DNA of 49,794 bases from Myxococcales bacterium. GTDB taxonomy: Bacteria > Myxococcota_A > Polyangia > Polyangiales > Houyiibacteriaceae. The position numbers and the translations under genes were made by a program. Every line of letters begins with the position of its first letter. Within the stretch, counting starts at the first letter, position 1. The DNA lies in contig JAHBWH010000045.1 of assembly GCA_019637115.1 (NCBI GenBank), forward strand, positions 1 to 49,794, given 5' to 3'. Below are positions 1-49,794 of this stretch, one piece after another. Under the pieces are notes generated by a model. It was given only the letters and a program-made list of their open reading frames with translations, did not search any database and had not been told where the DNA came from.

Positions 1-43
1 TGACGGTGTGGTCGGGGCGTGTCCTCCCCCGCCTATCCGTTCG

Positions 44-387
44 ATGGACCTTCGGGTCTCCCGGTGCCGGTCTCGGTCGTGGGACTCGCGTCGCTCTCGG
101 TGCCACGAGGCTCGGACGACGGGTCTTCTCCCCCGGATTCGTGCGAGGGACCTCGGAGGGCGAAGCGCGCCCGGTGCCTTCGGACGTTCGATGGACATCA
201 CGCCCCAAAATTGAAAGTAGGGTCGGAGGCGAGCGCCGTCGTGAGCTGCGCGCACGACAGCGCTCGCAGGGTCCGAGGCGCGCGAGGTGGCGACGTCCCG
301 TGTCGAGAGTGCGGCGGTCTTCCAGAGTGGGAGATGGGCCTGCCCGCTCCGCGCTGAGGCGCTGCGCTCGGCAGGTGGGTCGACAGG
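44..387 (+). repeat. Dispersed non-coding repeat element, copy A
   Basis: This roughly 345-bp segment matches the reverse complement of 8445-8788 at about 87% identity by hand alignment, with only three single-base indels. Bases 213-274 are identical in the two copies. Reading frames are not preserved: a 1-bp indel near 292 shifts the frame and no start or ribosome site is conserved, so conservation is at nucleotide level. The core holds a hairpin with arms GTCGTG/CACGAC extended by GCGC/GCGC. A GGACTC hexamer array begins about 40 bp beyond its right end, and copy B also borders an array at the matching end. No transposase or terminal inverted repeat was seen. It may be a dispersed non-autonomous element or a structured RNA family. 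Confidence 0.8.
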
Positions 388-429
388 CGGTCGGGTCGGC
401 GGCGCGGACTCGGGCGTGGGCACGGACAC

Positions 430-474
430 GGACTCGGAGTCGGACTCGGACTCGGACTCGGACTCGGACTCGGA
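430..474. repeat. GGACTC hexanucleotide array
   Basis: About seven tandem GGACTC units, one reading GGAGTC, lie between repeat copy A and the start of the tryptophan dioxygenase gene. The rest of 388-541 shows no gene or clear promoter. Confidence 0.9.
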
Positions 475-541
475 ACCGAGGCTGTGCGCGTGCTGACGGT
501 GGGGACTTGCCCGGCCTCGCCTCCCCGCGCAGCTTCGCCGG

Positions 542-1657
<1,116 letters not shown>

Positions 1658-1708
1658 GCTCCTCACACCGAGCCCTCGGCCGCCGCGCGCATCGAGTGCG
1701 GCGCCGCG

Positions 1709-2269
1709 TCAGATCTTGCCGCGGAGCAGCGAGCCGACGGTGAGCCGGCCGTAGTCGACGAAGGTGCGCGCCACCGTCTTGAAGTCGAGCGTGCTCACGA
1801 GCGAGTCCGCGAGGCCGAAGGGCAACATGCTCGGGATCGCGCCGCGCGAGTACTCGAGCATCCAGGCGTGGTCGGGGATGCGGTAGCCCTTCACGCGGTC
1901 CGCGCCGAGGTACGCCGTACTGCCGGGCTCGTAGAGCGTCCGCGTCGTCTCGCCCTCGTGGTAGCACCACATCTCACCGTCGAAGACCCAGTCGTAGACC
2001 TCGGTCGAATAGCGGCCCGAGTGACCTTCGGTGCCGATCGGGCTGCCGAAGAAGATCAGGTACTCGGTGATCGAGCCGTGCAGGAGCGTGAGCTGTCCCA
2101 TCGCGCCGCCGGCGTTGTTGAGGATCCAACGCCGAGGCCCGGTGTAGACGTGGTCGGGGTAGCGCTTCGCGAGCTCGGCGGTGATCGCGTCGAGGCCCTG
2201 CTCGACGGGGAGGCCGACACCCAGCTTGGCGCAAGCGCCGAGCACCTCCGGATCGAAGACGTATGCCAT
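1709..2269 (-). CDS. ERG2/sigma-1 receptor-like sterol isomerase family protein
   Basis: These 186 residues belong to the ERG2/Sigma1R family, which includes fungal sterol C8-C7 isomerase and the mammalian sigma-1 receptor. Recognisable blocks are GHSGRY at 82-87, EVYDWVFDG at 90-98, the EGETT and YEPGST turns, WMLEYSRGAIPS at 137-148 and GLADSLVSTLDF at 152-163. Asp93 and Glu139 align with the two acidic residues that line the ligand pocket (sigma-1 Asp126 and Glu172). The N-terminal membrane helix of eukaryotic members is missing, so this form is shorter. It sits 48 bp downstream of an RND pump on the same strand and could be the last gene of that operon. The family call rests on many motifs; the true substrate (sterol, hopanoid or other) is unknown. 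Confidence 0.85.
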   Translation of the reverse strand: MAYVFDPEVLGACAKLGVGLPVEQGLDAITAELAKRYPDHVYTGPRRWILNNAGGAMGQLTLLHGSITEYLIFFGSPIGTEGHSGRYSTEVYDWVFDGEMWCYHEGETTRTLYEPGSTAYLGADRVKGYRIPDHAWMLEYSRGAIPSMLPFGLADSLVSTLDFKTVARTFVDYGRLTVGSLLRGKI

Positions 2270-2317
2270 GTGCGTGGTTCTCTCGTGTGGGGGGAGGGGG
2301 GGGCGACCGCGTCGCGG

Positions 2318-5300
2318 TCACTCCGCGGGGCTGGGCGCGGGCTCGCGGCGGCGCCCGAAGACGCGCGCCTTGAGGGCGCGGTAGTCCTCGAAGATGCTGT
2401 AGAGCGTCGGCACGATCACGAGCGTGAGCACGGTCGCGACCGCGAGGCCGAAGATGATGGCGACGGCCATCGGCCCCCAGAACGCGGCGCTCGAGCTCCC
2501 GACGATCAGCTTCCACGAGCGGAAGTCGACCGAGACTCCGATCGCCATCGGTACGAGGCCGAGGACCGTCGTGATCGCCGTCAGGATCACGGGTCGGAAG
2601 CGCGTCAGGCCCGATTGCACGAGCGCCTCGAAGGTCTCGAGGCCCTTCTCGCGGAGCTGCTCGACGTAGTCGAGGAGCACGATCGCGTTGTTGACCACGA
2701 CTCCCGCGAGCGAGATCACGCCGAGCCCCGTCATCATGATCCCGAACGGCGTGCCCGTGATGATGAGGCCCCAGAGCACGCCGATGAGCGAGAGCACGAC
2801 GCTCGTCAGGATGATGAGGGGGATGTCGAGCCGGTTGAACTGGTAGACGAGCACGATGAGGATCAGCGCCAGCGCGATCTGGAACGCGCGCCCCATGAAG
2901 GCCGCGGTCTGCTCTTGCTCGTCGTTCGAGCCGCCGAGCGAGATGTGGTAGCCGTCGGGCATCTCCATGTTCGCGGCGCCGATGTACTCGAGCACCGCGG
3001 CTTGCACGGCGTTCGCGTTGAAGCCCTCGGCCACGTCACCCGTCACGCTCACGACGCGGTCCTGGTCGATGTGCTGGATCGCCCCCGAGCCGCCCGCGAG
3101 CTCGAAGCGCGCCACAGAGGAGAGCGGCACCGGGAAGGTGTCGGGGCTCGTGTCCTCCCGCCCGTCGATTCGCAGTGAGAGGATCGATTGGAGATCCTCT
3201 CGGAACTCCGGCGCGAGCTGAACGACGATGTCGTACTCCTTCTCGCCGTCGCGGATCGTGCTCGCGATGGAGCCGTTGACCGCCGTGCGGACCACCCCGG
3301 CCACGGCCTGCGTGCTGGCGCCGACGCGCTTGGCTGCGCCCCGATCGATGCGCAACCGCATCTCCGGCCGGCCGACGCGGTAGTCGTCCGTGAGGTCGGT
3401 GGCGCCCTCGACGCGCTCCGCGATCTCGCGCCGCACCCGCGCGGCGAGCTGGCCGAGGCGGTGGAAGTCTTCTCCGGCGATTCGCACGTCGATGGGCTTG
3501 CCGACCGGCGGTCCCATGCCCTCCTTCTCGATGCGGATCTCGGCGCCGGGGATCTCCGCGACGAGATCGCGCAGCCGATCGATCGTGAGGCTCGGCGGCT
3601 CGACGCGGACCTTCTGCCCTGGCCGCGCGGTGTTCCGGTCCGGGAGGAAGTCGACCGTGATTCGCGCGTGGTTGGGGCTGTTCTGAGAGCCCGCGATGGG
3701 ATCTTGTCCGCCCGCGACGCCGACCTCGGCGACGAAGACGTCGACGTTCTCCTGCGCGGCGAGGAGCGCCTCGACCTCGCGCGAGATGCGATCGGTGCTC
3801 TCGAGGTCGGTCCCGAGCGGCGCCCGGATCGCGACGAAGGCGCGATCGGGCTCGGTGTCGGGGAAGAACTCCGTGCCGTGGTTGAGCGCGCCGTACGCCA
3901 TGAACGTGCCCACCAAGGAGGCGACCCCGAGCCCGAGCGAGACGTAGCGGCGTCGGATCGACCACTCGAGCACGCGTTTGTAGCCGCGCCGGAGCAGGTC
4001 GAGCTCGGCCTCGTCGGTGATGTCACGCTGCTTCTTCGCCTTGCGCATGAACTGCGAGGTGAAGACCGGGAGCATCACGATCGCGACGACGAGCGACGCG
4101 ATGAGCACGATGATGATCGTCTTGGGCAGGTAGCCCATGAACTGGCCCATCACGCCGGTCCAGAAGACGAGCGGGAGGAAGGCCGCCACCGTGGTCGCGG
4201 TCGACGCCGCGACGGCGCCCGCGACCTCCTTGGTGCCGACGATCGAGGCCTCGACGAGGTTCTTCCCCTCCTCGACGTGCCGGTAGATGTTCTCGACGAG
4301 CACGATGGCGTTGTCGACCAACATGCCGAGCGCCATGATCAAGCTGAAGAGCACGATCATGTTCAGCGTCATCCCGAACGCGGCGACGACGACGAACGCG
4401 AGCAGCATGCTGAGCGGGATGGCGAGCGCGACGAAGAAGCTGTTGCGCACCCCCATGAAGAAGAGCAGGACCGCGACGACCAGGATGAGGCCGGTGATGA
4501 TGCCGTTCTCCAGCTCGCCGACCATGTCGTGGACGATCTTCGACTGGTCTCCGAGGGTCCGCCACTCGAGCCCGTCGGGCCAACGGGCGGCGTGGCTGGC
4601 GACGACCGCCTTCACGCCGTCGACGACCTCGACGATGTTCGAGCCCGTTCGCTTGCTGACCGCGATGCTCACGGCGGGCCGGCCGTTCATTCGCGCGAAG
4701 GTGGTCCGCGGCGCGAAGCCGTCGACCACGCGGCCGATGTCGCGGATGAAGACCGGTCGGTCGCCGACGCGCTTGATCGCGACGCCCTCGAGCTCGCGCG
4801 GGTTCACGATCTCGCCCGGGATGCGAAGCAAGAAGCTCCCCTGACCCGTCCGGACGTCGCCGCCCGGGATGTTCACGTTCTCGTTGGCGATCGCGCCCGT
4901 GACGTCGTTCAGCGCCAAGCCGTAGTGCGCGAGGCGGTTCGGATCGACGTGGACCTGGATCTCGCGCTTGCGGCCGCCGCTGAGCACGGCGTCGAGCACG
5001 CCGGGGACGCGGCGCAGATCGTCCTCGAGCTTCTCGCCGAGGCGCTTGAGCTCGAGCTCGTCGATCGGGCCGCCGAGGGTCACGAGCACGATGGGCAGAT
5101 CGCTGAAGTTGATCTCTCCGATCTCGGTCTCCTCGACCTCGTCCGGGAGCTTCGGGCGCGCGCGGTTGACGCGATCGCGGACGCGCTGCAGGGCGTCCTG
5201 GATGTTCACCTCGGGCTCGAACTCGAGCATCACGACGCTGAGCCCCTCGTACGAGGTGCTCGTCATCTTCTTGAGGTCCTTCACCCCCGAGAGCTCGTTC

Positions 5301-5497
5301 TCGAGCGGCACGGTGACGAGCGACTCCACGTCCTCCGGCGAGACGCCGATGTAGGGCGTCGTCACCGTGATGAGCGGGATCTGAACGTCGGGCGAGGCCT
5401 CGCGGGGCAGCGAGAAATAGGTCGAGAACCCGAACGCGACCGTGCAGAAGACGATCAGGTAGACGAAGGTGCGGCGGCTGACGAGCCAGGCGATCAC
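2318..5497 (-). CDS. RND efflux pump inner-membrane permease (HAE1-type)
   Basis: This is a roughly 1059-residue RND transporter that would take substrates from periplasm or membrane and export them by proton antiport as a trimer. The expected pattern is visible: N-terminal helix, a large periplasmic loop with PREASPDVQIP and VTTPYIGVSPEDVE, helices 2-6 with GMLVDNAIVLVENI, a second periplasmic loop, and helices 8-12 with GVVVNNAIVLLDYVE. The GTG at 5497 is chosen because GAGG lies 6 nt upstream and the frame upstream of it has non-family sequence overlapping the adaptor gene. The adaptor gene ends 28 bp upstream. No TolC-type outer-membrane gene is adjacent. The substrate cannot be read from sequence; the final gene of the operon suggests a lipid or sterol-like compound. 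Confidence 0.93.
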   Translation of the reverse strand: MIAWLVSRRTFVYLIVFCTVAFGFSTYFSLPREASPDVQIPLITVTTPYIGVSPEDVESLVTVPLENELSGVKDLKKMTSTSYEGLSVVMLEFEPEVNIQDALQRVRDRVNRARPKLPDEVEETEIGEINFSDLPIVLVTLGGPIDELELKRLGEKLEDDLRRVPGVLDAVLSGGRKREIQVHVDPNRLAHYGLALNDVTGAIANENVNIPGGDVRTGQGSFLLRIPGEIVNPRELEGVAIKRVGDRPVFIRDIGRVVDGFAPRTTFARMNGRPAVSIAVSKRTGSNIVEVVDGVKAVVASHAARWPDGLEWRTLGDQSKIVHDMVGELENGIITGLILVVAVLLFFMGVRNSFFVALAIPLSMLLAFVVVAAFGMTLNMIVLFSLIMALGMLVDNAIVLVENIYRHVEEGKNLVEASIVGTKEVAGAVAASTATTVAAFLPLVFWTGVMGQFMGYLPKTIIIVLIASLVVAIVMLPVFTSQFMRKAKKQRDITDEAELDLLRRGYKRVLEWSIRRRYVSLGLGVASLVGTFMAYGALNHGTEFFPDTEPDRAFVAIRAPLGTDLESTDRISREVEALLAAQENVDVFVAEVGVAGGQDPIAGSQNSPNHARITVDFLPDRNTARPGQKVRVEPPSLTIDRLRDLVAEIPGAEIRIEKEGMGPPVGKPIDVRIAGEDFHRLGQLAARVRREIAERVEGATDLTDDYRVGRPEMRLRIDRGAAKRVGASTQAVAGVVRTAVNGSIASTIRDGEKEYDIVVQLAPEFREDLQSILSLRIDGREDTSPDTFPVPLSSVARFELAGGSGAIQHIDQDRVVSVTGDVAEGFNANAVQAAVLEYIGAANMEMPDGYHISLGGSNDEQEQTAAFMGRAFQIALALILIVLVYQFNRLDIPLIILTSVVLSLIGVLWGLIITGTPFGIMMTGLGVISLAGVVVNNAIVLLDYVEQLREKGLETFEALVQSGLTRFRPVILTAITTVLGLVPMAIGVSVDFRSWKLIVGSSSAAFWGPMAVAIIFGLAVATVLTLVIVPTLYSIFEDYRALKARVFGRRREPAPSPAE

Positions 5498-5525
5498 GGC
5501 GTACCTCGCGAGCGGAGAGACGAGG

Positions 5526-6701
5526 TCATGGCGCCGCCGCGAGCGCGTCGCTCGCGGGCTCCGAGGGGGTCTGCGCTGTGCGCTGCGGCGGACCGAAGTC
5601 GACGCGCGCGTCGACGCAGCAGCGCCCCCGTCGCCCGACGAGCAGGGGGTCGCCGTCCGCGAGCTCGCGGTGGCCTGTGACCACGATCTCTTCGCCGCTG
5701 CGGAGGCCGCCCGCGACGACGACCTGGTCGCGGAGCACGCCGCCGACCTCGACCGGCCGCCAGCGGGCCACGCCGTCCTCGTGCACGAAGACGCCGTTGC
5801 CATCGATGCGGGTGACCAGGAAGTCGCTCGGCAGGAGCAGCTGCTCGCCGGCGCCCTCGGCCGTGATCTCGACGAGCGCGATCATCCCCGGCAAGAGGGC
5901 GCGCGTGGGGTTGGGCAGCTCGACCTCCACCGTGAACGCGCGGGTCTGCAGGTCCGCCGTGCGACCGATGTGGCGGATGCGCCCCTCGCGTGGGGTCGCG
6001 TCGGCGCTCGTCCGGACGTATGCGGTCATCCCCTCGCGGAGCGCGACGACGTCGCGATCGGGCACCGAGAGCGAGACCAGGATCGGGTCGAGCTGGACGA
6101 GCCGGACCAGCGGCGCACCCGGCGCCGCGACCTCGCCGCGCTCGACGTCCAGCGCGGCGATGGTGCCCGCGAAGGGCGCGCGGATGACCGCGCGGCTCGC
6201 GGCGACGTTCGCGGTCTGGAGCGCCGCGCGCGCCGCGTCGACCCGCGCCTGCGCGGCGTCGAGCTGCTGGTCGCTGATGGAGCCACGCAGCCGCTCGGCC
6301 CGCTCGAGCTCGCGCTCGGCGCTCGCCACCTCGACGCGCGCCTGGGCGACACGCGCGCCGTGCGAGGCCGCGTCGACGCGCAACAAGACGGCTCCGTTGC
6401 GGACGTCCTCGCCCTCACGGGCCGAGACGGCTTCGATGAAGCCGCCGAGCGCCGCCGCGAGCATGGCGTCACGAGAGCCCTTCACCTCGCCCGGGAGCTG
6501 GATGCGGAGCGTGCCCGCGGTAGGCGCGATCGTGGCCGTCTCCACGCGGATGGCGCGCGCGCTCGGCACCTCGGCCGGCGCGCGCGTCGGCGGGGCCGAG
6601 CCTGCTTGCGCCTCGCCGCAGGCGCCGAGGGCGAGCAGCAGGAGGAAGGCAAGTCCCTTGCCCGTGCTCCGCGCGGGAGCGGTGGGACCGTTCGTGCTCA
6701 T
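5526..6701 (-). CDS. RND efflux periplasmic adaptor (membrane fusion lipoprotein)
   Basis: This 391-residue HlyD/AcrA-type adaptor bridges the RND pump to an outer-membrane channel. It starts with a signal sequence and the lipobox LALGAC, so it should be lipid-anchored. Next come half of a lipoyl domain (AREGEDVRNGAVLLRVD), an alpha hairpin rich in Ala, Arg and Glu, the second lipoyl half (IRAPFAGTIAALDVERGEVA), and beta-barrel and membrane-proximal domains. The ATG overlaps the TetR stop in an ATGA arrangement, so the two genes are likely translationally coupled. The gene order regulator-adaptor-pump is standard for TetR-controlled efflux operons. Confidence 0.92.
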   Translation of the reverse strand: MSTNGPTAPARSTGKGLAFLLLLALGACGEAQAGSAPPTRAPAEVPSARAIRVETATIAPTAGTLRIQLPGEVKGSRDAMLAAALGGFIEAVSAREGEDVRNGAVLLRVDAASHGARVAQARVEVASAERELERAERLRGSISDQQLDAAQARVDAARAALQTANVAASRAVIRAPFAGTIAALDVERGEVAAPGAPLVRLVQLDPILVSLSVPDRDVVALREGMTAYVRTSADATPREGRIRHIGRTADLQTRAFTVEVELPNPTRALLPGMIALVEITAEGAGEQLLLPSDFLVTRIDGNGVFVHEDGVARWRPVEVGGVLRDQVVVAGGLRSGEEIVVTGHRELADGDPLLVGRRGRCCVDARVDFGPPQRTAQTPSEPASDALAAAP

Positions 6702-7318
6702 CGAGCCACTCCGTAGAAGAAGAGAGATACCAGTCGTTCGGGGAGGTCGGCAGGGGGGCTCTCCCCCCGCAGCCAGGCCTGCAGTCGTTGGTCGACGAGC
6801 CCCGTTAGCGCGCAAACGGCGTCGTCGATGCACAAATCCTCTCGCAGCTCGCCTCGCGCGTGTGCGGTGACGAGGAGCTCGCGGATGCGGGCGTTGTGGC
6901 GGGCCTGCAGGGACTCGAAGTCGAAGCGCGGCTGGCCCGCCTCGGGGCGCAGATCCGCGAGCATCACGAGGCGCATGCCCATCGGGGCCTCGTCGAGGTG
7001 CGCGAAGAACCCGCGCAGCGCGGTCACGAGGTGCTCGCGGAGCGAGAGCGAAGGATCCATCGGCGCCTCGATCAACGCCTCGATGGCCTCGGTCTCTGCC
7101 CGCAGCGCGGCGACGAAGAGCGCGTCTTTGGATCCGAAGTGGTAGTAGAGCGCGGGCTTGGTGCACCCAGCAGCCTCGGCGACCTCCCGCATCGAGGTCG
7201 CGCTGAAGCCTCGCTCCGCGAAGAGGCGCGTCGCCTCCCGGAGGATCCGGTGCGGCAAGGAGTCTCCGGCGTTCGCCGGGCTTACGTCGTTCGTCTCGGG
7301 ACCGCTCGCGTCAGGCAT
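6698..7318 (-). CDS. TetR/AcrR-family transcriptional repressor
   Basis: This 206-residue regulator carries a classic N-terminal helix-turn-helix: ILREATRLFAERGFSATSM, then REVAEAAGCTKPALYYHFGSK, followed by an all-helical ligand domain. It most likely represses the efflux operon that it heads, including itself, and is released by a pump substrate. The ATG at 7318 is preferred over upstream starts because a sigma70-like promoter and a palindromic operator occupy 7322-7372. That leaves a leader of only about 20 nt and no obvious Shine-Dalgarno sequence. Confidence 0.9.
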   Translation of the reverse strand: MPDASGPETNDVSPANAGDSLPHRILREATRLFAERGFSATSMREVAEAAGCTKPALYYHFGSKDALFVAALRAETEAIEALIEAPMDPSLSLREHLVTALRGFFAHLDEAPMGMRLVMLADLRPEAGQPRFDFESLQARHNARIRELLVTAHARGELREDLCIDDAVCALTGLVDQRLQAWLRGESPPADLPERLVSLFFYGVAR

Positions 7319-7321
7319 ACT

Positions 7322-7372
7322 TACCGACCGGTAGGTAGGGCCAAGATCTAGCGGCATTCCGAAGAGCGTCAA
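7322..7372 (-). promoter_or_regulatory. Promoter and TetR-type operator of the efflux operon
   Basis: On the minus strand TTGACG (7372-7367) and TAGATC (7350-7345) are 16 bp apart and resemble -35 and -10 boxes. Immediately downstream, 7322-7337 reads TACCGACCGGTAGGTA, a palindrome with a single mismatched pair. It covers the predicted transcription start and ends 3 bp before the ATG of the regulator. This position fits autorepression. The sites are seen in sequence; the binding protein is inferred. Confidence 0.65.
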
Positions 7373-7710
7373 GGCGCATGGACCGTCATTCTCCGGCGTA
7401 GGCGATGGCTCCCCACGTGGCCGGTGGGGCCATCACACCCGACCGCTCGAACCACCAGGGACAAACCCTCATCATCGGAGGATCTCTCGATTTTGTCCGG
7501 GATCTCGCGCAGCTCGAGCGGGCGCGCAGCAGCCCCGCCGAGCCGGCACGCTGGGTGCATATGTAGGGTAACGTGCGGCGCGGTCGCTTGCGCGCTGCCG
7601 CTCTCTGACCCCAGCCTCGCGGGCATCCCAATCCTGGGACGTCGCCGTCACACCCATGACGTCGCCGTTCCTGGAACACACACCCAAACACCACACACGC
7701 ATCCACACCG
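7373..7710. other. Intergenic stretch with no recognised gene
   Basis: No reading frame here has family resemblance or a ribosome site. The stretch is less GC-rich than its surroundings and ends in a CA-rich run (about 7675-7710). It could hold an unrecognised small RNA, but nothing supports one. Confidence 0.4.
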
Positions 7711-7740
7711 AGACCGCCCCCTCTTCGGAGGGGGCGGTCT
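7711..7740. terminator. Strong hairpin with TTCG tetraloop
   Basis: Arms 7711-7723 and 7728-7740 pair perfectly over 13 bp (AGACCGCCCCCTC with its complement) around a TTCG loop. No T-run follows on either strand, so it is a terminator-like or RNA-stabilising hairpin, not a textbook Rho-independent terminator. Confidence 0.55.
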
Positions 7741-7772
7741 CACTAATTCGAGCTGGTGATACGGACGGGAGC

Positions 7773-7938
7773 CCAGTCTCGGACCCGGTCTCGGACCCGG
7801 ACTCGGTCTCGAACCCGGTCTCGGACCCGGACTCGGTCTCGAACCCGGACTCGGTCTCGGACCCGGTCTCGGACCCGGTCTCGGACCCGGTCTCGAACCC
7901 GGTCTCGGACCCGGTCTCGGACCCGGTCTCGGACACGG
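7773..7938. repeat. TCTCGGACCCGG / TCTCGGACCCGGAC tandem array
   Basis: About 27 hexamers alternate among TCTCGG, ACCCGG, ACTCGG and AACCCGG-type variants, giving a strong 6- and 12-bp period. All six frames lack stops for long distances, which explains the long open frames seen here. No coding signal is present. Confidence 0.9.
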
Positions 7939-7962
7939 CGGCATCGTCGATTCCGCGACTTC

Positions 7963-8045
7963 ACGGGTACGCGTGCACGTACCCGTCCACGTCCACGTGC
8001 CCGTCCACGTCCACGTGCGCGTGCGCGTGCGCGTGCGCGATCAGG
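7963..8045. repeat. Composite GTCCAC / GTGCGC hexamer array
   Basis: Units CGTCCA, CGTACC and GCGCGT follow each other. Read on the minus strand, the array starts TGATCGCGCACGCGCACG and passes into GTGGAC units. The same order is seen at 8226 and 13829. Confidence 0.85.
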
Positions 8046-8095
8046 CTCTAGTCGAGGAGCGCGAGGGAGGCGCACGGGTTTCTTCCCACGAATCG

Positions 8096-8145
8096 CGTCC
8101 GAGTCCGAGACCGCGTCCGCGTCCGCGTCCGCATGCATCCGCGTC
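8096..8145. repeat. GTCCGC / GTCCGA hexamer array
   Basis: A short run of GCGTCC, GAGTCC and GAGACC units in the block between the efflux operon and uvrA. Confidence 0.75.
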
Positions 8146-8225
8146 CGAGTCGCGCGACGAAGCAGCGTTCTCGGTGGTGAGGGCTCTCGCGCTTCTGCCC
8201 CCCGCGGAACGCGGACGGACATTTG

Positions 8226-8330
8226 TGGTCGCGCACGCGCACGCGCACGTGGACGTACGTGGACGTGGACGTGGACGACGTGGACGTGGACGTCGTGGAC
8301 GTGCACGTGCACGCGCGTACCTGCAGCGTT
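8226..8330. repeat. GCGCAC then GTGGAC composite array
   Basis: Three GCGCAC units lead into about ten GTGGAC or GTCGTGGAC units and close with GTGCAC units. The head is nearly the same as the arrays ending at 8045 and starting at 13829. Confidence 0.85.
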
Positions 8331-8364
8331 GCGGCGTCGGAGACGGAACCGAAGCCGGACAGGA

Positions 8365-8437
8365 ACCGTCCGCGTCCGTCCGCGTCCGTCCGCGTCCGTC
8401 CGCGTCCGTCCGCGTCCGTCCGCGTCCGTCCGCGTCG
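8365..8437. repeat. CGCGTCCGTC decamer array
   Basis: Six perfect tandem copies of the 10-mer CGCGTCCGTC occupy 8371-8430, with partial copies at both ends. The right end abuts repeat copy B. Confidence 0.95.
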
Positions 8438-8444
8438 CTCGCGT

Positions 8445-8788
8445 CCTGTCACCCGCCTGCCAAGCGCAGCGCCTCAGCGCGGAGCGGGCAACCCCATCTT
8501 CCATTTCGGAAGACCGCCGCACCCTCGACACGGGGACGTCGCCACCTCGCGCACGTTGGACCCTGCGAGCGCTGTCGTGCGCGCAGCTCACGACGGCGCT
8601 CGCCTCCGACCCTACTTTCTATTCTCAGGCGTGAGCTCCGTCGAACGTCCGAAGGCACCGGGCGCGCTTCGTTCTCGCTGGTCGCTCGCACGAATCCGGG
8701 AGCGAAGAGCCGCTGTCCGAGCCTCGTGGGACCGGGAGCGCCACGAGTCCCACGACCGCGACCGGCACCGAGAGACCCGAAGGTCCAA
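8445..8788 (-). repeat. Dispersed non-coding repeat element, copy B (inverted)
   Basis: This is the reverse-complement partner of 44-387, about 87% identical by eye. The stretch 8558-8619 is a perfect 62-bp match to 213-274. The decamer array at 8371-8430 adjoins the same end of the element that faces the hexamer array in copy A. The other end lies about 75 bp from the uvrA stop codon, and the bases between are GGACAC-type repeats (8822-8860). Confidence 0.8.
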
Positions 8789-8861
8789 CCCAGCGCGGCC
8801 ATCACGAGGGTTCTCCCCACGAGTCGGACATGCACACGGACACGGACGCGGACACACGCGA

Positions 8862-11903
<3,042 letters not shown>

Positions 11904-11991
11904 GTCTGCCTCTCGCTTTCGGACCCGCCTCGCGGGCTCCCGAGCGTAGGGCTTGGGTGTGACATGACCAGGGCCGCGCGGCGAAGCGAAG

Positions 11992-12017
11992 AAGGCCCTC
12001 TCCGGGGAGAGGGCCTT
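11992..12017 (-). terminator. Hairpin between infC and uvrA
   Basis: Arms AAGGCCCTCTCC and GGAGAGGGCCTT form an 11-12 bp stem with a very short loop, about 40 bp after the infC stop. On the minus strand it is followed by CTTCTTCG, only weakly T-rich. A terminator for infC is the likely role. Confidence 0.65.
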
Positions 12018-12054
12018 CAGCGGGGGTGGCGTCACCGCCGACCGTCGGAAGAGG

Positions 12055-12678
12055 TCACTCCTCTTCTTCTTCGTCCCGCCGTCGTCCGCCGCCCGGGCCG
12101 TCCGCGCGCGTGACGTCGCGGGGCTTGCGCTCGACCTTCGGCGCGAGGAGGGCGGTCATCGTGCGTCCCTCCATGCGGCCGGCCGCCTCGACGATCGCGT
12201 GCTCCTTTACGGCGTCGAGGATGTACTCGATCTGCTTGCGAGCGGTCTCGGGGTGGGTGATCTCGCGGCCGCGGAAGCGAACCGTGAGCTTCACCTTGTT
12301 CCCGTCCTCGAGGAAACGCTGGACGTGCTTGATCTTGAACGCGAGATCGTGGTCGTCCGTCTTGGGACGCAGCTTGATCTCCTTGAGCTCGATCTGGGAC
12401 TGGCGCTTCTTGGCGTCGGCCTGCTTCTTCTTCTCTTCGTACTTGAACTTGCCGAAGTCCATGATCTTGCAGACCGGAGGCACGGCCTTCGGGTTGACCT
12501 CGACGAGATCCAAATTGGACTCGTCCGCGAGCCGGCGGGCTTCGTGGGTCGGGATCACGCCCAGCATCGATCCATCGGCCGCGATGACACGGACCTCGGG
12601 GATACGGATGCGGTCGTTGACGCGGGGCCCGAACTGCTGGCGGTCACGCGGGTCGAATCGGCGGCGGGGTCTGGAGAT
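12055..12678 (-). CDS. infC: Translation initiation factor IF-3 with AUC start
   Basis: IF-3 binds the 30S subunit and proofreads start codon and initiator tRNA. The 207-residue frame holds VNDRIRIPEVRVI, MDFGKFKYEEKKK and the C-domain stretch VRFRGREITHPE. The conserved N-terminus extends upstream of the first ATG (12567) to an ATC codon at 12678, preceded by GGAGG with 9 nt spacing. Rare start codons in infC allow autoregulation because IF-3 rejects them, and Myxococcus infC (dsg) also uses AUC. The tail of about 30 residues (KVERKPRDV to an EEEEE end) extends past the family norm, again like Dsg. The gene is divergent from rpmI-rplT, its usual operon partners. Confidence 0.93.
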   Translation of the reverse strand: MSRPRRRFDPRDRQQFGPRVNDRIRIPEVRVIAADGSMLGVIPTHEARRLADESNLDLVEVNPKAVPPVCKIMDFGKFKYEEKKKQADAKKRQSQIELKEIKLRPKTDDHDLAFKIKHVQRFLEDGNKVKLTVRFRGREITHPETARKQIEYILDAVKEHAIVEAAGRMEGRTMTALLAPKVERKPRDVTRADGPGGGRRRDEEEEE

Positions 12679-12756
12679 GGCTACTTTCCTCCGGCTGTGG
12701 GCCCTCTGGCCCAGGACGACAATCAGGGTGCACGGTGTATCTCAACCCGTGGCGTC

Positions 12757-12785
12757 TTGAAAAGACGCACGTCAGCGGCTTGATA
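12757..12785 (+). promoter_or_regulatory. Sigma70-type promoter for rpmI-rplT
   Basis: TTGAAA (12757-12762) and TTGATA (12780-12785) are separated by exactly 17 bp, a good housekeeping promoter in this GC-rich setting. Transcription would start near 12792, leaving a leader of about 240 nt before rpmI. Confidence 0.6.
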
Positions 12786-13031
12786 CCCGCGCGTGGGCTA
12801 GCACGGTCCGCGGCGCGCGTCAGCCCACATGCGCGCTCGTGGGTCGACCCGGCCTCGGACGTTCGAGCGGGTCTTCGGGCGGACGCCCGGCCGGCGGCGG
12901 GCTGCACCGGAGGGCTCGACCTCTCTTCGGACGAAGAGGACCTCCTTGACAGCGGCCCTCCGCGAGGTCATCACTCCGCCCCTTCCGCTCCGGCCGCGTC
13001 CGCGCTGGTCCCGGAGCCTCACGAGGAAGCC
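12786..13031 (+). other. Long untranslated leader of rpmI
   Basis: This stretch has no gene. It contains short hairpins, for example CCCAC/GTGGG near 12822-12842 and CTCTTC/GAAGAG near 12921-12936. In other bacteria L20 represses its operon through such a leader; whether that holds here cannot be decided from the sequence. Confidence 0.4.
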
Positions 13032-13238
13032 ATGACGAAGATGAAGACGAAGCGAGCCGCGGCGAAGCGGTTCAAGGTGACCGGCTCCGGCCGCATCCGT
13101 CGCGCGAAGGCCGGCAAGTCGCACCGCATGATGCGTGGTGACAAGACGCCGGGCCGTCTCCGTCGGCTGCGGAAGAACGACATGGTCAAGAAGTGCGACG
13201 AGCGCGCGGTGCGGGAGCTCCTCCCCTACGCGTTCTGA
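13032..13238 (+). CDS. rpmI: 50S ribosomal protein L35
   Basis: This 68-residue basic protein begins MTKMKTKRAAAKRFKVTG, the typical L35 start, and includes KSHRMMRGD and LRRLRK. It is part of the large ribosomal subunit. ATG at 13032 has GAGGA just upstream. rplT follows 42 bp downstream in the usual order. infC, normally the gene before it, lies upstream in the opposite orientation. Confidence 0.96.
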   Translation: MTKMKTKRAAAKRFKVTGSGRIRRAKAGKSHRMMRGDKTPGRLRRLRKNDMVKKCDERAVRELLPYAF

Positions 13239-13280
13239 GCCCGACCCCCATCGCTCACCCGGAAGACTCGGAGGACACCC

Positions 13281-13628
13281 ATGCCGCGCGCAAAAAAGGG
13301 CTTCAAGGCCCGTCGTCGTCGAAAGAAGATCCTGAAGGTTGCCCGTGGCAACTACGGCGCTCGTAGCCGCCTCTGGCGCTCGGCCGTCGAGCAGGTCCAC
13401 AACGGTTGGGAGGACGCCTTCCGCCACCGCCGCCTGCGCAAGCGCGAGTTCCGCAAGCTGTGGATCGCCCGCATCAACGCCGGCGTCCGTGGCCACGGGC
13501 TCAGCTACAGCCGCTTCATCAACGCGCTGAAGAAGGCGAACGTCGACCTGGACCGCAAGATCCTCGCCGACCTCGCGCTCCGCGACCCGGGCGGCTTCAA
13601 GGCCGTCGTCGACGCTGTCCGCGCCTAA
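13281..13628 (+). CDS. rplT: 50S ribosomal protein L20
   Basis: These 115 residues match L20 from end to end: [50 protein letters not shown] and [21 protein letters not shown]20 is an early assembly protein of the 50S subunit and, in several bacteria, a translational repressor of its own operon. AGGAC lies upstream of the ATG. A strong terminator follows within 20 bp, so rpmI-rplT forms a two-gene unit. Confidence 0.98.
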
Positions 13629-13645
13629 TCGCGCAGCGTCTAAGA

Positions 13646-13677
13646 GAAAAGGCGAGCCCTCGGGCTCGCCTTTTTTT
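13646..13677 (+). terminator. Rho-independent terminator after rplT
   Basis: GGCGAGCCC and GGGCTCGCC pair around a TCG loop, with A4 before and T7 after. This is the clearest intrinsic terminator in the window; the A-run lets it work to some extent in both directions. Confidence 0.95.
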
Positions 13678-13724
13678 CGTGCCCGATGTCCGCGGATGGC
13701 CAGCTCCGGACCTGGGACGGGGTC

Positions 13725-13825
13725 GGGACTCGGCTCCGGTTTCGGACTCGGGCTCGCGCTCGGACTCGGACTCGGACTCGGGCTCGGACTCGGACTCGGA
13801 CTCGGACTCGATCTCGGGACCCCGA
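13725..13825. repeat. GGACTC / GGGCTC hexamer array
   Basis: About fifteen hexamers, mostly GGACTC and GGGCTC, lie between convergent rplT and a barrel gene. They are similar to the array at 430-474. Confidence 0.9.
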
Positions 13826-13828
13826 GCT

Positions 13829-13990
13829 CGTGATCGCGCACGCGCACGTGGACGTCGTGGACGTGGACGTCGTGGACGTGGACGTGGACGTGGACGACGT
13901 GGACGTGGACGTGGACGCGTGGACGCGTGGACTTGCACGTCCACGAGCGTGCACGCGCACGCACATCGGAGACGTGGACGTGGGCCGTGG
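13829..13990. repeat. GCGCAC then GTGGAC composite array
   Basis: The array starts TGATCGCGCACGCGCACG and runs into about sixteen GTGGAC or GTCGTGGAC units, then degenerates into GTGCAC-like units. Its modular order equals that of the arrays at 7963-8045 (reverse strand) and 8226-8330. The rest of 13678-14032 holds no gene. Confidence 0.9.
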
Positions 13991-14032
13991 ACGGGCACGT
14001 CGGCCGCGTGGTGCGGGCTCGGCCTCGAGGGC

Positions 14033-14719
14033 TCAGTAGTAGTACGTCGCCCCGAAGTACGGCTGGGCGAAGACCTCGACGTCGTTCGCCATCACGTTGT
14101 TGACGACGCTCAGGATGGTGGTGACCTGGACGCCGATCTCGAGCCCGAAGTGCTCGGAGAGTTCGATGGCGGCGCCCGCGCCAGCGGTGATGGCGGGCTC
14201 GAAGGCGAGCTCGCTCGTCGTCGCGGCGCCCGCCCGGTAGGTGCTGAACCACGTGGGGCGGAAGGCGGCGGCCACGAAGGGGACGACGTTCGAGACGTTC
14301 AGGAACTGAATCCGCGCGCCGATGCTGAACCAGATGTTCTGGAGGTTCGAGATGGGGTTGCCGAGCGCGTCGACCGCGCCCTGCAGCACGTTCAGCTGCC
14401 AGCCGATCGCGAGCTCGGGGACGATGTAGCCGAACTCCCAGCCGAAGCGGCCGCTGAACCCGACGCCGGGGCGGTAAAGCTGCCGGTTCGTGAGGAAGAA
14501 GGGCACGCCGACGTAAAGGCTCGTCTGACGGACGAGGCGCTCGGGGGGCGGCGCCTGCGCAGGCTCTGCTTCGACGTAGACCTGGGCGACGCTCTCCGCG
14601 AGGACCAGCTCCGAGGCCAGGTCGTCCGCGGTCTCGCGCGCGGGGTTCGAGGCGCCGGGGGCCGCGAAGGCGGTGGAGGTCAGGGTGGTGAGGGCGCAGA
14701 GGACGATCGACGTTCGCAT
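14033..14719 (-). CDS. Outer-membrane beta-barrel protein, unknown role
   Basis: The 228-residue protein has a Sec signal peptide (MRTSIVLCALTTLTSTAFA), a short Ala/Glu/Pro-rich linker, then alternating hydrophobic strands such as TSLYVGVPFFLTN, FGWEFGYIVPELAIGWQL and NIWFSIGARIQF. It ends in YFGATYYY; a C-terminal aromatic residue is typical of barrels folded by the BAM machinery. About eight strands could fit. The ATG at 14719 is chosen because it begins the signal peptide. I do not recognise a specific family, and function is unknown. Confidence 0.75.
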   Translation of the reverse strand: MRTSIVLCALTTLTSTAFAAPGASNPARETADDLASELVLAESVAQVYVEAEPAQAPPPERLVRQTSLYVGVPFFLTNRQLYRPGVGFSGRFGWEFGYIVPELAIGWQLNVLQGAVDALGNPISNLQNIWFSIGARIQFLNVSNVVPFVAAAFRPTWFSTYRAGAATTSELAFEPAITAGAGAAIELSEHFGLEIGVQVTTILSVVNNVMANDVEVFAQPYFGATYYY

Positions 14720-14863
14720 GGGGCAGGGCTCCAGTTCACTGGCGCGTAGCACGTCGCGTGTCGGGGACAAAACGACGGTGGCATCGACTCGCCTGGGACG
14801 TCCGCGGTTCGGGCGCGATTCAACCGAGCCTGACCGCTCGCGAGGGTAGCGCTCGACGAGGGC

Positions 14864-15646
14864 TCACTCGACAGGCGCGGCGAGGCTCGAGGGCTCGAAG
14901 ATCTCCGGCACCGGGAGCTCCCAGGCCTCGGCCGGATCGTCGGCGAGGATGCCGCGCTCGTCTCGGACCCGCACCGTGAGCTCGACCGCGACGTTGACGG
15001 GGCTCGCCGAGCGCAGGCCGACGCGGACGCCGACGAGCGCAGGGATGATCTCGGGGATGAAGGCCTGCACGCGAGGGTCGAGGCTCGAGTGGCTGTCCGG
15101 GTGCACGACGAGGTTGGCGTTGGTGACGCCGTTGACGACCGTCGCGAGGTCCACCGCGACCTCGTCGAGCTGCTCCTCGCGGATGGTGCCCGTGCGCCGC
15201 TCGAGGGGCTCGAGGACGATGGAGCGCTCCCACTGCGCGAACTCGGGGATCACCTCGTCGTCGTCGACCACGAAGCCGGGCATGTACTCGTGGAACTCGT
15301 TGATGCCGTTCACGACGAGGTCGACGGCGCGGCGGCTGTCGTCGAGGTTGATGAGCGCCCAGTCGATGCGGAGCTCGTAGTCGCCGCGCTCCACCCAGGG
15401 GCGGCGCGCCCAGGGCAGACCGTCGACGCCCTGCGAGAGCGCCGCCATCTCCTCGGCGGTCGGCGCCTCGAGCGGAAGCTCGATGCGCTCCTCGACGATG
15501 TAGAGGTTCCCGTCCTCCGTCTCGACGAACGGGGGCGTGTCCTCGGTGATCGCGAACGCGAAGAGGCCATCCTCGCCGAGGTACTCGTGGTTGGTACACC
15601 CGACGGCGACGAGCGCCGCGATCCCGAAGAGGCCGAGCATCCGCAT
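14864..15646 (-). CDS. Predicted lipoprotein, unknown function
   Basis: A 260-residue protein whose N-terminus (MRMLGLFGIAALVAVGC) is a type II signal peptide with lipobox AVGC, so it is probably lipid-anchored. The mature part is acidic with a beta-rich domain including YELRIDWALINLDDS, AVDLVVNGINEFHEYMPG and VRVGLRSASPVNVAVELTVRV. No enzyme motif is visible. A GTG at 15670 in frame is an alternative start. A barrel gene lies downstream on the same strand with a 144-bp gap, so co-expression is possible but not shown. Confidence 0.7.
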   Translation of the reverse strand: MRMLGLFGIAALVAVGCTNHEYLGEDGLFAFAITEDTPPFVETEDGNLYIVEERIELPLEAPTAEEMAALSQGVDGLPWARRPWVERGDYELRIDWALINLDDSRRAVDLVVNGINEFHEYMPGFVVDDDEVIPEFAQWERSIVLEPLERRTGTIREEQLDEVAVDLATVVNGVTNANLVVHPDSHSSLDPRVQAFIPEIIPALVGVRVGLRSASPVNVAVELTVRVRDERGILADDPAEAWELPVPEIFEPSSLAAPVE

Positions 15647-15691
15647 GGGGAGAAGCGTACCAACGTTCACTCTTCGATGTCAGGGGGGGCC

Positions 15692-15783
15692 TGGCACGTC
15701 GTCGACGGCGCGGAACTGCGACACGTTGGCGTCGGATTGGCACGTCGTAGACCGCGCCGAATTGCGACACCGCGGCGTTGGCC
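15692..15783. repeat. Two 46-bp direct repeats in a divergent promoter region
   Basis: Two adjacent copies each begin TGGCACGTCGT and share a GAA.TGCGACAC stretch and a GTTGGC end. They lie between two divergent genes and end 22 bp before the ATG at 15806. They may be regulator-binding sites or a tandem duplication. A sigma54 promoter was considered but the -12 element is missing. Confidence 0.75.
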
Positions 15784-15805
15784 TGATAGCCTGCGGGTGA
15801 GTCCC

Positions 15806-16171
15806 ATGAGCGACGAGACCCGAGAGCCGCCCAGCCGTATGGGCAACCGGACGATGCAGATCGACGCGTTTCGGGACCAGCTCGAGGTGCTCGAGGGGGA
15901 CGCGATCGACCCCGCGGGGCTCGGCACTCCTTCGCTGCCACCGCCGCTGCCGCCGCGCTCGAGCGTGGCACCGACGAGCATGGCGCCGCCCGATGCTTCG
16001 CCTCAGGGGCGGGGCGTGCTCATCGGGGTCTCGCTCTTCGTCGCCGTGCTCGCCGTGGGCGCGGCGCTCTGGGTGGCCTCGCTGCTCACGTCCGAGCCCG
16101 AGCCGTCGACGGCCCCTGCGTTGGAGATCGGCCCGATCGAGATCGATCTGTCGACGCCCGCGGAGGAGTGA
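15806..16171 (+). CDS. Small single-pass membrane protein, unknown function
   Basis: The 121-residue product has a polar N-terminal half (MSDETREPPSRMGNRT, then a Pro/Ser-rich stretch) and one transmembrane helix (GVLIGVSLFVAVLAVGAALW, about 84-103). A short acidic tail ending in STPAEE follows. The N-terminus is probably cytoplasmic. No family was recognised. The start is supported by its position after the direct repeats, not by a strong ribosome site. The next gene, a CglE-like barrel, is 134 bp downstream. Confidence 0.65.
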   Translation: MSDETREPPSRMGNRTMQIDAFRDQLEVLEGDAIDPAGLGTPSLPPPLPPRSSVAPTSMAPPDASPQGRGVLIGVSLFVAVLAVGAALWVASLLTSEPEPSTAPALEIGPIEIDLSTPAEE

Positions 16172-16305
16172 GCGCGTCGCTTCGTCCTGCACGGCGTGAG
16201 GGAAGAGCCGCGACGGGGTCCGGCACCGGGCGAGGGAGACACGGCTGCGAACGGGCGTCGCGGAGTCGTCGACGCGGCTTCGCCCGATCTGGTACGGTCG
16301 GGCCG

Positions 16306-16947
16306 ATGCGCTCGCTTTGGCTGATCGTGTTGCTCCTGGCACCGACGGTGGCTGTCGCTCAGGAGGTCGAGGAGCCCGATCCGACGCGGCTCGACGTCGA
16401 GCGGCTCCCGCCCGAAGCAATCGAGATCACGCGAGACCTGTACAAGCACGGCTGGTACGTCGACGCGCACCTCGGCGCGCGCGGCTTCATCGGCGGGGTC
16501 GGCCGCTTCTCCCGGCCGGGCCCGGTGCTGCGGTTGGGCGTGGGCTACGAGATCGCACGGTGGCTCTACCTCGGAGCCGCCGCCGAGGGATCGATCCACA
16601 TGACGAACGCCCCGAGCCCACCAGGGCCGACCGCGTTCGAGGTGCTCGACTTCCTGCTCGACCTGCGCATTCAAGCGAACCTCTCGGCCCGCGCAGCGCT
16701 CTGGCTCGGTGGCGAGTTCGGCATCGGGCTCGCGACGGCGGACGTGCTGCGCACCTATGGCTTTCAAGACGCCGCCCGCGTCGGCCTGGTCTACGGGGGC
16801 CAGCTCGGCTTCGACTGGCACATGCGCAACCGGCATCACTCCTGGGGCCTGACGGCAGGCGCGCGCATCCACGACGGGTTGAAGGGAATCGACGGCGAGC
16901 TGGCCATCGCGGTGCATGGGACGATGTATCTGCGGTACGTGTTCTAG
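16306..16947 (+). CDS. CglE-like outer-membrane protein (gliding motility family)
   Basis: This 213-residue protein has a signal peptide (MRSLWLIVLLLAPTVAVAQ), a short acidic stretch, and a barrel with WYVDAHLGARGFIGGVGRF, PVLRLGVGYEIARWLYLGAA and a C-terminal YLRYVF. The pattern, including RAALWLGGEFG, ATADVLRTYGF and NRHHSWGL, resembles the CglE family annotated as adventurous gliding motility proteins in myxobacteria. In those species CglE is thought to take part in the outer-membrane end of the Agl/Glt machinery. The assignment comes from memory of the family, so the function should be treated as probable. Confidence 0.65.
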   Translation: MRSLWLIVLLLAPTVAVAQEVEEPDPTRLDVERLPPEAIEITRDLYKHGWYVDAHLGARGFIGGVGRFSRPGPVLRLGVGYEIARWLYLGAAAEGSIHMTNAPSPPGPTAFEVLDFLLDLRIQANLSARAALWLGGEFGIGLATADVLRTYGFQDAARVGLVYGGQLGFDWHMRNRHHSWGLTAGARIHDGLKGIDGELAIAVHGTMYLRYVF

Positions 16948-17507
16948 AGGTCTAGAAGTCCCCTGCCCTTGCCCTTGCCCCTGCCCGTGGACTGAGTTGA
17001 CGAGTCGCGGGACCCTGGGTCTTTAGCCCTGGTCCTGGCCCCTCAGCCCCGGTCCTGGGCCCTCAGCCCCGGTCACGCCGGGCTCCGGTCACGCCAGCCC
17101 TCGGCCCCGGTCCTCGGCCCCGGCCCTCGGCCCCGGTCATCGGCCCGGTCCTCGGCCCCGGTCATCGGCCCCTGTCATCGGCCCCTGTCATCATCGGTCC
17201 TGGTCATCGGCCCCGGCCATCGGCTCCGGTCATCGGCTCCGCTCCTCGGCCGCGGTCATCGGCCCCTGTCATCATCGGCCCCGGTCATCGGCCCCGGTCA
17301 TCGGCCGCGGTCATCGGCCCCGGTCATCATCGGCCGCGGTCATCGGCCCCGGTCATCGGCTCCGGTCATCGGCCCCGGTCCCAGTCATGTGAGCAGGGGC
17401 GCGGTGGTGGGGGGGTGGGTGTGGTGGGTGTGAGGACAACAGGCGTGGTGGGTTTTGTTGGGCAAGGGCAGGGGCAGGGGCAGGGGCAGGGGACTGTTGG
17501 GCTTCTT
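16948..17507. repeat. GGTCATCGGCCCC repeat block with inverted flanks
   Basis: Between two convergent genes lies about 560 bp with no gene. The centre (about 17030-17395) consists of some twenty imperfect copies of GGTCATCGGCCCC or GGTCCTCGGCCCC. The left flank (16957-16986) and right flank (17460-17495) are inverted copies starting AGTCCCCTGCCC when read outward to inward on their own strands. A TTCTAGA/TCTAGAA palindrome at 16942-16957 overlaps the stop codon of the upstream gene. Confidence 0.85.
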
Positions 17508-18779
17508 TCACTCCGGCCACCAGCATGTCGGCAGCCCTACGGTCTGCATCAGCGCCGCGACGTCCATGCTGACGGCGACCAGGACGTGCACCGCGAAGCC
17601 GCCCCAGATGCTGCGCGTGCGCAGCGCGAGCGTGCCGAGCACGACCCCCGCGAGGATCGCGCCGAGCGTCTCGGGGAGCTCCTTGCCGAAATGGATCATC
17701 ACGTAGGGGACGACCATGGCGAAGATCGCCGCGCTGCCGAGCTGCGCCTTGCAGGCCTTCAGCCACCAGCCGCGGAAGAAGAACTCGAGCCCGAGGAACT
17801 GGAGCGCGTAGAGGATCTCCCAGATCACCAGATCCGCCCAGCTCCGGTTGCTGCTGCGGTAGAAGGGGTAGTAGGTCTGAAAGCCCTCGGTGAAGCTCAC
17901 CGCGACGACGCAGCCGAAGACCAGCACGAACGCGACCAGGTAGAGCGGGAGGTGTCGCCAGAAGCCGCGCGGTGAGACGAGCTGGTCGCGGACACGCTCA
18001 CCCCCGAGCCAGACGAAGGGGACGGCGAAGAGCCCGAAGCCGGCGAAGCGCCAGAGCGCCCAGTAGCCGTGGTTGGAAAGCGACCACCAAGGCGACGACG
18101 GGAGGTTTCGGAAGAACGTGCTGTCGAGCGTGCCCGCCTCTTCGAGCGCGGCGAGCCAACGGATGAGCGCCTGGAAGTGCTGCGGGGCGCCGAAGTACTC
18201 CATCAGCGTGAGCAGGACCGCGCCTCCACAGAACGCGACCAGGGGCCGGCGGTCGAAGCCGAGCCCCGCGCGAGCGCGCTCGACGCGCTCGGCGGCCGCC
18301 TCACGGTCGATCGCCGCCCACGAGCTCCGGAGCGTCCGGTAGGTTCGGAGCGGGTTGAAGAGCCCCGCGATCGTCAGCTCCGGTGCGTCAGAGTCGGCGG
18401 AGTGGGAGTCGGAGTGGGAGTGGGAGTGGGAGTCGGAGTGGGAGTGGGAGTCGGAGTCGGAGTGGGAGTGGGAGTCGGAGTCGGAGTGGGAGTCGGAGTC
18501 GGAGTGGGAGTCGTGCCCGTGCACGTCCACGTACCCGTGCACGTCCACGTCCACGTGCGCGTGCGCGTGCGCGTGTCCGTGTCCGACCGAGTCCGAGGTG
18601 TCCGTGTCCGAAACCGTGTCCGAAACCGTGTCCGAAACCGTCTCCGAAACCGTGTCCGAAACCGAGCCCGAAACCGAGCCCGAAACCGAGCCCGAAACCG
18701 AGTCCGTGTCCGAGCCCGAGACCGTGTCCGAGTCCGTGCCCGCGTTCGGCGGGGTGGGATCACCCGAGCGATGCGTCAT
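17508..18779 (-). CDS. CPBP-family intramembrane protease with repeat-derived N-terminus
   Basis: A 423-residue protein with two parts. Residues 1 to about 131 are low complexity (Ser, Asp, Val, Thr, His), encoded by hexamer and dodecamer arrays. The rest has about eight membrane helices with CPBP/Abi motifs: LEFFFRGWWLKA near 330, YVMIHFGK near 358-365 and FAVHVLVAVSMD near 395. Family members are glutamate/histidine metalloproteases; in myxobacteria some process sorted surface proteins. The first motif has one Glu rather than EE. The fold upstream of the first helices (TIAGLFNPLRTYRTL) seems conserved, so translation must begin inside or before the array. Catalytic activity is likely but not certain. 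Confidence 0.75.
   Translation of the reverse strand: MTHRSGDPTPPNAGTDSDTVSGSDTDSVSGSVSGSVSGSVSDTVSETVSDTVSDTVSDTDTSDSVGHGHAHAHAHVDVDVHGYVDVHGHDSHSDSDSHSDSDSHSHSDSDSHSHSDSHSHSHSDSHSADSDAPELTIAGLFNPLRTYRTLRSSWAAIDREAAAERVERARAGLGFDRRPLVAFCGGAVLLTLMEYFGAPQHFQALIRWLAALEEAGTLDSTFFRNLPSSPWWSLSNHGYWALWRFAGFGLFAVPFVWLGGERVRDQLVSPRGFWRHLPLYLVAFVLVFGCVVAVSFTEGFQTYYPFYRSSNRSWADLVIWEILYALQFLGLEFFFRGWWLKACKAQLGSAAIFAMVVPYVMIHFGKELPETLGAILAGVVLGTLALRTRSIWGGFAVHVLVAVSMDVAALMQTVGLPTCWWPE
18385..18760. repeat. In-frame hexamer/dodecamer arrays inside a gene
   Basis: Three modules follow one another: GGAGTG/GGAGTC units (about 18400-18510), GTCCAC and GTGCGC units (about 18515-18590), then GTCCGAAACCGT-type dodecamers (about 18600-18745). 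On the coding strand these give Ser-His/Ser-Asp, His-Val-Asp-Val and Val-Ser-Asp-Thr repeats. The middle module has the same composition as the intergenic arrays near 8000 and 13850. Confidence 0.9.
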
Positions 18780-18787
18780 GCTGCCTC

Positions 18788-20143
18788 TCAGGCCCGCTGG
18801 AAGGCGTAGAAGTCACCGCCGAGATCCAGGAGCCCGGTGAGCGCGTCGAGCGCCTCGTAGGCCTCGCGCACCAGCTGCGGGTCGGCGAGGTCGGTGGGCG
18901 CGAGCTCCTCGCGGTAGAAGTTGTCCGCCCAGCCGTCCAGGCGGGCGTGGAGGTCGTCGGTGAAGCGCACGCCGGGGTGGACCTGTTGGGCCTCCTCGTC
19001 CGTGAGCGTCACCCGCAGGCGAAGGCACGCGGGACCTCCGCCGTTGCTCATGCTCTGCCGGACGTCGAGGAAGAGCGCGGCACCGAGCCCCTGCGTCTTC
19101 AGGCGCTCGACCACCGCCCGCGAGGCGGCGTGCGCCTCGACGTCGCGGGGCGCGATGAGCACGAGCCCCCGCTCCGTCGAGAGGAGCTGCGAGTTGAAGA
19201 GGTAGGTGGCGACGGCGTCCTCCACGCAGAGCTCCGCCTCATCGACGCGCCACGAGAGCAGGTCTCCGCCGATCGCCTCGAAGCGCCGGCGGATCGTGTC
19301 GACGGCGTCGGGCTCGAGGAAGGCCCGCTCGTGCCAGAGCAGCGCACGGTCGCTCCCGACGGCGATGACGTCGTTGTGGAACACGCCAGCGTCGATGACC
19401 TCGGGGTGCTGCTGGAGGAAGAGGACACGGTCGCTCCCGAGGCGGTGACGCCGCGCGATCGCTTCGCTCGCGGCGCGGGTCTGTCGCGCCGGGAAGCGGG
19501 TCGGCGTGGTGCCTTCGTCGCCGCGCCCATAGACGAAGATCTGCAGGCCCGCGGTCCCGAGGCCGCTCGGATAGAGACGGGTGTGGTTCGCCGCGCCCTC
19601 GTCGGCGAAGAGCGGGCCGGCCGGCAGGGGCCCGTGATGAACGAAGGCGTCGCCCGGGAAGAGCCGCCGGAGCGCGGCGTCCGTGTCGGCGGGCTCGAGG
19701 CTCCGGTGGAAGGTCGAGCCGAGGTTGGCGACGCTGAAGTGGACCTTCCCGTCCGTCGCGTCCGCGGAGGGGCAGACAGTCGCGGCGTTCGCCGCCCACA
19801 TCGGGCTCGCGCTGTACACCGCCGCCAGCGCGCGAGGGGCCTCCTTGGCGGCGCGCGAGAGGACACGCGCGTCGTCACCGTCGAAGCCGAGGGCGCGGAG
19901 CACGTCGAGCCGAGGCCGCGCCTGCGGCGGGAGCACGAGCTGAGGCACGCCCAGGCCCGCCACGGCGGCCATCTTCGCGAGCCCCTCCTTCACGGCGTCC
20001 CGAGGGCGGCTCATGTCACCGGCGTGTCGCGTCGACGCGACGTTGCCGAAGGACAACCCCGCGTAGTTGTGCGTGGGCCCGACCAGGCCATCGAGCTGAT
20101 GCTCGCGGGACGCGGCGAGCTTCCTACCGGCCGTTGCCGTCAT
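18788..20143 (-). CDS. astB: N-succinylarginine dihydrolase
   Basis: AstB removes two ammonia and CO2 from N2-succinyl-arginine to give succinyl-ornithine, the second step of the AST pathway of arginine degradation. The 451-residue protein has nearly the family length (E. coli 447). It shows DGLVGPTHNYAGLSFGNVAS at the N-terminus, HQQ-type LQQHPEVIDAGVFHND, and MSNGGGPACLRLRV near the C-terminus with the Cys used as nucleophile. The ATG at 20143 fits the family start. No astA, astC, astD or astE gene is nearby, so it is an orphan copy; the other enzymes may be elsewhere or it may serve another route. Confidence 0.93.
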   Translation of the reverse strand: MTATAGRKLAASREHQLDGLVGPTHNYAGLSFGNVASTRHAGDMSRPRDAVKEGLAKMAAVAGLGVPQLVLPPQARPRLDVLRALGFDGDDARVLSRAAKEAPRALAAVYSASPMWAANAATVCPSADATDGKVHFSVANLGSTFHRSLEPADTDAALRRLFPGDAFVHHGPLPAGPLFADEGAANHTRLYPSGLGTAGLQIFVYGRGDEGTTPTRFPARQTRAASEAIARRHRLGSDRVLFLQQHPEVIDAGVFHNDVIAVGSDRALLWHERAFLEPDAVDTIRRRFEAIGGDLLSWRVDEAELCVEDAVATYLFNSQLLSTERGLVLIAPRDVEAHAASRAVVERLKTQGLGAALFLDVRQSMSNGGGPACLRLRVTLTDEEAQQVHPGVRFTDDLHARLDGWADNFYREELAPTDLADPQLVREAYEALDALTGLLDLGGDFYAFQRA

Positions 20144-20156
20144 GGCCTGCGTTCTC

Positions 20157-20365
20157 GCCGCCTTCGCCGTCCAACGCAAGCAGCCGATCGACCCCAACGC
20201 TCGGGTGGTGGCTCCTCGCGACGAGCCGCCTTCGCCATCCGACGCAAGCAGCCGCTCGACCCCCGGGGCTCGGGGCGGCGGCCCCTGGCGACGAGCCGCC
20301 TTTGCCCTCGGACACGAGCAGCCGAACGACTGGAAGGCGAGGTGGCCTCGCGCGAGCCTCCCATG
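20157..20365. repeat. Three tandem copies of a ~69-bp unit
   Basis: Copies start at 20157, 20225 and 20295 with GCCGCCTTCGCC-type openings followed by a CAAGCAGCCG-like stretch. The third copy is the most diverged. The array fills the space between divergent astB and the next gene, so it may sit in both promoters. Confidence 0.85.
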
Positions 20366-20411
20366 GGGCTCGGTGGACGATCGCGTCTGCCTCCCTCACG
20401 ATGTCCTCTCG

Positions 20412-21653
20412 ATGGCGTCGCTCGAGTCCAAGGCGGTCACGCGAATCGATGAGCGCCTCGCCTACGCGCTCGTGCGTGGGGGCCTGGCCGCGACCGCGGG
20501 GAGCCTCGTCGTCGAGCTCGTGAGCGAGTCCTTCGCGGGGCGCGAGCTCTCCCTCTCCCTCGCAGCGGTCGGAGGCTCGCTGCTGGTCGGCGCGTTGGTG
20601 CAGCGCCTCCGCTCTTGGGTGAAGCGGCCCGGGCGCGTCTCGGTCGAGGCGGGGATCGCTCGCCTCGAGCTCGGGTCCAAGCTCCTGCCGGAGGCGCAGG
20701 CCGCCGTGTCTGCAGGGAGCGAGGCGACGCTGCCGCTCGCCTCGCTCGAGCGCGGCTACGTCGAGGTCGACCCCTCGGGAGAAGCGCGCCTCGTCCTGGA
20801 GGGTGCGCGGGAGCGCTGGCGGCTCTCCCTCGAGCGACCGGAGGACGCCGAGCCGATCCTGGCGGAGGCCCACCTCGACGCACGACAACGTGCCATCCGC
20901 TTCGCGCGTAACGAGTCCGGGAGCCGCACCACGGCGACCATGCTCTCCTTCCTCTTCGCGGGCCCGCTCGCGCTAGGTCCCGCGCTCCTCGTGTGGGCCG
21001 AGCGCGGAGATGACGTCGGGGTCGGGTTGGTGGCCGCCGCCGGCGTCGTGATGAGCGCCGCCGCCGGGATCCTCGCGACGACGCGGCTCGAGCCGAGCCC
21101 CATCATCGTCGGCGCCGACGGGGTGCGATCGGTCGGGTGGTTCGGGCGGCGCTACCTCGTACGGTACGAGGCGCTCGAGGAGGTCTCGGTCGTCGGTCGG
21201 GTGCTGAGGTTGTTCACCTCCGATCAGGTGTACGCGATCGATCTCGGCGACACACCGGCGCCGCGACGAGAGGCCCTGCGTCGCCGCATCGAGGCCGCGT
21301 GGGACGCGCAGATCGAGCCCGCCCCCCTCGACTTCCTCGCCCGCGAGGGGCTCGATCCCGAGCGCTGGCGCGAGCGGCTCGCGGGCTTGCTCGGTGGCAG
21401 CGAAGGGTACCGCGTCGCGCGCGTGCCGCGGGCGCGGGTCGTCGCGACCCTCGACGACCCGAGCGCCCCGGCCGAGCAGCGCCTCGGCGCGGCGATCGCG
21501 CTCACGGCGGCGGGGAGCGAGGACGAACGCCGCCTGGCGCGCGAGCGCGCCGCGCTGCTCGCGAAGAGCGTCGTCGACCCCGCGCTCGCGGAGGCGTTCG
21601 AGGAGGTCGCGCGCGGCGCGGTCCGGCGCGAGACCATCGAGCGCGTCGCCTGA
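20412..21653 (+). CDS. Multi-pass membrane protein with PH-like domain, unknown function
   Basis: A 413-residue protein with two helices near the N-terminus (ALVRGGLAATAGSLVVELV; LSLAAVGGSLLVGALV). A soluble segment follows, then two more helices (MLSFLFAGPLALGPALLVW; VGLVAAAGVVMSAAAGIL) and a cytoplasmic tail. The segment IIVGADGVRSVGWFG to YAIDLGD resembles a bacterial pleckstrin-homology fold; that is inference from pattern only. The tail is Ala/Arg/Glu-rich and helical. Function is unknown. The last bases of the gene are duplicated twice downstream (see 21619-21785). Confidence 0.65.
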   Translation: MASLESKAVTRIDERLAYALVRGGLAATAGSLVVELVSESFAGRELSLSLAAVGGSLLVGALVQRLRSWVKRPGRVSVEAGIARLELGSKLLPEAQAAVSAGSEATLPLASLERGYVEVDPSGEARLVLEGARERWRLSLERPEDAEPILAEAHLDARQRAIRFARNESGSRTTATMLSFLFAGPLALGPALLVWAERGDDVGVGLVAAAGVVMSAAAGILATTRLEPSPIIVGADGVRSVGWFGRRYLVRYEALEEVSVVGRVLRLFTSDQVYAIDLGDTPAPRREALRRRIEAAWDAQIEPAPLDFLAREGLDPERWRERLAGLLGGSEGYRVARVPRARVVATLDDPSAPAEQRLGAAIALTAAGSEDERRLARERAALLAKSVVDPALAEAFEEVARGAVRRETIERVA

Positions 21654-21785
21654 GGCCAAGCGCCGGCATCAGCGGACTCGGCGAGGTCCGGCGCGAGGAT
21701 CGAGCGCGTCGCCGGAGGCCGCGCGTCACGCGTCCGCATCAGCGAGGTCCAGCGCGAGGATCGAGCGCGTCGCCTGAGGCCGCGC
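21619..21785. repeat. 63-bp tandem duplication of a gene 3' end
   Basis: The 3' end of the upstream gene, with CATCGAGCGCGTCGCCTGAG and the stop codon, recurs as near copies at about 21683-21722 and 21746-21785. The second copy has CCGGAG in place of CCTGAG. The block lies between convergent genes. Confidence 0.85.
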
Positions 21786-21793
21786 GTCGGGCG

Positions 21794-24274
21794 TCAACGG
21801 ACGACGGCCCGACCGAACCAGCTCACGCGGATGCCGATGGTGGTCTGGAGTGCGAAGGCGAAGCGGCCGTCCTCGAGCCGCTCCATCCCGTCCTCCTCGC
21901 GTGGGACGCGGCTCTTCAGGCCGTAGAGCGTGACGTTCAACGCGAGGCCGAAGGCCTGCGTGAGCTGGACCTTGAGGTCAAAGAGGCCTTGGAGCAGGTG
22001 GCGGCGCCGTCGGCCGGGATCGCTCGCGAACCAGTCCAGCGTGAGCTGCGCGGTCACGCTCCGCAGCCCGTTCGTGAGCAGCACCCAGGGATCGATGAAG
22101 AGCTGGAAGCCATAACCCGCGAGCGCGGCGCGCTCGTCCGACGCGAGCGCCTCGAGGACCTCGACGCCGCCCAGCGCGCGCAGGCGAAGGTTGGCGTGCA
22201 AGCGCCATTGCAGGCCTCCTGCGAAGCGGAAGGTGAGGAAGTGCGCGCGCGGCACGAGCATGACGCTCCCGTCCTCGCCCATCTCCTCGAGCGGTCGTCG
22301 CCGCGTGAGCTCGGTGCGCAGGAGGCCTTCGGCCACGAGGTCGGGGACCCAGCGCTCGTCTCGTCGCGCGCGGAAGCCCCGGTAGTTGCCGCTCGTGCGG
22401 TAGAGGACCTGGTCGATACCTTCTTCGAAGCCATCGCTCGTCGCGGTCGCGGCCATCGTGTAGACGCTCGTGAGCTGGTTCTCCCACGCGGCCTGCGGAT
22501 GCAGCGCGTGCCACGCGACGAGCGTGTTGATGCCGAGCTGCAGCTGTCGCGCGTTGACCAGCGGACCCTCTCGGTATTGCGCCTCGTCGCGGATCGCCGA
22601 CCCGCTGAACGTGAGGTCGCCCTGCGCGCGCAGGGTCCACTCGACGCGCTGCTCCAGGTTCCTCACGGCGTCGCGGGGGTCTTCGTCGCGTGGCACGCCG
22701 AGGTGCTCGAGCAGCACCGAGCGGATGCCGAGATCGGTCTCCTGCCAGTCCGGTCCCTGGGGCAAGAGGCCCTCACCGCCCTGCGCCAAGAAGCGGTTGG
22801 TCACGACTCGATAATGCGACTGCAGCTCGAGGGGTCGCCCGAGCACCTTGATGACCTCGTTCGCGGCTCGCGCGTTCTCGATCGTGAGGCCCAGCGCGAG
22901 CAGCGCGCGTCGGTTGTCCGCCATCGCGCGGGCCGCGTCGCGCAGCCAGATCGCGCTCACGCTCGCCGCGACGACGGGCTCGTCGTAGCGGACCGCGACG
23001 ACCGCGTCGCTCGCCGTGAGCACGCCCTCGCGCGCTGGCACCCAGCGCCGGTCGATGGCGTCCGCGTTCAGCAGCGCGACGTCCGCGCGCGTCCGCTGGC
23101 GCAGGATGCTCTGGACGAGCGTCGTCAAGCCCGCGGCGTCGATGGCACGCTCGCTCGTGAGCCGCCCGCCCGGCAACACCTCCCCGTGCGCGTCGCAATA
23201 CGCCGCGCCGACGCGCTGGTTGAAGGTGATGAAGGGGGCCGCCGGGACCGCGTCGCCCACCGCCGTGGCGAAGATGTCGAGCGCGCCGGTGTCTTGGTTG
23301 TTGCGGAGCCTCAGCTCGACCGCGCTCCGCGGCGGCGCGGACGCGATCGCGGGGCGATAGGTCATCGGCCGCGCGAAGAGCGGTTGCCCGCTCCCGCGCG
23401 CTACGAACACGACGTCCGGCCGCGCCGCGTCCTCGAGCTCGCTCGTGAGGGCGAGCACCTTCGCGGAGCCTTCGGCTTCGGTGCCGAGGTCGATCGTCGC
23501 GACGACGACCGTCGCGCCGCGTGCCCTCGCGGCGACCACGTCGCGCGCGAGCGCCGCCGCGATGGGCTCGAATCGGAGGCCGAGGATGCGGTCGGGGGCG
23601 ACGCGTGTCGTCGCGTCGGGGTCGACGTACGAGAGGAGGGCGATGCGCTGCTCGCCCCGGCGCGCGATCGCGATGCCGCGATCGCCGGTGAGCATGGCCT
23701 CGCAGACCGCGTGGCCGCCTGGGCTGCAGCGCAGGTTCGAAGCGATGGTGGGGATGCCGCGGTCGCGGAGCGCGCGCACGCGCGAGAGCAGGATCTCTCG
23801 CGGATCACCGAGGTCCGCCTCGGAGAAGGAGAGCGCGTGGTAGCCGAGCGACGCGGCGAGCTCGGCGAGCGCGGTGGGATCGTGGCGCGACGCGAAGCGG
23901 GCGACGCCGTGCCGCGCGAAGAGCCCGCCGGTGTCGATCAAGAGCAGGTGGTTGCCGAAGAGTCCCCAGATGTCGCGCGCCGCGAAGGGGCCCGGGTCGA
24001 GCGTCAAGTCGCCATCGCAGACAGGGCGGGCGAAGTCGCCATGGACGCGGCCCGTCGCGATGATGGTCGCCACGCGCTCGAGGCGTGGCGTCGCGGCGTC
24101 GATGGCCGAGAGCCGGAGCGGCGGCGGAGGAGGGGGAGAGGGGGGCGGCGGAGGGCTGGCCGCGCGGCCCGTCGTTCGAGGTTGTTCCTCGAACGGGTTC
24201 TCCGGAAGCTGCGCGCTCGCGGAGCTCAGGAGCCACGTCAGCGCGAGCGAGAGCGTGAGGCCACGAGTCGCCAT
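21794..24274 (-). CDS. Nucleotidase-like domain fused to an outer-membrane barrel
   Basis: This 826-residue exported protein (signal ALTWLLSSASAQ, then a poly-Pro linker) has an N-terminal region laid out like UshA/5'-nucleotidases. IIATGRVHGDF takes the place of the usual TNDxHG, LLIDTGGLF replaces LLDAGDxF, and GYHALSFSEADLG replaces GyDAvtxGNHEFD. A segment with DVALLNADAIDRRW and ASDAVVAVRYDE resembles the nucleotidase C-terminal domain. The last 300 residues look like beta strands of a barrel (LTFRFAGGLQWRLHANLRL, SVTAQLTLDWF, FALQTTIGIRVSWFG). Metal ligands are missing, so it is probably not a phosphatase. Domain calls come from motif comparison and are moderate. Confidence 0.6.
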   Translation of the reverse strand: MATRGLTLSLALTWLLSSASAQLPENPFEEQPRTTGRAASPPPPPSPPPPPPLRLSAIDAATPRLERVATIIATGRVHGDFARPVCDGDLTLDPGPFAARDIWGLFGNHLLLIDTGGLFARHGVARFASRHDPTALAELAASLGYHALSFSEADLGDPREILLSRVRALRDRGIPTIASNLRCSPGGHAVCEAMLTGDRGIAIARRGEQRIALLSYVDPDATTRVAPDRILGLRFEPIAAALARDVVAARARGATVVVATIDLGTEAEGSAKVLALTSELEDAARPDVVFVARGSGQPLFARPMTYRPAIASAPPRSAVELRLRNNQDTGALDIFATAVGDAVPAAPFITFNQRVGAAYCDAHGEVLPGGRLTSERAIDAAGLTTLVQSILRQRTRADVALLNADAIDRRWVPAREGVLTASDAVVAVRYDEPVVAASVSAIWLRDAARAMADNRRALLALGLTIENARAANEVIKVLGRPLELQSHYRVVTNRFLAQGGEGLLPQGPDWQETDLGIRSVLLEHLGVPRDEDPRDAVRNLEQRVEWTLRAQGDLTFSGSAIRDEAQYREGPLVNARQLQLGINTLVAWHALHPQAAWENQLTSVYTMAATATSDGFEEGIDQVLYRTSGNYRGFRARRDERWVPDLVAEGLLRTELTRRRPLEEMGEDGSVMLVPRAHFLTFRFAGGLQWRLHANLRLRALGGVEVLEALASDERAALAGYGFQLFIDPWVLLTNGLRSVTAQLTLDWFASDPGRRRRHLLQGLFDLKVQLTQAFGLALNVTLYGLKSRVPREEDGMERLEDGRFAFALQTTIGIRVSWFGRAVVR

Positions 24275-24406
24275 CCGATGCGGACGAACCCTGGGCGACG
24301 GTCGGGTCCCTGTCCAGCTTCCTCAGAGGGGATGTCGCGAGCCCTCCACAGAGCGCGCGACGGTGTCCACTCCGCTCGCGCCGCGTCGTCCGATCGGGCG
24401 GAGGCG

Positions 24407-25093
24407 TCAGTTGCTGCTGCGCTGCACCCGCCGGAAGGGGTGCAGGAAGGTGGCGAGCGCGTTGCCGCTGCGCGTCGACATCCACAGGCGCCCTTGGCCG
24501 TGGAAGCGGCAGACGAGCCCCTCGCCGCCGAGGAAGAGCGACTTCAGCCCGCCGACCTTGGTCACGGTGTAGTCGAGGCCGCTCGTGAAGCCGACGATGT
24601 GGTTGTTGTCGCAGATGTACCCGGCGGGGCCGACGTCGACGGCGTGGATGCCGCCGTAGGCGTTGAAGAAGAGCGGGCCGTGGCCGGTGCACTTCAACAA
24701 GAAGAAGCCCGTGCCGCTGAAGAAGCCCTTGGCGCCGCCCCATTTGCTGTCGAGGGTCACGGTCGGGGCAGAGGCGAGGTAGGCGCCGCTGTTGAGCATC
24801 ACCTCGTAGCTGCCGTTCATCTCGAGCGCGACGAGGTCGCCCTCGGGGCCTGGCGCGATCCACAGCTCTTGCCCGGGCTGGGTGGCCGTGAAGGTGTTCT
24901 GGAAGAGGCTCTCGCCGCCGAGGAGCTTGCGCTTGGCGGCCGCCATGAGGCCGCCCTGCATCTGGGTCTTCATGTCGATGGCGGAGTGTCGCGCGACCAT
25001 CGCGGCGGACTCGACGAGCATCTGCTCGCCGGGCTGATCGAAGCCGATGCGGACCATGCCGAAGTCGGGGGTGTCGAGGAGCTCGTATCGCAT
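24407..25093 (-). CDS. AIM24/TIGR00266-family protein, copy 3
   Basis: These 228 residues match the AIM24 family, a beta-rich fold distantly like the TRAP RNA-binding protein; bacterial members have no firm function. Family blocks include the MLVESAAMVARHSAIDMKT opening, LLGGESLFQNTFTA, ISHR-region equivalents, GSYEVMLNSGAYLASAP, FFSGTGFFLLKCTGHGPLFF and YGGIHAVDV. It is the last gene of three paralogues on the minus strand; the gap from copy 2 is 9 bp, implying one operon. The protein looks soluble. Confidence 0.88.
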   Translation of the reverse strand: MRYELLDTPDFGMVRIGFDQPGEQMLVESAAMVARHSAIDMKTQMQGGLMAAAKRKLLGGESLFQNTFTATQPGQELWIAPGPEGDLVALEMNGSYEVMLNSGAYLASAPTVTLDSKWGGAKGFFSGTGFFLLKCTGHGPLFFNAYGGIHAVDVGPAGYICDNNHIVGFTSGLDYTVTKVGGLKSLFLGGEGLVCRFHGQGRLWMSTRSGNALATFLHPFRRVQRSSN

Positions 25094-25102
25094 GGGTCTG
25101 CC

Positions 25103-25780
25103 TCAGCCGCGACGAGGGGGGAGCAGGCGGCCCATCATCGAGCCGTACTCTGCGGGGTTGCGTGTCTGGATCCAGATGCGGCCCTGGCCGCGGAAGTGAC
25201 AGACGAGGCCCTCGCCGCTCAAGAAGCTCGCGATCCAGCCGCTGCCGCTCTTACCGACGCTGTACTCGAGCGTGGCGTCCCAGGCCACGAGGTGCCCGGT
25301 GTCGATCACGATGCTGCCGTCACAGACCAGCTCCTGGATGCCGCCGAACGCGCCGACGATCACCTGGCCGGGCTGCGGCGACGTGGCCTTGAGGACGAAG
25401 ACGCCCTCGCCCGCGAAGAAGGTCTTGAAGCCTCCGACCTTCGTGTCGCACTGCACCCAGGGCGAGCTCGCGATGTAGCTGGTGCTCTGGATGAAATACC
25501 CAGCCTGCGTCATGTCCAGCGTCGCCATGTCGCCGCAGAGCGAGTGCGCGAGCAGGACCTCCCCTTGGCCGTTCTGCGCCGTGAAGGTGTTCTGGAAGAA
25601 GGACTCGCCCCCGAACATGCGCTTGAGGCCGCCCATCACCCCGCCGGTCGCGGCGGTCTCCATGTGGACGTTCGTGGACATGCCGACCATCGCGCCCGAC
25701 TCGGCGCGGATCGCCTCTCCATGCTCGAGAACGACCCGAGCCATCGCTTGGGCCGGACGGAAACCAATGTCGATGTGCAT
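25103..25780 (-). CDS. AIM24/TIGR00266-family protein, copy 2
   Basis: This 225-residue paralogue has MVGMSTNVHMET, MFGGESFFQNTFTA, AGEGVFVLKATSPQPGQVIV, FGGIQELVCDG and EGLVCHFRGQGRIWIQTRNP. It is soluble and has no catalytic motif. The upstream copy ends 12 bp before this start and the next begins 9 bp after the stop, as expected for a co-transcribed triplet that may assemble as a hetero-oligomer. The three paralogues differ enough to suggest old duplications and specialised roles. Confidence 0.88.
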   Translation of the reverse strand: MHIDIGFRPAQAMARVVLEHGEAIRAESGAMVGMSTNVHMETAATGGVMGGLKRMFGGESFFQNTFTAQNGQGEVLLAHSLCGDMATLDMTQAGYFIQSTSYIASSPWVQCDTKVGGFKTFFAGEGVFVLKATSPQPGQVIVGAFGGIQELVCDGSIVIDTGHLVAWDATLEYSVGKSGSGWIASFLSGEGLVCHFRGQGRIWIQTRNPAEYGSMMGRLLPPRRG

Positions 25781-25792
25781 CGCAGACCTCGC

Positions 25793-26554
25793 TCACTTGC
25801 TCGGGAAGAGGGGGGTGATCCAGTCGACCAGCGCGCCGAGGTTGCGGGACTGGATGTAGACGCGGCCTTGGCCGTTGAACTCGCAGACGAGGCCCTCGCC
25901 CGACGCGAAGAAGCCCATCGCGCCGCCGCCGGGGGAGCGGATCGTGAAGTCGAGGTTGCCCTCGAAGCCGACGAGGTGTCCGTTGTCGACGATGAAGGGG
26001 CCGTTGACGTCGATGGCGTGGATGCCGCCGTAGCTCGTGAACCAGAGGTCGCCGTGGCCTGAGATCCGCAGGAAGAACGCGCCCTCCTTGGCGAGCAAGC
26101 TCTTGAGGCCGCCAAACTTCATGGACATCTCCACCGGCCCCGCGCTCGCGAGGTAGGCGCCCGTCGAGAGCGTGATCGTCTCGCCCGCGAGGCGCCGGTG
26201 GCTGATCTGGCCGGCCGTGGTCGGCGCGACCCAGACGCTCCCCCCTTGGGCGCTCGAGAAGCGGTTCACGAAGAACGTCTCGCCGCCGATGATCTTGCGG
26301 ATGAAGGCGACGAAGAACGCCTTGATCTTCTGCCACACGCCCGCGGACGGGGAGGCGTTCATCTTCACCTCCATGCCGACCTGCGAGTTGCGGGCGACCA
26401 TCGCGCCGGCCTCCGCGACGACCGTCTGACCCGGCTGCAGGTCGATGCGGAGCATCGCGAACGAGGGGCCGTGCGTGATCTCGTGCGGGGGAGTCGGACC
26501 CGGGGCGACCGGACCGGGCGCGGCGGCGGGCTGGGGGGTAGGGGCGGGCTGCAT
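25793..26554 (-). CDS. AIM24/TIGR00266-family protein, copy 1
   Basis: A 253-residue paralogue that carries a Pro/Ala-rich N-terminal tail (MQPAPTPQPAAAPG) before the family domain, which has VVAEAGAMVARNSQVGME, IIGGETFFVNRFSS, ISGHGDLWFTSYGGIHAIDV and EGLVCEFNGQGRVYIQSRN. A segment VWQKIKAFFVAFIRKIIGG is more hydrophobic than in the other copies and might touch the membrane. ATG 26554 is chosen; a longer frame to 26659 would enter the divergent promoter region. It is the first gene of the triplet and is divergent from the kinase gene. Confidence 0.85.
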   Translation of the reverse strand: MQPAPTPQPAAAPGPVAPGPTPPHEITHGPSFAMLRIDLQPGQTVVAEAGAMVARNSQVGMEVKMNASPSAGVWQKIKAFFVAFIRKIIGGETFFVNRFSSAQGGSVWVAPTTAGQISHRRLAGETITLSTGAYLASAGPVEMSMKFGGLKSLLAKEGAFFLRISGHGDLWFTSYGGIHAIDVNGPFIVDNGHLVGFEGNLDFTIRSPGGGAMGFFASGEGLVCEFNGQGRVYIQSRNLGALVDWITPLFPSK

Positions 26555-26642
26555 CGGCGGTGAGCTAACGTCAACTCCGCGGCGAACACAAGATGGCGCG
26601 TGCGGCCGCCACGAAGCCCCCCGCTGGCGTGCAGCGCAGGAG

Positions 26643-28484
26643 ATGGGGTGGCCGTCCACCTCGCGTCAGGCGGAACCCGTTGACCGGGCGGCCCCGCCCG
26701 CCGATGCTTGTTCGGTGCTGATTGGGCCCACCAATTTCGGCCCCTACGAGCTGCTGGAACGCATCGGAATGGGTGGAATGGCGGAGGTCTTCCTCGCGCG
26801 GCAGCGTGGCGAGGAGGGCTTCGAGCGACTCGTCGCCATCAAGCGCATCCTCCCGCACGTCTCGGAGGATCCGGACTTCGTCCGGATGTTCATCGACGAG
26901 GCGAAGATCGCGGTGCAGCTCTCGCACCCACACGTCGCGCAGATCTACGACCTCGGCCGCGAGGACGACGTCTACTTCATCGCCCAGGAGTACGTGCACG
27001 GCCGGGACATGGGGGCCATCGCAGAGCGTCAAGCCACCGCCGGCGTGCCCCTGCCCATCCCGCTCGTGCTCTTCGTGGCGATGCGCGTCTGCGAGGCGTT
27101 GGCGCACGCCCACGAGGCCACGGCGCCGGGGGGACAGCCGCTCGGGCTGATCCACCGCGACGTCTCCCCTTCGAACATCCTCGTCTCCTTCGAGGGCGGC
27201 GTGAAGGTGATCGACTTCGGCCTCGCGAAGGCTGCGGGGCGGCTCGTCACCACGCAGGCCGGCGTCGTGAAGGGGAAGCTCGCGTACCTCTCGTCGGAGC
27301 AGGCGCGCGGGATGCCGATCGACAGCCGGAGCGACCTCTTCAGCCTCGGCACCTGCCTCTTCGAGTGGCTCACGGGCGAGCGCCTCTTCCTCCGCCGCAA
27401 CGACATGGAGACCGTCGTCGCGGTGCAGCAAGCGTCCGTGCCGCCGCTCCGCGCGATTCGCGGAGACATCCCTCCGGCGCTCCAGTCGATCGTCATGCGG
27501 GCGCTGCAGCCCGATCCCGATCGCCGCTTCCAAGCGGCGCAAGAGATGCACGACGCGATGCTCGCTTTCACGTACGAGCATCGGCTCGTCATGAAGCGGC
27601 GCAGCGTCGGCGAGTACGCGCGCTCGCTCTTCCCCGAGGCGATCCTCGACGAGCCCCTCCCGATGGACGATCCGCGCCGCGACACGACTCCGTCGAGGCC
27701 GGACGCGTTGGTCGCCGCGCGGGCGCACGCGCACGTGCCCGATGCCGACGAGTGGATCGAGAGTGAGCTCGTGAGCGAGGACGACTCCAGCCCGGCCTAC
27801 CCGCTGCCAGACGAGCGCGCGTTCGAGGAGGTGAACGACCCGTCCGAGTGGCGCGCGAGCGATTGGCACGCGAGCGACCACGCCAGCAGCTGGGGGGAGG
27901 GCGTCTGGGAGCCCGAGCCGCTGCCGTACGGCGACTCCGAGCGGCCGTCGTACGACGCGCCCCCGCTCGGCGACGACGCCGTACCGGTGCCCGACGACGA
28001 CGTGATCGAGGTGACGACGACGGCGACCGGCGACCGCGCGCGTGTGCTGCTGCGCCCCGGCGCGCTCGCGCGGCCCGCGGAGGCGCGCTTCGACGACGCG
28101 ACGCCGCCGACGAACGAGGAGGGCTTCGCGACCGAGCGACCGGGCTCTCCGGAGGCGACCCCGGAGGTGCGGGTCCCTGCGCCGCCCCGGGCCGTCACCT
28201 TCGAGGACACGACCTTCCCCGACCGCGACGAGGGCCTGGCGTTCGACGACACGACGATGCCCTACGCGGGTCAACGGCTCGACGAGCTCCTCGCGGCCGC
28301 GATCGCGACCACGCCGGGCGACCGCGTGGCCCGGCACGAGCGCGTCGTCGAGACCGTCGAGTCCGCTCCCGTCGAGGCCGTGACGTCTGCGGGCACCTAC
28401 GCCTTCGACGACGACTTCGACGACGTCACGAAGGTCAACGTCGACCCTATCGACCCGCTCGGCCCGGACGACGGCGACCGCTGA
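26643..28484 (+). CDS. Ser/Thr protein kinase with acidic, Thr-rich tail
   Basis: A soluble 613-residue eukaryotic-like kinase. Kinase motifs are complete: glycine loop GMGGMAEVF (42-50), VAIK (Lys67), alpha-C Glu87, HRDVSPSNIL (171-180, a myxobacterial-style variant), DFG (191-193) and YLSSEQ. Residues from about 330 on are acidic and disordered with no PASTA or other sensor domain and no membrane helix. Four F[D/E]DxT motifs near 483, 520, 534 and 592 look like acceptor sites for phosphorylation and FHA binding. The start is uncertain: ATG 26643 or GTG 26715, since GGAG lies too close to the ATG. The kinase domain is intact either way. Confidence 0.92.
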   Translation: MGWPSTSRQAEPVDRAAPPADACSVLIGPTNFGPYELLERIGMGGMAEVFLARQRGEEGFERLVAIKRILPHVSEDPDFVRMFIDEAKIAVQLSHPHVAQIYDLGREDDVYFIAQEYVHGRDMGAIAERQATAGVPLPIPLVLFVAMRVCEALAHAHEATAPGGQPLGLIHRDVSPSNILVSFEGGVKVIDFGLAKAAGRLVTTQAGVVKGKLAYLSSEQARGMPIDSRSDLFSLGTCLFEWLTGERLFLRRNDMETVVAVQQASVPPLRAIRGDIPPALQSIVMRALQPDPDRRFQAAQEMHDAMLAFTYEHRLVMKRRSVGEYARSLFPEAILDEPLPMDDPRRDTTPSRPDALVAARAHAHVPDADEWIESELVSEDDSSPAYPLPDERAFEEVNDPSEWRASDWHASDHASSWGEGVWEPEPLPYGDSERPSYDAPPLGDDAVPVPDDDVIEVTTTATGDRARVLLRPGALARPAEARFDDATPPTNEEGFATERPGSPEATPEVRVPAPPRAVTFEDTTFPDRDEGLAFDDTTMPYAGQRLDELLAAAIATTPGDRVARHERVVETVESAPVEAVTSAGTYAFDDDFDDVTKVNVDPIDPLGPDDGDR

Positions 28485-28597
28485 TCCGCGAATCGCGCCG
28501 TCGCTCTGGCGGTCATGGGCACGGATCGGCCGTCGTGAGCGGCGTTCGCCCTCATTCGGGGGAGCGCCGCCGCGCGACGCGCGATAGGGTTCACTTC

Positions 28598-30127
28598 GTG
28601 CGCTTCCTTCACTTTGCTCGTGTCCTCTTCCTCTCCACCGCGACCTCCCTCGTGCCCGCCTGCGGCGACGACGACGGGCCCGCCGACGCTGCGACCGACG
28701 CGGGCGGCGCGGGTGATGCGTCCGCCGACGCGGGGCCGACCGGCGATCGGTGGGTCACTCCCGCGTGCGAGTCCCCCGCCGGACCCTTCGCGCCGCTCTC
28801 GACGCGCTGCAACCAGATGGTGGACGCGGACGGGCGGGTCGCCATCCTCCGGGGCGTGAACGCGCGCGTCGAGGGCATCTTCGACGTCACCTTCGACGAC
28901 GGCCGCGAGCGATTGCAGCCGCTCGCGGACTTCGAGGCAGAGGACGCGACGCAGATGCGCGCGTTCGGCCTCAACGTGCTGCGCCTCCCCATCAACTGGT
29001 CCGCGGTCGAGCCCGAGGACACGGATCCGCCGACGTACGTCGACACCTACCTCGACGAGGTCGCGCGCGTCGTCGAGCTCTGCCGCGCGGCCGGGGTGCT
29101 CGTGCTGATCGACTTCCACCAGGACGCCTACTCGAAGGAGATCGGCGAGGACGGGGCCCCGCTCTGGGCGATCCAGCCGCCCCCCGACGAGCTGCTCGAG
29201 GGGCCCCTCACCGATCTCACCGAGCGGCGCCTGTCGGGGCAGGTCCTCCGCGCGTTCCGCACGTTCTTCGGCGACGACGAGCCTGGCCCCGCGCTCCGCG
29301 CGCGCTTCGCGGCGATGGCGGCGCATGTCGCGGGGTACTTCGCGGACGACGGCAACGTCGTCGGCTACGATCTCTACAACGAGCCCATCGGCAGCGACGA
29401 CGAGGTGCTGCGCCTGAACGTGCTCGTCGCGGAGGCGATCCGGGCGGTGAGCCCGCAGCTCGTCTTCTTCGAGCCGCCGGTGGTCGCGCGGAACCTCACG
29501 GATCGCTCGCGGACCCCCACGGCGCCGTTCCCCGTGCCTGGCGCGGTCTACGCGCCCCACGTCTACACGCTCTCGTTCATCGGGTCGGAGGAAGAGCGGC
29601 GGAACATGACGCGTGAGCGGCTGCTCACCGGCAACCGCAGCGCCGCGCGGGAGGCGGTCGCTTGGGGCACGCCGCTCTTCATCGGCGAGTACGGCTACGA
29701 CCCCGCCGGGATCCGCGCCGCCGACTACTACCTCTTCCAGCTCGACCTGCAGGACGAGCACACCGCGGGCTCCGCGGTCTGGCTCTGGAAGGAGCAGAGC
29801 CAGGACCGCTGGGGCTTCTTCGACGAGACCGAGGACGGCGGCTGGACCGTCCGCTCCGAGATGGTCGCGATCTTCGACCGGCCCTATCCGGAGCGCATCG
29901 CCGGCTGGCCCGAGGGGTGGCGCTGGGAGCTGGACGAGGCGCGCTTCACGCTGCGCTACATGGGTGACGCGAGCGTGTCGGCGCCCACGCTCCTCCACTT
30001 GCCGGCCGGCGAGTGGTCGATCACCTGCGACGGCGAGGGCGTGGAGACGACGCGCGACACGCTCGGCCGGGTGGAGGTGCCCTGCGTCGGCGTCGGCGCG
30101 CACGAGGTGATCGCCGCGCGTCGATGA
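28598..30127 (+). CDS. GH5-family glycoside hydrolase lipoprotein
   Basis: The 509-residue protein begins with a lipoprotein signal (FLSTATSLVPAC) and an Asp/Ala/Gly-rich linker. A TIM-barrel follows: ILRGVNARVEG, GLNVLRLPINWSAVEP, VLVLIDFHQDAYSKE, GYDLYNEP with the acid/base Glu near 263, and PLFIGEYGYD with the nucleophile Glu near 363. The FHQD and LYNEP forms are like endoglycoceramidases and related GH5 enzymes acting on glycolipids or glucans. A C-terminal beta domain follows. GTG at 28598 fits the start of the signal. Substrate specificity is inferred only from subfamily resemblance. Confidence 0.85.
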   Translation: MRFLHFARVLFLSTATSLVPACGDDDGPADAATDAGGAGDASADAGPTGDRWVTPACESPAGPFAPLSTRCNQMVDADGRVAILRGVNARVEGIFDVTFDDGRERLQPLADFEAEDATQMRAFGLNVLRLPINWSAVEPEDTDPPTYVDTYLDEVARVVELCRAAGVLVLIDFHQDAYSKEIGEDGAPLWAIQPPPDELLEGPLTDLTERRLSGQVLRAFRTFFGDDEPGPALRARFAAMAAHVAGYFADDGNVVGYDLYNEPIGSDDEVLRLNVLVAEAIRAVSPQLVFFEPPVVARNLTDRSRTPTAPFPVPGAVYAPHVYTLSFIGSEEERRNMTRERLLTGNRSAAREAVAWGTPLFIGEYGYDPAGIRAADYYLFQLDLQDEHTAGSAVWLWKEQSQDRWGFFDETEDGGWTVRSEMVAIFDRPYPERIAGWPEGWRWELDEARFTLRYMGDASVSAPTLLHLPAGEWSITCDGEGVETTRDTLGRVEVPCVGVGAHEVIAARR

Positions 30128-30136
30128 GCCGCGCGG

Positions 30137-30360
30137 CCGCTCAGCGAGGGACACGTGGGCGCCGTTGCCGTGCGTCGATGGCCGCTCAGCGAGAGACACG
30201 TGCGCCGTCGCCGCGCGTCGCTGAGGCGCGGAGCCGACGCCGCTCAGCGAGGACGCCGTTGCCGTGCGTCGCTGAGGCGCGCGGCCCGTCGAGCCCCTCT
30301 GCGAGGGCGCCGTTGTCGTCCGTGGCTGAGGCGCGCGGTCCGTCGCGAGCCGCCGCTCAG
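30137..30360. repeat. Five imperfect ~55-bp repeats between convergent genes
   Basis: Units begin with GCCGCTCAGCGAGG-like motifs at about 30137, 30181, 30238, 30290 and 30349. Each full unit pairs CTCAGCGA with TCGCTGAG, forming hairpins that could stop transcription from both sides. The last unit overlaps the stop codon of the SGNH gene. Confidence 0.8.
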
Positions 30361-32273
30361 CGAGGGCGCCGGGCACGTGGGCGGCGTCGCGTCCGCGCCG
30401 GCTCGGGCGCCGGCTCCTCGCTCGCGGGCTCGGCCGCGTCGTCGACCCCGTGCTCGGCCGCGTCGTCGGCGGCCTCCTCGGCTGCGTCCTCGGTCGGCTC
30501 CGCGGCGACGGGCTCCTCGATCTCGGCGTCGGGTGCCTCGACCTCGGGCGCGTCGGGCGCGAGGCGGGCCTCGTCGGGGTTCGCCTCGAGCCAGGCGGCG
30601 AAGCCCTGCAGCAGCGCGCGGTGGAAGGCGTCCGCGACGCGCTCGTAGCCCGAGGGCGTCATGTGGCGGAGGTCACCGGACGCCAGCCGCAGCCGCAGCC
30701 AACGGCCGATCGCGCCGTCTCCGCCCATGGCCGCGAAGGTGTCGAAGAAGGCGCAGCCCTCCGCCTCCGCGGCGGCGCGCTGCGCCTCCACGATCAGCGG
30801 GATGTTCGGCATCGTCACGATGCGCCCGCGGCTGTCGCGCTCGCCCTGATCGAGCGGCGAGAAGACGAGGCAGCCGAGGTCGTCGCGGCCACCGCGCATG
30901 CGCGCGATGACCTCCCGATACTCCGCCTCGTATCGCTCGCGCGTGAGGTTGTCTGGCGCCTCGTTGCCACCGAAGCCGAGCACGACGAGGTGCGTGCCTC
31001 GCATGGCGATCTGCCGGGCGACGTGCTCGGCGTCGAAGTTCAGCAGCCGGGCAGCGCGCGCGCCGACGAGCCCGAGCGAGTCGTAGACGACGCCGGGACC
31101 CTCTCGCTCGAGCGCGACGCCGTAGAGCCGCGGCTGTCCGCCACCCGCGAAGCGCAGATCCAGGGTGTGCGGGCCGTCCTCAGCCGTGACGTGCAGCACG
31201 TCGTCCTCGGGGGTCGCGCCGCGGGTCGAGAAGACCACCCACTCCCCGTCGTCGAGGCGCCACGCCATGTCCCCGCCGCGCTCGTGGCGCTGGAAGTAGA
31301 TCGAGAAGCGCGAGACCGAGCCGCCGACCGAGCCGCGCTCGGCGGTGCCGAAGTGCGCGGTCGCGCCCGGACGCGCGCGATATTGGATGCCGCCGAAGCC
31401 GTACCAGCCGCTCGAGTCGTGGTTGCGCGTGATCTCGCGCAGCTGCCACGCCTCGCTCGCCCGGTGCGTCACGTCGCGGTGCCGGTAGGGCAGGTAGCCC
31501 TTCGCGACGAGGATGAAGCCGTGCCCCGCGTCTCCGAACCGCCGCTGCAAGCGGCGGCGCATCGTGGCGGTGATGTGATCGGTCGCGATGCTCGAGTCGC
31601 CCCAATGCGAGATCCGCGTGACGGCGCCAGGCTCGCGGCGGGCGGTGCGCGCGAGCTGCGCGTAGAAGGGCGCCATGCCGCGACCGGTCGGATCCTCGAT
31701 CGCGACGGGGGCGTCCTCGTACTCGCTAGGGGAAATGCGCAGGCGCGGCCCCTCGGGGGTCTCGTCGATCACCGGCGCGACGACTTCGTCTCCGTCGTCG
31801 TCGTCGGGCTCGACCGTGGCGCGAGGGCGGGCAGCGCCGGCGGTGCCACCGAACGCGTAGGCCTCGTCGGCGGGCTCGAAGAGGCTCGACAGAGGGATCG
31901 GATCGCCTGGGGTCCACGGCCGGAACCGATGCAGCCAAGGGATCACGTAGGTCAGCGCGGCGACGAGGGAGAGCGCCAGCGCGACCTGGGCGAGGTGCCG
32001 GAGCGCGCGCGCTGACTCGGCGTCGGCGTTGGCGTCGGTCGGCGCGTCGAGGCCTCCACTCGTGCTCGGGGAGGGCGTCGTGACCTCGGAGCTCGCCGCG
32101 CCGTCGCCGACGGGCTCGCCCGACGCGAGCCGTGCTTCTTCGTCGTCGCGCCGCACGTCGGAGCGGCCCCCGCGCTGCGGCTCCGCGCGGTCCGCGTCGC
32201 GCGGGTCGCGCGTCGCCGCGTCGCGGGTGGCGCGCTCGCGGGAGGCTCGGCGGCTCTTGGGCGGACGGGTCAT
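30357..32273 (-). CDS. SGNH/GDSL hydrolase-like O-acetylation partner
   Basis: This 638-residue protein has a basic N-terminus, one helix (VALALSLVAALTYVIPWL) and an extracytoplasmic SGNH-type domain: HWGDSSIATD near 223, FGGNE near 435 and DLRHMT near 534 correspond to blocks I, III and V. A disordered Glu/Ala/Pro-rich tail ends in basic residues. It follows the MBOAT gene by a TGATG overlap, so it is the periplasmic partner of that acyltransferase, as in AlgJ/AlgX- and DltD-type pairs. It probably transfers or removes an acetyl group on a cell-surface polysaccharide. The substrate is unknown. Confidence 0.83.
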   Translation of the reverse strand: MTRPPKSRRASRERATRDAATRDPRDADRAEPQRGGRSDVRRDDEEARLASGEPVGDGAASSEVTTPSPSTSGGLDAPTDANADAESARALRHLAQVALALSLVAALTYVIPWLHRFRPWTPGDPIPLSSLFEPADEAYAFGGTAGAARPRATVEPDDDDGDEVVAPVIDETPEGPRLRISPSEYEDAPVAIEDPTGRGMAPFYAQLARTARREPGAVTRISHWGDSSIATDHITATMRRRLQRRFGDAGHGFILVAKGYLPYRHRDVTHRASEAWQLREITRNHDSSGWYGFGGIQYRARPGATAHFGTAERGSVGGSVSRFSIYFQRHERGGDMAWRLDDGEWVVFSTRGATPEDDVLHVTAEDGPHTLDLRFAGGGQPRLYGVALEREGPGVVYDSLGLVGARAARLLNFDAEHVARQIAMRGTHLVVLGFGGNEAPDNLTRERYEAEYREVIARMRGGRDDLGCLVFSPLDQGERDSRGRIVTMPNIPLIVEAQRAAAEAEGCAFFDTFAAMGGDGAIGRWLRLRLASGDLRHMTPSGYERVADAFHRALLQGFAAWLEANPDEARLAPDAPEVEAPDAEIEEPVAAEPTEDAAEEAADDAAEHGVDDAAEPASEEPAPEPARTRRRPRARRPR

Positions 32274-33799
32274 CAGAACTGGAAGTAGATGTACGGCACG
32301 ACCTCGGACGAGGCGACCAGGCTGAGGAGGCCCGCCGCGAGCGCGAGGGCGAGTCCCTGGGCGGGGGCGGGTAGGCGGATGAAGAACGCCTCGACGCTGC
32401 GGAACCATCTCGCGGGCGCGAAGTGCGCGGCGAAGGTGGCGAACAACATCAGCCAGAGCCCCCAGGTGATTTGCAGCACCGAGGTCGCGGTCGCCAGCTG
32501 CTCGGGATCGAGACCCGGTCCCGTGAGGTGTCGCCAGAGCAGCGCGGCGCCGCCGGTGATTCGGTCGGCGACCGCCTCGGCGTTCTCCATGCTGCTCGCG
32601 CGGAAGAGGATGCGGCTGAAGACCACGAACTGGAGGCAGAGGAAGACCTTGCCGACGTGGATCGCGACGGGATCGCGGCGCTCCTCCCCTCGGCCAACCT
32701 TCTTGGGCCGGCGCCAGCGCAGCACGAAGCGATGCAGCACCATCGCGCCCGCTTGTAGCAGCGCGTACCAGAAGAAGATGGTGAAGTTCTGCCACCAGCC
32801 GTGCCAGATGCCGACGAGGAACATCGTGAGGCCGAGGTTGAAGTAGGCGCGGATCGGGCCGACGCGAGATCCGCCGAGCGGGAAGTAGAGGTAGTCCCGC
32901 AGCCAGCGGCTCAGGGTCATGTGCCAGCGGCGCCAGAAGTCTGCGGGGCTGGTCGCTTGATAGGGGCGCTCGAAGTTCTCGGGGAGGTCGAGGCCCATCA
33001 GCATCCCCGAGCCCCGCGCGACGTCGGTGTACCCGCTGAAGTCGCAGTAGAGCTGCATCGTGAAGCCGTAGAGGCCGACGACGACCTCGACGCCCGAGTA
33101 CATCTCCGGCTGATCGAAGACGCGATCGACCAGGTTGAGCGCGAGGTAGTCGGCGATCGCGAGTTTCTTCACGATGCCCGTCGCGATGAGGAAGAGCCCG
33201 CGGCTGACGCGCTCGGCGTCGACCCGCGCGCGCGACTCGAGCTGCGGCAAGAGCTCGCTGGCGCGCACGATCGGGCCGGCGACGAGCTGCGGGAAGTACG
33301 TCACGAAGGCCGCGAAACTGATGAAGGAGCGGGCAGGACGGAGGGTGCCGCGGTAGATGTCGATCGTGTAGGAGAGCGTCTGGAAGGTGTAGAAGCTGAT
33401 CCCGACCGGCAGCGCCGCGCGCAGGAGCGGGAGGCTCGCGTCGAGGCCGAGACCCTGGAGGGCCTCGCCGATCTCGAGCGCGAAGAAATTGTAGTACTTG
33501 AAGGTGAAGAGCAGGCCGAGGTTGCCGGTCAGGCTCACCGCGAGCCAGGCGCGCCTCGCGCGCGCGGACGTCGCTCGGTGGATCCGAGCCCCCGCGACGA
33601 AGTCGAGGGTGGTGGATCCCAAGATGAGGAGCAGGTACTTGGCGTTCCACGCGGCGTAGAAGACGCAGCTCGCCGCGAAGATGAAGCCGAGGCGCTCGAG
33701 GAAGCTCGTGACGCGGCGCCGCTCGAGCGCCGCGAGCGCCCACCAGGTCGCGACCGCGAGGCTCAGGAAGAGCAGGTAGTCGAGGCTGTGGAAGAGCAT
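32273..33799 (-). CDS. MBOAT-family membrane O-acyltransferase (AlgI-like)
   Basis: A 508-residue membrane protein that would carry acetyl groups from cytoplasmic acetyl-CoA across the membrane for O-acetylation of polysaccharides. Conserved sequence is clear: FKYYNFF, LPVGISFYTFQTLSYTID, YFPQLVAGPIVR, DFWRRWHMTLSRWLRDYLYF and IWHGW near 330 with the active His. Eleven or more helices fit. The SGNH partner overlaps it at its stop codon (TGATG). The pairing is typical of alginate and similar acetylation systems, but no polysaccharide synthase lies nearby. Confidence 0.93.
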   Translation of the reverse strand: MLFHSLDYLLFLSLAVATWWALAALERRRVTSFLERLGFIFAASCVFYAAWNAKYLLLILGSTTLDFVAGARIHRATSARARRAWLAVSLTGNLGLLFTFKYYNFFALEIGEALQGLGLDASLPLLRAALPVGISFYTFQTLSYTIDIYRGTLRPARSFISFAAFVTYFPQLVAGPIVRASELLPQLESRARVDAERVSRGLFLIATGIVKKLAIADYLALNLVDRVFDQPEMYSGVEVVVGLYGFTMQLYCDFSGYTDVARGSGMLMGLDLPENFERPYQATSPADFWRRWHMTLSRWLRDYLYFPLGGSRVGPIRAYFNLGLTMFLVGIWHGWWQNFTIFFWYALLQAGAMVLHRFVLRWRRPKKVGRGEERRDPVAIHVGKVFLCLQFVVFSRILFRASSMENAEAVADRITGGAALLWRHLTGPGLDPEQLATATSVLQITWGLWLMLFATFAAHFAPARWFRSVEAFFIRLPAPAQGLALALAAGLLSLVASSEVVPYIYFQF

Positions 33800-33869
33800 G
33801 CGGCCGCCGGGACGGCCGCGTGATAGCGCTTGAAGCGCCAGTGTCGAACGGGCCGGCTCCCGAGGGGCG

Positions 33870-33921
33870 GCGCGGACGACGAGCGCGGACGACGAGCGCG
33901 GACGACGACCGCAGACGACGA
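33870..33921. repeat. Four tandem 13-mers (GCGCGGACGACGA)
   Basis: Three perfect copies and one with two changes lie just after the MATE gene, read on its strand, and before the MBOAT gene. Confidence 0.9.
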
Positions 33922-33929
33922 TGTGTGGC

Positions 33930-35306
33930 TCAGACCTGCATGGTCTTCCACCCGCCCCGCCGCAGCTCGGCGACGAAGGCGAGCGTGAGGAGCTGGCGGT
34001 AGACGATCTGAGCGACCCAGATGGCCACGAGGCCGAGCCCGAGCACGGGGCCGACCAGCCACGCGGCGGGCAAGAAGAGCAGCCACTGCGCGGAGGTCGA
34101 GATGAGCATCACGCGCTTGGTCGCGCCCGCGCCGACCATCGCGTTCATCAGCACCGTGCCGACGGTGTCGAGCGCCAAGAAGAGCGCGACGAGGCGCATC
34201 GGCCAAGCCGCGAGCGCGAGCGTCGCGGGGTCGTGGAGGAAGATCCGCAGGAGCAGCTCGGGGGCGAGGATGGCGGGGACGGAGAGGAGCCCGACGACCG
34301 TCGACGCGAGGCGCACCACGTCCCAGATCCAGCGCTCCGCGTCCTCGGGGTCGCGCCGGCCGAGCGCCTGACCGACGAGCGAAGCGGCGGCCAGCCCGAA
34401 GCCCAGGCCGGGGAGGATCGCGACGAGCATCAGGTCGAGGATGACCTTGCTGGCGGCGAGCTCCGAGGTCCCGACGCGCCCGATGATGCTCATCAAGACC
34501 GTCATCCCTCCGGCGAAGAAGAGCTGCTGCAGGCCCGAGGGGGTCGACACCCGGATCATCGTGCCGAGGGTGTCGCGGTCGGGCAGCGCGCGGAGGAAGC
34601 CCGCGCCGCGCGCGTGCTTCAGGCCGAGGCCGAAGTAGCAGAGGGTGCCGAGCCAGGTCGCGATGGCCGACGCGAGGCCAGCCCCCGTCGCGCCGAGCGC
34701 CGGGGCGCCGAGGTTGCCGTAGATCAGCACCCAGTTGAGCGTGATGTTCGCGACGTGCATCACGACGAGCGTGCTCATGTAGAGCATGCTCCGGTCGATC
34801 GCGTTCCAGTAGCCGCGGAACGAGAAGTTGATGCCCATCGCGGCCATCGCGATCAGCCGCACCTGCAGATAGGGCGTGCCGTCGCGGAGCACCGCGGGGT
34901 CGTCGTTGACGAGCGCGAAGAGGTGGGGCGCCAGGCCGATGAGCGCGATCGACAGCGGCACCCCGACGCAGACCGCGAGCACGATGCCGCCGTTGAGCGG
35001 CACGGCGGTCTCCTCGGGCCGCGCTTCACCGACGCGGCGCGAAGCCATCGCCTGCACCCCCGCCGAGAGCCCGAGGATGAACGCCGTCAGCAGGAAGTTG
35101 AGGAACGACCCGAGCCCGACCGCGGCGAGCGCGACGTCCCCGAGGCTCGCGACCATCCCCGTGTCGACGAGGTTGAGCACGTTCTGCGAGACCATGCCGC
35201 CGCAGATCGGCAACGCGAGCCGGAGGATCCGGCGTCGCCGCTCGCGCGCGTCGGTGATGCGCCCGGCCGCCGCGCGACCGAGCGAGGCGGGAGGAGGCGC
35301 GCTCAT
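33930..35306 (-). CDS. MATE-family efflux transporter
   Basis: A 458-residue protein with about twelve helices in two six-helix halves. Family features include LPICGGMVSQNVLNLVDTGMVASLGDVALAAVGLG near the N-terminus, ATGAGLASAIATW at mid-protein, and TPSGLQQLFFAGG opening the second half. MATE carriers export cationic drugs or metabolites using Na+ or H+. The ATG overlaps the stop of the lipoprotein gene upstream in an ATGA arrangement. No clear substrate hint is present. Confidence 0.9.
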   Translation of the reverse strand: MSAPPPASLGRAAAGRITDARERRRRILRLALPICGGMVSQNVLNLVDTGMVASLGDVALAAVGLGSFLNFLLTAFILGLSAGVQAMASRRVGEARPEETAVPLNGGIVLAVCVGVPLSIALIGLAPHLFALVNDDPAVLRDGTPYLQVRLIAMAAMGINFSFRGYWNAIDRSMLYMSTLVVMHVANITLNWVLIYGNLGAPALGATGAGLASAIATWLGTLCYFGLGLKHARGAGFLRALPDRDTLGTMIRVSTPSGLQQLFFAGGMTVLMSIIGRVGTSELAASKVILDLMLVAILPGLGFGLAAASLVGQALGRRDPEDAERWIWDVVRLASTVVGLLSVPAILAPELLLRIFLHDPATLALAAWPMRLVALFLALDTVGTVLMNAMVGAGATKRVMLISTSAQWLLFLPAAWLVGPVLGLGLVAIWVAQIVYRQLLTLAFVAELRRGGWKTMQV

Positions 35307-35896
35307 GACCCTCGGAGCTCGAGGTGGAGCACGGGCTCCTCGTCGGCGGGCTCCTCGTCCGCTTCGCGCGGCGCCTCGTCTCGCGTTTCGTCGGTGCGGG
35401 GCGCCGAGCGGAGCATCAACTCGAGGGCGTCGCGCACGCGCGAGAGCCGACCCGTCGCCTCGAGGTCCGCGTGCTCTTCCCAGATCTCGGAGCGCGCGTC
35501 GCCGACGCGGAGCTTCAGCCACGCGCGGGCGCGCGTGAGGCCGGGGTCGGGGAGGTCGTCGGCGGCCTCCTGAGCCCAGCCGCGGAGGTCGCGCACGAGA
35601 CGGAGCAACGAGAGGACGGCGCCTTCGTCGACCTGGTACGCGGCGGTCTCTGCGGCGTCGTCGCTCGGCGTCCCGTCGAGCGAAGGGTCGGCGGCGGCGA
35701 AGCCAGGCCGCCAGACGCGGCGCACGACCCGGCCGTCTCCCGTGACGACGATCTCGCGCGCGCCGAGCGCGGCGCCACCGCGCTCCTCCCACCGCAGCTC
35801 GAAGTCAGCGGGCGCGCGCTCCCGGGCGCCGTCGAGCGCGCGCTGCATCGGGTGGGCACACGACGCCAAGGCGATGCAGAGGAGGAGCGTTCGCAC
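35303..35896 (-). CDS. Predicted lipoprotein, unknown function
   Basis: A 197-residue protein with a short type II signal (MRTLLLCIALASC) and lipobox ALASC. The mature part is mixed alpha/beta and acidic: FELRWEERGG, EIVVTGDGRVVRRVWRPG, then LLRLVRDLRGW and an Asp/Glu-rich C-terminal region. I do not recognise a family. Its stop codon overlaps the MATE start (ATGA), so the two are co-translated. Confidence 0.7.
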   Translation of the reverse strand: MRTLLLCIALASCAHPMQRALDGARERAPADFELRWEERGGAALGAREIVVTGDGRVVRRVWRPGFAAADPSLDGTPSDDAAETAAYQVDEGAVLSLLRLVRDLRGWAQEAADDLPDPGLTRARAWLKLRVGDARSEIWEEHADLEATGRLSRVRDALELMLRSAPRTDETRDEAPREADEEPADEEPVLHLELRGS

Positions 35897-36061
35897 GGCG
35901 GATGCTTACCACAGCGCGGCGCAGCGCGCTCAACGCCGCGCGCGTGGTGGGTCACGACGGTCCGAGCTGACGCGTGGGGCGAGGGACGCCCGCGTAGCCG
36001 GTGAACGTGAGGGGCGAGCGTGGTGGTCGCGGTGGTGGGTCGCGATGGCTGGTGTGGTCGC

Positions 36062-36928
36062 TCAAGGGGCGTCCGCGCGCTCCGTGAACGTGAGGATGAC
36101 CCGTACCCGGCCTGGGGATGCGCCCTCGTAGCGCGCCCGCCCGAGCGCCTGGGTCACGCAACGTGGGCCGCGATCGTCGGCCACGGTGTTGCGCCGCACC
36201 GTGGCTTGGCCACGACCTCCGCGCGCGAGCCGCAGGTCGATCTCCATCTCGCCGGCGGGCGATTGCCTCCTGGCGGCCTTGCGGCGGCAGTCGAGAAGCG
36301 CGGGGATGGTCGCGCGGATCGTCCGATGGACGGCCTGGAGCTGCGCGTCGTCCGCGCCGACGACGCGGAAGGAGATGAGGCCGTCGGGGGTGCCGCCGCG
36401 CGCCTCGCGCTGCCCGTCGGCGCTCGTGGTCACCTCGGCCGTGTCTTCGACCGCGCGGCGCTCGCGCGTGCGCTCGACGCCGTCGGCGGCGCTGTTGTCG
36501 AAGTCCAGGACGACGAAGGCCGAGCCGGGGGGCCGCAGCGAAGCGTAGTTCGCGGCCCGCAGCGCGCGCAGCACGCACGTCGTGAGGGGGCGATCGTTCA
36601 GCTCGTCGCGCGCGACCTCCACGCGACCGCCGCCGGGTCGGAGCTCGATGTTGAGGCGCAGCCGGCCGCGGACGGTCGGCGACTGCTCGGTGCGCTCGCG
36701 ATAGCAGCGGCGGACGTCGCCGATCTTGCTGCCGACGACCGCGCCGATCTCGCCGAGCTTGACGGAGCCCGTCGCGGGGCCGCTCTCGAGCGACATGCGC
36801 ACGTCGGCGGTCGCGGTGATGCGCGCCTCGCCTTGCTCGATGTTCTGCGCGGCGGCGAGCGCGGGCAGGGCGAGGGGCAGCGCGAGGACCAGGGCGAAAT
36901 GGGGTCGGCGGAGGGTCACGATCGACAT
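36062..36928 (-). CDS. Secreted protein with two AgmX/PglI-type domains
   Basis: A 288-residue exported protein (signal FALVLALPLALPALAAAQ) with two copies of a TonB-like repeat: IGDVRRCYRERTEQ, VRGRLRLNIELRPGG and CVLRALRAANYA, then LDCRRKAARRQSPAGEMEIDL and CVTQALGRARYEG. Each copy keeps the pair of cysteines typical of the AgmX/PglI C-terminal domain common in myxobacteria. In other species such domains occur on motility-linked and envelope proteins, but the role here is unknown. The ATG at 36928 starts the signal sequence. Confidence 0.72.
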   Translation of the reverse strand: MSIVTLRRPHFALVLALPLALPALAAAQNIEQGEARITATADVRMSLESGPATGSVKLGEIGAVVGSKIGDVRRCYRERTEQSPTVRGRLRLNIELRPGGGRVEVARDELNDRPLTTCVLRALRAANYASLRPPGSAFVVLDFDNSAADGVERTRERRAVEDTAEVTTSADGQREARGGTPDGLISFRVVGADDAQLQAVHRTIRATIPALLDCRRKAARRQSPAGEMEIDLRLARGGRGQATVRRNTVADDRGPRCVTQALGRARYEGASPGRVRVILTFTERADAP

Positions 36929-37187
36929 GATGCCGGATGGGACGCGCGGGTGCGGTGTTTTGTTCGCCGCGCGCTCTGCGCACCCGCGGTGCCTCGCCCG
37001 CCTCCCTTGGGCGCTCTCTCGGGGCCAAAGTCCCGAGCGCCTCGACGTCGCGCTCGACGCGCATCGGCTCGTCCTTCCGGCGAGTCTCGAGCGCCGCGCG
37101 AGGCTGCTCACGTGTGGGGGTTGACCCCAGGCGTGTCAGCGCGTTTGGTCGCGCGCGCTCGCGCACCAGCGCGGCAAGGAGATTGGA

Positions 37188-37946
37188 ATGAACATCCAAG
37201 GCGCATCAGTGCTCGTGACCGGAGGCGCCTCCGGGCTCGGCGAGGCCACCGTGCGGAAGCTCGTCTCGCAGGGGGCGAAGGCCGTCATCGTCGACATGAA
37301 CGTCGAGAAGGGCGAGGCGCTCGCCAAGGAGCTCGGCGCGGTCTTCGTGAAGACCGACGTCTCGAAGGCCGACGAGGTCCAGGCCGCCGTCGCGGCAGCG
37401 AAGGGGCTCGCGCCGCTCCGCGTCGCCGTGAACTGCGCGGGCGTCGGCTGGGCGGCGCGCACGCTGAAGAAAGACGGCACGCCGCACGACTTCGACCTCT
37501 TCAAGAAGGTCATCGAGGTCAACCTCGTGGGCACCTTCAACGTGCTCCGCCTGGCGGCGAGCGCGATGAGCACCAACGAGCCCGTGCGTGGCGAGCGGGG
37601 CGTCATCGTGAACACCGCTTCGATCGCGGCGTTCGATGGCCAGATCGGCCAGGCGGCGTACGCGGCCTCGAAGGGCGGGGTCGTCGGGATGACCCTCCCC
37701 GTCGCCCGCGACCTCGCGCCGCTCGGCATCCGCGTGATGACGATCGCGCCGGGGACCTTCGACACGCCGATGCTCGCGGGCCTGCCCGAAGAGGTCCGCG
37801 CCGCCCTGGCCGCGGGCATCCCGAACCCGGCGCGGCTCGGCGATCCGGCGGAGTACGGCGCGCTCGTCGCGCACATCGTCGAGAACGGCTACCTCAACGC
37901 CGAGGTGATCCGGCTCGACGGCGCGCTCCGCATGCCGCCCAAATGA
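37188..37946 (+). CDS. SDR dehydrogenase, 3-hydroxyacyl-CoA dehydrogenase type-2-like
   Basis: The 252-residue protein is a classical short-chain dehydrogenase: TGGASGLG (NAD-binding, near 11-18), D at the end of strand 2 (IVDMN), NCAG near 84, Ser in [10 protein letters not shown], and YAASKGG with catalytic Tyr and Lys. The C-terminal run of [20 protein letters not shown] and [12 protein letters not shown] matches type-2 hydroxyacyl-CoA dehydrogenases (HSD17B10-like) that act in isoleucine and branched fatty-acid breakdown. AGGAG lies 8 nt upstream of the ATG. A LysR gene follows in the same direction, 128 bp after the stop, and may regulate it. Confidence 0.88.
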
Positions 37947-38012
37947 GGGAGCGCCGCCCGCGACGGCCTCCGCCAGCGGCGGAGGCCGCGCGGAGTGGGC
38001 GGCGCCGCCAAG

Positions 38013-38051
38013 CGTTGCGTGAGGTTGGAACATCGTTGCGTCAGAGCAACG
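38013..38051 (+). promoter_or_regulatory. Candidate LysR-type binding site
   Basis: CGTTGCGTGAG (38013) and CGTTGCGTCAG (38034) are direct repeats 21 bp apart, two helix turns. CGTTGC/GCAACG forms a 6-bp inverted repeat at 38034-38051. The site ends 24 bp before the LysR ATG. Confidence 0.5.
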
Positions 38052-38074
38052 GTCGTGGGCATGCTGCGCGCGGC

Positions 38075-38980
38075 ATGGAGAACACGGACCTCAACGAGAT
38101 CTCGACGTTCGTGCGGGTCGTCGAGTCGGGGGGCTTCAGCGCGGCGGCGGATGAGCTCAGTCTGCCGAAGTCGACCATCAGCCGCCGCGTCGCGCGGCTC
38201 GAAGAGCGGCTCGGCGTGCGCCTGCTCGAGCGGACGACGCGTCGAATGCGCCTCACCGAGGCCGGCCAGGCTTATTTCGATCAGGTCGTCGGTCCGATCG
38301 CCTCGATCTTGCGCGCCTCGATGGCGGCCGAGGAGCAACAGGACGTCCCGCGAGGCCTCTTGCGCATCACGGCGCCCGTGGACATCGGCACGGCCATCCT
38401 GGGAGACCTCCTCGTCGCCTTCTGTCGCCTCTACCCCGAGGTGGACGCGCACGTCGAGCTCACGGGGCGCGTCGTCGATCTGGTCGGCGAGGGCTTCGAC
38501 GTCGCGTTCCGGGCCGGCGAGCTCCAGGACTCTTCCCTCGTCGCGCGAAAGCTCGGCACCACGGAGATGGGCGTCTTCGCCAGCCCCGCGTACGCAGAGG
38601 CGCACCGCGCGGTCGCGCACCCGCGCGACCTGCGCTCGCATCCCTTCGTCGGGCATGCCTCGATGACGCCGCAGGGGCGGGTGCACCTCGAAGGCCCAGA
38701 CGGTGAGGTGGCCGACGTCGAGGTGCGCGCGGTGATCTCGGGCAACGACTTCATCTTCGTCCGCCGCGCGCTCATCGCAGGCGGCGGCTTCGGCCTGCTC
38801 CCCCGCACTTCGGCCCAGGAGAGCGTCGCTCGCGGCGAGCTGGTGCGGATCCTCCCCGCGTGGTCGAAACGAGGCGGCGGGCTGCACCTCGTCCACCCGA
38901 GCGCACGCTTCATGCCCGCGAAGACCCGGGCGTTCCTCGACTTCGTGATCGAGCGCCGCGACTCGTTGGGAATCGGATAG
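38075..38980 (+). CDS. LysR-family transcriptional regulator
   Basis: A 301-residue regulator with N-terminal winged helix (EISTFVRVVESGGFSAAADE, LPKSTISRRVARLEERLG, TRRMRLTEAGQAYFDQV), a helical linker, and a periplasmic-binding-like effector domain (GLLRITAPVDIG, LVGEGFDVAFRAGEL, HPFVGHAS). It resembles the subgroup that ends with MPAKTRAFLDFV. ATG 38075 lies behind a candidate binding site. Regulation of itself and the SDR gene is plausible because they share a strand; the inducer is unknown. Confidence 0.9.
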   Translation: MENTDLNEISTFVRVVESGGFSAAADELSLPKSTISRRVARLEERLGVRLLERTTRRMRLTEAGQAYFDQVVGPIASILRASMAAEEQQDVPRGLLRITAPVDIGTAILGDLLVAFCRLYPEVDAHVELTGRVVDLVGEGFDVAFRAGELQDSSLVARKLGTTEMGVFASPAYAEAHRAVAHPRDLRSHPFVGHASMTPQGRVHLEGPDGEVADVEVRAVISGNDFIFVRRALIAGGGFGLLPRTSAQESVARGELVRILPAWSKRGGGLHLVHPSARFMPAKTRAFLDFVIERRDSLGIG

Positions 38981-39028
38981 CAGCGTCCCGATCGCGCACC
39001 CGCAGCCCCCCGGCCCCGCTCCCAGCGC

Positions 39029-39517
39029 TCAGCTCGCGCGTTTGCGGCAGTCGCCGCAGATCCCGTACAGCTCGTGGATGTGACGCTTGAGCTTGAAGCC
39101 GTGTCGGGCGGCGATCTCGTCCTGCAGCGCCTCGATCTTCTCGTTCTCGAACTCGACGATCGTGCCGCACTCGAGACAGATGAGGTGGTCGTGGTGCTCG
39201 TCTTCGACGGCGATCTCGTAGCGGCTGACGCCGTCGCCGAAGTGACGCTCGTAGGCGAGCCCGCTGTCCTTGAGCAGCTTGAGCGTCCGATACACGGTCG
39301 CGTAGCCGATCTTCGGGTCGCGCTCGCGCACCAGCCCGAGCAGCTCTTCGATGGAGAGGTGCCCGCTGGAGCGGAAGAAGACGTCGGTCACGGTGCGCCG
39401 CTGGGACGTCGAGCGCAGCCCGTTTCGGTCCATGTACGAGTCGAGCTTCTCGTTGAGCTCGTCGAGGGTCGCGTCGTCGACGCCGTTTTCGCTGTCCTGA
39501 CCGGTCACGGTGCTCAT
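39029..39517 (-). CDS. Fur-family metalloregulator
   Basis: The 162-residue protein is a dimeric, metal-sensing DNA-binding repressor. The winged helix is in LRSTSQRRTVTDVFFRSSGHLSIEELL, and DPKIGYATVYRTLKLL is the signature. Metal ligands include HHDH (108-111), CLEC (114-117), His148 and CGDC (154-157), so both structural and sensing sites look present. Sequence alone does not tell Fur, PerR and Zur apart. The start has GGGGGCG upstream and lies 72 bp from a divergent gene, so it may control that gene too. Confidence 0.88.
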   Translation of the reverse strand: MSTVTGQDSENGVDDATLDELNEKLDSYMDRNGLRSTSQRRTVTDVFFRSSGHLSIEELLGLVRERDPKIGYATVYRTLKLLKDSGLAYERHFGDGVSRYEIAVEDEHHDHLICLECGTIVEFENEKIEALQDEIAARHGFKLKRHIHELYGICGDCRKRAS

Positions 39518-39589
39518 CTCGCCCCCACCCACGTACGATGGGCCACCGGGCGACCACGCCGCCCAGCCCTCTTCCGCTTGTAAGGTAGC

Positions 39590-41407
39590 ATGACCCGACC
39601 GTCCACCCCTCGACCGCGGCGCGTCTACGAAGGCGAAGAGCCCCCCGATCGTGTCCTGCGCGTGATCGTCCCCGTCGCGATCTTTCTCTTGGTCGTCGCC
39701 GCTTGGACCGCCGAGCGGGGCCGCGTGACTCATGATCTGCAGATCGTCGCCCCGACGGAGGTCGCGCCTGGCGCCACGATCCCGCTGCGCCTCACGGCGC
39801 TCGACCTGCGCGAGGTCCGACCGCGTTTCCTCGAGGGCTCGGCGCCATCCGTCAAGCTCGTCCGCCGCGCGGGGACCGTCGAGGCACCCGTCGACGAGGT
39901 CGTCGGTGAGGCGAGCCTCGTTTCCGCGGCCATTCCGGGGTGGGAGGGCGAGGTCTCGGCCCCGTCCGAGCCCGGCGGATACCTCCTGATCGCGACGGTG
40001 ACGCTCGACGACCACCCGCTGCGCGTCGAGCGCCCGCTGATCGTCGACCCGATCCCCGCGCCGCTCGAGCGCCGAGGCCGACTCCAGACCGACCCTCAGC
40101 GCTACACGCTCGGCCCAGTCCTCCCGGTCCGCGACCCATGGCTGGACCTGGCCCCCGCTGCCCTTGCCCCGGATACGGACACCGACACCCCGGCCCCGGC
40201 CCCAGCCCCAGCCCCGGACACGGCCCCGGACACGGCCCCGGACACGGCCCCGGACACGGCCCCGGAAACGGACACGGGAACGGACACGGGAACGGACACG
40301 GGAACGGACATGGGAACGGAAACGGGAACGGAAACGGCCTCAGCCCCAAACACCGCTCTGGACCCCACCGCCGCCCCACCCACCATCCTCGAGACCCGCG
40401 TCGTCGGTGGAGACTGCTCCCCGCCCGCGCCTTGTGTCCTCCTCGTGCTCGTCGGAGAGCCCGCGGCGGGGGTGCGGCTCCAAGAGCGCGACACCTGGCT
40501 CGACGCCGGGCCCGAGTGCGACGGAACCCTCGAGACGTCGGGCATCGTGAGGTGCGTGGTGACCGGAGAGGCGAACGCGCGCCTCCTCGACGTCATCGCG
40601 TACCGCGATCGAAAGGCCGTCGCGCGCACCCAGGTGCGCCTGCCCTACGGGACGGCCGCGCCCGCCCTCGAAGCGGGCCCCGCGCTCCAGCGGCCGACCA
40701 CGCTCCACCTCGCGACGCGCGACGGCCCGGACGCCGCGCTGGTGCTCGACGTCTTCCGCGACGAGCGGTGGGTCGGCACGACGAGCGTCCGGGGGGACGC
40801 GGTGGAGCTCCCCGAGCGATGGCTCGTCGCGCCGGGGCTCGTGCGCGTGCAAGCGCGCGTCGGCATGCACGCCATGGATCAGTCGGCGACGAGGCTGGCG
40901 TGGGCGAGCGAGGCCTCGGGCGCTGACGCCGCGCGAGGGCTCCGGGCCGCGTGGAGCGCTCAGTGGATCGACCCCGACGACGAGCCCGCGGCCGATTGGG
41001 AGGCGCTCTTCGAGGCTGACGCAGAGCGCGCAGCGCGCTTCGTGTTGGCCCTCGGAGAGCTCGAGATCCTGCATCTGCCGAGCCCGACGGCGAGCTCGAC
41101 GGCGGACCGCGAGGCGCTCGAAGCGAGGCTCGCGGTCCAGCGAACCATCGCGGCGGCGATCGTCATGCTCGCGGGCTTCCTCGTGGCGTTCGTCGTGGTC
41201 CGTCGCGGCCTCCGCGCGACCGCCGAGGCCGAGCGCATCGTCTCGACGGTCCGCGTCGACGAGTCGAGCGACGACGAGTCGAGCGACGACCACGACCCGC
41301 CGATCTCCGGAAAAGTCGGGCGCGGCCCCGTCTTCGGCGTCGGGCTCTTCATCCTGCTCCTCTTCGCGGCCGTCGCCTTCCTGGTCGCCGCCCGTGGCTG
41401 CACCTGA
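39590..41407 (+). CDS. Large membrane protein with repeat insert, unknown function
   Basis: This 605-residue protein has a helix near the N-terminus (VLRVIVPVAIFLLVVAAWTA), about 480 residues likely outside the cytoplasm, then two helices (AAAIVMLAGFLVAFVVV; VFGVGLFILLLFAAVAFLV) joined by an acidic DESSDDESSDDHD loop. The outer part has Ig-like strands (APGATIPLRLTALDL, GEVSAPSEPGGYLLIATVTL). An Ala-Pro/Asp-Thr/Gly-Thr repeat (about 190-250) is encoded by short tandem DNA repeats (40165-40345). It sits opposite the Fur-family gene and 259 bp before secA. No function can be assigned. Confidence 0.7.
   Translation: MTRPSTPRPRRVYEGEEPPDRVLRVIVPVAIFLLVVAAWTAERGRVTHDLQIVAPTEVAPGATIPLRLTALDLREVRPRFLEGSAPSVKLVRRAGTVEAPVDEVVGEASLVSAAIPGWEGEVSAPSEPGGYLLIATVTLDDHPLRVERPLIVDPIPAPLERRGRLQTDPQRYTLGPVLPVRDPWLDLAPAALAPDTDTDTPAPAPAPAPDTAPDTAPDTAPDTAPETDTGTDTGTDTGTDMGTETGTETASAPNTALDPTAAPPTILETRVVGGDCSPPAPCVLLVLVGEPAAGVRLQERDTWLDAGPECDGTLETSGIVRCVVTGEANARLLDVIAYRDRKAVARTQVRLPYGTAAPALEAGPALQRPTTLHLATRDGPDAALVLDVFRDERWVGTTSVRGDAVELPERWLVAPGLVRVQARVGMHAMDQSATRLAWASEASGADAARGLRAAWSAQWIDPDDEPAADWEALFEADAERAARFVLALGELEILHLPSPTASSTADREALEARLAVQRTIAAAIVMLAGFLVAFVVVRRGLRATAEAERIVSTVRVDESSDDESSDDHDPPISGKVGRGPVFGVGLFILLLFAAVAFLVAARGCT
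40165..40345 (+). repeat. In-frame tandem array inside the 605-residue protein gene
   Basis: CCGGCC/CCAGCC hexamers, then GACACGGCCCCG dodecamers, then GGAACGGACACG dodecamers follow in frame, coding for Pro-Ala, Asp-Thr-Ala-Pro and Gly-Thr-Asp-Thr repeats. Confidence 0.9.
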
Positions 41408-41666
41408 GCCCACCAGCCCCGAAGACGACAGGCAACGCGAGCCCCACATCACCAGGGACGCCAGCGTCAGGATCCGACGCCGCCGCGGGCCCCGTCCTCA
41501 TCACGTCCCCAGCCTGGCTGCCCCTCCAGTACCGCGGCGTTGCGCCGGGCCCGGGCCGGGCCTATTTTCCGCGGCCACGGCCCCCGGGCGCCCCGACGCG
41601 CCCACTCGATGCGAGGACATGGAAGGCCACCATGCCCTCGGGGGTTCCGAGTGAAGGCGAGACCGC

Positions 41667-44900
<3,234 letters not shown>

Positions 44901-44974
44901 CCGCGCCGGCCGCCGCCGGCCTCCACCGGGCGCTGCGGGCCGCCGCTGGCCGCCGCCGCCCGCCCGCCCGGACG

Positions 44975-45018
44975 CGGACATGGATGCGGACGCGGACGTG
45001 GACGTGGACGTGGACAGG
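44975..45018. repeat. GCGGAC / GTGGAC hexamer array
   Basis: About seven GCGGAC and GTGGAC units lie between secA and the K+ channel gene, about 75 bp past the secA stop. A GCCGGC/GCCGGC hairpin at 44906-44921 precedes them. Confidence 0.85.
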
Positions 45019-45083
45019 GTCACGGTCACGGACTCCGCCCGAGAAGTCCGCGATCACAGGCAGAACGTGGCAACATCTCGCCC

Positions 45084-46436
45084 GTGCCCCGACGCCTAGC
45101 TCCCGTCTACGTCGAGCCGCTGATGCCGAAGTGGTGGGATCGGTTCGTCGTGGTCGCGACCTTCGGCGCGGTCTTCCTCCTCGTCTATTGGGAGGTCTTC
45201 GACGTCGACCCGGCCGTCGACCCATACCTCACGGCGCTCGACCTCACCTTGTGCGGCCTCTTCATCGTCGACTTCTTCGTGCGCCTCTCGCGCTCGGAGG
45301 GCTTCCGCTGGCGCTTCGTGCGGCGCAACTGGCCCGACCTCCTCGGCGCCATCCCCTTCTATGGGCCGCTGCGCGCGCTACGCATAGTGCGCGTATTGCG
45401 CGTCGTGCGCCTGATCGCGCTCGGTCGTCGGGTGATCCAGCGCTACGACCTGCCGCTCCTCCCCACGGCGACCTTCGCCTACCTCTTCTTGGTCGTCGCG
45501 GCGGTCTGGCTCGGCGCCGCCGCCATCTTCTTCGAGCTCGAGTCCCCGACCAACGAGGGCATCGACACCTTCGACGACGCGCTCTGGTGGAGCATGACGA
45601 CGCTCTCGACGGTGGGCTATGGGGATACCTACCCGACGACGACCGCGGGCCGTGTCGTCGCGATGGTGACCATGGTCTTCGGCGTCGGCGTTCTCGGCAC
45701 GCTCGCTGCCACCATCGCGGCGGGTTTCGTGGAGATGCGCGAACGTGGGATCCTCGGGCTCGGGAAGTCTCGCATGAAAAACCACCTGCTCATCCTCGGA
45801 TGGAACGACCGCAGCGATCGCGCGCTGCGGGAGCTGAAGCGCGATCCGCGCCATCAGGCGAGGGCGTTGCTCATCGTCGCGGAGCGCGAGCGCTCCCCCG
45901 TCGAGAACGTCGACTTCGTGCGTGGCGAGCCCGGGCGCGCCGAGGTCCTCGAGCGCGCCGGCGCGGCCAAGGCGAGCGCGGCGCTCGTCTTCGCGCGCGA
46001 CCCGCAGGACCCGCGCTCCGACCACGAGACGGCGCTCACGGCGCTCGCGTTCCGCCGGCTGAACCCGGAGGCGATCCTCGTCGCGGAGCTCGTCAGCCCC
46101 TCGAACCGCGAGCATTTTCAGGCCGCCGACTGCGACACCCTCGTCGACGGCGCGTCGCTCGTCGCGGACCTGCTCGTCCGATCCGTGAGCGAGGTGGGCG
46201 TCGACCGCGTCATCGACCGCTTCGTGCGACCCGGCGATGGGCGCGCGCTCTTCCAGATCGACTCGACGAAGCTCCGCGGTCGCTCGTGGAAGGACGCCGC
46301 GATCGCGCTCCTCGACCAAGGGCTCACGCTCGTGGCGGTGGGCCGAGGTCGTCAGATGATCCTCAGCCCCGACGACGTCTCGTTTCGGATCGCCGAGGGG
46401 GACGACCTCTTCGTCTTCGGTCGCGAGCGGTCCTGA
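45084..46436 (+). CDS. Voltage-gated K+ channel with RCK/TrkA domain
   Basis: A 450-residue six-helix channel. S1-S3 occupy about 25-90. S4 is a classical voltage sensor with Arg at every third residue in LRALRIVRVLRVVRLIALGR (about 95-114). A pore loop holds the K+ filter TVGYGD (175-180). The cytoplasmic part starts with NHLLILGWNDRS, a TrkA-N/RCK fold, and ends in a TrkA-C-like domain (ALFQIDSTKLRGRSW). It would conduct K+ on depolarisation and be gated further by a ligand. GTG 45084 is taken as start; the next Met is at 45123. The gene for a second voltage-gated channel follows 33 bp later. Confidence 0.92.
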   Translation: MPRRLAPVYVEPLMPKWWDRFVVVATFGAVFLLVYWEVFDVDPAVDPYLTALDLTLCGLFIVDFFVRLSRSEGFRWRFVRRNWPDLLGAIPFYGPLRALRIVRVLRVVRLIALGRRVIQRYDLPLLPTATFAYLFLVVAAVWLGAAAIFFELESPTNEGIDTFDDALWWSMTTLSTVGYGDTYPTTTAGRVVAMVTMVFGVGVLGTLAATIAAGFVEMRERGILGLGKSRMKNHLLILGWNDRSDRALRELKRDPRHQARALLIVAERERSPVENVDFVRGEPGRAEVLERAGAAKASAALVFARDPQDPRSDHETALTALAFRRLNPEAILVAELVSPSNREHFQAADCDTLVDGASLVADLLVRSVSEVGVDRVIDRFVRPGDGRALFQIDSTKLRGRSWKDAAIALLDQGLTLVAVGRGRQMILSPDDVSFRIAEGDDLFVFGRERS

Positions 46437-46469
46437 GATGCGTGGCATGAAGCGGAGGGTGGGGGAGCG

Positions 46470-47381
46470 ATGAGCGAGAACGAGACGGTCGAGCCGCGGG
46501 CCGCGAGCACGCCGAAGCCCTTCGGGCTCGCGGACCTCTTCACGGCCGACAAGCCGGTGCTCATCGCGATCGCGCTCAACGCCGTCGTCCTCTTCTTGCT
46601 GGCCTTCGACGAGCTCGCTTTCGATCCGATCCTGGAGGTCCTGGACTACGCGTTTACGACGTATTTCGTGATCGAGGCGGCCTTGAAGCTCCACACCGCG
46701 GGGGTGAGCGGCTACTTCCGAGAGCGTTGGAACCGCTTCGACTTCGTCGTCGTGCTGCTCAGCTTGCCCTCGTACGTGGTGCTCTTCGTCGAGCTCCCGG
46801 ATCTCTCGTTCTTGCTGCTCTTGCGGCTCGCGCGGGTGATGAAGTTCTTCCGCTTCATCCGCTTCGTGCCGAACATGCCCGAGCTCGTCGCCGGCGCGCG
46901 GCGCGCGATTCAGGCGTCCGCGTTCGTCGTGCTCGCCTTCTTCATCTTCAACTTCGTGGTGGCGCTCGTGAGCTGCCACCTCTTCCACACGGACGCGCCC
47001 GAGCACTTCGGCAACCCGGTCGTGTCGTTCTACTCCATCTTCAAGGTCTTCACGGTCGAAGGGTGGTACGAGATCCCCGACGCCATCACCGAGAACGCCT
47101 CGAGCGGCTTCGCGTTCTTCACGCGGGCCTACTTCATGGTGATCGTCGTCTCGGGCGGCATCTTCGGGCTCTCGCTCGTCAACGCCATCTTCGTCGACGA
47201 GATGCTCCGCAACGAGAACGACCTGATCGAGAAGCGCATCGACGAGCTGCACGCGAAGCTCGACGCGCTCCTGGCCGCCACGAGCGCGCGTGGCGCCCTC
47301 GTCGTGGGAGATGCCGTCGAGCCCGCGCGCGAGGGACGGAGCTCGAGGCCGAGCGACGCTCCACCTCCGGGCGACGAGTGA
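46470..47381 (+). CDS. BacNav/Cav-type voltage-gated cation channel
   Basis: A 303-residue single-repeat six-helix channel that would form a homotetramer. S4 is LLLRLARVMKFFRFIRFVP with basic residues every third position. The filter is TVEGW (195-199). NaChBac-type Na+ channels have TLESW; Gly after the Glu is found in repeats I and III of animal Ca2+ channels and in the bacterial Ca2+ channel CavMr, so Ca2+ selectivity is likely. A coiled coil (MLRNENDLIEKRIDELHAKL) follows S6 and aids tetramer formation. GGGGGAG precedes the ATG. It is co-directional with the K+ channel and probably co-transcribed. Confidence 0.9.
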   Translation: MSENETVEPRAASTPKPFGLADLFTADKPVLIAIALNAVVLFLLAFDELAFDPILEVLDYAFTTYFVIEAALKLHTAGVSGYFRERWNRFDFVVVLLSLPSYVVLFVELPDLSFLLLLRLARVMKFFRFIRFVPNMPELVAGARRAIQASAFVVLAFFIFNFVVALVSCHLFHTDAPEHFGNPVVSFYSIFKVFTVEGWYEIPDAITENASSGFAFFTRAYFMVIVVSGGIFGLSLVNAIFVDEMLRNENDLIEKRIDELHAKLDALLAATSARGALVVGDAVEPAREGRSSRPSDAPPPGDE

Positions 47382-47474
47382 GCGCCATCGCTCGCGCGCG
47401 CGTGACGTGCTCGCGGCGCCTCGATCACGTTCGCGCGTGATCCTCGCGCGCGGGTGCGGCATCCTTGGAGCGCC

Positions 47475-48227
47475 GTGAACCGACTCGAGACGCTGCCACT
47501 CCTCGTCGAGGTCGATCCTCCCGAGCTGCTGGTCTACGACGCACCCGAGCCGTGCCCCTACCTCGAGGGGCGCATGGCCCGGATGCCGCTGCGCCTCCCG
47601 GTGCGCGAGCTCGAGCCGCGCGAGCTCGACGCGCGGCTCGCGCGCGGCGACCGTCGCCACGGAGCGCTCTTCTATCGGCCCTCCTGCCCGAGCTGCCGCG
47701 CCTGCGAGCCGATCCGGCTCTCCACCGAGTACGTCCCCACGCGCACGCAACGCCGCATCCTCGAGCGAGGGCGACGCGAGCTCCGCGTCGAGATCGGCGC
47801 GCCGACCGTGGACGAGCAGCGGCTGCGTCTCTACGACGCGCACCGCTTCGGCCGCGGCCTCGCCAAGGAGGGCTCGTCCCCCATCGACGCCGAGAGCTAT
47901 CAACGCTTCCTCGTCGACCGCGCGTGCGAGAGCTTCGAGCTGCGGTACTTCCACGGCCAACGCCTGGTCGGGGTCGCGGTGACGGATCGGGGCGCGCGGT
48001 CGCTCTCGGCCGTCTACTGCTACTACGATCCGGACTTCGCGCGGTACAGCCTCGGCACGTACTCGATCCTCGAGCAGCTCGCGCTCTGCGCGGACCAAGG
48101 GCTCGAGCACCTCTACCTCGGGCTCTACATCGAGGGGTGCGACGCGATGAGCTACAAGGCCCGTTTCCTCCCGCACGAGCGCCTGGTGGAGGGGACGTGG
48201 AGGCGCTTCGAGCGCGGAGCGGAGTAG
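47475..48227 (+). CDS. N-end-rule aminoacyl-tRNA--protein transferase (Bpt/ATE)
   Basis: The 250-residue enzyme transfers Leu or Arg from tRNA to N-terminal Asp/Glu of proteins, marking them for ClpS-ClpAP. Hallmarks are PCPYL near the N-terminus, RPSCPSCRACEPIRL, LVGVAVTDRG, AVYCYYDPDFARYSLGTYSI and YLGLYIEGCDAMSYKARFLPHE. The GTG at 47475 has GGAG five bases upstream; a longer GTG start at 47454 is less likely. The next gene starts 4 bp after its stop. Sequence favours the bacterial Bpt group, but amino-acid choice is not certain. Confidence 0.9.
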   Translation: MNRLETLPLLVEVDPPELLVYDAPEPCPYLEGRMARMPLRLPVRELEPRELDARLARGDRRHGALFYRPSCPSCRACEPIRLSTEYVPTRTQRRILERGRRELRVEIGAPTVDEQRLRLYDAHRFGRGLAKEGSSPIDAESYQRFLVDRACESFELRYFHGQRLVGVAVTDRGARSLSAVYCYYDPDFARYSLGTYSILEQLALCADQGLEHLYLGLYIEGCDAMSYKARFLPHERLVEGTWRRFERGAE

Positions 48228-48231
48228 CCGG

Positions 48232-48852
48232 ATGAGCGAGCACGGAGAGGGGCGAGACGCCTGGGAGGATCACATCCGCCAGCGCGTCAAGGAGGAGCTC
48301 CGGCGACGGATGCGCGCCGTGCGCAAGGGCCTGCCCCGCGCCGCGCGGGCGGAGCGTTCGCGCCGCATCGCCGAGCGCGTCTCGGCGCTCGACGCGTTCG
48401 CGAACGCCGCGACCGTCGCTGGGTTCCTCGCCATCAAGGGCGAGGTGAACCTCGCGCCGCTCTACGAGGCGCTCGCCGCGCGCGGCGGACGGCTCGCGCT
48501 GCCCCGCGTCGACCTCGAGGAGGGCGCCATCGTGTTGCACGCGCATCGCGCCGGGGATCCCCTCGAAGAGAGCGGGTTTGGGGTGCCCGAGCCGATCGCG
48601 AGCGCCGAGCGGGTCGCGCTCGACGAGGTCGATCTCGTGCTGGTGCCCGGCTTGGCCTTCGATCCACGAGGCTTTCGCATCGGCTACGGTAAGGGCTATT
48701 ACGATCAGCTGCTGCCGACCCTGCCGCGGGCGCGTCGCGTGGCGGTCGGGTACGACTTCCAGCTCGTCGCCGAGGTCCCGAACCTGCCGCACGACGAGGC
48801 CGTCGACCTCATCGTGACCGACGCGCGGGTGATCGAGGTCGAGGGTCGCTGA
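48232..48852 (+). CDS. 5-formyltetrahydrofolate cyclo-ligase
   Basis: A 206-residue cytosolic enzyme that converts 5-formyl-THF to 5,10-methenyl-THF with ATP. Motifs include LRRRMRAVRKGL at the N-terminus, AGFLAIKGEVNLAPL, LALPRVDLEEG, and the signature DLVLVPGLAFDPRGFRIGYGKGYYDQLL (about 137-164). It starts 4 bp after the aminoacyltransferase stop, so both are probably co-translated. A 22-bp gap separates it from the convergent phosphoesterase gene. Confidence 0.93.
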   Translation: MSEHGEGRDAWEDHIRQRVKEELRRRMRAVRKGLPRAARAERSRRIAERVSALDAFANAATVAGFLAIKGEVNLAPLYEALAARGGRLALPRVDLEEGAIVLHAHRAGDPLEESGFGVPEPIASAERVALDEVDLVLVPGLAFDPRGFRIGYGKGYYDQLLPTLPRARRVAVGYDFQLVAEVPNLPHDEAVDLIVTDARVIEVEGR

Positions 48853-48874
48853 AGGCCGGGCGCATCGCTCGACT

Positions 48875-49504
48875 TCAACGCTCGAGCACGACGGCCTCAT
48901 GGACTCGACCGAAGAACGCGGCGTTCGCGACGTTCACGTGCTCGCAGCCCGTGCGCTCGTCGCGGAAGGCGCCCCGCGCCTCGTGGATGTGGCCGAAGAC
49001 GTGAAGGCGCGGGGGCCGCGCGCGCAGCGCCTCGCGCAGCGCCTCGCAGCCCACCGAGAGACCGAAGAACGTGCGATCGAGGATCCCGTGCGGCGGGCCG
49101 TGGGTGACGAGCAGGTCGAGGCTGGAGGGGATGAGCGCCCAGCGCGCGGCGATCGCGGCGCCCCGGTCGAGGTTGAACGCCATGTCGCGAAAGCGCGGCA
49201 CCCACGGCGAGCCGTACACGCGGAGGCCAGCCAGCGCCGTGGGCTCGTCGAGGAGGTACGTGATCCCGCGCGCCTCGCACGCGCGCCGCATCTCGAGGGG
49301 GTGGCGCTCCGCGTAGCGATCGTGGTTGCCCGCGATCAGAACCTTCGGCGCGTCGTGGCTCGCGTACCAGTCCAGGAACGCGAGGACCTCCGCCTCGGTG
49401 CCGCGTCGGCTGACGTCGCCGGCGTGCACGAGCAGATCGGCGCGCGGGGGGATGTCGATCCGCGGATGCCTCCTGTGCGTGTCCGAGAGGAAGACGAGCT
49501 TCAT
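48875..49504 (-). CDS. Metallophosphoesterase, calcineurin-like
   Basis: The 209-residue protein has the complete set of phosphoesterase metal motifs: SDTH (7-10), HAGDVS, AGNHDR, VTHGPPHGI and FGHIHEARG. Such small cytosolic enzymes hydrolyse phosphodiesters such as 2',3'-cAMP or nucleotide derivatives; the substrate is unknown. The ATG overlaps the stop of the upstream GNAT gene by ATGA. Confidence 0.9.
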   Translation of the reverse strand: MKLVFLSDTHRRHPRIDIPPRADLLVHAGDVSRRGTEAEVLAFLDWYASHDAPKVLIAGNHDRYAERHPLEMRRACEARGITYLLDEPTALAGLRVYGSPWVPRFRDMAFNLDRGAAIAARWALIPSSLDLLVTHGPPHGILDRTFFGLSVGCEALREALRARPPRLHVFGHIHEARGAFRDERTGCEHVNVANAAFFGRVHEAVVLER

Positions 49505-49794
49505 CCGAGGTCGAGCTCCGCTCCCGTGCCGGTCGGCTCGGACACCCAGAGCATGCCGACCGGCGCGAAGCCGAGGCGCTCGGAGAGCGCGAGCGAGGCG
49601 TGGTTGTCGTCGGGGGTGCCCCAGACCGCCGTCCGCCCTTCGTCGGCGAGCCGTCGGACGAGCGTGGCCGCGACGCGCGTCGCCAAGCCGCGCCGTCGGT
49701 GCTCGGGGCGCGTGTCGATCGAGAGATCGGCGTGGGCCTCGCTCTGCCATGGAGAGTAGGCCACCGAGACGACGACGCCATCGAGCTCGAGCCC
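49501..49794 (-). CDS. GNAT-family acetyltransferase, cut by the window end
   Basis: The last 97 codons of a GNAT N-acetyltransferase are present; the frame stays open to the window edge, so the N-terminus is missing. The visible part has the acetyl-CoA-binding turn RRRGLATRVAATLVR and the family end DDNHASLALSERLGFAPVG. The acceptor is unknown. It overlaps the phosphoesterase start by ATGA on the minus strand. Confidence 0.85.
   Translation of the reverse strand, partial: GLELDGVVVSVAYSPWQSEAHADLSIDTRPEHRRRGLATRVAATLVRRLADEGRTAVWGTPDDNHASLALSERLGFAPVGMLWVSEPTGTGAELDLG

Follow-up and report, generated by a model that had tools for sequence, protein, structure and literature searches.

Adjacent genes for a predicted voltage-gated K+ channel and a Ca2+-type channel in a Myxococcales bacterium, and an apparently uncharacterized family of Gly4-filter channels

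Two ion channel genes lie side by side at positions 45084-47381 of a 49,794-nucleotide stretch of DNA from a Myxococcales bacterium (the window), which raises the question of whether their products act together in one electrical system or whether the genes are neighbors by accident. An earlier note on the window described a K+ channel gene and a Ca2+-type channel gene separated by 33 bp, positions and spacing that proved exact, and proposed that the pair supplies the minimum for electrical excitability. The observation itself held in our analysis, whereas its interpretation found partial support, and we treat an excitability module as a lead, that is, as a working hypothesis. The stronger finding is the channel family to which the downstream gene belongs, named EGW in this analysis after its selectivity filter.

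Structure of the two genes and their surroundings

The pair is preceded by a SecA gene ending at 44900 and followed by genes for an arginyl-tRNA-protein transferase (47454-48227) and a 5-formyltetrahydrofolate cyclo-ligase (48232-48852). Because the gap between the two channel genes is only 33 bp, both genes share a strand and no terminator-like site was found between them by a promoter/terminator scan, which carries little information at such GC content and likewise returned no promoter, the two genes are probably co-transcribed (Table 1). The genome holds no second copy of the EGW channel and only one Ion_trans gene besides the two channels in the window. A short, GC-rich tandem repeat (ggacgc/ggacgtggac) lies at 44978-45025, downstream of SecA and upstream of the K+ channel gene, and a 605-aa open reading frame upstream of SecA (39590-41407) contains extended repeats of Ala-Pro and Asp-Thr (PAPAPAP, DTAPDTAP, TDTGTDTG) and has no match in Pfam or NCBIfam.

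Table 1. Positions of the two channel genes and their principal features in the window.
Feature	Position	Strand	Basis
Kv-type K+ channel gene, six TM helices and C-terminal RCK domain, 450 aa	45084 (GTG)..46436	+	Pfam, MthK match, orthologues at 49-60%
S4 arginines R97, R100, R103, R106, R109	45372..45410	+	Invariant in 4/4 orthologues
K+ filter TVGYGD	45609..45626	+	Sequence; invariant among orthologues
RCK domain, N-terminal TrkA_N part	45789..46145	+	PF02254, E 2.7e-06, residues 223-341
33-bp gap	46437..46469	.	Sequence; purine-rich stretch ggagggtgggggag immediately 5' of the EGW ATG
Single-domain voltage-gated channel of the EGW family, 303 aa	46470 (ATG)..47381	+	Ion_trans 7.2e-33; AlphaFold model; tree
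S4 charges R119, R122, K125, R128, R131	46824..46862	+	Alignment
Selectivity filter TVEGWYE (T1-V2-E3-G4-W5-Y6-E7)	47052..47072	+	Sequence; 100-homologue alignment
Cytoplasmic extension of S6 helix	47205..47306	+	Model helix 212-279; coiled coil inferred

The upstream gene combines Ion_trans (5.7e-21), Ion_trans_2 (8.1e-17) and TrkA_N (RCK) matches in Pfam, and we prefer its GTG start over the ATG at 45123 because two orthologues conserve the intervening residues (PR.L[AS]P.YVEP.MP). The TVGYGD filter and RCK domain described in the earlier note were both found, together with five S4 arginines at three-residue spacing, the features of a voltage-gated K+ channel with an RCK domain, and by this signature the protein is predicted to be K+-selective. 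Its predicted structure is weak (pLDDT 63, four sequences) and serves for domain identification only. In a tree of K+ channels the protein falls among RCK-bearing channels, its nearest neighbor being the channel from a genome of the same genus. A TVGYGD-type pore followed by RCK is likewise found in MthK, Kch and Slo, although MthK lacks a voltage sensor and Slo carries two RCK domains per subunit; the Kch model PRK10537 matches the window protein with E 1.1e-24, scoring 87 bits where the cut-off is 425. Among solved structures the Ca2+-gated MthK comes closest over the pore and RCK regions, aligning to residues 112-430 of the 437-aa form; GsuK and Slo1 rank next.

The downstream gene encodes a channel with a basic residue at every third position of S4, acidic counter-charges in S2 and S3 and one pore loop, as in single-domain voltage-gated channels of the Ion_trans type. 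Among 41 aligned sequences R119 and R122 are invariant, K125 is Arg or Lys in all 41, R128 in 40 and R131 in 27, while the acidic E69 (S2) and D91 (S3) are almost invariant. Both window channels thus have the full S4 sensors previously proposed, each with five charges at three-residue spacing that are largely conserved in homologues. In the AlphaFold model (pLDDT 87.9, 41 sequences) the channel is complete from S1 to S6 and its long S6 helix runs to residue 279; this extension may possibly form a tetramer-forming coiled coil like that of the bacterial sodium channels (BacNavs). The solved structures nearest to the model are NavMs, NavAb, CavAb and CatSper chains, in effect tied. We considered whether the channel is particularly close to CatSper and rejected the idea, as the CatSper chain 7eeb_B ranks first by structure but with a Z of 16.0 against 15.4, a tie with NavAb.

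The EGW family and its place among known channels

Homologues of the downstream channel occur in Bacteroidota (chiefly Saprospiraceae), Myxococcota, Planctomycetota, Lentisphaerota and Calditrichota, and their distribution is sparse, with 9 of 317 genomes in the window's class, 11 of 377 in its phylum, 4 of 392 in Planctomycetota and 9 of 296 in a sample of Bacteroidota. The family filter can be written T[VIL]EGW[YN]E. Across 100 homologues E3 and W5 are invariant, position 4 is Gly in 92 and Asn in 8, Tyr and Asn predominate at position 6, and 92 have an acidic residue (Glu or Asp) at position 7. Since the residues retained in homologues from many phyla, at 30-68% identity, are precisely the functional ones, conservation of the EGW channel is, as judged by alignment, more than chance would give. 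A nested branch (L073, L075, L077, L078, L081-L084) from Vibrio, Oceanospirillum and Verrucomicrobiota carries the filter T[VI]ENW[GA]A, in which position 7 is not acidic, and its selectivity may differ from that of EGW channels. Plasmid carriage was set aside, as the only plasmid matches were three weak ones at 23-29% identity.

Canonical BacNavs (NavAb, NaChBac and NavMs) share with the window EGW channel an S1-S6 fold with a long S6 extension at 22-27% identity; their filter is of the TLESW type with Ser4, whereas the EGW channel has Gly4 instead. In our tree NavAb, NaChBac and two NavPp-like channels group together outside the EGW clade with support of 100/100, across a very long branch; the tree program flags a meeting of long branches at this point. 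For NavAb and NaChBac, the sequences used in this tree were verified in the PDB.

The closest filter in the literature belongs to CavMr of Meiothermus ruber, the first native prokaryotic voltage-gated Ca2+ channel reported, in 2020, whose TLEGWVD filter shares its Gly4 with Cav repeats I/III (PMC7041947). The earlier note had drawn this parallel for TVEGW, and Gly4 is indeed present: TVEGWYE has the Gly4 within a T-x-E-x-W core that marks an AnclNav/CavMr-type filter. Both CavMr and the window EGW channel are single-domain voltage-gated channels with T-x-E-G-W and an acidic position 7, yet position 6 is Val in CavMr and Tyr in the window channel. The published group of CavMr, AnclNav, includes NavPp (PMC7041947), and in our tree this group is represented in place of CavMr by the two NavPp-like channels, identified by their TLEDWTD filter alone. 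Because these channels are well separated from the EGW clade, the likeness to CavMr, on the available sequences, is one of the filter and need not mean close kinship. NavPp-like channels with TLEDWTD were also seen in two relatives from the window's own family (L004 and L005, in genomes G015 and G009), and no EGW channel was found in those relatives.

Animal Cav repeats I/III and CatSper have an EGW/DGW filter core like that of the EGW channel, but animal Cav channels have four domains where the EGW channel has one, and with the EGW family profile NavMs (131 bits) outscored every Cav2.2 repeat (best, 105 bits). Our literature searches for bacterial EGW channels returned nothing relevant, and the family is apparently a separate, uncharacterized clade of native Gly4-filter channels.

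Linkage of the two genes

Conservation of the linkage, a test on which the earlier note had staked its proposal, was assessed by running tblastn with two Kv proteins as queries against 102 EGW family loci besides that of the window, and for 98 of these a K+-filter pattern was applied as well; two of the loci (L040 and L142) carry an identical protein, some are shortened by contig ends, and 92 of the first 98 have at least 800 bp upstream. A K+ channel gene adjoins the EGW gene at one locus (L016) and is absent from the other 101, and three orthologues of the window K+ channel, from the same genus, the same family and the same order, do not lie next to an EGW gene. These three orthologues were not beside SecA or the transferase either in the stretches examined. 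A conserved Kv-EGW operon across the family is therefore rejected. At the single positive locus, in the metagenome-assembled Planctomycetota bacterium KatS3mg102, the EGW channel is closer to that of the window than any other homologue is (68% over the best segment; sister with support 100/99). The neighboring gene, about 130 bp upstream and in the same orientation, encodes a Kv channel of 266 aa that lacks RCK (Ion_trans 4.4e-27), and in the K+-channel tree this Kv channel falls outside the RCK-bearing group that contains the window K+ channel. The planctomycete EGW gene (L016:6001-7021) is split over two reading frames, by assembly error or as a decayed gene.

With 93 Ion_trans_2 genes counted in 36 genomes, and taking a genome to hold roughly 4,000 genes, we estimate about 3 chance adjacencies per 10,000 loci, so the Kv gene beside the sister channel is probably meaningful and not accidental, although the paired cases number only two. 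Elsewhere the neighborhood is of another kind. In Bacteroidota an acyltransferase gene (PF01553) lies on the same strand in 28 EGW loci, upstream in 26 and often within 160 bp; in Saprospiraceae the channel gene comes after it, and an RNase_T-type exonuclease gene lies downstream in 16 loci. The EGW family therefore has no general tie to K+ channels, and the pairing marks an association at the level of lineages instead of an operon that the family has conserved. The linkage proposed earlier is absent from nearly the whole family but present in the closest homologue.

The explanation we consider best overall, and hold with roughly even confidence, is that the window carries adjacent, probably co-transcribed genes for two homotetrameric voltage-gated channels that would generate a self-limiting Ca2+ pulse. 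Depolarization would open both channels; the EGW channel would let Ca2+ in, and the K+ channel would pass K+ outward and restore the voltage, ending the pulse, while the RCK gating ring could tune the Kv channel from inside through a ligand. Several findings count against such coupling, namely the single pairing among 102 other loci, the acyltransferase neighbors in Bacteroidota, the Tyr6 in place of the Val6 of CavMr, the K+ channel orthologues unlinked in three relatives, and the total of two paired cases, one of them split over two frames.

Some of these findings also bear on the leading alternative, to which we assign less than an even chance, in which two independent channels are neighbors by chance, the K+ channel serving K+ homeostasis through an RCK ligand and the EGW channel, a probable product of gene transfer, serving for cation entry. 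The pairing is missing from nearly the whole EGW family, the K+ channel groups in the tree with its unlinked counterparts from the same genus and two other relatives, and the sister of the EGW channel belongs to another phylum; the recurrence of a Kv gene beside that sister, at the low rate expected by chance, argues the other way. In the simplest history, a transferred EGW gene would have come to lie next to a K+ channel gene already old in the lineage, with a similar pairing in the planctomycete involving another Kv channel.

Ion selectivity and possible coupling

The pulse described above depends on Ca2+ entry, and the label Ca2+-type given to the channel in the earlier note survives in part: the Gly4 is there, but selectivity is not readable from it alone. 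High Ca2+ selectivity in CavMr needs Gly4 and Val6, not Asp7, and Gly4 is key in two backgrounds, with G4S and G4D in CavMr losing and D4G in NavPp gaining divalent selectivity (PMC7041947). Given the Gly4 and acidic position 7 of its filter, though with Tyr6 and not Val6, the window EGW channel is likely permeable to Ca2+ and probably selective for it.

We regard as rather unlikely the alternative that the EGW channel is Na+-selective or non-selective and that the pair is a Na+/K+ couple without Ca2+ signaling. It draws on NavPp, a Na+-selective and Ca2+-blocked channel whose TLEDWTD filter has more acidic residues (PMC7041947), on the requirement of CavMr for Val6 where the window channel has Tyr6 and on the nested branch with ENW in place of EGW, and it is opposed by the decisive role of Gly4 in both the CavMr and NavPp backgrounds (PMC7041947) and by the retention of Gly4, and likewise of an acidic position 7, in 92 of 100 family members.

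A feedback resembling that of Cav and BK channels, in which Ca2+ entering through the EGW channel would bind the RCK ring of the K+ channel and open it, appears improbable. The kinship to MthK over pore and RCK speaks for it, and of the MthK Ca2+ site, which we take to be D184, E210 and E212 (the numbering of D184 and E212 is confirmed by mutant entries), the first two residues are matched in the window K+ channel by the alignment to MthK. However, the position of E212 is Val in all four orthologues, and the planctomycete Kv partner has no RCK. RCK rings can instead bind nucleotides, as described for GsuK (PMC3510474).

We likewise give little credence to a minimal excitability unit producing Ca2+ spikes, in which a native Ca2+-selective channel of an undescribed family is expressed together with a K+ channel that responds to both voltage and ligand, and which would have arisen separately in the planctomycete with a different Kv.

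Whatever the fate of the pulse model, a Gly4-filter clade well apart from BacNavs provides about a hundred further candidate Ca2+ channels, among them those of named isolates such as Marinoscillum pacificum MRN461 and Neolewinella xylanilytica DSM 29526. Should even a few be Ca2+-selective, they would serve as small homotetramers in which to study how the filters of animal Cav repeats I/III work and would allow bacterial use of voltage-gated Ca2+ entry to be tested directly, and the adjoining Kv gene makes the window a testable two-gene system for electrical signaling within one cell. The acyltransferase neighbor in Bacteroidota may hint at a link of the channel family to membrane lipids. An example of this arrangement is L017:4009-5952, with 27 other Bacteroidota loci alike, and at 18 Bacteroidota loci a GTPase gene (MMR_HSR1) lies further upstream.
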